DNA from: Candidatus Gastranaerophilales bacterium
GTDB lineage: Bacteria; Cyanobacteriota; Vampirovibrionia; Gastranaerophilales; Gastranaerophilaceae
DNA: 49,473 nucleotides
Direction: 5' to 3'
NCBI GenBank assembly: GCA_944326125.1
Contig: CALVCR010000080.1
Location: 1 to 49,473, forward strand
Part shown: positions 1 through 49,473 of the stretch, piece after piece
Numbering within the stretch: the first letter of the stretch is position 1
Layout of the letters: each line of letters starts with the position of its first letter
Made by a program: the position numbers and the translations under genes
The notes under the pieces: model-generated
What the model saw: only the letters and a program-made list of their open reading frames with translations
What the model was told of the DNA's origin: nothing
The model's database searches: none

Positions 1-2
1 AG

Positions 3-128
3 GATAAACAGTACGATATGACGTTATCAAAACTTGAATCAGAACGAACAGCCTTAACGACAGAATACGATTCAGTTAAGAAAGTCATAGGAGACAACAT
101 TGAAAGAACCTTCGGTATCTTCTCATAG
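3..128 (+). CDS. C-terminal 41 residues of an unknown protein (truncated by window edge)
   Basis: An open frame enters from the left edge and stops with TAG at 126-128. The visible tail is rich in Glu, Lys, Ser and Thr and looks helical, ending in GDNIERTFGIFS. I recall similar tails on helical proteins of unknown function in Gastranaerophilales genomes, but cannot verify this. The true start and the protein's role lie outside the window. A terminator follows about 110 bases downstream, so this is the last gene of its transcript. Confidence 0.6.
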   Translation, partial: DKQYDMTLSKLESERTALTTEYDSVKKVIGDNIERTFGIFS

Positions 129-239
129 GGGTAAATGATAAATGATAATTAGCACCACTCGAATTGTGAATAGTGAGTCGAAGTAAACAATAAACAAATA
201 ACATATAACCCTAATTTTTAATCCCTTTTCCCTTTTTCC

Positions 240-270
240 GCTTGAGTATTCCCTTTACTCAAGCTTTTTA
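240..270 (+). terminator. Rho-independent terminator
   Basis: A perfect 9-bp stem (GCTTGAGTA at 240-248 pairing with TACTCAAGC at 256-264) has a 7-nt loop and is followed by a T-run from 265. It ends the transcript of the truncated first gene and insulates it from the grpE promoter. Confidence 0.85.
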
Positions 271-352
271 TTATTCGTTCGCTTTCTCAATACTGCAAAC
301 TAGAACACGATAAAATAATTAAAAAAATATAAATTTTCTACCCCTAAGAAAT

Positions 353-380
353 TTGATGACTTATAATTATCATATATAAT
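353..380 (+). promoter_or_regulatory. Sigma-70-type promoter of grpE
   Basis: TTGATG (353-358) and a perfect TATAAT (375-380) are 16 bp apart. The expected start near 387 leaves a short leader carrying GGGGAGA before the grpE ATG at 402. No CIRCE or other heat-shock operator is visible between promoter and gene. Confidence 0.7.
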
Positions 381-401
381 ATTTTATTAGGGGAGATACT
401 T

Positions 402-992
402 ATGGAAAATCCGTTCAAAAAAGCAGTTGAAAATAATGATGAAGAATTAAAAGAAAATACACCTGAAGAGAAAAACGCAGAAGAACAACCTGTAGAAGAG
501 AAAGATGGTGTTTCTTCAGAAGAAATTGCCGAAGAGGAAAAAACTAATCCTTGGCAAGAAAAGTACGAACAGCTTAATAACCAGTATATAAGACTTGCTG
601 CTGATTTTGATAATTTTCGAAAAAGACAAGAGCAAGAAAGAGAAGCTCTATTGAAATATGGTGCTGAAAATACTGTTAAGAAGCTTATAGAAGTCCTTGA
701 TAATTTTGATAGAGGTCTGAAAGCTATTGAAACTGTAGAAGATTGTGATAAAGTTAAAGAATGCTATAACTTAGCTTATAAAAATTTTAATGATGTATTA
801 TCAAAAATCGGGTTGGAAGTTATTAAGGCAGAAGGTGAAGAATTTGACCCAAATTTACATGAAGCCGTAATGCAGACACCGACTAATGAAAAGCCGGAGC
901 ATACCATAATAGCGGAACTCCAAAAGGGGTATAAACTCGGAGATAAAGTCTTGAGACCGGCTCTTGTAAATGTTGCAACTCCTGAAGGATAG
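402..992 (+). CDS. grpE: GrpE nucleotide-exchange factor
   Basis: The 196-residue product matches GrpE, the cytosolic co-chaperone that releases ADP from DnaK. Residues 1-50 are an acidic Glu/Lys-rich tail. A long helical dimerisation segment follows (about 55-125, with YIRLAADFDNFRKR), then the compact beta domain ending in the signature DKVLRPALVNVA near the C-terminus. The ATG at 402 lies 5-6 nt after GGGGAGA, and a strong promoter sits directly upstream. dnaJ starts 18 bases downstream, the usual grpE-dnaJ order; dnaK is not in between and must lie elsewhere. The length is normal for the family. Confidence 0.97.
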   Translation: MENPFKKAVENNDEELKENTPEEKNAEEQPVEEKDGVSSEEIAEEEKTNPWQEKYEQLNNQYIRLAADFDNFRKRQEQEREALLKYGAENTVKKLIEVLDNFDRGLKAIETVEDCDKVKECYNLAYKNFNDVLSKIGLEVIKAEGEEFDPNLHEAVMQTPTNEKPEHTIIAELQKGYKLGDKVLRPALVNVATPEG

Positions 993-1010
993 ATTAAGAA
1001 AAAGATAACA

Positions 1011-2129
1011 ATGAGCGATTATTATGAAATATTAGGCGTTGACAGAAACGCCACAAAAGATGAAATAAAAAGTGCTTTTAGAAAAATGGCCAGAAAGTGG
1101 CATCCGGATATAAATAAAGCTCCGGATGCAGAAGCTAAGTTTAAAGAACTTGGAAAAGCGTATGAAACACTTATGGACGATGAGAAACGGGCCACATATG
1201 ACCGTTTCGGTGAAGATGGCTTGAAAAATGCCGGCTTTAATACTCAAGGACCTTTTGCAGGAGGATTTGGAGATCTTGAAGAAGTCTTTAATTCTTTCTT
1301 CGGCGGAGGTTTTGGGTTCGGCGGTTCAAGAAGACAAGATCCTAATGCCCCTCAAAGAGGCGATGACTTGAGACTTGATCTGGAACTTGATTTTGAAGAA
1401 GCAGTTTTTGGTATAACTAAAGAAATAAAAATAGACCATTTGGAAACTTGTTCTACATGTAACGGTACAGGTGCAAAAAATGGAGCTAAACCTGAAACCT
1501 GTAAGAATTGCGGAGGTTCCGGACGTATTCAGCAGACGACAAGAACTGTGCTGGGACACTTTACGCAAATTGTCACTTGTCCTGTCTGCCACGGAAAAGG
1601 CAGCGTGATTAATGATCCATGTCCGGATTGTAAAGGTCAGGGCAGAAAAGATGTTGAAAAGAAACTGGAAGTAAAAATTCCTGCCGGAGTTGATACAGGA
1701 TCAAAAATGAGACTTTCGCATGAAGGTGATGCAGGTATTAACGGCGGTGTATCAGGAGATTTATATATAGTTATTCATGTTAAGCCTTCTAAGTACTACC
1801 AAAGAGATGGTATTAATGTCTTTACAAAATTAGATATTTCACCTGCTCAGGCTGCCTTGGGCGACACGGTTACAATTAAAACTCTTGACGGCGAAAAGCA
1901 GGTTTCTATACCTGCCGGTATTCAGCATGGTGAAGTTGTAAAAATTAAAGGTGCCGGAGTTCCAAATATATCAAAGCCTTCTATGAGGGGCGACCATGTT
2001 GTTGTTATAAGTATTAAAATCCCGACTAAAATTTCTAATGAAGAAAAGCTTCTTTATCAAAAGCTTTATGAGATTCAGTCCGGAAGAAAAGATTCTGTTA
2101 AAGAACGTTTAAAAGGTGTTTTTAAATAA
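1011..2129 (+). CDS. dnaJ: Chaperone DnaJ (Hsp40, type I)
   Basis: The 372-residue protein has the full type I layout. The J domain (1-70) carries the HPD tripeptide at 31-33 that stimulates DnaK ATPase. A Gly/Phe-rich linker follows (about 75-110). The zinc domain has four CxxCxGxG repeats (CSTCNGTG, CKNCGGSG, CPVCHGKG, CPDCKGQG) between about 145 and 210. The C-terminal substrate-binding domains complete it. It delivers unfolded clients to DnaK. It is 18 bp after grpE with little Shine-Dalgarno signal of its own, so it is probably translated as part of the grpE transcript. Confidence 0.98.
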   Translation: MSDYYEILGVDRNATKDEIKSAFRKMARKWHPDINKAPDAEAKFKELGKAYETLMDDEKRATYDRFGEDGLKNAGFNTQGPFAGGFGDLEEVFNSFFGGGFGFGGSRRQDPNAPQRGDDLRLDLELDFEEAVFGITKEIKIDHLETCSTCNGTGAKNGAKPETCKNCGGSGRIQQTTRTVLGHFTQIVTCPVCHGKGSVINDPCPDCKGQGRKDVEKKLEVKIPAGVDTGSKMRLSHEGDAGINGGVSGDLYIVIHVKPSKYYQRDGINVFTKLDISPAQAALGDTVTIKTLDGEKQVSIPAGIQHGEVVKIKGAGVPNISKPSMRGDHVVVISIKIPTKISNEEKLLYQKLYEIQSGRKDSVKERLKGVFK

Positions 2130-2180
2130 AGATTCTTGTGGTAAAATTATTTTAATTAATAAGATGTTGGGAGATATATT

Positions 2181-3620
2181 TTGCGGAAATTACTTATAAT
2201 ATTGGGGATTCTTTTTATTTCCTGTACAAGTGCCTTTGCTGCAAAGCTCCCTGATGATGTGAAAAATTATATCAATACTGCTGTCCCAGGATCAGATGTA
2301 AGGTTCGATGGCGTTATTATATTCCCTTCAAACACAATATATCTACCACTTTATCCGTCATTATTTTCTGATATATCAAAGTTAGAGATTAAAGAAACAA
2401 TTCCTGCAAATAAAACATTAAAACAGGAACCTGATATAGTTATTTTTAATAATGATTTTGTACTCCTTAAGGTGCTTACTGACGGAGAGGGAAATCGAAC
2501 TGTTCTACATATGATGACGCCTCCGCTGCAGGTTAGAACAGGTCTCTTGCCGCAGGATATGCTTGTTCCGAGCGGACTTATTATTCCTGAAAATCTCAAG
2601 GGGATTATAGGAAACCTTAAAATAGATACGAAAAGTGAGGATATAATAAAAGTTGATACAAGAGAAACTTTTGAAGAATTCCTTTCCGAGACCGAGCCTG
2701 AAATAACTCAGTCTTTGATATCGCAGCTTAAGAATAAAATTCTTTACGTTACAACAAACTATTCTAAGAATATTCAGGTTGTAGAACCGGCTCAAACATC
2801 TCCTAAGTATGCCTTGGCTCAAAAATCTATACCAATTGATGTAAAAGCTGTTTCCGGCGGGAAATTCCTTCTTGTAACATCTTTTGAAAGACCTTTTGTT
2901 GATGTGGTTTCTATTGCTGATTCAAGGTTTATCAAGCAGATTGACTTGACTTCATATCCTGAAGAAATTTTAGTAGATGAAGCTTCTAACAGAGCATATA
3001 TAACTTCTCCGAGTGCTTCAACAATTTTTGTTATTGATTTAAAGAGCATGTCTCTTGTCCAAAAAATTAAAGTTAACGGTTATTGCGAAAAACTTCTTTT
3101 AAGTGACAATAAGCTCTTTTATGTTGATAAGCTTAACCATGAGATATGGGCGATTGAGCTTGCTAACGATTATGAGCTAAAAGATATTGGAAAATTCCCT
3201 AATGTTTCTGCTTTGGCATTTTCAAATAATAAACTTTATATTTCCAGCAGAACAAAGAGCCGTATCGCAGTTATTGATTATTCAACATTAGGACTCGCAA
3301 ACGAATTTACAACTGTAAATAAGCCTGTTGCTATGCTGGTTTTTGATAATAATATTTATGTGCTGGGAGCTCAGAATAATGAACTTCAGAGAATCAATAC
3401 AAATAATGATTCTGAGATAAGCACAATTCCATTAGGAACGGAAGGTTTTTCAACAGGATTCCACAGAATCTCAGATACAAATCTTGGTGTTGTTGCTGAT
3501 ATGAAATCTAATAAGTATTCAATAATAGATTTATCAAAGGGCAGACTTTTAAAGACATATACCTTGAATATACCTATCAAAGATATTATTATAACTAATA
3601 AAATTAAGCTTTTTGAATAA
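2181..3620 (+). CDS. Exported beta-propeller protein (YncE-like), function unknown
   Basis: The protein has 479 residues from a TTG start, chosen because GGGAG (2169-2173) sits 7 nt upstream and no ATG is near. Residues 1-20 form a Sec signal peptide with an AFA-A cleavage site. An N-terminal globular region of about 190 residues is followed by repeated units of 40-45 residues with the rhythm 'lfv..s....v.viDl.t..l...i.vg' (about 210-470, for example RAYITSPSASTIFVIDLKS), typical of YncE/surface-layer beta-propellers. It probably acts in the periplasm or at the surface as a binding scaffold. It is 51 bp behind dnaJ and 15 bp ahead of the methyltransferase. Ligand and role cannot be read from sequence. 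Confidence 0.8.
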   Translation: MRKLLIILGILFISCTSAFAAKLPDDVKNYINTAVPGSDVRFDGVIIFPSNTIYLPLYPSLFSDISKLEIKETIPANKTLKQEPDIVIFNNDFVLLKVLTDGEGNRTVLHMMTPPLQVRTGLLPQDMLVPSGLIIPENLKGIIGNLKIDTKSEDIIKVDTRETFEEFLSETEPEITQSLISQLKNKILYVTTNYSKNIQVVEPAQTSPKYALAQKSIPIDVKAVSGGKFLLVTSFERPFVDVVSIADSRFIKQIDLTSYPEEILVDEASNRAYITSPSASTIFVIDLKSMSLVQKIKVNGYCEKLLLSDNKLFYVDKLNHEIWAIELANDYELKDIGKFPNVSALAFSNNKLYISSRTKSRIAVIDYSTLGLANEFTTVNKPVAMLVFDNNIYVLGAQNNELQRINTNNDSEISTIPLGTEGFSTGFHRISDTNLGVVADMKSNKYSIIDLSKGRLLKTYTLNIPIKDIIITNKIKLFE

Positions 3621-3635
3621 GGAAAACATAGAATT

Positions 3636-4202
3636 ATGGATATATTATTTGATGACATTACCTCAGAAACATTAGCAGGACTGGAGGAAACTCAAAAGCA
3701 GTTTTGGAATATACCGCGTGTAACGGGCGGACTTATCAATATGTTCATTAAGATGATGAATATAAAAAATGCTTTGGAAATAGGTACCTCAAACGGATAT
3801 TCAGGTTTGTGGATTGCAAAGGCTCTTAAAGAAACAGGCGGGAAGCTTACTACTATCGAGTTTTATGAAAAACGACAAAGTATTGCAATAGAAAATTTTA
3901 AAAAATGCGGCGTGATGGACGTTGTAAAACCTCTTCAAGGTGATGCTATCGAGACAATCTCATCATTTACACCTGAAGATAGATTTGATTTTGTTTTTAT
4001 TGATGCTAATAAAAGGCAGTATGTTGAATATTTCAATCTCATAAAGCCGCATTTAACCCCAAAAGCTTTAATTGTCGCAGATAATATTACATCACATGCA
4101 GAAAAAGTTCAGACTTTTATTGATGCTGTGGATGCTGATCCTGAGTTTCAATATGAAATAGTAGAAACTCCTGGCGGGATATTGGTTGCATACAGAGGTT
4201 AA
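3636..4202 (+). CDS. SAM-dependent O-methyltransferase family protein
   Basis: The 188-residue protein has a class I Rossmann-type methyltransferase fold. The SAM-binding motif I is ALEIGTSNGYSGLWIA (about 46-61), followed by an acidic residue in TTIEF. VFIDANKRQYVEYF (about 120-133) resembles the metal/substrate loop of the caffeoyl-CoA/YrrM-type O-methyltransferases, and VADNI comes after it. Size and motifs match bacterial YrrM-like proteins, whose targets include small catechol-like compounds and tRNA wobble uridine derivatives (TrmR). The substrate here is not inferable. It ends immediately before the convergent fliA gene. Confidence 0.85.
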   Translation: MDILFDDITSETLAGLEETQKQFWNIPRVTGGLINMFIKMMNIKNALEIGTSNGYSGLWIAKALKETGGKLTTIEFYEKRQSIAIENFKKCGVMDVVKPLQGDAIETISSFTPEDRFDFVFIDANKRQYVEYFNLIKPHLTPKALIVADNITSHAEKVQTFIDAVDADPEFQYEIVETPGGILVAYRG

Positions 4203-4889
4203 TTAATAATCTTCACGGCCTCTGCTTTTTAAGTATTCACGAATCTGGTTAAGAGAAAATTGGATAATTCTGGTAATTCTTGATGGCGAGAGTCCGACCA
4301 TTGTGGCAATGTCTTTTGCCTGCATGTTTCTGTAGAAACGATATTCTACAACAGTCCTCTCTTTTTGCGGAAGTTTAGCAATTGCTTGTTTTATCATTTT
4401 GCTCATTTCCACAATTTCAGCTTTTTCGTCCGGCATGGCAGACGGATCTTTAATAAAATCAAACGGAGATGCGTTATCAGTTGCAGCTGCGGCTAAGCCG
4501 TCGATAGATAAGATGGTTTCATAAACAGCTTCTCTGACCTTATTAGGAGATATAGTGAAGCCCATATCATCACTGTTAGAATCATCAGAAATAGCGTCTG
4601 ATATATACGGGTCAGCTTCATCATCTTTTTTATGTTTTAAAGTATACCATTTGTAACGATGTCTAAGTTCATTTCTGATAGCCCATCTCACAGCTGTTCC
4701 TATATAGGCATCATTATAATGAGCAAGCTGCTCTTCGGTTTTCCCTTTTATAAGAGTTTGTATGGCAATAATTCCGATACTAACCAGCTCTTCATACTCA
4801 ATCATGTGGTTAGGAACTCTTCTGTGCTCAACTCTTGCTATTTTCTGTACAATACCAACGTATTGTTTAAGTAAAGTCTTGTTATCCAT
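4203..4889 (-). CDS. fliA: RNA polymerase sigma factor, FliA/sigma-28-like
   Basis: The 228-residue sigma-70 family member lacks region 1.1. Region 2 contains IEYEELVSIGIIA and the helical stretch with AVRWAIRNELR. Region 4 is LPQKERTVVEYRFY followed by the helix-turn-helix MQAKDIATMVGLSPSRITRI. Length and organisation match FliA/WhiG sigma factors, which transcribe late flagellar genes such as flagellin and motor genes. It is 20 bp downstream of flhB on the same strand, which supports a flagellar role over a stress-response one. Region 3 is short, with an acidic low-complexity segment (about 88-108). It meets the methyltransferase gene tail to tail with no gap and no terminator. Confidence 0.82.
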   Translation of the reverse strand: MDNKTLLKQYVGIVQKIARVEHRRVPNHMIEYEELVSIGIIAIQTLIKGKTEEQLAHYNDAYIGTAVRWAIRNELRHRYKWYTLKHKKDDEADPYISDAISDDSNSDDMGFTISPNKVREAVYETILSIDGLAAAATDNASPFDFIKDPSAMPDEKAEIVEMSKMIKQAIAKLPQKERTVVEYRFYRNMQAKDIATMVGLSPSRITRIIQFSLNQIREYLKSRGREDY

Positions 4890-4909
4890 CTTCTCTTATC
4901 TAACTAACC

Positions 4910-5986
4910 TTACTTAATATTACCTTGATTTTGATTATTTTTCAAGCCGTACACAAAAAGTAAAATTTCAGCAACAGCTTTATACAATTCAGGCGGTATT
5001 TGCTGGTTTAAGTCTACCATCCTGAATAATGCTCTGGCTACAGGAGGGTTATCGATAACGGGAACGTTATGCTCAATAGCGATATCAATAATCTTTTTTG
5101 CAATAAGCTCAGTACCTTTTGCTGTAAGGGTTGGCGATTGCATTGTTTCTGCATCATATTTAAGAGCACAGGCAACGTGGATAGGGTTTCTTACAACGAA
5201 GTCTGCATCCGGTACGGAATCCATAGCTCCTCTTTGAAGCATTTGCATACGTCTTTGCCGTAGTGCAGCTTTAACATGCGGGTCTCCTTCAGAGTTCTTG
5301 TATTCATCCTTTATTTCTTTAAAAGACATCTTTTGATCTTTTAAGAATTTCCACTTAGTCATCCCATAGTCCGCTGCCGCAATGATAAGAAAGGCAATAC
5401 AGGCTTTGTAAATAAACTCAACAATCAATTTGCCGAATTCAATCATAATTGCGAAGTTGTTTTCTATAGCAGCAAGTTTTAAAATATCATCAAGGTGTTC
5501 TGAGTATACAGACCATCCGACCCAGCCTAAAACGGCTACTTTAAGAATATTTTTCCCGAGTTCAAATAGTGTTTTTATCTGAAATAAGTTCTTAAAATAT
5601 TTAGTAGGATTAAGCTTATCAAGCTTTGGAACGAGCGGAGCGGTTGCAACTAACGGCCCGACCTGAAGAAAATCTCCAATCATAGCTACAAGAGCCGCCA
5701 TTATCAGAATAGATCCTATAATTAGTACTGCAGGAATTATTGTTACCGTGAATATATAGGTGTACCCTATTTGCTCCAGTGTGTGGTTGGGGATTTGCTC
5801 ATAAAGGGTTCTGAATAGTCCTACAATTAGCTGCCAGATAAGCGGAGCCATCATGTTTATAAAAGTAAACATAACAAGAAGAGATAAAGCCGTAGATACG
5901 TCTTTGGATTTTACTACCTGCCCCTCTTTTCTTGCTCTCTCAAGCTTTTGGGGGGTCGCATCAAATTGCTTGTCTTCGTCACCCAT
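4910..5986 (-). CDS. flhB: Flagellar type III export switch protein FlhB
   Basis: The 358-residue inner-membrane protein opens with the FlhB/YscU signature FDATPQKLERARKEGQVVKS. Four membrane segments follow (roughly 30-55, 80-110, 140-165, 180-210). The cytosolic domain has QRRMQMLQ and a cleavage-site region reading VVRNPIHVACALKYD. The family performs self-cleavage between Asn and Pro of NPTH to switch the export apparatus from hook to filament substrates. Here the Thr is Ile. FlhB and virulence YscU/EscU are homologous; the FlhB call rests on the adjoining fliA and the flagellin in the window. It leads the flhB-fliA pair. Confidence 0.9.
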   Translation of the reverse strand: MGDEDKQFDATPQKLERARKEGQVVKSKDVSTALSLLVMFTFINMMAPLIWQLIVGLFRTLYEQIPNHTLEQIGYTYIFTVTIIPAVLIIGSILIMAALVAMIGDFLQVGPLVATAPLVPKLDKLNPTKYFKNLFQIKTLFELGKNILKVAVLGWVGWSVYSEHLDDILKLAAIENNFAIMIEFGKLIVEFIYKACIAFLIIAAADYGMTKWKFLKDQKMSFKEIKDEYKNSEGDPHVKAALRQRRMQMLQRGAMDSVPDADFVVRNPIHVACALKYDAETMQSPTLTAKGTELIAKKIIDIAIEHNVPVIDNPPVARALFRMVDLNQQIPPELYKAVAEILLFVYGLKNNQNQGNIK

Positions 5987-6083
5987 CTAGCTTAATACCT
6001 GTTTTAGTCGGATCCTGTACTTTTTATTCTATCATAAAGTTAAATTTTAGTGTACAATTGTCATAAATGAAGGAGTTTTGTTT

Positions 6084-6380
6084 ATGAAAAATTTAATCTT
6101 TATAATTCTTGCATTATTATCACTGGCCGGTGCTTCTGCCGGAGCTCTTTATTTAAAAGGAATAATTGCTCTTGCCGTTGTTTTTGCCTGCGGATTTCTG
6201 TTTGGCATATTTTTAATGAATTTAAAAGTGAATGTCAAAAATGACAAGATTAATACATACAAAAGAGAACTTGAAAAGGAATCAATCGCGAGCAGCGAGA
6301 GTTCTTCCAGAGTAAAAGTACTTGAATCAAAGATTGAAGTCCTTGAAAAAGCCCTTGAAAATGCTTTGAAAAACAAATAA
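6084..6380 (+). CDS. LapA-domain-like small membrane protein
   Basis: The 98-residue protein has two hydrophobic segments (about 2-21 and 25-45, the latter ending GFLFGIFLMNLK) and then a charged helical coiled-coil tail to the end. This matches the DUF1049/LapA layout, found in proteins tied to envelope or LPS assembly. The ATG at 6084 is preferred over an in-frame TTG at 6078, because AAGGAG (6070-6075) is 8 nt from the ATG but only 2 nt from the TTG. It is a single gene, divergent from flhB. The family assignment is from topology, so moderately sure. Confidence 0.65.
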   Translation: MKNLIFIILALLSLAGASAGALYLKGIIALAVVFACGFLFGIFLMNLKVNVKNDKINTYKRELEKESIASSESSSRVKVLESKIEVLEKALENALKNK

Positions 6381-6396
6381 TATCTCCATCATTCTC

Positions 6397-6424
6397 TTGA
6401 TTGTTCAGCGTTAGTATTTATTGT
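6397..6424 (+). promoter_or_regulatory. Possible clpP promoter
   Basis: TTGATT (6397-6402) and TATTGT (6419-6424) are 16 bp apart. They lie 28 bp before the clpP start codon, with AAGGAG between. The -10 box is weak. Confidence 0.4.
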
Positions 6425-6452
6425 AAAATAATTTCAACACAAGGAGAAATTT

Positions 6453-7061
6453 ATGTCAGATATGAAAAAAATATTGAGCTATGTGCCGACAGTTATTGAA
6501 TCATCTTCTCGCGGGGAAAAATCTTTTGATATCTTTTCAAGACTTTTAAGAGAAAGAATTATTTTCCTCGGAACGGAAATTGATGACGATGTAGCTAATT
6601 CTGTTGTTGCTCAATTATTACTTCTGGATAGCGAAAACCCTGAAAAAGATATTATGCTCTATATTAACTCTCCGGGCGGTGTTATTACTGCCGGAATGGC
6701 AATATACGATACAATGAATCTTATTAAAGCCGATGTTCAGACTATTTGTCTCGGTGAAGCTGCCTCAATGGGTGCATTTCTTCTTTCATCAGGTGCTAAA
6801 GGTAAGAGAATGGCTCTTCCGAGTGCAAGAATAATGATTCACCAGCCGTTAGGCGGAGCTAAAGGTCAGGCTACGGATATTGAACTTGAAGCTAAGGAAA
6901 TTTTGAGAATGAAAGATATGTTAATCGGTATTATGGCGGAAAATTCAGGCCAGCCGTTTGACAAGGTAAAAGAAGATTGCGAAAGAGACCACTATTTATC
7001 AGCTGCCGAAGCTGTAGAGTACGGTTTGATTGATAAAGTTGTCACTTCAGTAAATGAGTAA
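6453..7061 (+). CDS. clpP: ATP-dependent Clp protease proteolytic subunit
   Basis: The 202-residue serine peptidase has the complete ClpP triad: Ser105 in GEAASMGAF, His130 in MIHQPLGGA, and Asp179 in [28 protein letters not shown] is the substrate-binding strand region. It forms the tetradecameric chamber that degrades substrates unfolded by ClpX or ClpA/C in the cytosol; no Clp ATPase is adjacent. It follows an AAGGAG ribosome-binding site and is closed by a strong hairpin at 7083-7114, so it is probably monocistronic. Confidence 0.98.
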
Positions 7062-7082
7062 ATTTACTTTTAAATGTTTATT

Positions 7083-7122
7083 GGGCGGATTTTTGTGTTA
7101 ACAAAAATCCGCCCTCTTATTT
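7083..7122 (+). terminator. Hairpin terminator after clpP
   Basis: A perfect 14-bp stem (7083-7096 with 7101-7114) encloses a GTTA loop and is followed by a broken T-rich tract (TCTTATTTT). It separates clpP from the metK promoter that begins immediately downstream. Confidence 0.8.
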
Positions 7123-7125
7123 TCC

Positions 7126-7154
7126 TTGCTTTTTAATCCCCTTCGTACTAGAAT
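7126..7154 (+). promoter_or_regulatory. metK promoter
   Basis: TTGCTT (7126-7131) and TAGAAT (7149-7154) are spaced by 17 bp. The expected start near 7161 gives a leader of about 67 nt before metK, longer than at most promoters in this window. Confidence 0.6.
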
Positions 7155-7227
7155 GTTGCTAATGTGTAACCGGGTCGGAATTAAAAACCTTACCGGTGGT
7201 AATAATATAAATTAAGGAGTAAAAAAA

Positions 7228-8496
7228 ATGACATCAAAAAGATTCTTATTCACTTCCGAATCTGTTACGGAAGGACACCCCGACAAAGTTTGCGATCAGA
7301 TTTCTGACGCTATTTTGGACGAGTTTTTAACAAAAGATCCTCAATCAAGGGTCGCTGCTGAAACAACAGCAACTACAGGTATGGTGCTTGTTTGCGGTGA
7401 AATTACATCAAATTGCTATGTTGATATTCCGCATGTAGTTAGACATACTGTTAGAAATATAGGTTACGAAGGTACTTCCGGCGGAGGATTTGATTTTAAT
7501 ACCTGTGCTGTTTTGACAAGTATTGATGAACAGTCTGTTGATATTGCAGGCGGAGTTAATAAAGCTCTTGAGGCAAGAAGTAACAATGCAGATACTTCAA
7601 CCAGCGAAACTGAAAATATCGGTGCCGGCGATCAAGGCATTATGTTTGGTTTTGCGTGTGATGAAACAGCCGAGCTTATGCCTCTTCCGATAAGTCTTGC
7701 TCATAAATTAGCATACAGACTTGCGAGAGTAAGAAAAGAAGGTATTTTAAAATACTTAAGACCGGATGGAAAATCTCAGGTTACAGTTGAGTATGTTGAC
7801 GGAAAGCCATCAAGAATTGATACAATTCTTCTTTCTACTCAGCACGCTCCTGAAATCAACGGAATCAGTGATAACACTAAAGTTCAAATGATTATTAATG
7901 AAGATTTGAGAAAATATGTTATTGATTATGTATTTGAAACAGAATCTATTAAACCTGATTCAGATACAAAAATCCTTATTAATCCGTCAGGAAGATTTGT
8001 AGTCGGCGGTCCTCAGGGTGATTCAGGGTTGACCGGAAGAAAGATTATTGTTGATACATATGGCGGTTATTCCCGTCACGGCGGCGGAGCCTTCTCAGGA
8101 AAAGATCCGACAAAGGTTGACCGTTCTGCAGCTTATGCAGCAAGATATGTTGCTAAAAATATTGTTGCGGCAGGTTTGGCTTCAAAATGTGAAATTGAGC
8201 TTGCATACGCTATCGGTGTTGCAGAACCTGTTTCAATTTTTGTTGATACCTTCGGTACCGGTAAGATTTCGGATGATGAAATTTCTGAACTCGTTCGTTC
8301 TAACTTCGATTTAAGACCGGCAGCAATTATCAGAGATTTTGATTTAAGAAATCTGCCTGCTAAAAATGGCGGTAAATTCTATCAAAAACTCGCTGCATAC
8401 GGACACTTCGGTCGTACTGATATTGAACTCCCTTGGGAAAAACTTGATAAGGTTGACAGCTTAAAAAAGTCTTTGGCTAGCTGTGCGCTTTGTTAA
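7228..8496 (+). CDS. metK: S-adenosylmethionine synthetase
   Basis: The 422-residue enzyme makes SAM from methionine and ATP. Visible signatures are [15 protein letters not shown] near the N-terminus (ATP and metal site), [10 protein letters not shown] in the active-site loop, and [19 protein letters not shown] with the phosphate-binding loop. The family is usually 380-400 residues. The extra length comes from inserts (EGTSGGGF and a Ser/Thr/Asn-rich stretch before GAGDQG) like those I recall in cyanobacterial MetK. It follows AAGGAG and a 67-nt leader. mtnA elsewhere in the window belongs to the salvage of SAM-derived methylthioadenosine. Confidence 0.98.
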
Positions 8497-8527
8497 GGGG
8501 TCAATGAGAGGGTAAATGTATATAAAT

Positions 8528-8570
8528 AAAATACCGGTAAAATTTTGAAGTTTTGCCGGTATTTTATTTT
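8528..8570 (+). terminator. Terminator after metK
   Basis: AAAATACCGG (8528-8537) pairs with CCGGTATTTT (8556-8565), and A-T pairs extend the stem inward. The 3' arm ends in a T-rich tract. The A-rich 5' arm means it could also work on the minus strand. Confidence 0.85.
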
Positions 8571-8603
8571 GTGTAAGAAATGTAAAAATTATTTAAAAGT
8601 CTA

Positions 8604-8632
8604 ATGACAATTTGAATTTATTAAGTTATGAT
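8604..8632 (+). promoter_or_regulatory. Promoter of the 8668 gene
   Basis: ATGACA (8604-8609) and TATGAT (8627-8632) are spaced by 17 bp. They give a start near 8639, upstream of the AAAGGAG ribosome-binding site. Confidence 0.5.
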
Positions 8633-8667
8633 AATCTTAGTTGATAATGAGGGAAAGGAGTAAACTT

Positions 8668-9144
8668 GTGGCGGATAAGAAGATAGAGACTGTTAATCCT
8701 GTACAAAGTACTTTTTCAAGAGATGAAGATTCTTTTACAGCGCTTTCGACTTCAGCTCTTTTGGCCAAGAGTTCTGTTCCTTATTCTCATAGAAGAGTTG
8801 CGGATAATTATGTAATAATTAAAAGAATTTATCGCTTTCAGGCTGTTCAGAGCAGAATTACCAATGCGGAAAGACAACTTCTTAGAAAGTACGATTTTAA
8901 TACTTTAGAATTTTCAACAATTAAGCAGGTTAATGAAGAACTTTCATATTTAAAAAAGTGGTCAACTTCTTCTAATGAACTTTTAAGAAAAGATGCTGAT
9001 ACTCTTTTACAAATTAGATGTAAAGAATTAAAGTACATAGTAGCAAGCAGATATGCTTCTATAACCAATGAAATTTATAACGGATACAAAGCTTTGGAAA
9101 GATATTTTGAAGAAATTTCAAAATTCTATTCTCCGATTTCTTAA
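8668..9144 (+). CDS. Unknown helical protein
   Basis: The 158-residue product starts at GTG 8668. The site AAAGGAG (8654-8660) lies 7 nt upstream, whereas an in-frame TTG at 8641 would place that site inside the gene. Apart from a Ser/Thr-rich first 40 residues, the sequence looks mostly alpha-helical and basic, with no signal peptide or membrane segment. No family is recognised. It has its own promoter and sits between metK and another lineage-specific gene. Confidence 0.7.
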   Translation: MADKKIETVNPVQSTFSRDEDSFTALSTSALLAKSSVPYSHRRVADNYVIIKRIYRFQAVQSRITNAERQLLRKYDFNTLEFSTIKQVNEELSYLKKWSTSSNELLRKDADTLLQIRCKELKYIVASRYASITNEIYNGYKALERYFEEISKFYSPIS

Positions 9145-9207
9145 ATTTTCTTAAAATTTCAGGCAATTTTTGTTTTTATCTGTTTTTATATAGCAGGAAG
9201 GTAGAAG

Positions 9208-9921
9208 ATGCAAGTAGCTCCTGTTAGTGTAAATAATAAAAAAGTATGTTGTGAGTGTACATTTGGACACGGACATAGTTTTAAGGATAGTGGTTATTCT
9301 AAAAAAGATAAAGCTGTTGTTGCAACGACTACAGCACTCGGAGTTGCTGCAAGTTTGGCAGTGCTGGCGAAGGGAGCAGGCCATACTATTAATCCTGTAA
9401 AAATTATTAAAAATCTAAAAAATATTAAAAACTCATATCTTGCAAAAGTTAAATATCATGAAAAAGAAGTTATAACTATGGGGGCAGGTTCTGCCCTTGG
9501 AGGACTTGCAGGAGGCTATTTAATTGATAAGAATAAAGAGAATCGAAAAGCTAAACGCAGAGAGGCTTTAATGCAGTTTGGCAATGTATCAATCCCTATT
9601 ATAACAGTTGAAGCTTTTGCAAAATTAGGAGAAAAATTCGGTAAAACAGCCAAGAGCCTTGCGGCTGTCGGTGGTATTTTTGCAGGGGTGTATCTTGCTA
9701 ATTTCCTAATGAATCATTTGTCTAACTTTATTTTTAACAGTAATAAAGGGGCAAGAGGAGTAAAAGGTACGGACTTTTCCGCTCACCTTGATGATATGGT
9801 GGTAGCTGCATCGTATATTTCTGATGCTAAACCTATTTATTTGATTTCCAGAATAATACCGCTGGCACTTTTATTTGCGGGTAACGAAGTAGGTAATAAA
9901 ACAACGGACAAACCGGTTTAA
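9208..9921 (+). CDS. Unknown membrane-associated protein with N-terminal Cys/His cluster
   Basis: The 237-residue protein begins with KKVCCECTFGHGHSF (about 11-25), a Cys-Cys-x-Cys...His-x-His cluster that could bind metal. At least three hydrophobic, Gly/Ala-rich segments follow (about 40-60, 92-108, 150-175) and another near 215-230. GAGSALGGLAGGYL resembles glycine-zipper membrane helices. No family is recognised. It follows GGAAGG upstream of the ATG and is closed by a hairpin that overlaps its stop codon. Localisation in the inner membrane is inference. Confidence 0.7.
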   Translation: MQVAPVSVNNKKVCCECTFGHGHSFKDSGYSKKDKAVVATTTALGVAASLAVLAKGAGHTINPVKIIKNLKNIKNSYLAKVKYHEKEVITMGAGSALGGLAGGYLIDKNKENRKAKRREALMQFGNVSIPIITVEAFAKLGEKFGKTAKSLAAVGGIFAGVYLANFLMNHLSNFIFNSNKGARGVKGTDFSAHLDDMVVAASYISDAKPIYLISRIIPLALLFAGNEVGNKTTDKPV

Positions 9922-9940
9922 ACCTGTCGTTTGTCCGTTA
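9903..9940 (-). terminator. Bidirectional hairpin, best as terminator of the minus-strand small gene
   Basis: An 11-bp stem (9903-9913 with 9929-9939) is followed on the minus strand by GTTTTATT. That fits termination of the 51-aa gene; the hairpin also overlaps the stop codon of the plus-strand gene and may serve both. Confidence 0.6.
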
Positions 9941-9973
9941 TCATAAAAACTTTTCTAAACTGCTTCTTCTTAC

Positions 9974-10129
9974 TTATACCAGACCAAGAGCTTTTCTGTA
10001 CCAAGAGAAGGATTCTAATTCTGAACCATTGAAAGTTGTTTTAACACGTTGCTTTTTTAAATAATTTTCAAACTCATCAACAAATGCAGACTTAACTGTT
10101 TTTTTTGTTTCTGTTGCGGTCACGTTCAT
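9974..10129 (-). CDS. Small protein of 51 residues, unknown
   Basis: This short gene encodes MNVTATETKKTVKSAF...SWYRKALGLV. It has the best Shine-Dalgarno of the neighbourhood: AGGAGG 7-8 nt before the ATG at 10129. A hairpin with a T-tract lies downstream on the same strand. The product is basic and probably helical, with no signal peptide, no cysteines and no membrane segment. The central part (VDEFENYLKKQRV, FNGSELESF) looks like a compact helical domain. I recognise no family. Strong translation signals, a matched terminator and normal composition make it a likely real gene. Confidence 0.65.
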   Translation of the reverse strand: MNVTATETKKTVKSAFVDEFENYLKKQRVKTTFNGSELESFSWYRKALGLV

Positions 10130-10395
10130 CCCGTTTCCTCCTATATTATAAGTAACACACTATATATAATCTGTCTTGCGACATAATTGTTTTCTACAGT
10201 TAAACTACACTATATACATAACCAATTTTAACACGTTTTTTTTACGCCCGCAATTAAATGTAACGAAATGTGTTGCAAAAACAACAAAAATCATCCTTTA
10301 GAGCTACTCATATGTAATCCTAATTAGTTAAGTTTGATTTATGAGCTTGTTTGAGCTATCGTAAATAAGTAAGAGCGAATTAGGAGTATCGACGT

Positions 10396-11769
10396 ATGTA
10401 CAATGTTGCAATAATAGGGGCCGGACCGGCGGGAATTTTTACTGCGCTGGAAATTGTTAAGCTGAAACCTGAATGGAAAGTTATTCTTATAGAAAAAGGG
10501 CAGAGAATTGAAAAAAGAAAATGCCCTATAAGAGAAGGTTCTCCAAAATGTGTTAATTGTAAACGATGCGGTTTGCTTTGCGGCTGGGGGGGCGCCGGTG
10601 CTTTTTCTGATGGTAAACTTACCCTTACTCCGGATGTAGGCGGTCATCTGGTAGATTATATGCCTAGAGAAAAAGTTGAAGAGTATATTGACTATGCTGA
10701 TAAACTGTATTTAGAGCATGGCGCAACTGATGAAGTCTTTGGAACTAATATGGAAGATTTCCGCGAAATTGAACGTCAGGCGGCTCTTGCCGAACTCAAA
10801 TTAGTTCATTCTCCTGTACGACATCTTGGTACTGAAAGAAGTTTAGATGTATTAAAACATATGCAGGACTATTTGGATGATAAGATTACTATTCTGAACA
10901 ATGTAACCGCACAAAGTCTCATTGTAGAGTGTGAACAGGTTAAAGGCATAGTTCTTGATAATGGTGAAACAATAAGAGCTGAATATACAATTATTGCCCC
11001 TGGCAGAGAAGGTGCTGATTGGCTTACGCATGAATTTGCACAAAATAAAATAGGTATGGTTAATAACGCTGTCGATATCGGGGTGAGAGTTGAACTTCCG
11101 GCTCCGGTTTTTGCTCCGATTACCGATAAATTGTATGAATCAAAGCTTGTTTACTACTCTCCGACATTTGGAGATGAAGTAAGAACTTTCTGTATGAATC
11201 CAAACGGTGAAGTCGTTCAGGAAAACTATAACGGTATAGCTACGGTTAACGGGCACAGCTACGCCAATATTAAAACCAAAAATACAAACTTTGCCCTGTT
11301 AGTCAGCAAGAAATTTACAGAGCCGTTTAAAGAACCTATTGCGTACGGTCAGCATATTGCAAGACTTGCTAATATGCTTGCGGGTGGTATTCTGGTTCAA
11401 AGGTTCGGGGATTTACTTGAAGGACGTCGTTCTACTCCAGACAGAATACGTTCAAGTATAATCACTCCTACTCTTTCCTGCGCTACTCCGGGAGACTTGA
11501 GTCTTGTTATTCCGTACAGGCAGATGAAAAGTATTATAGAAATGCTTTTTGCTCTTGATAAGATTGCTCCGGGAACCGCTTCAAGATATACCCTTTTATA
11601 TGGTATTGAAGTTAAATTCTACTCTGCAAGAGTTAAGCTTACAAACGAGCTTGAAACTGAAGGGGTAAAAAATCTGTTTACAATCGGTGACGGTGCCGGT
11701 GTTACCAGAGGTTTAATCCAAGCTTCGGCTTCAGGAGTATATGTAGCAAGAACAATCTGTAACAGATAA
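10396..11769 (+). CDS. FAD-dependent dehydrogenase, COG2509-like
   Basis: The 457-residue flavoprotein has the dinucleotide-binding GAGPAG at 8-13 and an acidic residue about 20 residues later (VILIEKG). A Cys-rich stretch follows (CPIREGSPKCVNCKRCGLLC, about 43-62) with GWGGAGAFSDGKL. The C-terminal FAD-contact segment is FTIGDGAGVTRGLIQASASG. This pattern matches the uncharacterised FAD-dependent dehydrogenase family. The clustered cysteines could hold a metal or Fe-S centre or act in redox. TAGGAG precedes the ATG. Substrate unknown. It is followed by a bidirectional terminator shared with the sigma-factor gene. Confidence 0.85.
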   Translation: MYNVAIIGAGPAGIFTALEIVKLKPEWKVILIEKGQRIEKRKCPIREGSPKCVNCKRCGLLCGWGGAGAFSDGKLTLTPDVGGHLVDYMPREKVEEYIDYADKLYLEHGATDEVFGTNMEDFREIERQAALAELKLVHSPVRHLGTERSLDVLKHMQDYLDDKITILNNVTAQSLIVECEQVKGIVLDNGETIRAEYTIIAPGREGADWLTHEFAQNKIGMVNNAVDIGVRVELPAPVFAPITDKLYESKLVYYSPTFGDEVRTFCMNPNGEVVQENYNGIATVNGHSYANIKTKNTNFALLVSKKFTEPFKEPIAYGQHIARLANMLAGGILVQRFGDLLEGRRSTPDRIRSSIITPTLSCATPGDLSLVIPYRQMKSIIEMLFALDKIAPGTASRYTLLYGIEVKFYSARVKLTNELETEGVKNLFTIGDGAGVTRGLIQASASGVYVARTICNR

Positions 11770-11776
11770 TTATGCG

Positions 11777-11808
11777 AAAAGGCGAAGGAATTTCCCTTCG
11801 CCTTTTAT
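11777..11808. terminator. Bidirectional terminator
   Basis: AAAAGGCGAAGG (11777-11788) pairs with CCTTCGCCTTTT (11795-11806) around a short loop. A-rich and T-rich flanks on opposite sides allow it to end both the FAD dehydrogenase (+) and the sigma-factor gene (-), which converge here. Confidence 0.85.
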
Positions 11809-12693
11809 TTAGTTACCAGCCATCCTTAATCTTAATTTGTTTAATGCTCTGAGTTCAGTTTGTCGGATGCATTCTTTTGTTACCCCGAACATTTTGCCGA
11901 TATCTTCGAGTGTTGTTCTTGCAAAATCTTCCAGTCCAAATCTCATTTTAATTACTGTTTGTTCGCGCTCCTTTAATGTTGAAACTACATTGTGAATTTC
12001 ACGTTTTAATTCTTCATATTCAATATTTTCTTCAACGCAGGTCTTTTCATCTTCAAGGATATCTGCAACGTTTAATTCGCTGCCGTTATTACCTTCAAAA
12101 CTTCCCTCTATAGATACTGTTGAAGAGTATGCGGATAAATAAAGGTCAATTTTTTCAGGTTCAATATCCATTTTCTTTGCTACATCGCTGTTTGTAATCT
12201 GACAGTTATAGCTTTTTTCCATTTCAGATTTTATTTTAGAAAATTTTGATAATGTTTCTTGAATATAAACCGGAATTTTCATACAGTAGGACTGTTCTGA
12301 AATTGCTTTAAACATAGCTTGTTTAATCCACCAGGTTGCATATGTGGAAAATCTGTAGCCCAATTCCGGATTAAATTTTTCAGCTGCAACCATTAAGCCT
12401 AAATTTCCTTCCTGAATTAAATCAACCATCGGCAATTTTGAAACATGAATAGCTTTTCTGGCAATAGTTAATACCAGTTTCAAATTAGCCTGAACCAATT
12501 CACGCTTTGCTTCTATGTCTCCGGCTTTTGCTTTGAGAGCAATTTCTTTTTCTTCTTTAAGGTCTAAGCTTCTGTAAGAATTAACTTTTCTTAAATAGCT
12601 TCCTAAATCTGCAGAGTTTGATGTGATTGCTGTAAAACCACTTCTTGCCGGATTTGTGGTTGTTTTTTTCATGGTGATAATTTGTTCTTTCAT
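11809..12693 (-). CDS. Group 2 sigma-70 factor (RpoD-like, non-essential type)
   Basis: The 294-residue protein lacks the long region 1.1 of the housekeeping factor. Region 1.2 is near 30-60. Region 2 has DLIQEGNLGLMVAAEKFNPE and YRFSTYATWWIKQAM (core binding, -10 recognition and melting). Region 3 spans about 155-225. Region 4.2 has LEDIGKMFGVTKECIRQTE as helix-turn-helix. This is the SigB-SigE style group 2 layout seen in cyanobacteria and relatives, which compete with the main sigma under stress or stationary conditions. AGGAG lies 9 nt before the ATG at 12693. The leader is about 154 nt and carries C-rich repeats and a C9 tract. Confidence 0.93.
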   Translation of the reverse strand: MKEQIITMKKTTTNPARSGFTAITSNSADLGSYLRKVNSYRSLDLKEEKEIALKAKAGDIEAKRELVQANLKLVLTIARKAIHVSKLPMVDLIQEGNLGLMVAAEKFNPELGYRFSTYATWWIKQAMFKAISEQSYCMKIPVYIQETLSKFSKIKSEMEKSYNCQITNSDVAKKMDIEPEKIDLYLSAYSSTVSIEGSFEGNNGSELNVADILEDEKTCVEENIEYEELKREIHNVVSTLKEREQTVIKMRFGLEDFARTTLEDIGKMFGVTKECIRQTELRALNKLRLRMAGN

Positions 12694-12697
12694 ACTA

Positions 12698-12775
12698 TTA
12701 AACTCCTGGGGTAAATTTGTGGGGGGGGGTAAATTTTGGGAGTAAATTTTGGGGTAAATTCCGTTGGCAAGTTGG
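12698..12775 (-). repeat. Short C-rich direct repeats and C9 tract in sigma-factor leader
   Basis: Read on the minus strand, four imperfect copies of AATTTACCCC-like units (one reads AATTTACTCCC, one contains nine consecutive C at 12721-12729) lie directly upstream of the AGGAG ribosome-binding site. The ACTCC in one unit is complementary to GGAGT at that site. Homopolymer and tandem units are prone to slippage. Confidence 0.75.
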
Positions 12776-12853
12776 GTATGCGCGCAGCCTTCTTAACCGT
12801 TGGCATAAGATTTTATTCAGGGGATACACATAACAAACAAATCTTATATACTT

Positions 12854-12882
12854 AATATATATCAAAAGTATATATTTCTCAA
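12854..12882 (-). promoter_or_regulatory. Promoter of the group 2 sigma factor
   Basis: On the minus strand, TTGAGA (12882-12877) and TATATT (12859-12854) are 17 bp apart. The predicted start near 12847 gives a leader of about 154 nt containing two TGCCAACGG direct repeats and the C-rich units. Confidence 0.55.
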
Positions 12883-12931
12883 GTGTTTTATTAAGAAATG
12901 TTACAAAAATTACCTGATTTTGGTGAAATCT

Positions 12932-14116
12932 TTACAAAACTTTACAATCTTGAAGGAATAATCTTATGTCTGCAAGCCGCTCCTCTATTGTATCAGTAAG
13001 GTTTTTAAGCATAACTTCCAACTCTTTTGGCTTGCGGAATCTGGTATGGAAAAATAATACGGTTATAACAGAATCCATTAAATTATTTTTTACATCTAAT
13101 ATTTGTTTGTAAATAATCGGATCTATAATTTCTTTGTTTTCACAAAGAAGGGTAAATAAGTCTCCAAACCACCATTGAACTTCTTCTACATTGTTTGATT
13201 TGAGTCCTTTTAGTGCTTGTTTTAAATAATTATGAGCTTTTGCGTATACTTTTTCCAGGCGTTCTTTTTTCTTAGGCAGGACTTCTTTAAAATAGTGCAT
13301 GGTTTGTTTATAACCGCTTTCAATAAGTTTTCTTCTTGCGTCTTTATTCAGGTTGAAATCTGCAAAGAAAATGTCGCCTGTATTAATTCTAATACAGTCA
13401 AAACGGTCATTTTCTCCGTATATTTCAGATACAAAATCTGTTGCAACGTCTGTTACGCAGCTGTATATTGTATTAATAAATGATATAGGATTTGAATCGC
13501 TTTCTCCGCAAGCACCTTCCAGTCTAAATTCAAGAATCCTGCTTTCAGAATTTTTTAAAGTATCAGTTAATCTCCACATAGGCGATGCTTTTTGTAAATC
13601 TCCGTCAACCAAATCCGCATCATTATATTTATATGGAGGCATAAGTCCCGGCATGCTGGAGGATATCCTTACAGCCTTTGCGACTTCGAAGTCAGGTGTT
13701 GAGATTTTGGAAAATTCTTGTGTGCTGAATGTTTTGAGATTGGTTGTTATAACTACAAGATTCTTTTCCAGGTCATTAAAAACCACCGGTCTTTTTTTTA
13801 CCTGTTCTTCTTTTCTTGATATAAGTTCATTTATCCAATCTACAAAAATTTCTCCCTTACTGAGGGCAAAAGGTTTATTAAAACCGAGATGAATATCTTT
13901 AAACAGCTCAAAGTTAACCTTTATAAAAAGATTTTCAAGTTCATAAGACTTATATCCGCATGCAAGCAGTGCTGCAAATATTGAACCTACAGAAGACCCT
14001 CCTATTATGTCATATTCTATGTTGAGTTCTTCTAACGCCCGAATTGTCCCAATATATGCTAATCCCCGTATTGCTCCCCCGCCGAATAAACAAGTATATT
14101 TTAACGGATTCTTCAT
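12932..14116 (-). CDS. Patatin-like phospholipase family protein
   Basis: The 394-residue protein has the patatin catalytic pattern. The oxyanion loop GGGAIRG is near residue 12, the nucleophile elbow GSSVG is at about 40-44, and the catalytic Asp of the Ser-Asp dyad is in LVDGDLQKASP (about 172). Members hydrolyse acyl chains of phospholipids. There is no signal peptide, so it should act in the cytosol or at the membrane's inner face. The C-terminal 150 residues are helical and charged, outside the catalytic core, with no family recognised. A TGGTATAAT extended -10 element precedes it. It sits between a large membrane protein and the sigma factor on the same strand. Confidence 0.9.
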   Translation of the reverse strand: MKNPLKYTCLFGGGAIRGLAYIGTIRALEELNIEYDIIGGSSVGSIFAALLACGYKSYELENLFIKVNFELFKDIHLGFNKPFALSKGEIFVDWINELISRKEEQVKKRPVVFNDLEKNLVVITTNLKTFSTQEFSKISTPDFEVAKAVRISSSMPGLMPPYKYNDADLVDGDLQKASPMWRLTDTLKNSESRILEFRLEGACGESDSNPISFINTIYSCVTDVATDFVSEIYGENDRFDCIRINTGDIFFADFNLNKDARRKLIESGYKQTMHYFKEVLPKKKERLEKVYAKAHNYLKQALKGLKSNNVEEVQWWFGDLFTLLCENKEIIDPIIYKQILDVKNNLMDSVITVLFFHTRFRKPKELEVMLKNLTDTIEERLADIRLFLQDCKVL

Positions 14117-14139
14117 CTAATCAGCCCTCGTTTTTTTTT

Positions 14140-14148
14140 ATTATACCA
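14140..14148 (-). promoter_or_regulatory. Extended -10 promoter of the patatin gene
   Basis: The minus strand reads TGGTATAAT 24 bp before the start codon, an extended -10 element that can act without a good -35. The same nine bases occur upstream of ssb at 21269-21277. Confidence 0.5.
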
Positions 14149-14190
14149 TAACAGCAAATTTTAAGTATCGGGGGCAAATTACCTATCAGC

Positions 14191-15714
14191 CTATCGAGGG
14201 ATACTGAATTCACCATTATTATCAAAAGCGGTTTTTTGATAATATTTAAGACTATCTGTCGGTAATTTATAATTCTTTTTGGTATTATTTTCTTTTTTTA
14301 GAAATACTCCGCACACAGGGCCTTCATAAACAAGATCCCATTCTTCGGATTCCTTTAGTGTTGTGTATACAGGAATTGTTTTTTCCGGCATTAATATGTC
14401 TGTCGGGTAGAGTAAATATACGTCTTTCCAATTTGAATTGTTTAGTTCATAATCTATAAGTTTATTAAATTCTTCATCATTATAAACTTCTTCGTATCTT
14501 CCGTCCATATATATGAGGTTATTCGGATAAAGTTTGTAAGATACATAACTGCCAAATCCGAAGGAAGTAAGTATATTGCCTTGTATATTATTAAGTCTTA
14601 TAAATTCAGTTTCCAGTATAGGGAATTTACCTGCGGAGACGCGGGCTGCGCTAGGATTCATAGCCGGAAGTTTGAATAAAAATAGGAAAATAAGAATATA
14701 GGCTGTTCTTTCTATGTATTTTATAGGGTTTTTGCCTATCAATCTCATTATATCGTTATAGCACAAGCTTGCTATAGCAATTACGGCAATTGAAAGAAGT
14801 TTAACGTGGATAATTCCCAGAGCTGCAGTAACAATTAATATGATACATTTTGTGATATTAATTTTTTTAGATCTAATAACATCCAGTGCTGTGAGAATGA
14901 CTGTAAAAATTGCGACACAAAATGCCGGATAGTAATAAACTGCGTGTCTTTGTACAAAAACTGACCACCATTCGGTAATATATTTTCTGTTTTTTGTATT
15001 AGCAGATATAAGAAAGTCAAGATATTCAAAACCATAAGGGTTAATTGCGAGCAATGGCGTAGATATTAAGAGTACAAGAAAATATTTTATCCACGGTTTT
15101 CTTGAAAGGATAGCTCCTATCATATACATAAAGATTAAGCCCAGCCCTGATACTACACCTCCGTGAATGTTATTCCATAATATTACAGTCGGCGGAATAA
15201 CCCATATTAAGTTCTTTGCTTTGCCTTTGTCTGTTTTTTCAAGTATGTACAGAAACATGCTGAAAAAAAAGAAGCTAAACATGTGACACCTTACAAGGCT
15301 TGGGTTAAGGTGTGCAAAAAGAAGAAGAAACAGCCCCATGAAAGCAAGACTGGTCGGGTATGCATGTTTTTGAAGCTGCTGGGTTTTTATTACAAAATAT
15401 GCTGTTCCTAAAAGTGCAATAGCTTGGAAAATAATAAATCCCAGAACTCCAAAGTATTTGAAGAAGTAGTAAAATACTACGCTGGCTCCCCATTCATGGT
15501 CATACCATATATGAGTAGGAGTGTAAGAAAGGAAATCCTGATACAGAAATTCTTTTGCTTCAACTAAATGCTCTCCGACAATAAGTCTTGCATATAAGTC
15601 AAAATCATATTCTCCGCATTTGCAGGCAAGCAGAAGGCAAAATAGTGTTAAAAATATATAAAAAAGTGCCTTACTTTTAAGAAAACTTTTGTAAAAATTT
15701 CTGATACGTTCCAC
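14191..15714 (-). CDS. Multi-pass membrane protein, possible GT-C-type glycosyltransferase
   Basis: The 507-residue protein starts at GTG 15714. GGAGGGA lies 6 nt upstream, while the in-frame TTG at 15729 would place that site inside the gene. About ten hydrophobic segments follow a short basic N-terminus, and a soluble C-terminal domain covers roughly the last 130 residues. The first extracytoplasmic loop has CGEYDFDLYARLIVG with acidic residues, as in GT-C lipid-linked sugar transferases, and a DHEWG motif. I cannot name the family. An alternative is an O-antigen-ligase or PMT-like protein. It ends 74 bp before the patatin gene. Confidence 0.6.
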   Translation of the reverse strand: MERIRNFYKSFLKSKALFYIFLTLFCLLLACKCGEYDFDLYARLIVGEHLVEAKEFLYQDFLSYTPTHIWYDHEWGASVVFYYFFKYFGVLGFIIFQAIALLGTAYFVIKTQQLQKHAYPTSLAFMGLFLLLFAHLNPSLVRCHMFSFFFFSMFLYILEKTDKGKAKNLIWVIPPTVILWNNIHGGVVSGLGLIFMYMIGAILSRKPWIKYFLVLLISTPLLAINPYGFEYLDFLISANTKNRKYITEWWSVFVQRHAVYYYPAFCVAIFTVILTALDVIRSKKINITKCIILIVTAALGIIHVKLLSIAVIAIASLCYNDIMRLIGKNPIKYIERTAYILIFLFLFKLPAMNPSAARVSAGKFPILETEFIRLNNIQGNILTSFGFGSYVSYKLYPNNLIYMDGRYEEVYNDEEFNKLIDYELNNSNWKDVYLLYPTDILMPEKTIPVYTTLKESEEWDLVYEGPVCGVFLKKENNTKKNYKLPTDSLKYYQKTAFDNNGEFSIPR

Positions 15715-15748
15715 TAATTCTCCCTCCAAATTAAACCTTAATTAATAT

Positions 15749-15776
15749 TTTAATATAAAAAAATGTGTGGTAAAAT
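15749..15776 (+). promoter_or_regulatory. Possible promoter of the leuC-type gene
   Basis: TTTAAT (15749-15754) and TAAAAT (15771-15776) are 16 bp apart. AAATGTG (15761-15767) can pair with CACATTT further down the leader. Confidence 0.4.
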
Positions 15777-15811
15777 AAGCGTATAAAACCACATTTGGAG
15801 AGGGTAATAAT

Positions 15812-17053
15812 ATGGGATTAACTCTTGTTGAAAAAATTATATCAGAACATGCAGGAAAAACTGTACACGCGGGAGAACTTGTTATATCAAAGGTTGATGT
15901 AACAGCTGTGCAGGATGGTACAGGACCGTTAACGGTTCAGGAATTTAAAAAACTTGGCAAAGATAAACTTAATAACCCTGAAAGGACTGTTTTATTTATT
16001 GACCATGCTTCTCCCAGTCCTCGCAAAGAGTTATCTAATACCCATATGGTTTTAAGAGAGTTTTCAAAAGACTATGGAGCTGTTTTATCCGATGTAGGCG
16101 CAGGGGTTTGCCATCAGAGATTGATTGAAACATTTGTTAATCCGGGAGAAGTCCTTGTCGGAGCAGATTCTCATACTTGTACCTCAGGCGCTTTAGGTGC
16201 TTTTGCTACCGGCATGGGATCTACTGATATAGCTGTGGCTATGGCACTGGGTAAAACCTGGTTAAAAGTTCCTGCTACATTCAAGATTGTTGTAAACGGT
16301 AAATTTAAACCGGGAATTTGCTCTAAAGACTTGATGCTTTACCTTATCGGAATGATTGGGGCAGACGGCGCCACTTACAAAGCACTTGAATTTACAGGTG
16401 ACACAATAGAAAATATGACAATGTCAGAACGATTTACTCTTGCAAATATGGCTGTTGAAGCCGGAGCGAAGTGCGGTTTGTTTGTGGCTGATGAAAAAAC
16501 TAAAGAGTTCTTGCGTCAAAGAGGCCGCGAAGATAAATTTAGACAAATTCTTCCGGACAGTGATGCTGTATATGAAAGAGTTATTGAAATTAATGCAGAG
16601 GGTGTACCGCATACGGTTTCCTGCCCTCATACCGTGGATAATACTAAAGATGTTAATGAGTTAAACCATGTAAAAGTTAATCAGGTATATATAGGTACCT
16701 GTACAAACGGAAGAATTGAAGATTTGAGAATTGTTGCGGATATCTTAAAAGGTAAGACTGTTCATTCTGATGTCAGAACCCTTATCTGCCCTGCTTCAAA
16801 AGATGTCTACAAGGAGGCCTTAAAAGAAGGTTTGATAGATATTTTTGTAGATGCAAATGCCTCTGTTCTGCCTCCGGGATGCGGACCTTGTGTAGGTGTT
16901 CATGCCGGAATTCTCGGGGACGGAGAAGTTTGTCTTGCGACTCAGAACAGAAATTTTCAAGGCAGGATGGGAAATACAAAAGGCTTTATTTATCTGGCTT
17001 CACCGTATGTAGCTGCTTATACAGCGTTAAGAGGGTATATTTCCGCATCTTAA
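15812..17053 (+). CDS. leuC: 3-isopropylmalate dehydratase large subunit (LeuC/HacA type)
   Basis: The 413-residue aconitase-superfamily subunit has the Fe-S cysteines in GTCTNGRIEDLR and PPGCGPCVGVHAG, plus DSHTCTSGALGAFATGMGSTD in the active site. In leucine synthesis it isomerises 2- to 3-isopropylmalate together with the small subunit LeuD. The 410-420-residue class also includes homoaconitase and dimethylmalate dehydratase, so the substrate is not certain. leuD does not follow; the next gene is an unrelated membrane protein 10 bp downstream. GGAGAGGG precedes the ATG. Confidence 0.88.
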   Translation: MGLTLVEKIISEHAGKTVHAGELVISKVDVTAVQDGTGPLTVQEFKKLGKDKLNNPERTVLFIDHASPSPRKELSNTHMVLREFSKDYGAVLSDVGAGVCHQRLIETFVNPGEVLVGADSHTCTSGALGAFATGMGSTDIAVAMALGKTWLKVPATFKIVVNGKFKPGICSKDLMLYLIGMIGADGATYKALEFTGDTIENMTMSERFTLANMAVEAGAKCGLFVADEKTKEFLRQRGREDKFRQILPDSDAVYERVIEINAEGVPHTVSCPHTVDNTKDVNELNHVKVNQVYIGTCTNGRIEDLRIVADILKGKTVHSDVRTLICPASKDVYKEALKEGLIDIFVDANASVLPPGCGPCVGVHAGILGDGEVCLATQNRNFQGRMGNTKGFIYLASPYVAAYTALRGYISAS

Positions 17054-17063
17054 GGAGAAATTT

Positions 17064-17549
17064 ATGAATTTATTGCTACTTAAACAATTATCAATATTAA
17101 GCGCTTTTGCAGGGGTTATACTGGGGTTGGTAACTATTGTTCCTTACCTGAGTCTGTTTAGTTTTTTGATATTGATAGTTTGTCTTTCGGCTTTTGTAAT
17201 TGTTTATCTCAAACAAAATGAACTCATAGGACTTATTAGTGTACGTGAAGGCTGCATATTTGGTGCTGTTATTGGTTTTGTATCCTTTATTGCATTTTCT
17301 GTTGTGTATGCACCTATAAGTATGCTTCTCGGCTGGTTATTCCCTTCTTATACACAAGGCTTCTTAAGATTCTTTATGACAAGCTTCGGTTCTGTTGTTG
17401 TAATGATTCTTTTAATGATTCTTATGGCCGGAATTAGTGCTATGTTTAACGCTTTTGCAGGTCTCGTAACTGTTTATGTATATGAGCTTATAACCGGTAT
17501 TAAGAAAAACCCTGACGAAAATACCAGCGTTGATTTTGAAATAAAATAG
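17064..17549 (+). CDS. Unknown four-helix membrane protein
   Basis: The 161-residue protein has hydrophobic segments at about 8-28, 30-50, 68-90 and 108-145, ending in a polar tail. Gly/Ala-rich stretches (EGCIFGAVIGF, AGISAMFNAFAG) suggest tight helix packing. It is 10 bp behind leuC and preceded by AAGGAGAA, so the two are probably co-transcribed. The layout resembles DUF4199-like or general small membrane proteins, but I cannot assign a family. Confidence 0.65.
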   Translation: MNLLLLKQLSILSAFAGVILGLVTIVPYLSLFSFLILIVCLSAFVIVYLKQNELIGLISVREGCIFGAVIGFVSFIAFSVVYAPISMLLGWLFPSYTQGFLRFFMTSFGSVVVMILLMILMAGISAMFNAFAGLVTVYVYELITGIKKNPDENTSVDFEIK

Positions 17550-17627
17550 GGGGTAAATTAAAGAAGGAAATGCGGAGTAGACCAATGGAAAGTTCCGGCC
17601 TTTTTATTAATGTGATTGGAGAAAGTT

Positions 17628-18692
17628 ATGGAATTTAAATCAAAAATAAAAACAATAGAATGGATTGATAATTATTCAAGAATGGTAGATCAAACTGTCG
17701 TACCGTATGAATACAAGTTTGTAAATATTACAACCGGAGAGGATATGTTTCATGCAATCAGAGATATGATTGTTCGCGGGGCACCTGCGATAGGTGTTGC
17801 CGGTGCTCACGGGGTTGTATTATTTGCTCAGGAAGGGGCTGAAAGATTCTCAAATAGAGATGAGTTTATTAACTGGCTCTTTGATAAAGCTGAATATATG
17901 AAAACTTCAAGACCCACAGCTGTTAACTTAATGTGGGCTGTTAATAAACAGATAGATATTATTAAGAACTCTAAATCTGATATCAAGGGGCTTGTTGAGG
18001 AATTGAAATCTAATGCAATAAGACTTGAAGATGAAGATATAGAGATAAACAAAAAAATTGGTGATTTCGGTGCGGAAGTTGTTCCTAAAGGTGCAACAAT
18101 TCTGACTCACTGTAACGCAGGGGCCTTAGCTACTGTTGGGTATGGTACTGCGCTCGGGGTTGTAAGATCGGCTTTTGCAAAGGATAATACGATAAAAGTT
18201 TTTGCTGATGAAACCCGTCCCCGTCAGCAGGGTGCAAGAATAACAACTTTTGAACTTGCTATGGACGGAATACCTGTTACGCTTATTACTGACGGTATGT
18301 GTTCATACTTTATGAAAAAAGGTATGATAGATATGGTTGTTGTAGGCGCGGACAGAATTGCTGCAAATGGAGATACTGCAAATAAAATAGGTACTTACAC
18401 GGTAGCAATAGCGGCTAAATATCACAATATTCCTTTCTATATTGCAGCACCGTTATCAACAATTGATATATCTATTAAAACAGGCGATGAAATACCTATA
18501 GAAGAGCGTTCGCACGAAGAAGTTACTCATATAAACGGCAAAAGAATTTGTGCGGAAGGTGTAAATATTATAAATCCTGGTTTTGATGTGACTCCGCACG
18601 AATTGATTGCCGGTATTATTACCGAAAAAGGTATTTTAAGACCTGATTATAATAAATCTATTGCGGAAGCTTTTAATACACACAAGCCTTAA
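17628..18692 (+). CDS. mtnA: S-methyl-5-thioribose-1-phosphate isomerase
   Basis: The 354-residue enzyme starts at ATG 17628, 5 nt after GGAGA; an in-frame TTG at 17616 overlaps that site. It matches MtnA of the methionine salvage pathway, converting methylthioribose-1-phosphate to methylthioribulose-1-phosphate. Catalytic residues are present: Cys162 in HCNAGALATVGYG and Asp242 in VVGADRIAANGDT. RGAPAIGVAGAHG (50-62) binds the substrate phosphate. Its last 20 bp overlap the end of the convergent pdxA gene. No other mtn gene is in the window. The homologous eIF2B-alpha-like family is less likely given the intact active site. Confidence 0.95.
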   Translation: MEFKSKIKTIEWIDNYSRMVDQTVVPYEYKFVNITTGEDMFHAIRDMIVRGAPAIGVAGAHGVVLFAQEGAERFSNRDEFINWLFDKAEYMKTSRPTAVNLMWAVNKQIDIIKNSKSDIKGLVEELKSNAIRLEDEDIEINKKIGDFGAEVVPKGATILTHCNAGALATVGYGTALGVVRSAFAKDNTIKVFADETRPRQQGARITTFELAMDGIPVTLITDGMCSYFMKKGMIDMVVVGADRIAANGDTANKIGTYTVAIAAKYHNIPFYIAAPLSTIDISIKTGDEIPIEERSHEEVTHINGKRICAEGVNIINPGFDVTPHELIAGIITEKGILRPDYNKSIAEAFNTHKP

Positions 18693-19602
18693 TAGCTTCT
18701 ATCATTGATTCAGGATTGGCAATATTTTTGCCTGCTATATCGAAGGCTGTGCCGTGGCTTGGTGACGTTCTTATAATATCAAGCCCTATTGTCATATTAA
18801 CCGTTTTTTCTGATGCTGCAGCTTTTATCGGGATTAAACCTTGATCGTGATAACAGGCAATATAACAATCATATGGAGATTTTTCTCCATTTAAGTAATT
18901 CTGAACTCCGTTAATGAATAGAGCATCTGCAGGCAGAGGGTTTGTTATATTTATACCTCTTTTTCTGAGTGCTTCTACTGCAGGTATCATAATTTCTTCT
19001 TCCTCTTTGCCTATAATACCGTGCTCTCCTGCATGCGGGTTAAGGGCACAGAGTGCGAAAGAAGGTTTACGCATAAATAATTTATTCTGGAAATAACTTC
19101 TTAATCTTTCTGTTTTTTCAATCAAGAGCTCTTGAGTGATATTAACTTCTTTTAGTGCGCAATGCCTTGTAAGAAGTAATACTCTGAAATCTTTTGATAC
19201 AAACAGCATTTCAGCCTTTTGTCCGTTATGAGCCAGAAAATGCTCCAAAACCTCTGTTTGTCCGTTAAATTTGTGTCCCGCAAGATGCATTGCTTCCTTT
19301 GAGGTCGGAGCTGTTACAATAAATTTTGGTTTAATCTCACATGCTTTTTCTATTGCTCTGAATGAAAAATCTCCTGCGGAAGCTGAAATAACACCCGGTT
19401 CTACTTTTTCCGGATAATCTATTTCAATGATTTCATAATTATTTTCAAGCTTTCCGTAAGTGTTAAGCACCTTAGAATTAGATATAATAACTATTTCTTT
19501 GGTTGGCAGGTTAAGCAAGTTTAGAGCCTTAATCGTAATTTCAGCTCCAATACCGTTAGGATCCCCTGTAGTTATTGCAATTTTTTCAGAATAATTATTC
19601 AT
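18673..19602 (-). CDS. pdxA: PdxA-family 4-(phospho)hydroxythreonine/tetronate dehydrogenase
   Basis: The 309-residue NAD-dependent oxidative decarboxylase is recognisable by AITTGDPNGIGAE at the N-terminus, ALNPHAGEHGIIG, CYHDQGLIPIK and RTSPSHGTAFDIAGK. Classic PdxA makes 3-amino-2-oxopropyl phosphate for vitamin B6. PdxA2 paralogues oxidise 4-phospho-D-threonate or -erythronate in acid-sugar catabolism and travel with DUF1537 kinases. Here the gene overlaps the 3' end of a DUF1537 kinase by 8 bp, which favours the PdxA2 role or a dual one. FNGQTEVLE replaces the GHTE I remember for E. coli PdxA; cyanobacterial versions, as I recall, also have GQTE. Confidence 0.9.
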   Translation of the reverse strand: MNNYSEKIAITTGDPNGIGAEITIKALNLLNLPTKEIVIISNSKVLNTYGKLENNYEIIEIDYPEKVEPGVISASAGDFSFRAIEKACEIKPKFIVTAPTSKEAMHLAGHKFNGQTEVLEHFLAHNGQKAEMLFVSKDFRVLLLTRHCALKEVNITQELLIEKTERLRSYFQNKLFMRKPSFALCALNPHAGEHGIIGKEEEEIMIPAVEALRKRGINITNPLPADALFINGVQNYLNGEKSPYDCYIACYHDQGLIPIKAAASEKTVNMTIGLDIIRTSPSHGTAFDIAGKNIANPESMIEAIKACVY

Positions 19603-20911
19603 GACGCGTTAAATAGTTTAAAATTTCTATCAAAGTGTTTGTGTTACCTAAGTTTCCGGATTTTGTAATTATCCATTTTTGATTAATATCAGAACAAATA
19701 GAAATGGCAGATGCAACTTCGTCTACAAGCTTAAGCTCATTTGAATTAATAGCTTTACAGCATTTGTAAGAGGTTTCTCCTCCAAGAGTTATAAGGATAA
19801 CATCAATTCGTTCTATAATTTTCTTGGTTAATTCTGCAAGATAATCCGTTATCATTCCGCTAAGTTTTTCTTTTGTTAACTCTGCATTAAAGGAATCATC
19901 TGAAAAGCCGTCAAAGTTTGCGATTAGATTTGAAGTATGAACACAAACTATTACGTTACCTGTAAGGTTTGTTATAATTCTGTCGATTAACTCTTCGCTG
20001 ACTCCGTTTTTAATTCCTTCAAGTATAGTTTTTGTATCTAGCGGGATAAAGTTTACATTATCATAATCATCAGACTGTTCGAGTTTTTGTATCTGACTTG
20101 CTGTAATTTGGTTTGCTGTTCCGGATATGATTAATTTAGGCAGCTTTCCTGTAGAAACATTTACTCCCTCTTTTTCAATACCGGCCAGCCAATATTTAGC
20201 AAGAACCTGTGCCCCTGCAGCAGTTCCTGCCGGCAGCAGCTTTTTCTCGCATTTTGATATCGCAAGGGCAATTTGTTCAATATCCGTAATTGAACTTGCA
20301 TCGGCAACAATAAGTTTTTTGCCGGCTTTTATAAGTTCATTAATTCTGATAAGAACTGGTCCTGCACCGTTCATAACGGTTCTTAAATCAATAGTTCCGA
20401 CAATACATCTTTCGGATTCATCAAGCTGCGACTGAAGAAGAGTCGGAACATGAGATTCTGTAATTGGCGAGAGCGGATCTCTTGCAATCTCAGTCCTTCC
20501 GATAGGTGTTCCTTTGAGCAGGTGATAGCCTCCTACCGTAATTCTTCCTTCCTGCGGAAATGCCGGAATGATAATAGCGGCATCATATCCGAGAATATTT
20601 ATCATAGTGAGGGTTTCAGGAGCAATATGCCCTCTCAAGGTTGAATCAATTTTTTTGTAGTAATAATCAAAAGAAAAATTATCTGTAAAAGTTCGTACAG
20701 CTTTTTCTACTCTTGCAATTGCTTCTTTTGCGCTTACGTTTCTGGATTCACTCGAGAGTGCCCAAACTTCTGTTCCTGCTTTTACTTTTGGTGTACATTC
20801 ACTATCCAGTAAAATCTTTGTGTTTGCTCCTCTGATATGAAACTGCAGTGCTGTATCATTAGCACCGGTTAAATCATCAGCAATTATTCCTACTAAATCA
20901 GAAAAAATCAT
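19595..20911 (-). CDS. Four-carbon acid sugar kinase family protein (DUF1537)
   Basis: The 438-residue protein has the DUF1537 layout. The N-terminal domain begins GIIADDLTGANDTA and has YKKIDSTLRGH (about 85-95). The C-terminal nucleotide-binding domain has LITLGGETSYKC near residue 393. Known members phosphorylate D-threonate, D-erythronate or 3-oxo-tetronates at O-4 using ATP, followed by a PdxA2 or related dehydrogenase, yielding dihydroxyacetone phosphate. Translation is coupled on both sides: its ATG overlaps the ssb stop (TAATG), and its end overlaps pdxA by 8 bp. The natural substrate cannot be chosen from sequence. Confidence 0.88.
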   Translation of the reverse strand: MIFSDLVGIIADDLTGANDTALQFHIRGANTKILLDSECTPKVKAGTEVWALSSESRNVSAKEAIARVEKAVRTFTDNFSFDYYYKKIDSTLRGHIAPETLTMINILGYDAAIIIPAFPQEGRITVGGYHLLKGTPIGRTEIARDPLSPITESHVPTLLQSQLDESERCIVGTIDLRTVMNGAGPVLIRINELIKAGKKLIVADASSITDIEQIALAISKCEKKLLPAGTAAGAQVLAKYWLAGIEKEGVNVSTGKLPKLIISGTANQITASQIQKLEQSDDYDNVNFIPLDTKTILEGIKNGVSEELIDRIITNLTGNVIVCVHTSNLIANFDGFSDDSFNAELTKEKLSGMITDYLAELTKKIIERIDVILITLGGETSYKCCKAINSNELKLVDEVASAISICSDINQKWIITKSGNLGNTNTLIEILNYLTRHE

Positions 20912-21237
20912 TATTCAGCGTCTCTTTTTGAACCTAATAATCTTACGTTATTTGCTACAATTAAGAATCTTTCTTTTTCTTCCCCTGTCTGGTCTGTCCA
21001 TTTGCTTATGGAAATTCTTCCGTCAACGACAACCTGACGGCCTTTTTTTATATATTCGCCTGCAAATTCAGCTTGTTTATCCCATACTTCAATATTGTAC
21101 CAATCTGTAACTTCTTCTTTTGTTCTGGAATCCCAGCGTCCTACAGCAAGTGAGAATGTGGTTTTAACTTTTCCGGATTCAAAATATCTGATTTCTGCAT
21201 CCTGTCCGGCTCTTCCGATAATTGTTGCTGTATTCAT
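20911..21237 (-). CDS. ssb: Single-stranded DNA-binding protein, short form
   Basis: The 108-residue protein is essentially only the OB-fold: MNTATIIGRAGQDAEIRYF, DWYNIEVWDKQAE, YIKKGRQVVVDGRIS. It binds and protects single-stranded DNA during replication and repair. The Gly/Pro-rich linker and acidic DDIPF-type tip that recruit partner enzymes are absent; the end is LLGSKRDAE. Cyanobacterial SSBs can also be short. It follows TAAGGAGAA and an extended -10 promoter, and heads ssb-kinase-pdxA. Another SSB with a full tail may exist elsewhere. Confidence 0.93.
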   Translation of the reverse strand: MNTATIIGRAGQDAEIRYFESGKVKTTFSLAVGRWDSRTKEEVTDWYNIEVWDKQAEFAGEYIKKGRQVVVDGRISISKWTDQTGEEKERFLIVANNVRLLGSKRDAE

Positions 21238-21258
21238 TAGTTTCTCCTTATAAAATTA

Positions 21259-21286
21259 CTTATACCAAATTATACCATGTAATCAA
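21259..21286 (-). promoter_or_regulatory. ssb operon promoter
   Basis: The minus strand has TTGATT (21286-21281) 16 bp before TATAAG (21264-21259). Inside it is TGGTATAAT (21277-21269), an extended -10 element identical to that before the patatin gene. Either could drive the ssb-kinase-pdxA transcript. Confidence 0.5.
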
Positions 21287-21315
21287 AAAACGGTACTGTA
21301 AAAAAATGTTAATAT

Positions 21316-21350
21316 AAAAAAGGGCGGTGGATTATTCCCACCGCCCTTTT
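21316..21350 (-). terminator. Terminator after the PpiC lipoprotein gene
   Basis: AAAGGGCGGTGG pairs with CCACCGCCCTTT around a short AT-rich loop, and a T-run follows on the minus strand. It separates the murA-mfd-ppiC transcript from ssb. Confidence 0.88.
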
Positions 21351-21362
21351 ATTACAATGCTT

Positions 21363-22472
21363 TTATTTCTTTTCAGCCTTTTCTTCGTCTGCGGCTTGTT
21401 TTACCATATTTGTGCCTGGTTTAAATGATTCGTCAATGTATTCGATTTTAGCACTCTTCATTAAACCTTGGGTCAGATTTTTAAGTATTTCAATTTGTTT
21501 TTGAGTTGTGAGAACAAATTTGATTTCATCTTTTACCTTATCATAAGGAGTAGTACCGGCTTCCATTCTGTCCGTAACTTTTATGATGTGGTAACCGTAA
21601 GGTGTTTTAACCAGAGTTTCTGAAATCGTATTAGGTTTCATCTCAAATGCAGCTTTGGCGAATTCAGGAACCATAGCTTCTTTTGTGAAGAAACCGAGTT
21701 CTCCTCCTCTTTCTCCGCTAGCTTTATCGTCGGATTTTTTCTGTGCAATTTTAGCAAAATCATCCGGATTAGCTTTTACTTCGGCTAGTACAGCTTCAGC
21801 TTTTGCTTTTTGTTCGGCAAGTACCTGTTCAACTTTTTTATTTAATTCATCTGTAGAAATATTCGGATTTTTAGTTTTAATATCTTTGATTAATTGAAGA
21901 GTGTCCGCAGAGATAAGAATATGGGAAGCTCTGACCTGTTCTCCGTGTTTGAATTCTGCAGGATGAGATTTGTAATATTTCTCGGCATCACTGTCTGTGA
22001 TATTTACTTTTTGGATAGAATCAATAAGTTTTTTAATTTTTATTTGGGTTTTTAAATCTTCGGTAAATGCGGCGTTAGAAACTCCTCTTTGTTTCAGAAT
22101 AGAGTTTAATTCTTCTTTAGAGCCTACTTTATCAATAACTGATTTCATTTCATTCTGGACATCTTCCTGGCTAACTTTAATGCCGCGTTTTTCAATTTCC
22201 TGATCAAGGAGAGTTTTAATAATAAGCTCATTCATAACCTTGTCTTTATAAATATTGTACATAATGTTGTCGCTTGATTTTACAAAGTTATCAGAACCGC
22301 CGAAAGCTTTGAATATAGATTTGTCAATAGTTTGGTCAAAAGCCTTATCGAATTGTGCTTTTGTAATAACTTCGTTGTTAACTTTAACAATACCTTCATT
22401 TCCGCCTAAAAAAGTACAACCGGAAAGTAAGATTACTGCGGACATAGCAGCACAGGTTAAAATTCTTTTCAT
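21363..22472 (-). CDS. PpiC/PrsA-type peptidyl-prolyl isomerase lipoprotein
   Basis: The 369-residue exported foldase has a lipoprotein signal peptide with lipobox LLSGC, so Cys19 should be acylated. A SurA/PrsA-type N-terminal chaperone region follows (about 25-180), with KVNNEVITKAQFDKAF. The parvulin domain (about 185-320) has VRASHILIS, GGELGFFTKEAMVPEF and KTPYGYHIIKV. It should assist folding of envelope proteins. The C-terminal tail is Lys/Glu-rich. It is 22 bp behind mfd on the same strand and is closed by a strong terminator. Confidence 0.92.
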   Translation of the reverse strand: MKRILTCAAMSAVILLSGCTFLGGNEGIVKVNNEVITKAQFDKAFDQTIDKSIFKAFGGSDNFVKSSDNIMYNIYKDKVMNELIIKTLLDQEIEKRGIKVSQEDVQNEMKSVIDKVGSKEELNSILKQRGVSNAAFTEDLKTQIKIKKLIDSIQKVNITDSDAEKYYKSHPAEFKHGEQVRASHILISADTLQLIKDIKTKNPNISTDELNKKVEQVLAEQKAKAEAVLAEVKANPDDFAKIAQKKSDDKASGERGGELGFFTKEAMVPEFAKAAFEMKPNTISETLVKTPYGYHIIKVTDRMEAGTTPYDKVKDEIKFVLTTQKQIEILKNLTQGLMKSAKIEYIDESFKPGTNMVKQAADEEKAEKK

Positions 22473-22494
22473 TAAAATACTCCTCTTATAAACA

Positions 22495-25400
22495 TTAGTT
22501 ATACATATTCATTGTTTTTTTTATATCATAAAACAAAGTTGATAAAATGTTAAACATTTCTTCAAATCCGGTATACTGGTTGTTAACCAGAAGTATAGAC
22601 TTCCCGTCGGTACAGCTTTTAGGGGCGATGGTAAATTTAACTCTTCTTAATATATCCTTATCAAGGTTATTTTTTAAGATATTCCATTCATACTGCGTAA
22701 ACGGGGTATAAATTCTTATATTATCAGAAGTCTCTCTTATCAATGCGATAGTGCATTCAGTTGCGAGTAATCTTAATTTAATCAATTTTATAAGGTTTTC
22801 AACTTCCTCCGGAATCCTTGAGAAGCGGTCTTTCCACTCTGATACAATATAATCCAGTTCAGTTTCGTTTTTAACATCAGCCAGACGTTTATATTCAATC
22901 ATTTTCTGCTCTTTAGACCCGACCCACTCATCCGGTATAAATGCGGTTATATTAATATCTACGATTGCAGGTTTGACAGCTTTTACGCCCTCTCCTTTAA
23001 GTTCTTGTACTGTTTCTTCAAGGAGCTGGCAGTAGGTATCAAATCCGACATTTACCATATGTCCGTGCTGCTTTGTTCCCAAAATATTACCGACACCTCT
23101 TATTTCTACATCTCGCATAGCAATTCGGTATCCGCTGCCCAGCGTTGTAAATTCTTTAATTGCTTTTAGTCTTTCTGAGGCTTCCTGGGTTAGTTCTTTA
23201 TTCTTTTTATAGAAGCAGTAGCAGTAAGCTTGCTTTTCACTTCTGCCGACTCTTCCTCGAAGCTGGTAAAGCTGAGCAAGACCGAGTTTATCTGCTTCAT
23301 GGATAATTATTGTGTTTGCATTTGGTATATCTAAGCCGTTTTCAATAATAGTTGTACAAAGCAGAATATCGCTTTCGTGATTATCAAACCCTATTATAAC
23401 TTCTTCCAGCTGTTTTTCGCTTAATTGTCCGTGTCCGACGGCGATTCTGGCATTTGGAACAAGTTTCTGGAGCTCAAGACGGAATTCTTCAATCGTTTCT
23501 ACCCTGTTATAAAGATAGAAAACTTGACCGTCTCTGTCTAATTCGTTGATAATAGCATTTTTTACTGTCTGTTCGTTGTATTCTCCGACATAAGTCTTTA
23601 TTGGAAGTCTGTTTTGCGGAGGTGTGTTAATTATAGAAATGTCTTTTATTCCGGATAATGACATATATAGAGTTCTCGGAATAGGGGTAGCTGACATTGA
23701 GATAATATCAATATTTTCCCTGAATTCTTTTAATTTTTCTTTATGTCTTACACCGAATCTGTGTTCTTCATCGATAACGAGAAGTCCTAAATCTTTAAAG
23801 AAAACATTATCCTGTAACAGTCTGTGAGTTGCGACAACTACATCACATTTACCTGTCGCAAGATTTTTAAGTGTTTCTTTTTGTTCTTTCTGGCTTCTGA
23901 ATCTGCAAAGGAGTTCAACATTTATCCCGAACGGTTTAAACCTGTCTGATATAGTTTGATAATGCTGGAGCGCAAGTACTGTTGTCGGAACAATTACAGC
24001 TACCTGTTTAAGTGAAGTTACGGCTTTAAACATCGCGCGCATTGCAACTTCTGTTTTGCCGAATCCTACATCTCCGCAAATAAGTCTGTCCATAGGTGTT
24101 GAAGATTCCATATCAGATTTAACTTCATTTATAGCCTTAGCCTGATCAGGTGTTTCTATATATTCAAAAGCATCTTCCATTTCAAGCTGGAGCGGAGAAT
24201 CTTCGGCAAAGGCTATACCTTCCTGCATTTTTCGTCTTGCGTAAAGCCTTAAAAGGTCGTAAGCTATTGTTTCTACTTCTTTTTTGACTCTGGTTTTCGT
24301 ATTCTCCCAATCAGAACCGCCCATTCTGGAAAGCTTAGGCTTAATCTGCCCTGAGCCTCTGTATCTGCAGAGCATATTAATTTGTTCCGCAGGAATATGG
24401 AGTTTATCTTTATTAGCGTATTCTATGGTTAAATAATCTTTTAACTGTCCGTCAAATTCCTGTTTTGTTAATCCTTGATAGATTCCGACCCCGTGAATCG
24501 TATGGACTACGTATTCCCCTTCTTTAATATCATTAATACTTTCGATATATTCAGCTTTTTCTTTGTACTTGCGTTTTCTTCCGGAAGGAACTTCTTTCTG
24601 CCTTTTATTAAAAAGCTCTCTGTCTGTAATAATAAGGATTTTCCCGTCCGGAATCTCTGTTCCCATAGAATTTATATTATCTATGTATTCAATATTAAAA
24701 ATCCCGTATTCGCCAAAAACTTCTTTTACTCTCTCTTTGTAATCCGTTGCGACAGTTATTTGATAATTCCTCCTTTCAAGGATGAATTCCGCCGCCTTAT
24801 CCATGTCAGCGTCGAAAATAGGGATATTTCTTGAATCAATATCAATAACTTCGTTTGTTTCGTCGGATAAGAAGTTGTTGAGCGAAATCTTTTGAAACCC
24901 AGCTGTTTTTTGAATGATTTCTGTATCAGTAAAATGGTTAATTTCTTTTAACGGTTCAATTAGGTTAAGCTTTAATCCTTCATTGTAGGAATTGATTAAA
25001 CCTTCGTCAATTTGTGTAAGCTTGGCTGTGAGTTCTGCATATTCGTCATAAAGTATAATATAGTCGTCAAAATAGTCTAAAATGTTTACAAGATTGGAAT
25101 TAAAATATGATTGATAAACATTTATCCCCTCAAAATACCCTTCTTCGTTAAATTGTTCTTTTAATTTTGGTGAGAATTCTTTCGGCGGTTCTTGGGGCAA
25201 AATGAATTTATAAATAGGTTTAATATTTACCTCTTTAATCTTTTCTATCGATTTTTGAGTTTCGTTATTAAAGAATCTTATATCAACGATTTCATCTCCC
25301 CAAAACTCAATTCTTACGGGGTTTTCATCAAGAGAGAATATGTCTGAAATATCTCCTCTTATCGAGAATTCTCCCATATCGGAAACCATTGTAGAACGTT

Positions 25401-25854
25401 TATAACCAAGACGGATAAGGGTTTTTAAAAGCTCCTGCTGGCTTATAGAATCTCCTATTTTAAGATTAAGCGAGTTTTCTTTAAAAAATCTGTATTCCGG
25501 AAATTTCTCTGTCAAAGTTCTAACCGGTGCAATTACAATTTCAGGTTTGGAAAGAAGTATTGAAACCTGTTTTTGATAATCATAAATATTTCCCGGCAGC
25601 GTCTCGTATGGTGAAATATTTTGAAACGGCAGCAAAACAGATTCCAGATTGAAAAGCTTCTTCAAATCCGTCTCATACTTACTCCCTGCCTGCTCTGTAG
25701 ATGTTATCAGGAGAATTTTTTTGCCGGATAGTCTATAAATATACCTCAATAGCAAAAGCCGGCTGAAAGAAGTTAATCCGGTCAATGTAAAACTTTTTTG
25801 TTTTTTTATATTTCTGACAAAGGTGTCAAAAAATGAGCATTGTTCTAGTTTCAT
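22495..25854 (-). CDS. mfd: Transcription-repair coupling factor Mfd
   Basis: The 1119-residue protein has full Mfd architecture. A UvrB-homology module spans about 1-330. The RNA-polymerase interaction domain begins near 450 (GEYVVHTIHGVGIYQG). The RecG-like translocase has Walker A GDVGFGKTEVA near 590, DEEHRFGVRHKE near 695, SATPIPRTLYMS, and QLRGRVGRSEKQAYCYC. The C-terminal TRCF domain completes it. It removes stalled RNA polymerase at lesions and recruits UvrA. Its ATG overlaps the stop codon of the RWYD-repeat gene by 4 bp, implying translational coupling. Confidence 0.98.
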   Translation of the reverse strand: MKLEQCSFFDTFVRNIKKQKSFTLTGLTSFSRLLLLRYIYRLSGKKILLITSTEQAGSKYETDLKKLFNLESVLLPFQNISPYETLPGNIYDYQKQVSILLSKPEIVIAPVRTLTEKFPEYRFFKENSLNLKIGDSISQQELLKTLIRLGYKRSTMVSDMGEFSIRGDISDIFSLDENPVRIEFWGDEIVDIRFFNNETQKSIEKIKEVNIKPIYKFILPQEPPKEFSPKLKEQFNEEGYFEGINVYQSYFNSNLVNILDYFDDYIILYDEYAELTAKLTQIDEGLINSYNEGLKLNLIEPLKEINHFTDTEIIQKTAGFQKISLNNFLSDETNEVIDIDSRNIPIFDADMDKAAEFILERRNYQITVATDYKERVKEVFGEYGIFNIEYIDNINSMGTEIPDGKILIITDRELFNKRQKEVPSGRKRKYKEKAEYIESINDIKEGEYVVHTIHGVGIYQGLTKQEFDGQLKDYLTIEYANKDKLHIPAEQINMLCRYRGSGQIKPKLSRMGGSDWENTKTRVKKEVETIAYDLLRLYARRKMQEGIAFAEDSPLQLEMEDAFEYIETPDQAKAINEVKSDMESSTPMDRLICGDVGFGKTEVAMRAMFKAVTSLKQVAVIVPTTVLALQHYQTISDRFKPFGINVELLCRFRSQKEQKETLKNLATGKCDVVVATHRLLQDNVFFKDLGLLVIDEEHRFGVRHKEKLKEFRENIDIISMSATPIPRTLYMSLSGIKDISIINTPPQNRLPIKTYVGEYNEQTVKNAIINELDRDGQVFYLYNRVETIEEFRLELQKLVPNARIAVGHGQLSEKQLEEVIIGFDNHESDILLCTTIIENGLDIPNANTIIIHEADKLGLAQLYQLRGRVGRSEKQAYCYCFYKKNKELTQEASERLKAIKEFTTLGSGYRIAMRDVEIRGVGNILGTKQHGHMVNVGFDTYCQLLEETVQELKGEGVKAVKPAIVDINITAFIPDEWVGSKEQKMIEYKRLADVKNETELDYIVSEWKDRFSRIPEEVENLIKLIKLRLLATECTIALIRETSDNIRIYTPFTQYEWNILKNNLDKDILRRVKFTIAPKSCTDGKSILLVNNQYTGFEEMFNILSTLFYDIKKTMNMYN

Positions 25855-26186
25855 TCTTTAAAATTAGGGCTTTCGTAGTCAATTCCCATTTCTTTTATAG
25901 CAGAAATAAATCTTTCAGCGCAGGAGCTTTGAACTTCCGGCGGCACAACCCTTAAGATTTCTACGGTTTTAGAAATAATAGGATCTTTGTCATACCATCT
26001 GGAACCGTTGACGGGCTTAACTAAATCATAAAACCTATCAAGAGCTTCTTTAGAAACTTTTTCTTCAAGCTTATCTAAAAATACTACAGCATGTTCTCTG
26101 AGCTCATCCTGATAGTTTTTTAAAAGTTCAATAACTTCCAGCAATTTAGGGTCATGATCATACCATCTCTTATAAGCGGGACTCAT
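25851..26186 (-). CDS. Small protein with duplicated RWYD-x-DP motif, unknown
   Basis: The 111-residue protein is made of two similar halves. RWYDHDP (7-13) and RWYDKDP (63-69) each begin a helical unit in which hydrophobic residues recur with similar spacing (LEVIELLKN versus SKTVEILRV). It looks cytosolic: no signal peptide, no membrane segment. It overlaps murA upstream by 17 bp and mfd downstream by 4 bp, so it is tightly embedded in the operon. No named family is recognised. Confidence 0.8.
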   Translation of the reverse strand: MSPAYKRWYDHDPKLLEVIELLKNYQDELREHAVVFLDKLEEKVSKEALDRFYDLVKPVNGSRWYDKDPIISKTVEILRVVPPEVQSSCAERFISAIKEMGIDYESPNFKE

Positions 26187-27489
26187 TCAGCACCCCCTTA
26201 GTTAAATTAGTAACTTCACTATCATCATATCTGATGATTTTTGCTCCAAGCTGGCGCAATTTATATTCAAAAGCTTCATAACCTCTGTCAATGTGGTGAA
26301 GCTTTTCAACATTAGACTCCCCGTCTGCCATAAGAGCTGCTATAACAAGTGCTGCGCCTGCTCTTAAATCACTTGCGGCAACGGTTGCACCTGTAAGGTT
26401 TTTAACCCCTTTTACTATGGCATGGTTTCTGTCCTGATGAATATCAGCGCCCATTCTTCTTAAATCCGGAACCTGCATAAATCTGTTTTCATAAAGACTT
26501 TCAGTTATAATACCGACTCCGTTGGCAGTTGTAAGAAGTGTCATTGCGATAGCCTGCAGGTCAGTCGGGAATCCCGGATAAGGCTGGGTTACAAAGTTTA
26601 TTGAATTAAGTCTGTTTTTGCAGCTTACTTCTATTACAGTAGGTTCTGCAAGTTTAATACTTGCACCCATTTTGATTAACTTATCGTTAAAGAATGTTAA
26701 ATGAGCAGGATATACGTTTCTTATAAGAGCTTTACCTCTTGTCGCAACAACAGCTGCCATGAAAGTTCCGGCTTCAATTCTATCCGGAATTGTTGTATAT
26801 TCTGCAGCATGCAAACTTTCAAGTTTCACGCCGTTAATTACGATTTCTGATGTTCCGGCGCCTGATATATCAGCACCAAGAGTGTTTAAGAAGTTTGCTA
26901 AATCAACGATTTCAGGCTCTTGAGCTGCATTTTGAATTCTTGTTGAACCTTCAGCTGTTACAGATGCGAGCATAAGGTTTTCTGTTGCGCCTACTGACGG
27001 AATATCTAAATAAATATCTGTACCTTTAAGCTTTGGTGCTTTGGCATGAACATAACCGTTTTCAATCTTGATTTTAGCTCCCATAGCTTCTAAGCCTTTG
27101 ATATGGAAGTCAACTCTTCTTTCGCCGATAGCGCATCCGCCCGGGAGAGCTACGATAGCTTCTCTGCATCTTGAAATTAAAGCGCCTAAGATTATAAAAG
27201 ATGCTCTCATTTTACTTACAAGCTCATACTTGGCTGTAATTGATGTAATATTTGAAGCATCGATTATAACGGATTTTTCTTCTCTATTATAATCATATTT
27301 TGCCCCTAAATCAGATAACACGTTGAGCATAATTTCAACGTCTGTTAATTGAGGCACGTTATAAATTTTTGTGGAGCCTTTGACAAGAATAGTTGCGGCC
27401 AAAAGTTTGAGAACAGAATTCTTGGCGCCGCCAATGGAGACTTCGCCTTTCAATGTTTCTCCGCCTTGAATTTTGAATCTCTCTGCCAA
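26170..27489 (-). CDS. murA: UDP-N-acetylglucosamine 1-carboxyvinyltransferase MurA
   Basis: The 439-residue enzyme transfers enolpyruvate from PEP to UDP-GlcNAc, the first committed step of peptidoglycan synthesis. GGAKNSVLKLL carries the Lys-Asn pair near residue 22. PGGCAIGERRVDFH holds the catalytic Cys, so fosfomycin sensitivity is expected rather than the Asp variant. FPTDLQA supplies the conserved Asp. GGAGG lies upstream and a good promoter is at 27512-27540. It is the first gene of murA-RWYD protein-mfd-ppiC. Confidence 0.97.
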   Translation of the reverse strand: MAERFKIQGGETLKGEVSIGGAKNSVLKLLAATILVKGSTKIYNVPQLTDVEIMLNVLSDLGAKYDYNREEKSVIIDASNITSITAKYELVSKMRASFIILGALISRCREAIVALPGGCAIGERRVDFHIKGLEAMGAKIKIENGYVHAKAPKLKGTDIYLDIPSVGATENLMLASVTAEGSTRIQNAAQEPEIVDLANFLNTLGADISGAGTSEIVINGVKLESLHAAEYTTIPDRIEAGTFMAAVVATRGKALIRNVYPAHLTFFNDKLIKMGASIKLAEPTVIEVSCKNRLNSINFVTQPYPGFPTDLQAIAMTLLTTANGVGIITESLYENRFMQVPDLRRMGADIHQDRNHAIVKGVKNLTGATVAASDLRAGAALVIAALMADGESNVEKLHHIDRGYEAFEYKLRQLGAKIIRYDDSEVTNLTKGVLNESRL

Positions 27490-27511
27490 ATTTCCTCCAA
27501 TCTACAATATA

Positions 27512-27540
27512 ATAATACAATCATTATAAGTTGTTGTAAA
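27512..27540 (-). promoter_or_regulatory. murA operon promoter
   Basis: On the minus strand, TTTACA (27540-27535) and TATTAT (27517-27512) are 17 bp apart. They sit 23 bp before the murA ATG with GGAGG in between. Confidence 0.65.
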
Positions 27541-27575
27541 GTATATATTTATCTTGTATTAAAACCTTCCTTTAG

Positions 27576-27595
27576 ACAAATATGTTAATATTTGT
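27576..27595. promoter_or_regulatory. Perfect inverted repeat, candidate operator
   Basis: ACAAATAT (27576-27583) and ATATTTGT (27588-27595) form a perfect palindrome around GTTA. It lies between the murA promoter and the flagellin island, overlapping a possible plus-strand -35 box (TTGTAA, 27592-27597). Spacing and symmetry suit a dimeric repressor; no following T-run supports a terminator. Confidence 0.45.
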
Positions 27596-27682
27596 AACAA
27601 AATTTCCAAAAAGTGTTATTAAATTAGTAAAATGTGGAATATAGAAGTATATACGGATATGTAACTAAGAAGGACAAGAGCA

Positions 27683-27763
27683 ATGAAAGAGCACTTTGGT
27701 GTTAATAGAATAACGCCTGTAATCCGCTCCTTGACGCCGTTTGAGCAAACGGGGGAGGACTAA
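27683..27763 (+). CDS. Possible 26-residue leader peptide
   Basis: The short frame MKEHFGVNRITPVIRSLTPF... ends at TAA 27761-27763. It is preceded by AAGAAGGA with 9 nt spacing, a plausible ribosome-binding site. It lies 460 bp ahead of the flagellin gene in the same direction, at the left border of the repeat island. It could be a leader peptide or the remnant 5' end of a displaced gene. Nothing in the sequence itself indicates function. Confidence 0.3.
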   Translation: MKEHFGVNRITPVIRSLTPFEQTGED

Positions 27764-27812
27764 AAGCTGTTATGTATTGCTCTGCTGAACATATAACCCC
27801 AAATATAAATAG

Positions 27813-27834
27813 ATTCCGGCTCGAAGGCCGGAAT
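27813..27834. repeat. Extragenic palindrome
   Basis: ATTCCGGC (27813-27820) and GCCGGAAT (27827-27834) form a perfect 8-bp stem with a 6-nt loop, followed by GACGG. It is the first of several distinct hairpins packed upstream of the flagellin gene. Confidence 0.6.
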
Positions 27835-27852
27835 GACGGTGTTGATTTCCAT

Positions 27853-27930
27853 CCTCTCCAACGGGGAGGGAAGGTTTTCTTAGCGAGCAGAGTGAGCTTA
27901 GAAAACCTGGAGGGGGTAACCACCTATTCA
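27853..27930 (+). repeat. Left copy of inverted repeat flanking the flagellin gene
   Basis: The stretch runs from CCTCTCCAACGGGGAGGG through TTTTCTTAGCGAGC and AGTGAGC to CTGGAGGGGGT and CACC. The complementary strand at 30155-30238 has the same order of blocks (CCTCCCC, GGGGAGGG, TTTCTTGGCGAAC, TGTGAGC, CGGGAGGGGGT, CACC). By eye this is a diverged inverted copy about 2.3 kb away. The copy also contains its own hairpin (AGGTTTTCT with AGAAAACCT). Confidence 0.65.
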
Positions 27931-27970
27931 CGGATTCCAAATAGTTGTGCTCATCTTGAATTTATTTCAG

Positions 27971-28020
27971 GATCTTCCCCGATACTCCAAATCGGCAAGA
28001 TGCTGAAACGAGTTCAGCAT
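27971..28020. repeat. Cluster of extragenic hairpins
   Basis: An imperfect long hairpin (ATCTTCCCCGAT with ATCGGCAAGAT) is directly followed by a perfect one: ATGCTGAA (28000-28007) with TTCAGCAT (28013-28020), ending ATGACAGG. The latter resembles dispersed intergenic palindromes known from many genomes, but copy number cannot be judged from one window. Confidence 0.55.
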
Positions 28021-28081
28021 GACAGGGTATTTCCCGATTCACGGCTCACGTCTCATGATTCCTGCGGTTTCAATCTCTCCC

Positions 28082-28139
28082 GATATTGCAGTTTTCGCAA
28101 AGCTCAAACGCAATATCTCCCTCTCCTAAGAGGAGAGGG
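28082..28139. repeat. Two further palindromes before the flagellin gene
   Basis: GATATTGC (28082-28089) pairs with GCAATATC (28110-28117). The next hairpin is CCCTCTCCT (28119-28127) with AGGAGAGGG (28131-28139). They lie in the 90-140 bases before the flagellin start and may shape its mRNA leader. Confidence 0.55.
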
Positions 28140-28223
28140 TAGGGGTGAGGTATTAACCGTAGTCACCCAGTCACTTAATCACTCAGTCACTCTCTCTGCC
28201 TCACGCGAAAGAGAGGTGTTAGT

Positions 28224-30044
28224 ATGGTAAGTATTAACACAAACCTTTCGAGCTTGATAGTCCAAAACAGTTTGTCGAAATCCACAAAGTCTTTAAATCA
28301 AGCGATAGAGCGAATGACGACGGGATTTAAAATAAACCACGCAAAAGATAACGCGGCAAACTATTCAATCTCAACAAACATGACCACCAGAATCGGAGCG
28401 TATGAAGTAGCGGAAAGTAATGTAATGATGGGATTGGATTTACTTTCCACAGCGACATCAAGCTTAGATTTGATAAGCAGTCATTTAACACGCTTGAGAG
28501 CTCTGGCAGAACAGGCGGCAAACGGAACGTACGGCGATCAGTCATTGAGTGCGATTCAATCGGAGGCGACAGCACGGTTGGCGGAAGTAAGCCGTATAAT
28601 GACGAATACGGAATATAACGGTATAAAACTATTTGGAGATTCACCTGCTGCAGGCTTTATTGAGGAAGTCACTCCGTTGACTGAAGAAGAAGCTCTTGCC
28701 CAGGGCTATACCGTAATAAAGACTGCGGATGAGCTTCAGGCTATGGCAGATGATCCTAGCGGGAAATATATCCTAATGAATGATATAGATCTTTCAGGAT
28801 ATGCTTGGGAGCCTATCAATGGAAATGATTATACTGGTGGTTATTTTACAGGTGAATTTAATGGAAATGGATATGTAATTAAAAATCTCACAATCAATAA
28901 TCCTACTTCTTATGCTCAAGGTTTATTTGGTTATGCATGTTACGGCGCAGTGATAAAGAATGTTGGACTTGAGAATGTAAATGTAACAGGAAAAAGCGAC
29001 GTCGGAGCTCTTATCGGTTATACAGAAGGTGCTGCTAGTATTACGAACTGCTATGCTACGGGTAATGTATCGGCCAGTGAAAGTACCGCTGGCGGGTTAG
29101 TAGGATGGAATCTGTATAGTGACATTGTTAACTGCTTCGCAGATGTAACTGTAATTACAACCCGAGACAGTGGATCCGTTTTTGGTACTGGCGGGTTAAT
29201 AGGTTTCGGAGAATTTATGAGTATTACAAACAGCTATGCGGCAGGTAATGTAACCGGAAACGAACGTGTTGGCGGGCTGGGCGGAACATTGGATGGAGTG
29301 TCAATTTCACATAGTTATGCTACCGGTAATGTGAATGGCAGCAACTGTGTTGGCGGCCTTATAGGGTATCTTGCCACTAACACAGGTACAAACTCAATTA
29401 GTAGCAGCTACGCAACCGGCAATGTCACAGGTACTAATAATGTTGGAGGTTTAATTGGTCTGGCATGGGTTTACTACGGAAACATTACCATAGCCGACAG
29501 CTATTATGATGCACAGGTGGTTGGACAAACATTAGGTATTGGTACATCCAGTACAGGAAATGGTCGCACAATCACAGGTGATGCGGTTGGGGTAACAACA
29601 TCTGAACTCAATCAGCTTATATCAGACGGAACTCTGCCGTCGTTCGCAAGCAACAATGATGATATTTCAGTAACACTCCAGATAGGCATTGACAGCAGCG
29701 AACATTCATCAATAAGTTTTGATACAAGCTTTGCCATGAATTTGAGCATAAATTTATCAACCTCAGCCGGAGCAAGAGCAGCTCTTACAACCTTGGATGA
29801 AGTGTTAGCACAGGTGAATGCGAAACAAACCGAACTTGGCGCAGTGACTAATCGTCTTGAGAGTGCTTTAGATGAAATCTCAATACAGTATGATAATCTT
29901 GTTTCTTCCCGCTCAACTCTCCGTGATGCTGATATAGCGGAAGTATCAAGCGAATACATCCGACAGCAGATACTTCAGCAGGCAAGCGCAACTCTTCTTT
30001 CCACGGCTAACCAAACTCCTTCAATAGCGCTGCAGTTGTTATGA
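28224..30044 (+). CDS. Flagellin with inserted GLUG-repeat (adhesin-like) domain
   Basis: The 606-residue protein has canonical flagellin ends. Residues 1-138 form N-terminal D0/D1 (INTNLSSLIVQNSL, RMTTGFKINHAKDNAAN, NTEYNGIKLFG). Residues about 510-606 form C-terminal D1/D0 ending in SIALQLL. The variable middle begins with a preamble (MNDIDLSGYAWEPI, FTGEFNGNGYVIKNLTI, about 185-225). About six GLUG-type units follow (VGGLIG, SYATGNVTG and variants, about 255-430). Such units build beta-helices in surface adhesins. The protein should polymerise into the filament and expose the insert. GAGAGGTG precedes the ATG at 28224. The start lies after a repeat-rich leader and no sigma-28 promoter was found. 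Confidence 0.93.
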   Translation: MVSINTNLSSLIVQNSLSKSTKSLNQAIERMTTGFKINHAKDNAANYSISTNMTTRIGAYEVAESNVMMGLDLLSTATSSLDLISSHLTRLRALAEQAANGTYGDQSLSAIQSEATARLAEVSRIMTNTEYNGIKLFGDSPAAGFIEEVTPLTEEEALAQGYTVIKTADELQAMADDPSGKYILMNDIDLSGYAWEPINGNDYTGGYFTGEFNGNGYVIKNLTINNPTSYAQGLFGYACYGAVIKNVGLENVNVTGKSDVGALIGYTEGAASITNCYATGNVSASESTAGGLVGWNLYSDIVNCFADVTVITTRDSGSVFGTGGLIGFGEFMSITNSYAAGNVTGNERVGGLGGTLDGVSISHSYATGNVNGSNCVGGLIGYLATNTGTNSISSSYATGNVTGTNNVGGLIGLAWVYYGNITIADSYYDAQVVGQTLGIGTSSTGNGRTITGDAVGVTTSELNQLISDGTLPSFASNNDDISVTLQIGIDSSEHSSISFDTSFAMNLSINLSTSAGARAALTTLDEVLAQVNAKQTELGAVTNRLESALDEISIQYDNLVSSRSTLRDADIAEVSSEYIRQQILQQASATLLSTANQTPSIALQLL

Positions 30045-30049
30045 TGGTC

Positions 30050-30147
30050 GTGAAGTGTGAGCCGTGAATCGTGAATCGTGAGCCGTGAATAGTGAATAGT
30101 GAATAGTGAATAGTGAATAGTGAATAGTGAATAGTGAATAGTGAATA
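30050..30147 (+). repeat. Heptanucleotide tandem array, 14 units
   Basis: Fourteen units keep a strict 7-nt period: GTGAAGT, GTGAGCC, GTGAATC twice, GTGAGCC, then GTGAATA nine times (30085-30147). The array begins 6 bp after the flagellin stop. Reverse-complement units occur before the gene (28036-28049) and two direct units at 166-179. Confidence 0.95.
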
Positions 30148-30154
30148 GTGGTAG

Positions 30155-30238
30155 GTGTCTATTGGGGTGATTGAACCCCCTCCCGGATTCCTACGCTCAC
30201 AAAGTTCGCCAAGAAATTCTACCCTCCCCGAGGGGAGG
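30155..30238 (-). repeat. Right copy of inverted repeat flanking the flagellin gene
   Basis: On the minus strand this repeats the block order of 27853-27930: CCTCCCC, GGGGAGGG, TTTCTTGGCGAAC, TGTGAGC, CGGGAGGGGGT, CACC. It also contains short hairpins (GGGGT with ACCCC at 30164-30179; CCTCCCC with GGGGAGG at 30223-30238). Confidence 0.65.
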
Positions 30239-30281
30239 TAGTAGTAATGACATTAAAATACGTGCTTGCTATAACAGAACC

Positions 30282-30836
30282 CTAATTCTTGCCAATTACA
30301 TCTTTCATATATTGCCGAACGGCCGGAGTAATCAACAAATCCGGTTCTTCCATACAAAATTCGTCTAAAGTATTTATCCCTTTTCGGCTTTCACCTATTT
30401 CAATATAGAGCATTCCGAGCTGGATTCTGGAAAGAGGGTCTGTCGCTGTCTGCAGCTCTTTTAATTTGCTTTCTGTTATTCCTAAAAGTTTATAACATTT
30501 TATTAAGTTCTTATGATACTGCAAATTAAGGCCGTACAGCTTAATTGCATTCTCAAAGCATGGTCTTGCCTGCTCAGGGTACCCGATAAAGATATAAGTC
30601 TCTCCCAGATTGTTATAAAAAATAGCAGAAGCCTGTGTGGACGGTGATAAGGATATTGCTATTTTAAACTCCTGAATCGCTGCATAATAAATTCTGTCTT
30701 TCAGGTAATTTAATCCCACGTTATTGTGGTAAAAAGCATCTTTTTCAGCCTGAATTACATACTTATCCGGTTTTTTATATCCGGAGCAGATGATAATTAC
30801 TGCTATAAATAAACATGCAAATATTCTTTTTATCAT
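30282..30836 (-). CDS. Exported or lipid-anchored TPR protein
   Basis: The 184-residue protein begins with a hydrophobic signal (MIKRIFACLFIAVIIIC). Cys17 could be acylated, though the residue before it is Ile rather than Gly/Ala/Ser. At least three TPR-like helix pairs follow (NNVGLNYLKDRIYYAAIQEF, YNNLGETYIFIGYPEQARP, IQLGMLYIEIGESRKG). Such repeats bind partner proteins. Its start overlaps the end of the beta-lactamase-fold gene by 4 bp. It ends about 40 bp from the right repeat of the flagellin island. Partner unknown. Confidence 0.78.
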   Translation of the reverse strand: MIKRIFACLFIAVIIICSGYKKPDKYVIQAEKDAFYHNNVGLNYLKDRIYYAAIQEFKIAISLSPSTQASAIFYNNLGETYIFIGYPEQARPCFENAIKLYGLNLQYHKNLIKCYKLLGITESKLKELQTATDPLSRIQLGMLYIEIGESRKGINTLDEFCMEEPDLLITPAVRQYMKDVIGKN

Positions 30837-31762
30837 AAAAGTGATAACTCAAGTCCTTCGTATGCCATTATTGCATTTTCATCAGAATATTCTTCAGCCA
30901 AGGAATCAAGTTTTTCGTCATTGTATCCCGGATCATAATGGAAGAATACCATTTGTTTTGCACCGATTTGTTTTTTACAGTCCAGAGCCATTTCAAATGT
31001 AGAGTGTCCGAAGCCCTGTTTAGGTACGTAGATGCTCAAATAATCTTCTGTTGAGTATTGGGCATCGTGGATTATTAAATCACACCCTTTTGCAAACTTA
31101 ATAAGTTTTTTATCCCCTCCAGGATAGCTTTCTTTATCCGTTGCATATACGAGGGTTTTACCTTTGTAAGCAATTTTGTAAATAAATACACCGTTTTGCG
31201 GGTGGGCATATGATTTATAGCAGGTTATAACTACATCATCTTCCGTGAAATCTCCGTCTTGGAGCTCATTTACTCTCTTGATTATAGGGAATTCTTCTCC
31301 TTTTTTAAAGATTACATAGTTTGTTTCATTTAAATCCCTTATTCTCAAATCTGCTGCGATGTCTCCTAAATCTAGCGGGAAAGATTTTGTAAATAATAAC
31401 TTAGCCAGCTCCTGCTCCAACGTTTCGTTATAATTTACACCGCCAAGCAAGGACATTCTGGTAGATGAAAGGTGCGACGGTCTGAAAAACGGAAATCCTT
31501 GAATGTGATCCAGATGAATATGGCTTAAGAGAATGGAACATCTTACTGGAGTTCTGTCTGTAATTGTTGTCCCGGACTCAATGTATTTTTGCATAAGTTC
31601 GTTTCCGAGACTTATTAAACCTGTTCCGGCATCAAGAATAATAAGATGTCCGCCGACTCTTACTTCAACGCAGGCCGTATTTCCGCCATACTTTAAAAAA
31701 TCTTTGTCCGGTACCGGATAACTTCCTCTTACACCTCTGAATTTAATTTTAAATTCTTCCAT
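30833..31762 (-). CDS. Metallo-beta-lactamase-fold hydrolase
   Basis: The 309-residue protein has the MBL metal motif HIHLDHIQG near residue 81, a later Asp in YATDKESYPGG, and a His in FGHSTFEMA and FFHYDPGY. This subgroup resembles phosphodiesterase-like MBL proteins (RNase Z/PhnP-related, cyclic nucleotide PDEs) that lack a signal peptide. Substrate not inferable. It lies between a metallophosphoesterase gene (3 bp upstream) and the TPR gene (4 bp overlap), so all three form one transcription unit. Confidence 0.88.
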   Translation of the reverse strand: MEEFKIKFRGVRGSYPVPDKDFLKYGGNTACVEVRVGGHLIILDAGTGLISLGNELMQKYIESGTTITDRTPVRCSILLSHIHLDHIQGFPFFRPSHLSSTRMSLLGGVNYNETLEQELAKLLFTKSFPLDLGDIAADLRIRDLNETNYVIFKKGEEFPIIKRVNELQDGDFTEDDVVITCYKSYAHPQNGVFIYKIAYKGKTLVYATDKESYPGGDKKLIKFAKGCDLIIHDAQYSTEDYLSIYVPKQGFGHSTFEMALDCKKQIGAKQMVFFHYDPGYNDEKLDSLAEEYSDENAIMAYEGLELSLL

Positions 31763-31765
31763 CTT

Positions 31766-32752
31766 CTAATCCTTATATTTTTTCAATTCGTATGTAGCAT
31801 TTCTGTCTTTTTCATCTCCATATGTAAGAGATGAGTTTAATAATCTGAGCTTTGAACGTGTCTGAATATCTTTTAAGTTCGTTTCTTTTAAGAATACATC
31901 AACAAGCACCTTTTTTTTGTTTGAGTTGATGTTAATAACTCTGAATGCATTCGGGTATGTTACCAAAGAAGGTGTTGAAATATATAAAATATTGCCGTCC
32001 TGTTTTACTTTGGTTGTATGGTAGTGTCCTTGTAATACAATTATCGGATTTTTATGCGTATTTAAAATTTCTTTGACTTCGGTCTCATTTAAAAGTTTGT
32101 GATCTGAACTCGGATAAGGTTCCGTAAATGGTACATGGGTACAAATAATTACAATATCTTTTCTTGAGTCCTTAAGCTCTTCTTTAAACCATTCAAGCTG
32201 TTCTTGAGAGATTTCTCCGTTTGTTGTTATTTTGTAATCAATAATGCTGTCAAGGCAGATTACACGGAATCCTTTTTTAGGGGTGAATGCGTAATATGGT
32301 TTATCCGGAATATCTTTGTTTGAGTTATGAAGAATTTCCATAAATTTTGATTTAGTCAACGGTCCGTCTATCGCAATATCATGGTTTCCGTCTATTGCAT
32401 ACCAGGGGTAAATGAGTTTACCTGCATGACTGATAAATTTCTCCAGCTCACTTATCTTTGGTTTGTTAACCAGATCCCCTGTAAACATTACAAAATCGTA
32501 TGCGCCGGATGTGTTAATCTGCAAAATTACGTCATCCAGAATTTCAGCAGAGTTCTTTAAAAATTTGTAGGAGGTATTTTCTTCAAAACTTGAAAAATGA
32601 GCATCGCTTATCTGGGCTATTCTAAGGTTATTATTTGCGGCGGTGCAGACCTGAGAACCTATAGCGCATGCTACTATAATAGTCAGGACAAAGTTTACAA
32701 ACTTTGAAAAGAAACCCTCTCTTTTTTCTTTTACATAAGATTTTCTGCTCAT
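31766..32752 (-). CDS. Calcineurin-like metallophosphoesterase, membrane-anchored
   Basis: The 328-residue protein has a basic N-terminus and one hydrophobic segment (about 17-38), placing the catalytic domain outside the inner membrane. All metallophosphoesterase metal motifs are present: ISDAHF, FTGDLVN, DGNHD, CTHVPF and GHYHTT. Members hydrolyse phosphomonoesters or diesters, including nucleotides and lipids (LpxH, CpdA). LpxI is encoded at 42.4 kb, so this is probably not the LpxH step. No Shine-Dalgarno is seen; a TATTAT-like box is 8 nt before the ATG. Confidence 0.88.
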   Translation of the reverse strand: MSRKSYVKEKREGFFSKFVNFVLTIIVACAIGSQVCTAANNNLRIAQISDAHFSSFEENTSYKFLKNSAEILDDVILQINTSGAYDFVMFTGDLVNKPKISELEKFISHAGKLIYPWYAIDGNHDIAIDGPLTKSKFMEILHNSNKDIPDKPYYAFTPKKGFRVICLDSIIDYKITTNGEISQEQLEWFKEELKDSRKDIVIICTHVPFTEPYPSSDHKLLNETEVKEILNTHKNPIIVLQGHYHTTKVKQDGNILYISTPSLVTYPNAFRVININSNKKKVLVDVFLKETNLKDIQTRSKLRLLNSSLTYGDEKDRNATYELKKYKD

Positions 32753-32855
32753 AGTTATATATAATAATCCATTAATACAAAAAAATCCAGATTAAGTAAT
32801 TAAGATAACTTGTGGAAAGTTATACTTAGTGCTAACATTGGATGGGGTGAGAGAA

Positions 32856-33809
32856 ATGAAGAAAATACTTTTTATAATTGATAAAATTGAGCTTAAATAT
32901 TTTGAATTTAATAATCTGGTTACAAATTTCTGGATGATTAAGGAGTTTTTGCTCAGAGGAAATGAAGTAAAAATTGCAACTATTCCGGGACTTTTATTGA
33001 GAGGTAAAAAAGCTTTTGTCAAATGTTATGAAACATTTATTGATAAAGAGAATATTTGTTACAAAGATGTTCCGGAAGAGAGATTGATAGATGATTTTGA
33101 CCTTGTTATGTTTAGACCGGATCCGCCTGTGGATATTGATTACATCAATGCAACATATGTATTTGATTTTGTTAACCATCCTAGGGTTGTAAATTCCCCT
33201 TCCTCAATTCGGGATTTTAATGAAAAGCTTCATAGTTTAAGATTTAGCGAATATATGACCGATTGTATTGTCACAAGCTCGCTGAAGGATATAGAAAGTT
33301 TCCTTAAAGAAAATAAGCAGATTGTTCTAAAACCTTTGAATCGCTGCTTTGGATCCGGGGTAATGTATCTTTATGAAGGCGATCCTAATACAAGGACAAT
33401 TATAAACACTTTAACTAATAATGAATCTACCTTGGTCATGGTTCAGAAATTTATTCCGGATGTGAAAAAAGGAGATGTACGCGTCCTGACTCTAGGAGAT
33501 AAAGTCCTTCCATATACGGTTAAGAAACTTCCCGGCAATGATGATTTTAAATTTAATACGCATAATGATAATTTTTTGACAAAATCTGATTTAACTGCCG
33601 ATGATATAAGCCTATTTACTCCCGTTGCCGAAAAATTAAATTCTATGGGGATTCAAATGGCAGGTTTGGATGTTATTGATAAAAAAATAATTGAAATTAA
33701 TGTAACAAGTCCATGCTACTTTATAAAAGAGATTAATTCAATTTACGGCTGCAGTCTGGAAAAAGAAATTTGTGATTATTTATTGACTCCTACCTTGTTA
33801 TCCGTATAA
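32856..33809 (+). CDS. gshB: Glutathione synthetase-like ATP-grasp protein
   Basis: The protein has 317 residues from ATG 32856, which follows GGGGTGAGA; an upstream in-frame GTG (32829) lacks such a site. It aligns well with prokaryotic GshB: MFRPDPPVDIDYINATYVFD, RDFNEKLHSLRFS, IVLKPLNRCFGSGVM, GDVRVLTLGDKVLPY, MAGLDVIDKKIIEINVTSP. GshB joins gamma-glutamylcysteine and glycine using ATP. The Gly-rich loop that I recall near RGNLAAGGRGE in E. coli is replaced by FKFNTHNDNF, so the substrate may differ. No gshA is in the window. Confidence 0.82.
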   Translation: MKKILFIIDKIELKYFEFNNLVTNFWMIKEFLLRGNEVKIATIPGLLLRGKKAFVKCYETFIDKENICYKDVPEERLIDDFDLVMFRPDPPVDIDYINATYVFDFVNHPRVVNSPSSIRDFNEKLHSLRFSEYMTDCIVTSSLKDIESFLKENKQIVLKPLNRCFGSGVMYLYEGDPNTRTIINTLTNNESTLVMVQKFIPDVKKGDVRVLTLGDKVLPYTVKKLPGNDDFKFNTHNDNFLTKSDLTADDISLFTPVAEKLNSMGIQMAGLDVIDKKIIEINVTSPCYFIKEINSIYGCSLEKEICDYLLTPTLLSV

Positions 33810-33823
33810 ATATAGTGTATAAT
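33795..33823 (+). promoter_or_regulatory. Promoter of the TPR-fliW-csrA transcript
   Basis: TTGTTA (33795-33800) and a perfect TATAAT (33818-33823) are spaced by 17 bp. The -35 box overlaps the last codons of the GshB-like gene. The start near 33830 leaves a leader of about 70 nt with AAGGA before the 33903 gene. Confidence 0.7.
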
Positions 33824-33902
33824 TCAATTATATGATGTATTCAGAGTAACGAACTCTGGTGTATATTATTAATATGAAATGGTTTAAATAAGAAGGATTA
33901 TT

Positions 33903-34643
33903 ATGAAAAAGAAAATTTTGATGCTTTTGACTATAGCGGTATTATTTTCAACAGTAGGGTTTGCAAGTGCTAAGCAAACTACAACTACTGAGCTTTCCGG
34001 CTTAATAAAAATGTATAAATCCGGAAACTATTCAGAATGTTATGTAAAGCTTACTGATTATGTAAAAAAAGACCCGTCTAACGCTCTTGCTTATTATTAT
34101 TTAGCAATGTCATCAGCTCAAATAGGAAAAAAGACAGAAGCTATCGCTAATTACGATAAAGTCCTTGCTTTAACATCTCCTGATGGTAATTTAGGCAGAT
34201 ACGCGACTAAAGGCAAAACTTGTCTTGAAGCCCCTGATAAGTGTCAGGACTCAACGTATTCCTCACCATTAGAAGAATTTATCAGAAGCAAAAATGCTAC
34301 TGTAACTGATCAGGTTCGCAGCGACTATGAAAGATTAAAAATTGAAAATATGATGAGAGAAATTAACAGAAATGATAATATTCCTCCTCAAGAATTTAAA
34401 GAATATAAGGATTTTTCAAGCTCAGTTCCTACAAATGATGAAATTGTGGCTGCTCTCAGAACCCTTCAAAGAGCCGGTTTAGGAGATCTTTTCTCAAATA
34501 ACTATCAAAATGATTTATCTCTGCTTACCGGATATCAAAATCCTCAGCAGAACAATCAGTTCTTTAATATGATGGGAAATCCTTCTATGAACCCGCAATT
34601 AATACAGGCATTATTAACAAATAACATGTCATTAGGATTCTAA
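33903..34643 (+). CDS. Secreted TPR-containing protein
   Basis: The 246-residue protein has a signal peptide cleaved after ASA (residue 23). One clear TPR pair follows (about 28-90: YKSGNYSECYVKLTDYV, ALAYYYLAMSSAQIGK). Then comes a polar helical region and an Asn/Gln/Met-rich low-complexity tail (about 195-246). It starts the run leading to fliW, whose ATG begins 4 bases after its stop. The location suggests a link to motility or the envelope, but no function is recognised. Confidence 0.8.
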   Translation: MKKKILMLLTIAVLFSTVGFASAKQTTTTELSGLIKMYKSGNYSECYVKLTDYVKKDPSNALAYYYLAMSSAQIGKKTEAIANYDKVLALTSPDGNLGRYATKGKTCLEAPDKCQDSTYSSPLEEFIRSKNATVTDQVRSDYERLKIENMMREINRNDNIPPQEFKEYKDFSSSVPTNDEIVAALRTLQRAGLGDLFSNNYQNDLSLLTGYQNPQQNNQFFNMMGNPSMNPQLIQALLTNNMSLGF

Positions 34644-34646
34644 TTA

Positions 34647-35081
34647 ATGAAAATAAATACGATAAGATTTGGTGAAATTGATATAGAAGAAGACAGAATT
34701 TTTAATTTTGTCCTGCCTATAATTGGTTTTAATGAATTAAACAGGTTTGTTTTACTTGATTTAAATAAGGATAATTTTTTTAAGTGGCTTCAGGCTGTTG
34801 ATGATCCTGCTTTAGCTTTTCCTGTTGTATCAATATTCGGGCTAAATTTGGACTATTCAATAGATTTGCCGGACAATGTGGTAGAAATTTTAAAGATTCA
34901 AAAGGTTGAAAGTCTGCTGGTTATGAATATAGCTTCAATACCGCAGGATAATCCGCAGGGTACTACTATTAACCTTCTTGCCCCTTTGATATTTAATCTT
35001 GATGAGCAGCTTGCAGGGCAGGTTGTGTTGTCAGGTTCAGGGTATGATATAAGTTTTCCTCTTTTTAAGAAGAATAGTTAA
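34647..35081 (+). CDS. fliW: Flagellar assembly factor FliW
   Basis: The 144-residue protein matches FliW: MKINTIRFGEIDIEEDRIFN, FVLPIIGFNELNRFVLL, WLQAVDDPALAFPV, and the NLLAPLIFN segment. FliW binds either flagellin or CsrA. When flagellin is exported, free FliW sequesters CsrA and lifts repression of flagellin mRNA. csrA lies 8 bp downstream, the conserved fliW-csrA order. It starts 4 bases after the stop of the TPR gene, so it is co-transcribed. Confidence 0.95.
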   Translation: MKINTIRFGEIDIEEDRIFNFVLPIIGFNELNRFVLLDLNKDNFFKWLQAVDDPALAFPVVSIFGLNLDYSIDLPDNVVEILKIQKVESLLVMNIASIPQDNPQGTTINLLAPLIFNLDEQLAGQVVLSGSGYDISFPLFKKNS

Positions 35082-35089
35082 GGATAGAA

Positions 35090-35431
35090 ATGCTTGTAAT
35101 AACCAGAAAAAACGGTCAAAAAATAATGATTAACGACAATATTGAAATAACTATTGTCGAAGCTAAGAACGGCTCTTGTAAAGTTGCTATCAAGGCTGAT
35201 AAGGATGTAAAAATCTACAGAGAAGAAATTTACCTGCAGATTAAACTTGCAAACCTTATCGGAAAAGAGACGAAAGTTAATACTGTTGATTCTGTTGCAA
35301 CAATGCTTAAAGATGAAAAATTAACAATTAATGATAAGATTCAGGCTTCTCCTAAAACCGAGGATGAGGTTATTGTTGATGACGAGAAAAAGTCAAAATC
35401 AATTATAATAAAGAAAAATAAAGATAATTAA
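35090..35431 (+). CDS. csrA: CsrA carbon storage/flagellin translation regulator with long C-terminal tail
   Basis: The first 60 or so residues are a normal CsrA: MLVITRKNGQKIMINDNIEI, then VKIYREEIYLQI with the RNA-binding Arg in the YREEIY position. CsrA binds GGA-containing sites near start codons and blocks translation; with FliW it controls flagellin. Typical CsrA is 60-80 residues. This one has 113, with a Lys/Asp/Glu-rich tail from about residue 66 that is probably disordered. It is 8 bp after fliW and 2 bp before the next TPR gene. Confidence 0.95.
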   Translation: MLVITRKNGQKIMINDNIEITIVEAKNGSCKVAIKADKDVKIYREEIYLQIKLANLIGKETKVNTVDSVATMLKDEKLTINDKIQASPKTEDEVIVDDEKKSKSIIIKKNKDN

Positions 35432-35433
35432 AT

Positions 35434-35991
35434 ATGTTCTTTTTTAGTGAGAATAGTGATAATGTGGCTTTCAAACCCGGAAGCTTAGAGCATGCTTATC
35501 TGGCGATTTTAAATGATGATTTATTGAGTGCCGGAAAAGTATTCTCCTCCTTAAGCTCGCCAAGAGCCAGATGGGGGAAAGCTTTGGTAGATATTTTATC
35601 AGGATACATTGAAGAATATCCAAGTTATTTTGAAATTCGGAACTTTCTGGAAATTGATTTAGATTTTCTTTTAAAAAATGAAAAGATTGATTATGTTGAA
35701 CAATTTTTAGGTGGAGTAGATCTTCTTGCCGATATTAATAATGAAACTTATAAATATGTTGCGAGAGTTATGTATGAAAATAAACTCTATAAAGTCTGCA
35801 AGGAGTATTTAGATAAATCGAAAAATCTTTTTTATAATGATCCGGAGCTTCATTTTATTTATGCGAAATACTATCTGAATTTCGGTAATTATAATGAAGC
35901 AGAGTATCATATTGACGAGTGTATAAAAATTTTACCGGACTATTATCCGGCCAAAGTTTTGAAGCGCGAAATACAGGCTCAATTGATGTAA
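35434..35991 (+). CDS. TPR-like protein downstream of csrA, unknown
   Basis: The 185-residue protein appears cytosolic. Its second half has TPR-like helices (YKYVARVMYENKLYKVCKEY, LHFIYAKYYLNFGNYNEAEY). The N-terminal half has LEHAYLAILNDDLLSAGKVF, also repeat-like. It starts 2 bp after csrA with no clear ribosome-binding site, so translation is likely coupled. Its position suggests a role with FliW/CsrA or flagellar assembly, which is inference. Confidence 0.75.
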   Translation: MFFFSENSDNVAFKPGSLEHAYLAILNDDLLSAGKVFSSLSSPRARWGKALVDILSGYIEEYPSYFEIRNFLEIDLDFLLKNEKIDYVEQFLGGVDLLADINNETYKYVARVMYENKLYKVCKEYLDKSKNLFYNDPELHFIYAKYYLNFGNYNEAEYHIDECIKILPDYYPAKVLKREIQAQLM

Positions 35992-36011
35992 GTTAAGATT
36001 TTTTGTATAAT
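35983..36011 (+). promoter_or_regulatory. Strong promoter giving a predicted leaderless mRNA
   Basis: TTGATG (35983-35988) and a perfect TATAAT (36006-36011) have ideal 17-bp spacing. The usual start, 7 nt after the -10 box, falls exactly on the ATG at 36018, and no Shine-Dalgarno sequence exists upstream of it. Confidence 0.7.
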
Positions 36012-36017
36012 ATTGTT

Positions 36018-36728
36018 ATGAATAGAGCTAATTCGGATAGTTTTGAATCAGGACAATTTTTCGGAAAAAATACGGAATCGGTTTTTTCTGATTCGGTATC
36101 TTCTGAAGGAAATTTCTTCTTAACTGGAGAAGTTAACTTGCTTCCTCCTGAACCTGCCAGAAGGCTTAATGATTATGATTCGGTTCTTTTAGAAGAAGAT
36201 GCATATAAAGAGGTTTCTGATGATTTATTTAAAATTGAGTATAAAATCGCCAGAATAGAAGAAGAACTAAAAGATGTTGATAATAGAATTCAGTCAGCCA
36301 GAGATATTTATGACTACGATCAAATAGAGAATCTTTCAAACAGAAAGAACCAGCTTAAGGATGAACGTGAAAATTTAGTAAAAATGTATAATGAAATGAG
36401 TCTTTCTGCAAAAATAAGCGATAGTATTCTAAATATTTTCGGTGGCAGAGGAAAGCTTGATGGTAGATTACCTAACAGTATTAAAGCTTTACAAAAAGGA
36501 GTTAAGGCTTTTTCGGAGGTAGTGCTGTCTAAAATGCCAAAAAAAATCTCTTCTGCATTTGAATTAAAGAAATCTCTTTCAAGACTTGAGAGCATAAATA
36601 AGAATGTTGATGAGCTTATCAGTATGAATATTCCTTATGGTGAAAATATCGATAAATACGAGCAGTTATCTAAATACATTATCAGGGCAAATTCAATACA
36701 GAATAATATTTCAAAAATGATAAAATAA
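36018..36728 (+). CDS. Coiled-coil protein of unknown function
   Basis: The protein has 236 residues from ATG 36018. An in-frame TTG at 36003 lies in the -10 region and is rejected. The N-terminal 60 residues are polar and Ser-rich. Residues about 70-140 form a charged coiled coil (YKIARIEEELKDVDNRIQ, SNRKNQLKDERENLVKMYN). A second helical region runs to the end. No signal peptide or membrane segment. A small hairpin (GCGGA with TCCGC at 36735-36753) follows. No family recognised. Confidence 0.72.
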   Translation: MNRANSDSFESGQFFGKNTESVFSDSVSSEGNFFLTGEVNLLPPEPARRLNDYDSVLLEEDAYKEVSDDLFKIEYKIARIEEELKDVDNRIQSARDIYDYDQIENLSNRKNQLKDERENLVKMYNEMSLSAKISDSILNIFGGRGKLDGRLPNSIKALQKGVKAFSEVVLSKMPKKISSAFELKKSLSRLESINKNVDELISMNIPYGENIDKYEQLSKYIIRANSIQNNISKMIK

Positions 36729-36884
36729 AAAAGCGGACTCTGTGGAATCCGCCCTGTAATCTATAACACAATACAAACCATAATTCTATTTAAGCTGATA
36801 AAGATTTTTTGTGTGGAAAGTATATACTTTTTGTTACAAAATTTTACGTTTAATTTAAAAGTTTCTCATGCTAAAATTACATTT

Positions 36885-38228
36885 ATGAAAAGAAAACCCG
36901 TCATAGCAGTAGTAGGAAGACCAAACGTTGGTAAATCAACTTTTGTTAACCGCCTTGTAGGAAGGCGGCAGTCTATTGTTGATGACATACCGGGTGTTAC
37001 AAGGGACAGAATTTATTTTGACGTGGAATGGCAGAATAAAAACTTTACTGTTATTGATACTGGTGGTATTATTCCCGGCGATGAAGATGAAATTATGGTT
37101 TCAATCTATGATCAGGCTAAAATAGCTTGTGAAGAAGCCGATAAAATTATTTTTCTGGTTGATGGAATAGAAGGCGTCACTCCTGTAGATGAAGATATTG
37201 CAAATATCTTAAGACAATCAGGAAAACCTGTTTTTCTTGCTGTAAATAAAGTCGATTCAAGTTCTCAAATAACAATGCTGAGTGATTTTTATTCGCTGGC
37301 GATAGGCGAGCCGATGGCAATATCAGCTTTGCATGGTTCAGGCGGAGTCGGGGATTTGTTGGAAGAAATTACTTCTGATTTTGAGATAGATGAAAGCGAA
37401 GAAGAAGATGGTACTATAAAAATAGCAATTGTAGGACGGCCGAATGCCGGTAAATCTTCTATTGTTAATGCTCTTCTTGGTGAAAAAAGAGTAATTGTAT
37501 CTGATATTTCCGGTACAACCAGAGACAGTATTGATTCAAGACTAAAATTTGAAGATAAAGAATTTGTAATTATTGATACTGCAGGTATTAGAAAAAAATC
37601 CAAGGTTACATACGGGGTAGAAAAGTTTGCTGTAGATAGAGCAATTCGTTCTATTCGCGAGTGCGATGTCGCTTTAATGGTAATAGATGCAACAGAGGCT
37701 GTTAATGGAATTTCTGATCAGGATAAAAAAATAGCTTCAATTATTACGGAAGCCGGTAAAGGTATGGTAATTGCAATTAACAAATGGGACTTAATTGAGG
37801 ATAAAAAATCTAATACTATTAATAAGTTTGACGCAAAACTTGCTAATGAAATCCCGTTTTTGGACTATGTTCCGAAAATTTATATAAGTGCAGAAACCGG
37901 GCAAAGGCTAAATCAGATATTTGCTAAGGTTGTGGAAGTATATGGAGAGTGCACAAAACGTGTATCTACCGGGCTTCTCAATAAGGTTATTAATGAAGCA
38001 TATGCTCTTAATCCTCCGCAGACAATCAGAAACAAGCGGCTTAAGGTTATGTATACTACTCAAGCTGCAGTTCAGCCTCCGACGATTCTGCTTTTTGTCA
38101 ACGATGAAAACCTTTTAAAGGATCATTACAAAAGGTATATTGAGAACAAAATCCGTGAGGCTTTCGGCTTCTTTGGTACTCCAATTCGAATTTCTGTAAG
38201 AACAAGAACTGAAAAATCTAAAAAATAA
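36885..38228 (+). CDS. der: GTPase Der (EngA), ribosome assembly factor
   Basis: The 447-residue protein has two consecutive GTPase domains. The first has GRPNVGKSTFVNRL, DTGG and NKVD. The second has GRPNAGKSSIVNALL, DTAGIRKKSK and NKWD. A C-terminal KH-like domain follows (about 350-440). Der is essential for 50S subunit maturation. The ATG at 36885 is chosen because the family begins just before the first P-loop; 23 extra codons upstream are in frame but not conserved-looking. TAAAAT (36872-36877) ends 7 nt before this ATG and no Shine-Dalgarno is present, so the transcript may be leaderless. Confidence 0.97.
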   Translation: MKRKPVIAVVGRPNVGKSTFVNRLVGRRQSIVDDIPGVTRDRIYFDVEWQNKNFTVIDTGGIIPGDEDEIMVSIYDQAKIACEEADKIIFLVDGIEGVTPVDEDIANILRQSGKPVFLAVNKVDSSSQITMLSDFYSLAIGEPMAISALHGSGGVGDLLEEITSDFEIDESEEEDGTIKIAIVGRPNAGKSSIVNALLGEKRVIVSDISGTTRDSIDSRLKFEDKEFVIIDTAGIRKKSKVTYGVEKFAVDRAIRSIRECDVALMVIDATEAVNGISDQDKKIASIITEAGKGMVIAINKWDLIEDKKSNTINKFDAKLANEIPFLDYVPKIYISAETGQRLNQIFAKVVEVYGECTKRVSTGLLNKVINEAYALNPPQTIRNKRLKVMYTTQAAVQPPTILLFVNDENLLKDHYKRYIENKIREAFGFFGTPIRISVRTRTEKSKK

Positions 38229-38231
38229 CTG

Positions 38232-39233
38232 TTAATACATTTTTACAAGTTCCCGAACTTTTTTGAGAATCTTTTGAGCTTCAATTTGAGCTTTTTCTGA
38301 ACCTTCCCGTATAATCTTATCAACTATTTCAGGATGAGCTTCATAGTACCGTCTTTTCTCGCGAATAGCAGACAATCTTTCATTAATCTTTGCTCCTAAC
38401 TGCCTTTTGCAATCGGCGCAGCCTCTGAGGCCCTTTTCACATTCACATCTGACAGTATTAACATCCTCATCAGAACCGAAAATCTTCCAGTACTTAAATG
38501 CTACTTCGCATTCATCCGGATGTCCAGGGTCATCTTTTCTCATCCGGCTTCTGTCGGTAATAGCAGACATTACCTTTTTAGCGGTAACTTCGTCTGTATC
38601 AGAAATTTTGATGTCATTATTAAAGGATTTACCCATTTTGTTTCCGTCAAGGCCGCAGATAAGAGAACAATTATTTAAAAGCGGCTGCGGTTCTTTAAAG
38701 AAATCCGTATGGTAAACATTATTAAACCGTCTGGCAATATCACGTGTTAATTCTACATGAGCAACCTGATCCACGCCTACCGGTACAAAATCTGCATTAA
38801 ATAAAAGGATATCAGCAGTCATTAAGACAGGATAGCCCATCAAACCGTAGTTAATCTGAGATGCAAAACCTTCTTTAGATTTAAGAATTTTTGCCATATC
38901 TTTAAGGGTAGGATCTCTTTCTACCCAGTTTTGCGGGGTAATCATACTCAAATATATATGTAATTCTGCAGTCTCCGGTACAAGAGATTGCAAATATATA
39001 ACTGATTTTTCCGGATCAATTCCGCAGGCAAGCCAATCAGAGACAATATCCATTACATTCTGTCTTAAGTCATCCGTGTTATCGTATTTTGTAGTTAAAG
39101 CATGCCAGTCAGCTACCTGATAGAAGCATTGATACTCATCTTGCAGCTTTACCCAATTATCAATAACTCCGAGATAGTGTCCTAAGTGTAACTTTCCGGT
39201 TGGACGCATACCTGACATTATTGTTTTCTTCAT
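38232..39233 (-). CDS. trpS: Tryptophanyl-tRNA synthetase
   Basis: The 333-residue class I synthetase has the HIGH-type motif HLGHYLG in MSGMRPTGKLHLGHYLG and the KMSKS-type motif KMGKS in GNKMGKSFNND. Between them lies VGVDQVAHVELTRDIARRFN of the tryptophan-binding region. It charges tRNA-Trp in the cytosol. A Cys-rich segment (RCECEKGLRGCADCKRQLG, about 263-281) sits near the C-terminus and could bind a metal. AGAGAGG precedes the start. It converges with der with 3 bp between the stops and no terminator. Confidence 0.96.
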   Translation of the reverse strand: MKKTIMSGMRPTGKLHLGHYLGVIDNWVKLQDEYQCFYQVADWHALTTKYDNTDDLRQNVMDIVSDWLACGIDPEKSVIYLQSLVPETAELHIYLSMITPQNWVERDPTLKDMAKILKSKEGFASQINYGLMGYPVLMTADILLFNADFVPVGVDQVAHVELTRDIARRFNNVYHTDFFKEPQPLLNNCSLICGLDGNKMGKSFNNDIKISDTDEVTAKKVMSAITDRSRMRKDDPGHPDECEVAFKYWKIFGSDEDVNTVRCECEKGLRGCADCKRQLGAKINERLSAIREKRRYYEAHPEIVDKIIREGSEKAQIEAQKILKKVRELVKMY

Positions 39234-39259
39234 ATATTTACCTCTCTTTGACTATTCTA

Positions 39260-40789
39260 TTATATAGAAAAATCAGCTATTCTCAAAACTTTTATTTCTC
39301 CGGCTTCCAAATCTGTATATAACTTGTTTTTTGAAGTCCTGTAGTTTGGCATTCCGTGTATAAGCTCAAGATTTTCTTTTTTCTTAATTCCGGGAACTTT
39401 TATGGTAATTCGCCTTTGACCTCGTTTTTGATCCAGGTTGCCTACAACTATAATAGTTTCTCCCTGATAACTTCTTGAATATGCAAAAACTTTGTCCTTA
39501 TCAGCTTTTAAAGGAGTGAAGGTTCCCTTTGATATTAAATCTTGATTTTCTGTTCTAAATTTAAATGCTTTTTGGAAATTATTGGCAACTAATTTACTTT
39601 TTCCGCCCGGTTTCCGTGAAAAATTAAATATATCTAATTTCCCTCGGTGAACAAAGTAAAAATCATCATCAGTTTCAGTCATAGAAGCTTTTGTATTTGC
39701 CCAAGGATAAAGATAGTCATCTCCTGTAGAAAATCCGTCAATAAAATACGGATTGTAAGGAAGAGTCGCTTCCAGCCAGCAGATCATAACAGAAAAATTT
39801 TCTCCGTGGAGTACAACAGGACTGACTTCATCATGTGTAGTAAAAGACAGTATTACGCTTTTATTTTCAGGATAAGAGTTTAAGAGTTTATTATTAAATT
39901 GAACATGTCCTATTAACTCTTCGGAAGTCTTCCAGTCTTTCAGATTGAAAAAGCTTCCGTAATATCCGTCGAAGCCGGCGCTTAATAATTTGTCATAGGG
40001 TGTGAACGGCGCGTATTTGGAAGGCGGTTCTCTCCACGAATCAGAAGCTTCAGCTAAAAACAGAAAGTCATTATCTTTGTCTCTTGTATATTTAATAATC
40101 TCTTTCCAGAATGCGTAAGGCTTTATGGTTGCAACATCCGCTCTTATACCATCTGCACCAAGGTCAAGAACCATATCAACAAATCTTTTATGAGCATCCA
40201 TAACATCAGTGTTTAAGTCATCTTCTTTTCCGACATCAAAAAGTCTTACATCCGTCCAGTCAGAAGGAACTATTGAGAGCTGTTTCCTGTCTTTCAAGAA
40301 GAGTTCAGGATGGGTCAAAAATAAGTCATAGGCTCCGCAGCTGGGGAGGTCTGCCATAACCTTTATCCCCCGTTTGTGGCATTCATTAATAAAGTATTTA
40401 GCTTGCTCTAACGGAGTCAAAGAGGATGTCATATCAACAAGTTGAGGATTTATACTCCAAAAATCCGCCATTGAATATAAGCAACCTGCTGTTCCGAGAG
40501 CTTTTAATTTTCCTGTCGGTGTAATCGGAAGAAGATGTATCGTATTTATATTTTTGCTTTTTAATTCATCTAATCGCTCTATAGCATTTATGAAGTTCCC
40601 GCTTTCTTCATCATTATCAATAATACCGTTTCCGTTTGTATCTTTTGCATTAAATGTTCTTAAGTTTATGGCACAAATAATAGCTCTGTTATTTAGAAAT
40701 AATGTCCTGAGACCGGGATATCCAGCTGCATAAGCAGAGTTTGCAAATGCTAACGCTAAAAGAAGAACTAAATAACTCTTTAACTTCAT
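39260..40789 (-). CDS. Exported GH13 alpha-amylase family protein with EF-hand-like loop
   Basis: The 509-residue protein has a Sec signal peptide (cleavage after AYA, residue 21). The GH13 barrel has MADLPSCGAYD, DGIRADVATI (nucleophile Asp), FLAEASDS (acid/base Glu) and TTHDEVSP (third acid). Near residue 50, DTNGNGIIDNDE looks like a calcium-binding EF-hand/dockerin loop. It should cleave or rearrange alpha-glucans outside the cytoplasm. The C-terminal beta domain is present (about 410-509). GGGAGG precedes the start. Linkage specificity cannot be assigned. Confidence 0.88.
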   Translation of the reverse strand: MKLKSYLVLLLALAFANSAYAAGYPGLRTLFLNNRAIICAINLRTFNAKDTNGNGIIDNDEESGNFINAIERLDELKSKNINTIHLLPITPTGKLKALGTAGCLYSMADFWSINPQLVDMTSSLTPLEQAKYFINECHKRGIKVMADLPSCGAYDLFLTHPELFLKDRKQLSIVPSDWTDVRLFDVGKEDDLNTDVMDAHKRFVDMVLDLGADGIRADVATIKPYAFWKEIIKYTRDKDNDFLFLAEASDSWREPPSKYAPFTPYDKLLSAGFDGYYGSFFNLKDWKTSEELIGHVQFNNKLLNSYPENKSVILSFTTHDEVSPVVLHGENFSVMICWLEATLPYNPYFIDGFSTGDDYLYPWANTKASMTETDDDFYFVHRGKLDIFNFSRKPGGKSKLVANNFQKAFKFRTENQDLISKGTFTPLKADKDKVFAYSRSYQGETIIVVGNLDQKRGQRRITIKVPGIKKKENLELIHGMPNYRTSKNKLYTDLEAGEIKVLRIADFSI

Positions 40790-40808
40790 TCCTACCTCCC
40801 ATATGTTA

Positions 40809-40837
40809 ATTTTATCAAATCAGTATTATAATTACAA
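40809..40837 (-). promoter_or_regulatory. Promoter of the GH13 gene
   Basis: On the minus strand, TTGTAA (40837-40832) and TAAAAT (40814-40809) are spaced by 17 bp. It overlaps the divergent TATAAT (40827-40832) of the plus-strand ogt gene, so the two promoters may compete. Confidence 0.55.
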
Positions 40838-40838
40838 T

Positions 40839-41291
40839 ATGAACTATTATTATAAAAGTACTAAAATAGGGTATCTTACTATAACTGAAGAAAACGATGC
40901 TATCACCAATATTTGTTTTGGGAAACTTGATTTTAGCGGTACGTATATATTATCTTCATTAATAAAAGAAGCTTTTAGGCAGATTGAAGAATACCTTGAG
41001 GGAAAAAGAAAAGAGTTTGATATAGAGATAAATCCAAAAGGAACTGATTTCCAAAAAATGGTATGGAAGGAACTTCTAAAGATTCCATACGGTGAGACAA
41101 GAAGTTATAAAGACATTGCAATAGGGATAAATAACCCAAAAGGTTCCAGAGCTGTCGGATTGGCAAACAACAAAAACCCTATTCCGATTATAATACCCTG
41201 CCATAGAGTAATAGGAACAAATGGAAAACTTACAGGCTATGCAGGTGGGTTAACTATAAAAGAAAAACTTTTACGAGTTGAGCATTGCTGA
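40839..41291 (+). CDS. ogt: Methylated-DNA-protein-cysteine methyltransferase
   Basis: The protein has 150 residues from ATG 40839. The active site is IIPCHRVIG with the alkyl-accepting Cys, followed by LTGYAGGLTIKEKLL. It removes methyl groups from O6-methylguanine in a suicide reaction. TATAAT (40827-40832) ends 6 nt before the ATG and no Shine-Dalgarno is seen; an upstream in-frame ATG (40803) would put that box inside the gene. It overlaps the end of the convergent lpxB by 21 bp. Confidence 0.95.
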   Translation: MNYYYKSTKIGYLTITEENDAITNICFGKLDFSGTYILSSLIKEAFRQIEEYLEGKRKEFDIEINPKGTDFQKMVWKELLKIPYGETRSYKDIAIGINNPKGSRAVGLANNKNPIPIIIPCHRVIGTNGKLTGYAGGLTIKEKLLRVEHC

Positions 41292-42395
41292 AATTGCTTC
41301 TGCTGCAACTTTAGCGGAATACTTATCGGATAATTTTTCCTTTACTCCTCCGAGTTCGCTAATCATTTTTTCTCGGCATTCTTTGTTATACAGCAGCTTT
41401 TCTGTTTCATAACAGATATTTTCTACGTTAAACTTTGATTGTATAAGTTCAGGAACAATATCTTTTCCCATAATAATATTAGGGAGAGAAACATTTTTGA
41501 TACACCGGACCAGCAGGTAGATAAGGTAAAGTATCCATGGACCTTTATAGCCTATAATCATAGGAGTCTGATATAAAGCTGCTTCCAGAGCGACTGTTCC
41601 TGATGCCAGAATAAGCGAATCCGATACACTTAAAAGAGCCTGATTTTCGCCTTTTATTACTTTAAAATCCGTATTTTTAATATATTTATCAAAAATATCA
41701 TCTTTCAGATTCGGTGCATGAGATATACATATTTGAAGTTCCGGATGCTGCTTCTTTAATTTTTTAGCAGCTTTTAGGAAAGTCTCTCCGAAGAATTTTA
41801 ATTCAAGAGGGCGTGAGCCCGGAAACACAGATACAAGACGTTTAGAAGGATCAAGATCGTGTTCAGCAAAAAAATTACCCCTGTCAGCTTTTGGAGGAAG
41901 CTGTTTTACAAGCGGATGTCCGCAGTAGGTAACATCTATTTTGTACTCTTTGTACATATCCTCTTCAAAAGGAAATATACAAAGGACCTTATCTACATAT
42001 TTTTTTATACCTTTTATGCGCCATTTTCTGCTCGCCCATACTTGAGGCGGAATGTAGTGAACAACTTTTATTCCGTGTCCTTTCAGACGTTTAGCCACTC
42101 TCAGGTTAAATGTCCCGTAATCAATTAACAAAACTAAATCAGGCTTATATTCATCAAGAATATATTCTGCAACGTCTTTTTCTAATCTTAAATGTTCAAA
42201 AGCCATTTTAAGGCTGAAGCCAAAAGCTGACATTTTGGAATGGTCACAAAAAAGTACCGCTCCTGCATTTTTAAGATTCTCTCCGCCAATTCCCTGAATT
42301 TCTATTTCAGGGTTGATTTCTTTGAGTAATTGTACGACTCTTCCGGCATGTATATCGCCTGAATATTCGCCTGTGATAACAAAAATTTTTTTCAT
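41271..42395 (-). CDS. lpxB: Lipid-A-disaccharide synthase
   Basis: The 374-residue GT19 glycosyltransferase starts KKIFVITGEYSGDIHAGRVV, followed by IQGIGGENLKNAGA. The nucleotide-sugar site includes VSVFPGSRPLELKFF, and the donor-binding Glu region is LILASGTVALEAALYQTPMI. It joins UDP-diacylglucosamine and lipid X to the lipid A disaccharide at the inner membrane. It begins 1 bp after lpxI, which makes the lipid X substrate. Its presence implies an LPS outer membrane. Confidence 0.96.
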   Translation of the reverse strand: MKKIFVITGEYSGDIHAGRVVQLLKEINPEIEIQGIGGENLKNAGAVLFCDHSKMSAFGFSLKMAFEHLRLEKDVAEYILDEYKPDLVLLIDYGTFNLRVAKRLKGHGIKVVHYIPPQVWASRKWRIKGIKKYVDKVLCIFPFEEDMYKEYKIDVTYCGHPLVKQLPPKADRGNFFAEHDLDPSKRLVSVFPGSRPLELKFFGETFLKAAKKLKKQHPELQICISHAPNLKDDIFDKYIKNTDFKVIKGENQALLSVSDSLILASGTVALEAALYQTPMIIGYKGPWILYLIYLLVRCIKNVSLPNIIMGKDIVPELIQSKFNVENICYETEKLLYNKECREKMISELGGVKEKLSDKYSAKVAAEAISAMLNS

Positions 42396-42396
42396 A

Positions 42397-43212
42397 TTAG
42401 ATAGCCATTACAACGATATTATGCTTGTTTGCAAACTTAACAACTTCTTCTTTATCTACAATAATTGTTTCGCCGGCTTCTACCGCAATTAAATCTGCTT
42501 TATATTTTTTCATTGTTTTAAGGGTTCTTAACCCGATAGCCGGAATGTCAAATCTTTTATCTTGCGACGGTTTAGCAACTTTAATTACGCGGGAGTTTTT
42601 CTTAGCTATTTTGCAGCCTCTCTTTATGCAATTGTCGGTGCCTTCAATAGCTTCTACAGCCATAATCATTTTATCTTTTATTACAACCGATTGACCAACA
42701 TCAAGTTTCCCTGTTTCTTTTGCAAGCCAGTAACCGTAGTTCACATCTTCTATTTGTTCCTGGGTAGGCTGAACCTTGCCGAGAACTCCTGACGGAATCA
42801 TAAGATTTTTTATAAATAATGTCTGATCTAAAATGGTAATTCCTGCTTTTTCCATTTCTTCAATAATCATAAGCATAACTTTATCATCATTAAGTCTAAT
42901 TGCTTTTTTTATAAAATCAATGGCTCTGGCATCAAATTTAGGACGTTTGATAAGGATAGTTTTACTTACTTTTCCTAAAAATGTAATTTGTTTAATTCCC
43001 TCTGCTTTAAGAGTATCTTCTATTTTTTGAACTTCTCCCGGGCAAAAAGAATATACTTTTGAACAATATTTTTTTAGTTGTGCATAGTTATCATTAGATA
43101 GTGATATAGCAACTACATCAAATCCGTTTTCCTTAGCATACTGTGCCATTTTAACAGGCAATAGCCCATCTCCAGCAATTAAACCCTGTTTTTGCTCTAG
43201 CGCAATAGACAT
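42397..43212 (-). CDS. lpxI: UDP-2,3-diacylglucosamine pyrophosphatase LpxI
   Basis: The 271-residue protein matches the LpxI (DUF1009) family: KQGLIAGDGLLPVKMAQYAK at the N-terminus, ITFLGKVSKTIL in the middle, and the C-terminal catalytic domain with MAVEAIEGTDNCIKRG, RFDIPAIGLRTL and VEAGETIIVDKEEV. It hydrolyses UDP-diacylglucosamine to lipid X, replacing LpxH. AGGAGGT precedes the ATG. It is followed directly by lpxB, so two consecutive steps of lipid A synthesis are coupled. Confidence 0.95.
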   Translation of the reverse strand: MSIALEQKQGLIAGDGLLPVKMAQYAKENGFDVVAISLSNDNYAQLKKYCSKVYSFCPGEVQKIEDTLKAEGIKQITFLGKVSKTILIKRPKFDARAIDFIKKAIRLNDDKVMLMIIEEMEKAGITILDQTLFIKNLMIPSGVLGKVQPTQEQIEDVNYGYWLAKETGKLDVGQSVVIKDKMIMAVEAIEGTDNCIKRGCKIAKKNSRVIKVAKPSQDKRFDIPAIGLRTLKTMKKYKADLIAVEAGETIIVDKEEVVKFANKHNIVVMAI

Positions 43213-43247
43213 TATTAAACCTACCTCCTAATCCATTCTTCATCTTT

Positions 43248-43276
43248 ATAATACTATAAATAAATATGAAAGGTAA
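43248..43276 (-). promoter_or_regulatory. lpxI-lpxB promoter
   Basis: On the minus strand, TTACCT (43276-43271) and TATTAT (43253-43248) are spaced by 17 bp. They lie 35 bp before the lpxI start. Confidence 0.55.
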
Positions 43277-43344
43277 GTGGTGTTATAGTTTTGTAACAAT
43301 AACTCCTTTATTTATGTGTAAATTTGTAGTATAATACTTTCAAT

Positions 43345-43998
43345 ATGAAAGGGAAAGATAAAGAGAGCAGTCTTATTTATATAACTCATAGTGCAGAGTT
43401 ATTAATCTGGCTTTTTATTATTTTTCTGATTTTGTCTTTTTCTATTATGTGGGTTCGTATTAAAGAAAAGAATGATGAGAATGATTATCAGATTTTCCTT
43501 GATGATGTTGACGGTCTGATAGTAGGGTCGCCTGTCAGAATGATGGGGATTGAGGTTGGACATGTAACAAAAATTAAACCTATGGGCTCAGAGGTTTATG
43601 TTAAGTTTGTTCTTACTAATCCTGAGGTATATATTCCGCAGGGAACTGTTGTTACTGTTGAGTTTAGCGGTATGGCAGGTTCTAAATCTTTAGAATTGTA
43701 TCTTCCGGAAGAAGATACTTATATAGATCAATCCGACCCATTGCTGGTGGTAATGCCTCCGAAACGTCTTCATGATGCGCTAGGTCTGTTAAATGAAATG
43801 TACAATAAGATAATGACAATTATATATTCTGCATCATCTTTTAGTGACAAGGTTAACTTTATTAATTTAAATTGTGGTACAAGTAATGGTAATATTGAAC
43901 AGTTTTTGAGATATGCTGATGAACTCATAGACACGTCTAATAATAGAGTTGAAGAAATAGGCAATAAGCTGGAAAGCAGGCAAAAAAATGATAAATAA
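43345..43998 (+). CDS. MlaD/MCE-domain lipid transport protein, short form
   Basis: The 217-residue protein has one N-terminal membrane anchor (about 12-35) and an MCE domain (about 45-125: DVDGLIVGSPVRMMGIEVG, VTVEFSGMAGSKSLELYLP). A short helical tail follows. MCE proteins form hexameric rings that shuttle phospholipids between membranes, with MlaE/MlaF-type permease and ATPase; those partners are not adjacent. It is divergent from lpxI-lpxB. TATAAT (43331-43336) ends 8 nt before the ATG and there is no Shine-Dalgarno. Its last 11 bp overlap upp. Confidence 0.88.
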   Translation: MKGKDKESSLIYITHSAELLIWLFIIFLILSFSIMWVRIKEKNDENDYQIFLDDVDGLIVGSPVRMMGIEVGHVTKIKPMGSEVYVKFVLTNPEVYIPQGTVVTVEFSGMAGSKSLELYLPEEDTYIDQSDPLLVVMPPKRLHDALGLLNEMYNKIMTIIYSASSFSDKVNFINLNCGTSNGNIEQFLRYADELIDTSNNRVEEIGNKLESRQKNDK

Positions 43999-44644
43999 TT
44001 ATGTAAATTTAAAAGTGATATCAAATCCAATCGTAAATCAAAGCTTATGCACGCTAAGAGATAAAAATACGGATACTCAAGGGGTTAGATTAGCTGCAAG
44101 AACTCTTACCAGAATACTTCTATATGAAGCCACTAAGAATCTGCCCCAAACCGATATTGAAATTGAAACTCCGCTTACTAAGTTTATTACTAAAACAATA
44201 AATCAAGATATAACTATTATAATATCTCCAATATTAAGAGCCGGTTTGATTTTTACGGATGAGGCTGTTGATATTCTTCCTCAGGCGACGATAAGACATA
44301 TTGGTATGTATAGGGATGAAAAAACCTTAAAACCTGTATGGTATTATAACAAAGTCCCAATGCCTGTCGAAGATCCGTCAAAATACTATGTTTTTATAAC
44401 TGATCCGATGCTTGCGACCGGTAATTCTCTTGTAGAAGCAATTAATTTGTATGCTGAAAAAGGGATTCCGCAAGAAAACATTTGTTGCGTATGTATGATT
44501 TCTGCCCCTCAAGGTATAAAAACTGTTTTTGATAGATTCCCTGATATAAAATTAATTGTTGCAGCTGTTGATTCCCATTTGAATGAAAGAGGCTATATCG
44601 TTCCAGGAATGGGCGATGCAGGTGATAGAATATTCAACACATAA
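43988..44644 (+). CDS. upp: Uracil phosphoribosyltransferase
   Basis: The 218-residue enzyme makes UMP from uracil and PRPP. LRAGLIFTDEAVDILPQATI and the PRPP loop ITDPMLATGNSLVEAI are clear. The C-terminal uracil-binding segment is GYIVPGMGDAGDRIFNT. The ATG overlaps the end of the MCE gene by 11 bp in another frame, so translation may be coupled, although the functions are unrelated. Length is close to the usual 208-215. Confidence 0.97.
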   Translation: MINNYVNLKVISNPIVNQSLCTLRDKNTDTQGVRLAARTLTRILLYEATKNLPQTDIEIETPLTKFITKTINQDITIIISPILRAGLIFTDEAVDILPQATIRHIGMYRDEKTLKPVWYYNKVPMPVEDPSKYYVFITDPMLATGNSLVEAINLYAEKGIPQENICCVCMISAPQGIKTVFDRFPDIKLIVAAVDSHLNERGYIVPGMGDAGDRIFNT

Positions 44645-44730
44645 TCCTCTAAATAATGTAAATTTTTGTAAATTTTTGTGATTGGAAAATACATTGAAGA
44701 AAACCGGCGCGTTAGTAGTATGATAGTAGT

Positions 44731-44958
44731 ATGATGGATTTACAAGATAAAAATTTAACAAAAAGAGAAGTGGAAGTTCTGGAATTAATTGCGGAAGGAT
44801 TCCTAAACAAAGAGATTGCTGAAAAGCTGTGCGTTTCCGTAACTACAATAAAGAAACATATTGAAAGTATTTATGAGAAATGGTCAGTACATAATAAAGT
44901 CCAAGCTGTAGTTTATGGCGTAGCAATCGGTATTATAGGTGTTCCTGATATTAAATAA
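44731..44958 (+). CDS. Stand-alone LuxR-type HTH protein
   Basis: The 75-residue protein is only a GerE/LuxR DNA-binding domain: LTKREVEVLELIAEGFLNKE, IAEKLCVSVTTIKKHIESIY, then a hydrophobic tail (VVYGVAIGIIGV) in the dimerisation helix position. There is no receiver or ligand domain. It may be a GerE-like regulator controlled by its own level. Two ATG codons (44731, 44734) lie 6-9 nt after TATGAT (44719-44724) with no Shine-Dalgarno, another predicted leaderless start. Targets unknown. Confidence 0.85.
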   Translation: MMDLQDKNLTKREVEVLELIAEGFLNKEIAEKLCVSVTTIKKHIESIYEKWSVHNKVQAVVYGVAIGIIGVPDIK

Positions 44959-44961
44959 ATA

Positions 44962-45549
44962 TTATTTAATTGCAAACTTAGATCCGATTTCTACAGGTAC
45001 GTAATTTTGAATATAAGATATTGCTTCTTCAGGCGAGGATGCAATATAATAGAGTTTCTTTGCATTATCATTTGCAAAGTTTAGAAGAACTGTACTGTCC
45101 ATAAACTCTATGAGTTTATCATAAAAACCGGCAGTGTTTAAAACAATTATAGGTTTATTGTTATATCCAAGCTGTTTTTGAACTATCATTTCGGAGAGTT
45201 CTTCAAGAGTTCCATAGCCGCCCGGTATAGCAATTACGGCATCTGATAGTTCATCCATTTTAGCTTTGCGTTCTCTCATACCCTTTGTTATATAAAAATC
45301 TTTACAATCATCAGGATTTGCAAACCCCAAATTTGCAAGTTTCTCCGGCATAATGCCTATTAACTTTCCGCCTGCTTCACTTACTGCGCCTGCGCATGCA
45401 TACATTAGCCCTCTTCGACTGCCTCCGTATACAATATTCATTCCAGATTTTCCAATCAGAAGTCCAAGTTCTCGAGCTTCTTTATAATATATTTCATCCA
45501 AATCGTTTGAAGAAGAGGCAAAAACACAAATATTTTTTATATTAGTCAA
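44962..45549 (-). CDS. LOG-family (YvdD-like) nucleotide 5'-monophosphate phosphoribohydrolase
   Basis: The 195-residue Rossmann-fold protein has the LOG signatures KICVFASSSND-like N-terminus, YGGSRRGLM and AIPGGYGTLEELSEM. Members cleave AMP or cytokinin nucleotides to base and ribose-5-phosphate, and bacterial ones also act as general nucleotide phosphoribohydrolases. It overlaps the 3' end of the prepilin-like gene by 8 bp and is last in the rny-ymdB-PHP-prepilin-LOG run. The first motif is slightly divergent (NICVFASSSNDLDE). Confidence 0.9.
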   Translation of the reverse strand: MTNIKNICVFASSSNDLDEIYYKEARELGLLIGKSGMNIVYGGSRRGLMYACAGAVSEAGGKLIGIMPEKLANLGFANPDDCKDFYITKGMRERKAKMDELSDAVIAIPGGYGTLEELSEMIVQKQLGYNNKPIIVLNTAGFYDKLIEFMDSTVLLNFANDNAKKLYYIASSPEEAISYIQNYVPVEIGSKFAIK

Positions 45550-46123
45550 AATTTCCTCCGATCAGATAATAATTAGAACAGCAAAGTCCGGTTCCGTTCT
45601 TAGAACAATCTTCTTTTTGAATTTTTAGAGGTTCTGCCTTACAGAATGGCTCAAATCTGTCCGAATATAGATTTAGACCGAAAACATCTTTTCCCCAGAT
45701 ATTAGGTTTTGAAGATCCGTTTACATCATACATTATATAACCTTTTAATCCATTATCCAGAGGCTCTGATAACATTTTATAAGCAAAAACTGCATTTGAG
45801 TATGTAACTTTGTAGTTTTCAAATTTATAGTCTTCACCAACAGGAACATTTCCGAAACTGTTTATTTTATATGCAGGGATATTTGTTTTCGTTTCATTGT
45901 CCATTATGGTTTGAAAAGCGGTTGTAAAATCTGTATTATTATCTTCAACATTAGTTTTTAATGAATAAAAAATGTTTGAGAAGTCAGATTGAACATTTCT
46001 CCATCTTGAAGTATTTTTTGCCTGAATAGTATCATCCAGAGAAAGCGGAGCAACCAGAATTGCCACAATTAAAAATATGACAAATAAGATTGAAACTTCA
46101 ACAATAGTAAATCCTCTTTTCAT
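45542..46123 (-). CDS. Type IV prepilin-like protein
   Basis: The 193-residue protein starts MKRGFTIVEVSILFVIFLIV, a class III signal with cleavage expected between Gly4 and Phe5 and Glu at +5, followed by the hydrophobic assembly helix. The globular part contains Cys residues near the C-terminus (CKAEPLKIQKEDCSKNGTGL, then CC) that could form disulphides. It is a pseudopilin or minor pilin of a type II/IV machine whose other parts are not in the window. It sits 15 bp after the PHP gene. Confidence 0.85.
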   Translation of the reverse strand: MKRGFTIVEVSILFVIFLIVAILVAPLSLDDTIQAKNTSRWRNVQSDFSNIFYSLKTNVEDNNTDFTTAFQTIMDNETKTNIPAYKINSFGNVPVGEDYKFENYKVTYSNAVFAYKMLSEPLDNGLKGYIMYDVNGSSKPNIWGKDVFGLNLYSDRFEPFCKAEPLKIQKEDCSKNGTGLCCSNYYLIGGNFD

Positions 46124-46138
46124 AAAAACCCTCTCTTA

Positions 46139-46993
46139 TTAAGATTGCGCCATATCCAGACGTTTTTTTTCTTTGATTAAGGTGTCATAAATCCACTCCG
46201 GAACAAAATTTTTGCCGAGGATTATCTGTCCGTTCATAATGTTAGGTGCGTGGAAATCTGAACCGCCCGTTACAATAAGTCCCAAATTTTCTGCCATAGA
46301 AGAAAAATATTCAACAATAGCCGGTGAATGTTTTCTATGATACGCTTCTATTCCTCTTAAACCGTAATTCATAAGTTCTTTTATTAGTTTTTCTGCAATA
46401 TCAATATCATACGGGTGGGCTATAACCGGAACTCCCCCGGAATCATAGATAACTTCAACCGCATCAAACGGGGATACGGTTTTTCTTTCTACGTAAACCG
46501 GAGACGCTCTGTGGATATATTTGCTGTAAGCTTCCATAACATTACTTGTTCCGCCTGCGTTCGTAATAGCTTTCGCAATATGCGGGCGTCCGATACTGCC
46601 GCCTTCAGCAACCATGTTTTTCACATCTTCGTATTTAATTTTTATTCCTTCTTTTTTACTCAGGAGAGCAAGGATTTCTTTTGTTTGTTTGGTACGTGCC
46701 TGTTGTTGTATTTTCAATAGATTCTTGAAATCACTTTTTGTTACATCAGGAAAATACCCGAGAATATGAACTTCATATTCTTTGTAAAGTGTATTAACCT
46801 CAATTCCCTGAATAATTTTTAAATCAACTTCTTTGGTCTTGAGATAATCAACTGCAACATTATATGATAATACATTATCGTGATCTGTTAATGAAATTGC
46901 CTGTAAGCCGGCTTCTAATGCCAAATCAACGATTTTTTCAGGTGAAAAAACTCCGTCTGAGTAATATGTGTGGATGTGATAATCACCTCTCAT
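46139..46993 (-). CDS. PHP-domain phosphoesterase
   Basis: The 284-residue protein has the PHP metal ligands: DYHIHTYYSDG (4-14), SLTDHDNV (about 34-41), GIEVN, HILGYF, VIAHPYDI and GSDFHAP. The best-known relatives are the 3',5'-nucleotide bisphosphate phosphatase/5'-3' exoribonuclease RNase AM (YciV) and histidinol phosphatase-type enzymes. Lack of a PolX or polymerase context favours the former. It begins 15 bp after ymdB and may act on RNA-decay products. Confidence 0.87.
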   Translation of the reverse strand: MRGDYHIHTYYSDGVFSPEKIVDLALEAGLQAISLTDHDNVLSYNVAVDYLKTKEVDLKIIQGIEVNTLYKEYEVHILGYFPDVTKSDFKNLLKIQQQARTKQTKEILALLSKKEGIKIKYEDVKNMVAEGGSIGRPHIAKAITNAGGTSNVMEAYSKYIHRASPVYVERKTVSPFDAVEVIYDSGGVPVIAHPYDIDIAEKLIKELMNYGLRGIEAYHRKHSPAIVEYFSSMAENLGLIVTGGSDFHAPNIMNGQIILGKNFVPEWIYDTLIKEKKRLDMAQS

Positions 46994-47008
46994 GATTCAC
47001 CTCCAATA

Positions 47009-47854
47009 TCAGCCGCCAGAATCAAGGTTGACCTCCTTCTCATTTTCATTAGTATTTACTTTAACATTAATTCTGGTTATATGTGTTGCCTTAGTTCTAT
47101 CAAAAAGAACTTCAACACCATTGACTTGGGCTTCGTTATTTTGTGCGACTTCATATCGTTCAGGAAGACTTGTTGCTAGCCTTTTGAGTGATGTAGCAAA
47201 TTCCATTCCTATTACTCCGTTAGTAGCACCGCAGAAACCGGCATCTGTTATGTATGCCATACCATTTATAATAGTATCGTCTGCTGTTTGAACATGAGTA
47301 TGTGTTCCGAAAAATCCCTTTATGAGAGCATTGCTTTCCGTGTTATATTTAGCGGAAAGATATTTTGCGAAACATATTTTTTCTGCGGTAGCTTCCGCAT
47401 GAAAATCTATAAAGATACTTTCAACTCCGTCTTTCTGTAATCTTTCTATTTCAGATGTAACGATGCTCCACGGAGAATCAATCGGAGGCATAAACACTCT
47501 TCCAAGGGCATTTATTACACCTATTTTATGCCCGTTAATTTCAAATACTTGAGATCCGCTGCCGGGAGTTCCTTCCGGATAGTTAATAGGTCTTAAAAGA
47601 TTTTCAGCATCTTCTATATAGTCGTGAATATCCTTTTTATCCCAGATATGGTTTCCGGATGTAAAGCAGTTAATTCCGGAACTATTTAAATCTTCATAAT
47701 TTTTTTTCGTTAATCCGAACCCGTGAGAAGCATTTTCAATATTAGCTATAACAAAATCAGGTTTTTCGTCTGCAGAATTGAGGTAGGATTTTATAGCAAG
47801 CCTTCCCGGCCTGCCTGTAATATCTCCAAAAAATAATAATTTTATTGTTTCCAT
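47009..47854 (-). CDS. ymdB: YmdB-family metallophosphoesterase
   Basis: The 281-residue protein matches the YmdB/TIGR00282 family: LLFFGDITGRPGR, ANIENASHGFGLT, TSGNHIWDKKD, IFIDFHAEATAEK and GTHTHVQTADD. YmdB hydrolyses 2',3'- and 3',5'-cyclic nucleotides in Bacillus-type organisms and influences motility versus biofilm. It lies directly downstream of rny, as ymdA(rny)-ymdB do in Bacillus, here with a weak terminator between them. Confidence 0.95.
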   Translation of the reverse strand: METIKLLFFGDITGRPGRLAIKSYLNSADEKPDFVIANIENASHGFGLTKKNYEDLNSSGINCFTSGNHIWDKKDIHDYIEDAENLLRPINYPEGTPGSGSQVFEINGHKIGVINALGRVFMPPIDSPWSIVTSEIERLQKDGVESIFIDFHAEATAEKICFAKYLSAKYNTESNALIKGFFGTHTHVQTADDTIINGMAYITDAGFCGATNGVIGMEFATSLKRLATSLPERYEVAQNNEAQVNGVEVLFDRTKATHITRINVKVNTNENEKEVNLDSGG

Positions 47855-47878
47855 ACCAAAACTCTATTTTATATCAGT

Positions 47879-47908
47879 AAAAGCAGGGAAGATTTCTTCC
47901 CCGCTTTT
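47879..47908 (-). terminator. Terminator or attenuator after rny
   Basis: AAAAGCAGGGAAGA (47879-47892) pairs with TCTTCCCCGCTTTT (47896-47909) with one mismatch. The minus strand continues with a T-tract. It may end rny or allow partial read-through into ymdB. Confidence 0.7.
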
Positions 47909-47912
47909 ATTA

Positions 47913-49433
47913 CTATTTCGCAATTTCTGTTGTTCTAAATTCTCTAACCACGGTGACTTTTATTTGTCCCGGATAATCGAGTTCGTCTTCAATTTTCTTT
48001 GCAATATCTCTTGCAAGTTTTTGTGAAGCGAGATCGTCAAACATTTCAGATTGTACAATAACTCTTACTTCTCTTCCTGCCTGTACTGCAAAAGACTGTT
48101 TTATACCTTCATAGCTGTTTACTATTTCTTCAATCTTCTGGAGACGTTTGATATATATTTCCAGAGTATCTCTTCTCGCCCCCGGTCTTCCGGCTGATAT
48201 TGCATCTGCAAGTTTTACCAGAACAGCTTCTATTGTGTTAGCTGTAACATCATCATGGTGAGCTTCTATAGCGTGAATAACTTCCGGTTTTTCACCGTAT
48301 CTGGAAGCTAATTCAACACCTAATTGAATATGGGTTCCTTCTTGAGTTTGGTCTACGGCCTTCCCAATATCGTGGAGCAGACCGGCTCTTTTTGCTACAT
48401 TCACATTAGCACCGAGTTCAGCAGCAAGCATTCCTGCAATGTGTCCGACTTCAAGAGAATGCTTAAGTACATTTTGCCCGTAGCTTGTTCTGTAATACAA
48501 ACGTCCGAGATTTTTAATGAGTTCTTTATTAAGCCCCATTATTCCCATATCCAGAGCAGCATTTTCACCCTCTTTCATAATTTTCTGCTCTACTTCTTCT
48601 CTTGATTTTTCAACGGTTTCTTCAATTCTTACAGGGTGGATTCTGCCGTCTTGTATAAGTTTTTCAAGTGCAATTTTTGCAATTTCTCTTCTAACAGGAT
48701 CAAAGGACGAGAGAACAACAGCTTCCGGAGTATCGTCAATAATTAAGTCAACTCCTGTAAGTGTTTCTAATGTTCTTATGTTTCTTCCTTCTCTTCCGAT
48801 AATTCTTCCTTTCATTTCATCATTAGGAAGAGAAACTACTGATACTGTAGATTCTACAACTTGTTCCATCATACATCTTTGCATAGTTGTAGAGAGAATT
48901 TCTTTTGATTTTTCAAGAGCATTTTCTCTTATTTTTGCTTCATTTTCTCTGATTAATTGAAGCTGCTCCTGAGCTAAATCGCTTTTGAGTTGTTCCATAA
49001 GCATTTTCTTAGCTTCTTCAGCAGACATTCCCGCGATTCTTTCCAGCTCAAGAGTTCTTTTTTGAACTATTTCATCAAGAAAATCTTCTTTTTCAATAAG
49101 CTGGTCTTTCATTTTATCAAGCTCAACTTCTTTGTCTGTGATTTCCTGAAGTTTATTTTCAATCTGATCTTCTCTTTTTGAAAGCTTATTTTCAATAGCT
49201 GCAAACTCTCGTCTGCGTTCTCTTTCATCTTCGTTAAGCTGTTCACGTTCACTTTGCAGGGCTTCTTTTGCTTTTATCATCGCTTCTTTTTGCATGATAG
49301 ACTCTCTTTCCTGCAAGTCTTTCATACTTTGTTGGGTTTGCAGCATAAGATTTTTGTACTTAACTCTTTGCACTGCAATGACAGCAGCCAGTATAACCAA
49401 TACAATAACTGCAACGGTCAGTAATGCACTCAT
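47913..49433 (-). CDS. rny: Ribonuclease Y
   Basis: The 506-residue membrane-bound endoribonuclease starts with an N-terminal anchor (about 3-22). A long Glu/Lys coiled coil follows (about 30-190), then a KH domain with [15 protein letters not shown] (about 210-225). The HD domain has [18 protein letters not shown] and [11 protein letters not shown]. It initiates mRNA decay at the membrane. It is first in the rny-ymdB-PHP-prepilin-LOG series; the promoter lies in the last 40 bases of the window or beyond. Length is normal. Confidence 0.97.
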
Positions 49434-49473
49434 TTAGCACCTTTTCCTTTTCTATTTTTTTATATATACACGA

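Follow-up and report, generated by a model that had tools for sequence, protein, structure and literature searches.

The window analysed here, a stretch of 49,473 nucleotides on contig CALVCR010000080.1 of a Candidatus Gastranaerophilales bacterium (GCA_944326125.1), contains a flagellin gene, P0001, in which a GLUG-repeat insert takes the place of the usual variable region (Table 1). The gene is a single uninterrupted frame of 606 codons, with exactly the coordinates, strand and frame given in an earlier note on this DNA, and relatives of the gene are preceded by a ribosome-binding site of the same type. Four Pfam families match the protein, each above its curated cut-off: Flagellin_N (8.6e-28, 97.6 bits, cut-off 26.6), GLUG (6.7e-20, 70.5 bits, cut-off 20.5), Peptidase_M26_N (6.9e-9, 35.7 bits, cut-off 27.7) and Flagellin_C (2.9e-18, 66.4 bits, cut-off 23). 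Both flagellin ends that the note had described as intact and framing the GLUG insert are thus recovered, while its count of about six GLUG units proves slightly high: Pfam recognizes five stretches at E<=1 (three at E<=0.01), to which degenerate units can be added. The Peptidase_M26_N match is absent from the note. The insert contains four cysteines, to our knowledge an unusual feature for a flagellin, and is followed by a strand pair that is probably the D1 hairpin.

Table 1. The flagellin gene P0001 and its surroundings in the window, and loci encoding giant FliD proteins with GLUG/M26_N modules
Feature	Position	Strand	Basis or remark
Dispersed repeats directly upstream of P0001	27805..28160		pieces recur at 28 further genomic sites
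Ribosome-binding site AGAGAGGTG	28210..28218	+	5 nt ahead of ATG; read directly
GLUG-flagellin gene P0001	28224..30044	+	ATG 28224, stop 30042-30044; 606 aa
Flagellin_N (PF00669), residues 4-139, D0/D1 helices	28233..28640	+	Pfam, AlphaFold model
Beta-helix insert, residues ~154-474	28683..29645	+	AlphaFold model; Z 32 to the beta-helix of IgA1 protease
Peptidase_M26_N match (PF05342, non-catalytic region), residues 168-280	28725..29063	+	Pfam
Strongest GLUG motifs (PF07581)	28998..29336 (28998-29072, 29082-29156, 29256-29336)	+	
Strand pair 3' of insert, residues 482-500 (LQVGIDSS...)	29667..29723	+	conserved in alignment; model
Flagellin_C (PF00700), residues 522-606	29787..30041	+	Pfam, AlphaFold model
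Short GTGAATA-type tandem repeat directly downstream of P0001	30075..30150		read directly
Giant FliD with GLUG/M26_N modules	L104 25-18435		FliD_N 54.6 bits and FliD_C 131.3 bits on two halves of one 6137-codon frame
Giant FliD with GLUG/M26_N modules	L128 1935-10901		
Giant FliD with GLUG/M26_N modules	L165 40-7314		
Giant FliD with GLUG/M26_N modules	L166 1075-13539		
Giant FliDs with GLUG/M26_N modules	L105, L106		contig C66 of the genome that contains the window

Predicted structure of the insert and relationship to metallo-IgA1 proteases

An AlphaFold model of P0001, with an alignment of 20 relatives as input, reached a mean pLDDT of 82, with values above 85 for most of residues 151-460. 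A beta-helix between the D1 helices, as proposed in the earlier note, is indeed predicted, mostly with pLDDT above 90, and is wider (residues ~154-474) than the limits of 185-430 suggested there. It is surrounded by helices 6-99, 105-128 and 514-597, which represent the paired D0/D1 helices, and the model aligns with solved flagellins with Z-scores of 17-20. The pTM of the model is only 0.57, too low to tell how the beta-helix is oriented on D1. Glycines in the core of the fold do not vary across the alignment of the 20 relatives. The distant flagellin L045 (738 aa) was also modelled as a beta-helix, spanning approximately residues 200-510; prediction is poor in the stretch that follows.

Residues 154-474 superpose on the beta-helix of a metallo-IgA1 protease of family M26 (7uvk; 277 residues aligned at rmsd 2.6, Z 32.0), and further structures of these proteases (6xja, Z 30.9; 6xjb, Z 30.6) as well as the Bacteroides protein 3n6z (Z 30.1) follow closely. 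Other beta-helices score between 17 and 18.5, among them the pneumococcal surface adhesin PfbA (3zpp, 4mr0; Z 17.4), which likewise displays a beta-helix on the surface and whose resemblance to the insert, weaker than that of the proteases, is one of fold. When the insert alone served as phmmer query, IgA1 proteases were the sole matches, at about 1e-10. In the M26 proteases, the N-terminal beta-helix domain (NTD) moves and thereby admits the IgA1 hinge (PMC7695701, PMC9637739), and the catalytic HEMTH motif and a downstream glutamate lie outside this domain (PMC7695701).

The Pfam match to Peptidase_M26_N and the inclusion of Peptidase_M26 among the putative enzymatic flagellin domains of Eckhard 2017 (PMC5595980) could be taken to mean that P0001 is an M26-class flagellin with proteolytic activity on IgA or other host proteins. 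The match is, however, confined to the non-catalytic N-terminal region. Neither an HExxH motif nor a Pfam match to a catalytic domain was found in P0001, and the variable region lacks the gluzincin metallopeptidase domain by which flagellinolysins are recognized. The middle and C-terminal catalytic domains are missing, and on these grounds the proteolytic reading is rejected as highly improbable. Because the catalytic parts are missing, the insert is homologous specifically to the non-catalytic, substrate-gating beta-helix of the M26 proteases; in contrast to these secreted enzymes, the module is borne here by a flagellar protein. Eckhard 2017 lists 61 domains in flagellin variable regions, 17 flagellins annotated as Peptidase_M26 and read as putatively enzymatic, and 21 with vWFA (PMC5595980). 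The 17 proteins probably carry the same non-catalytic region as P0001, and 'Peptidase_M26' flagellins have thus likely been misread as enzymes.

Occurrence of GLUG flagellins in Gastranaerophilales

Gastranaerophilales are gut-dwelling, non-photosynthetic Melainabacteria. In a draft genome as fragmented as the one studied here (1.7 Mb in 145 contigs, several of which end within flagellin genes), a flagellin and an adhesin gene might have been joined by assembly error or fusion, a possibility that the earlier note had itself raised. The identical join recurs in many independently assembled genomes, in proteins with ~40-65% identity to P0001, such that an artefact can be dismissed with near certainty. 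In a census with local profiles, both flagellin ends and the module were found in one frame in 49 distinct flagellins. Their hosts belong to the genus of the window, to other genera of its family (e.g. L136, L143) and to two further families within the order (one with L098, the other with L091 and L162), and the architecture recurs both among the 57 related genomes studied and in a scan of public genomes. When 58 genomes of the genus were searched with the insert, 45 proved to contain the module. Flagellins from outside the Melainabacteria that were returned by the genome scan, which was not exhaustive (Lachnospiraceae, Eubacterium, Roseburia and others), match through their conserved ends only.

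When the proteins were mapped on a tree of flagellin ends, presence of the module changed five times (at least three changes being forced by supported branches) compared with 35 times in shuffles. A single class of paralogues holds most module-bearing flagellins of the genus, and module-bearing flagellins from other families are placed elsewhere; the plain flagellins in this tree were picked by similarity, and proportions are therefore not readable from it. What the earlier note had taken for a single odd fusion is a genuine fusion but not a single one: it represents an order-wide family, some members of which have more than one copy in their genome, and its module is also found in giant FliD proteins. 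Modules of paralogues within one genome share ~50% nucleotide identity. Several within-genome pairs of flagellin genes are 83-91% identical over their first 150 nucleotides and ~50-65% identical elsewhere; a comparison of within- and between-genome pairs for gene conversion of this 5' part was not significant (p 0.08), with p 0.03 for the C-terminal end.

Some relatives reach 1244-2085 aa and resemble in this respect the giant flagellins with large central inserts described by Thomson 2018 (PMC6248924), from which they differ in that a GLUG beta-helix, by itself or combined with other repeats, stands in place of a DE domain. No GLUG module is present in the flagellin L089 (254-5656; 1801 aa), whose many repeats resemble those of the giant FliDs.

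Giant FliD proteins carrying the same module

The more surprising part of the finding is the presence of the module in giant versions of the filament cap protein FliD (HAP2). FliD frames of ~580-640 aa were found nearly everywhere in an FliD_N search of 57 genomes, the canonical protein of the genus measuring ~580-600 aa. By hand count, 17 of 34 genomes of the window's genus have frames of 957-6137 aa, compared with none of 23 genomes from other families. The module-bearing giants retain FliD_N and FliD_C and comprise 2425-6137 aa in one frame (Table 1); modules were checked in some, not all, giant FliDs. The largest of them (genome G028, contig C158; 6137 codons) combines FliD_N, FliD_C, GLUG and M26_N in Pfam searches and contains 13 module matches according to local profiles. 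In another genus of the same family, we noted a 6603-codon frame with FliD_N and FliD_C (G227) and an 11,061-codon frame that matches FliD_C without a match to FliD_N (G221). Contig C66 of the genome that contains the window encodes two divergent giant FliDs, one as a frame of 2384 codons, the other as 2033 codons continued by 1005 codons in another frame that reach the FliD_C end.

The lengths of the giant FliDs are uncertain owing to short-read assembly; error would hardly yield frames that stay open across thousands of codons. Frame breaks were noted in the GLUG flagellins L030 (6001-7781) and L103 (one TGA) and in the giant FliD L106 (~11117-11147); they may reflect sequencing error, decay or phase variation. 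Among the 34 genomes of the genus, giant FliDs accompany the module in 15 of 24 cases compared with 2 of 10 genomes without it, a difference that is not significant (Fisher p 0.057) and is confounded by draft assemblies.

Exchange of the module and further host proteins

In trees of 117-146 modules, flagellin and FliD hosts are clustered, yet 15-19 host switches are needed to explain their distribution. Strongly supported branches enforce at least four flagellin/FliD switches, and these results also hold without the contigs whose host type is unsure. The module of P0001 groups with three flagellin modules, and FliD modules of genomes G028 and G021 are placed close by. The cassette has thus been transferred repeatedly between the genes for filament and cap. 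Within the order it serves as a general display module and not as a dedicated flagellar part, because it also resides in coiled-coil, ankyrin and prepilin-like proteins. The coiled-coil proteins of ~950-1000 aa (L119 2352-5225 from the genome that contains the window, L120 and L122) have one GLUG module each and are situated, in two genomes, 3' of a frame with an outer-membrane-like C-terminus. L129 (114-3302) unites ankyrin repeats and a GLUG module in one protein. Prepilin-like N-termini (HAFTLPEVLASLAILGIVA, HAFTLAEVLITLAI) precede frames of 6347 and 4702 codons packed with GLUG modules (L150 3539-19900 together with L151; L156 3-14108).

Possible function of the cassette

In other flagellins, the variable position is occupied by the outward-facing D2/D3 domains. 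By analogy, since the insert sits in the D2/D3 position of the established flagellin structure, it would also face outward. We consider it the best explanation, with a probability of roughly 0.6, that P0001 carries an exchangeable, non-catalytic beta-helix display cassette that is present on filament and cap and serves contact, probably adhesion. The gene would encode a probably assembly-competent flagellin that is exported and built into the filament, with a GLUG beta-helix as its outer region. The cassette would have been passed among flagellar axial proteins, with one or few copies per filament subunit and up to a dozen or more per giant FliD, and would most likely stand out radially from the filament and at its tip. 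There it could offer a contact surface, differing from paralogue to paralogue, that binds mucus, host or dietary polymers, or other cells. For the adhesive or glycan-binding filament proposed in the earlier note, the fusion, the beta-helix and its place between the D0/D1 helices are borne out. Adhesion through the insert would be probable and glycan binding conceivable; no ligand-binding signature was found in P0001, and its nearest fold relative is the non-catalytic gate of the IgA1 protease.

The diversity of the modules is also compatible with a hypervariable shield or antigen coat that, by bulk and variation and without a specific ligand, hides or alters the filament towards IgA, TLR5 or phages. 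Several divergent paralogues per genome, the highly diverse module tree and the gut association of the order are in line with this idea; the invariant core glycines and the concentration of modules in the tip protein FliD, a better fit to contact than to a coat, argue against it without being decisive, and we regard it as rather unlikely. Still less probable is a mechanical role, in which the inserts would build a rigid outer layer and so make the filament thicker or stiffer in viscous mucus. Beta-helices are rigid and giant flagellins give thick filaments (PMC6248924), but the many module copies in FliD, a protein located at the tip only, would be left unexplained.

Extending the contact reading, one cassette related to the IgA1-protease gate would be mounted both on the filament and on a giant cap with many modules. 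The flagellum would thereby become a modular organelle of contact, and a tip protein of more than 6000 and possibly 11,000 residues would still have to pass the export channel; we put this broader picture forward tentatively, at slightly less than even odds. Flagellinolysins and other domain-bearing flagellins likewise keep both ends intact around a foreign domain in the hypervariable region (Eckhard 2017, PMC5595980); foreign outer domains as such are known. P0001 differs from them by a non-catalytic beta-helix that is used order-wide and common to FliD, and this reuse of one cassette on filament and cap is new within the literature searched. We found no reports on GLUG flagellins as a family or on giant FliD caps, a weak statement as most subscription journals and all bioRxiv preprints lay outside the search; flagella in Melainabacteria are already known (PMC7018530). 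Our observations suggest that in these gut bacteria, uncultured and non-photosynthetic relatives of the cyanobacteria, the flagellum serves as an organelle of adhesion or recognition, and raise the question of how cells export and assemble a cap protein ten times as large as usual.

Genome setting

The dispersed repeats next to P0001 (Table 1) could help recombination. The position of the gene gives no support, because its neighbours in the window, with the exception of an mfd-like match (39% identity) and a short one, are not found beside the flagellin loci of relatives. Scans of the window for Rfam families and tRNAs gave no hits, and a search upstream of the flagellin genes for a sigma-28-type promoter gave no consistent site. 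The genome encodes flagellar FlhA and FliG and several further flagellins, mostly plain; their number is probably under-counted, because contigs C60, C34, C110, C99 and C143 end within flagellin genes, several of them in the conserved N-terminus. Two full-length FHIPEP-family proteins are present (L196 6296-8404 on contig C60; L198 8056-10164 on C138), one in a flagellar cluster adjoining FlhB-, FliR- and FliP-like frames and the other elsewhere beside a FliH/SctL-like frame. Only the C-terminal part is preserved in a third (L197 5214-6710 on C126). The extra FHIPEP-family proteins possibly belong to a second export apparatus.
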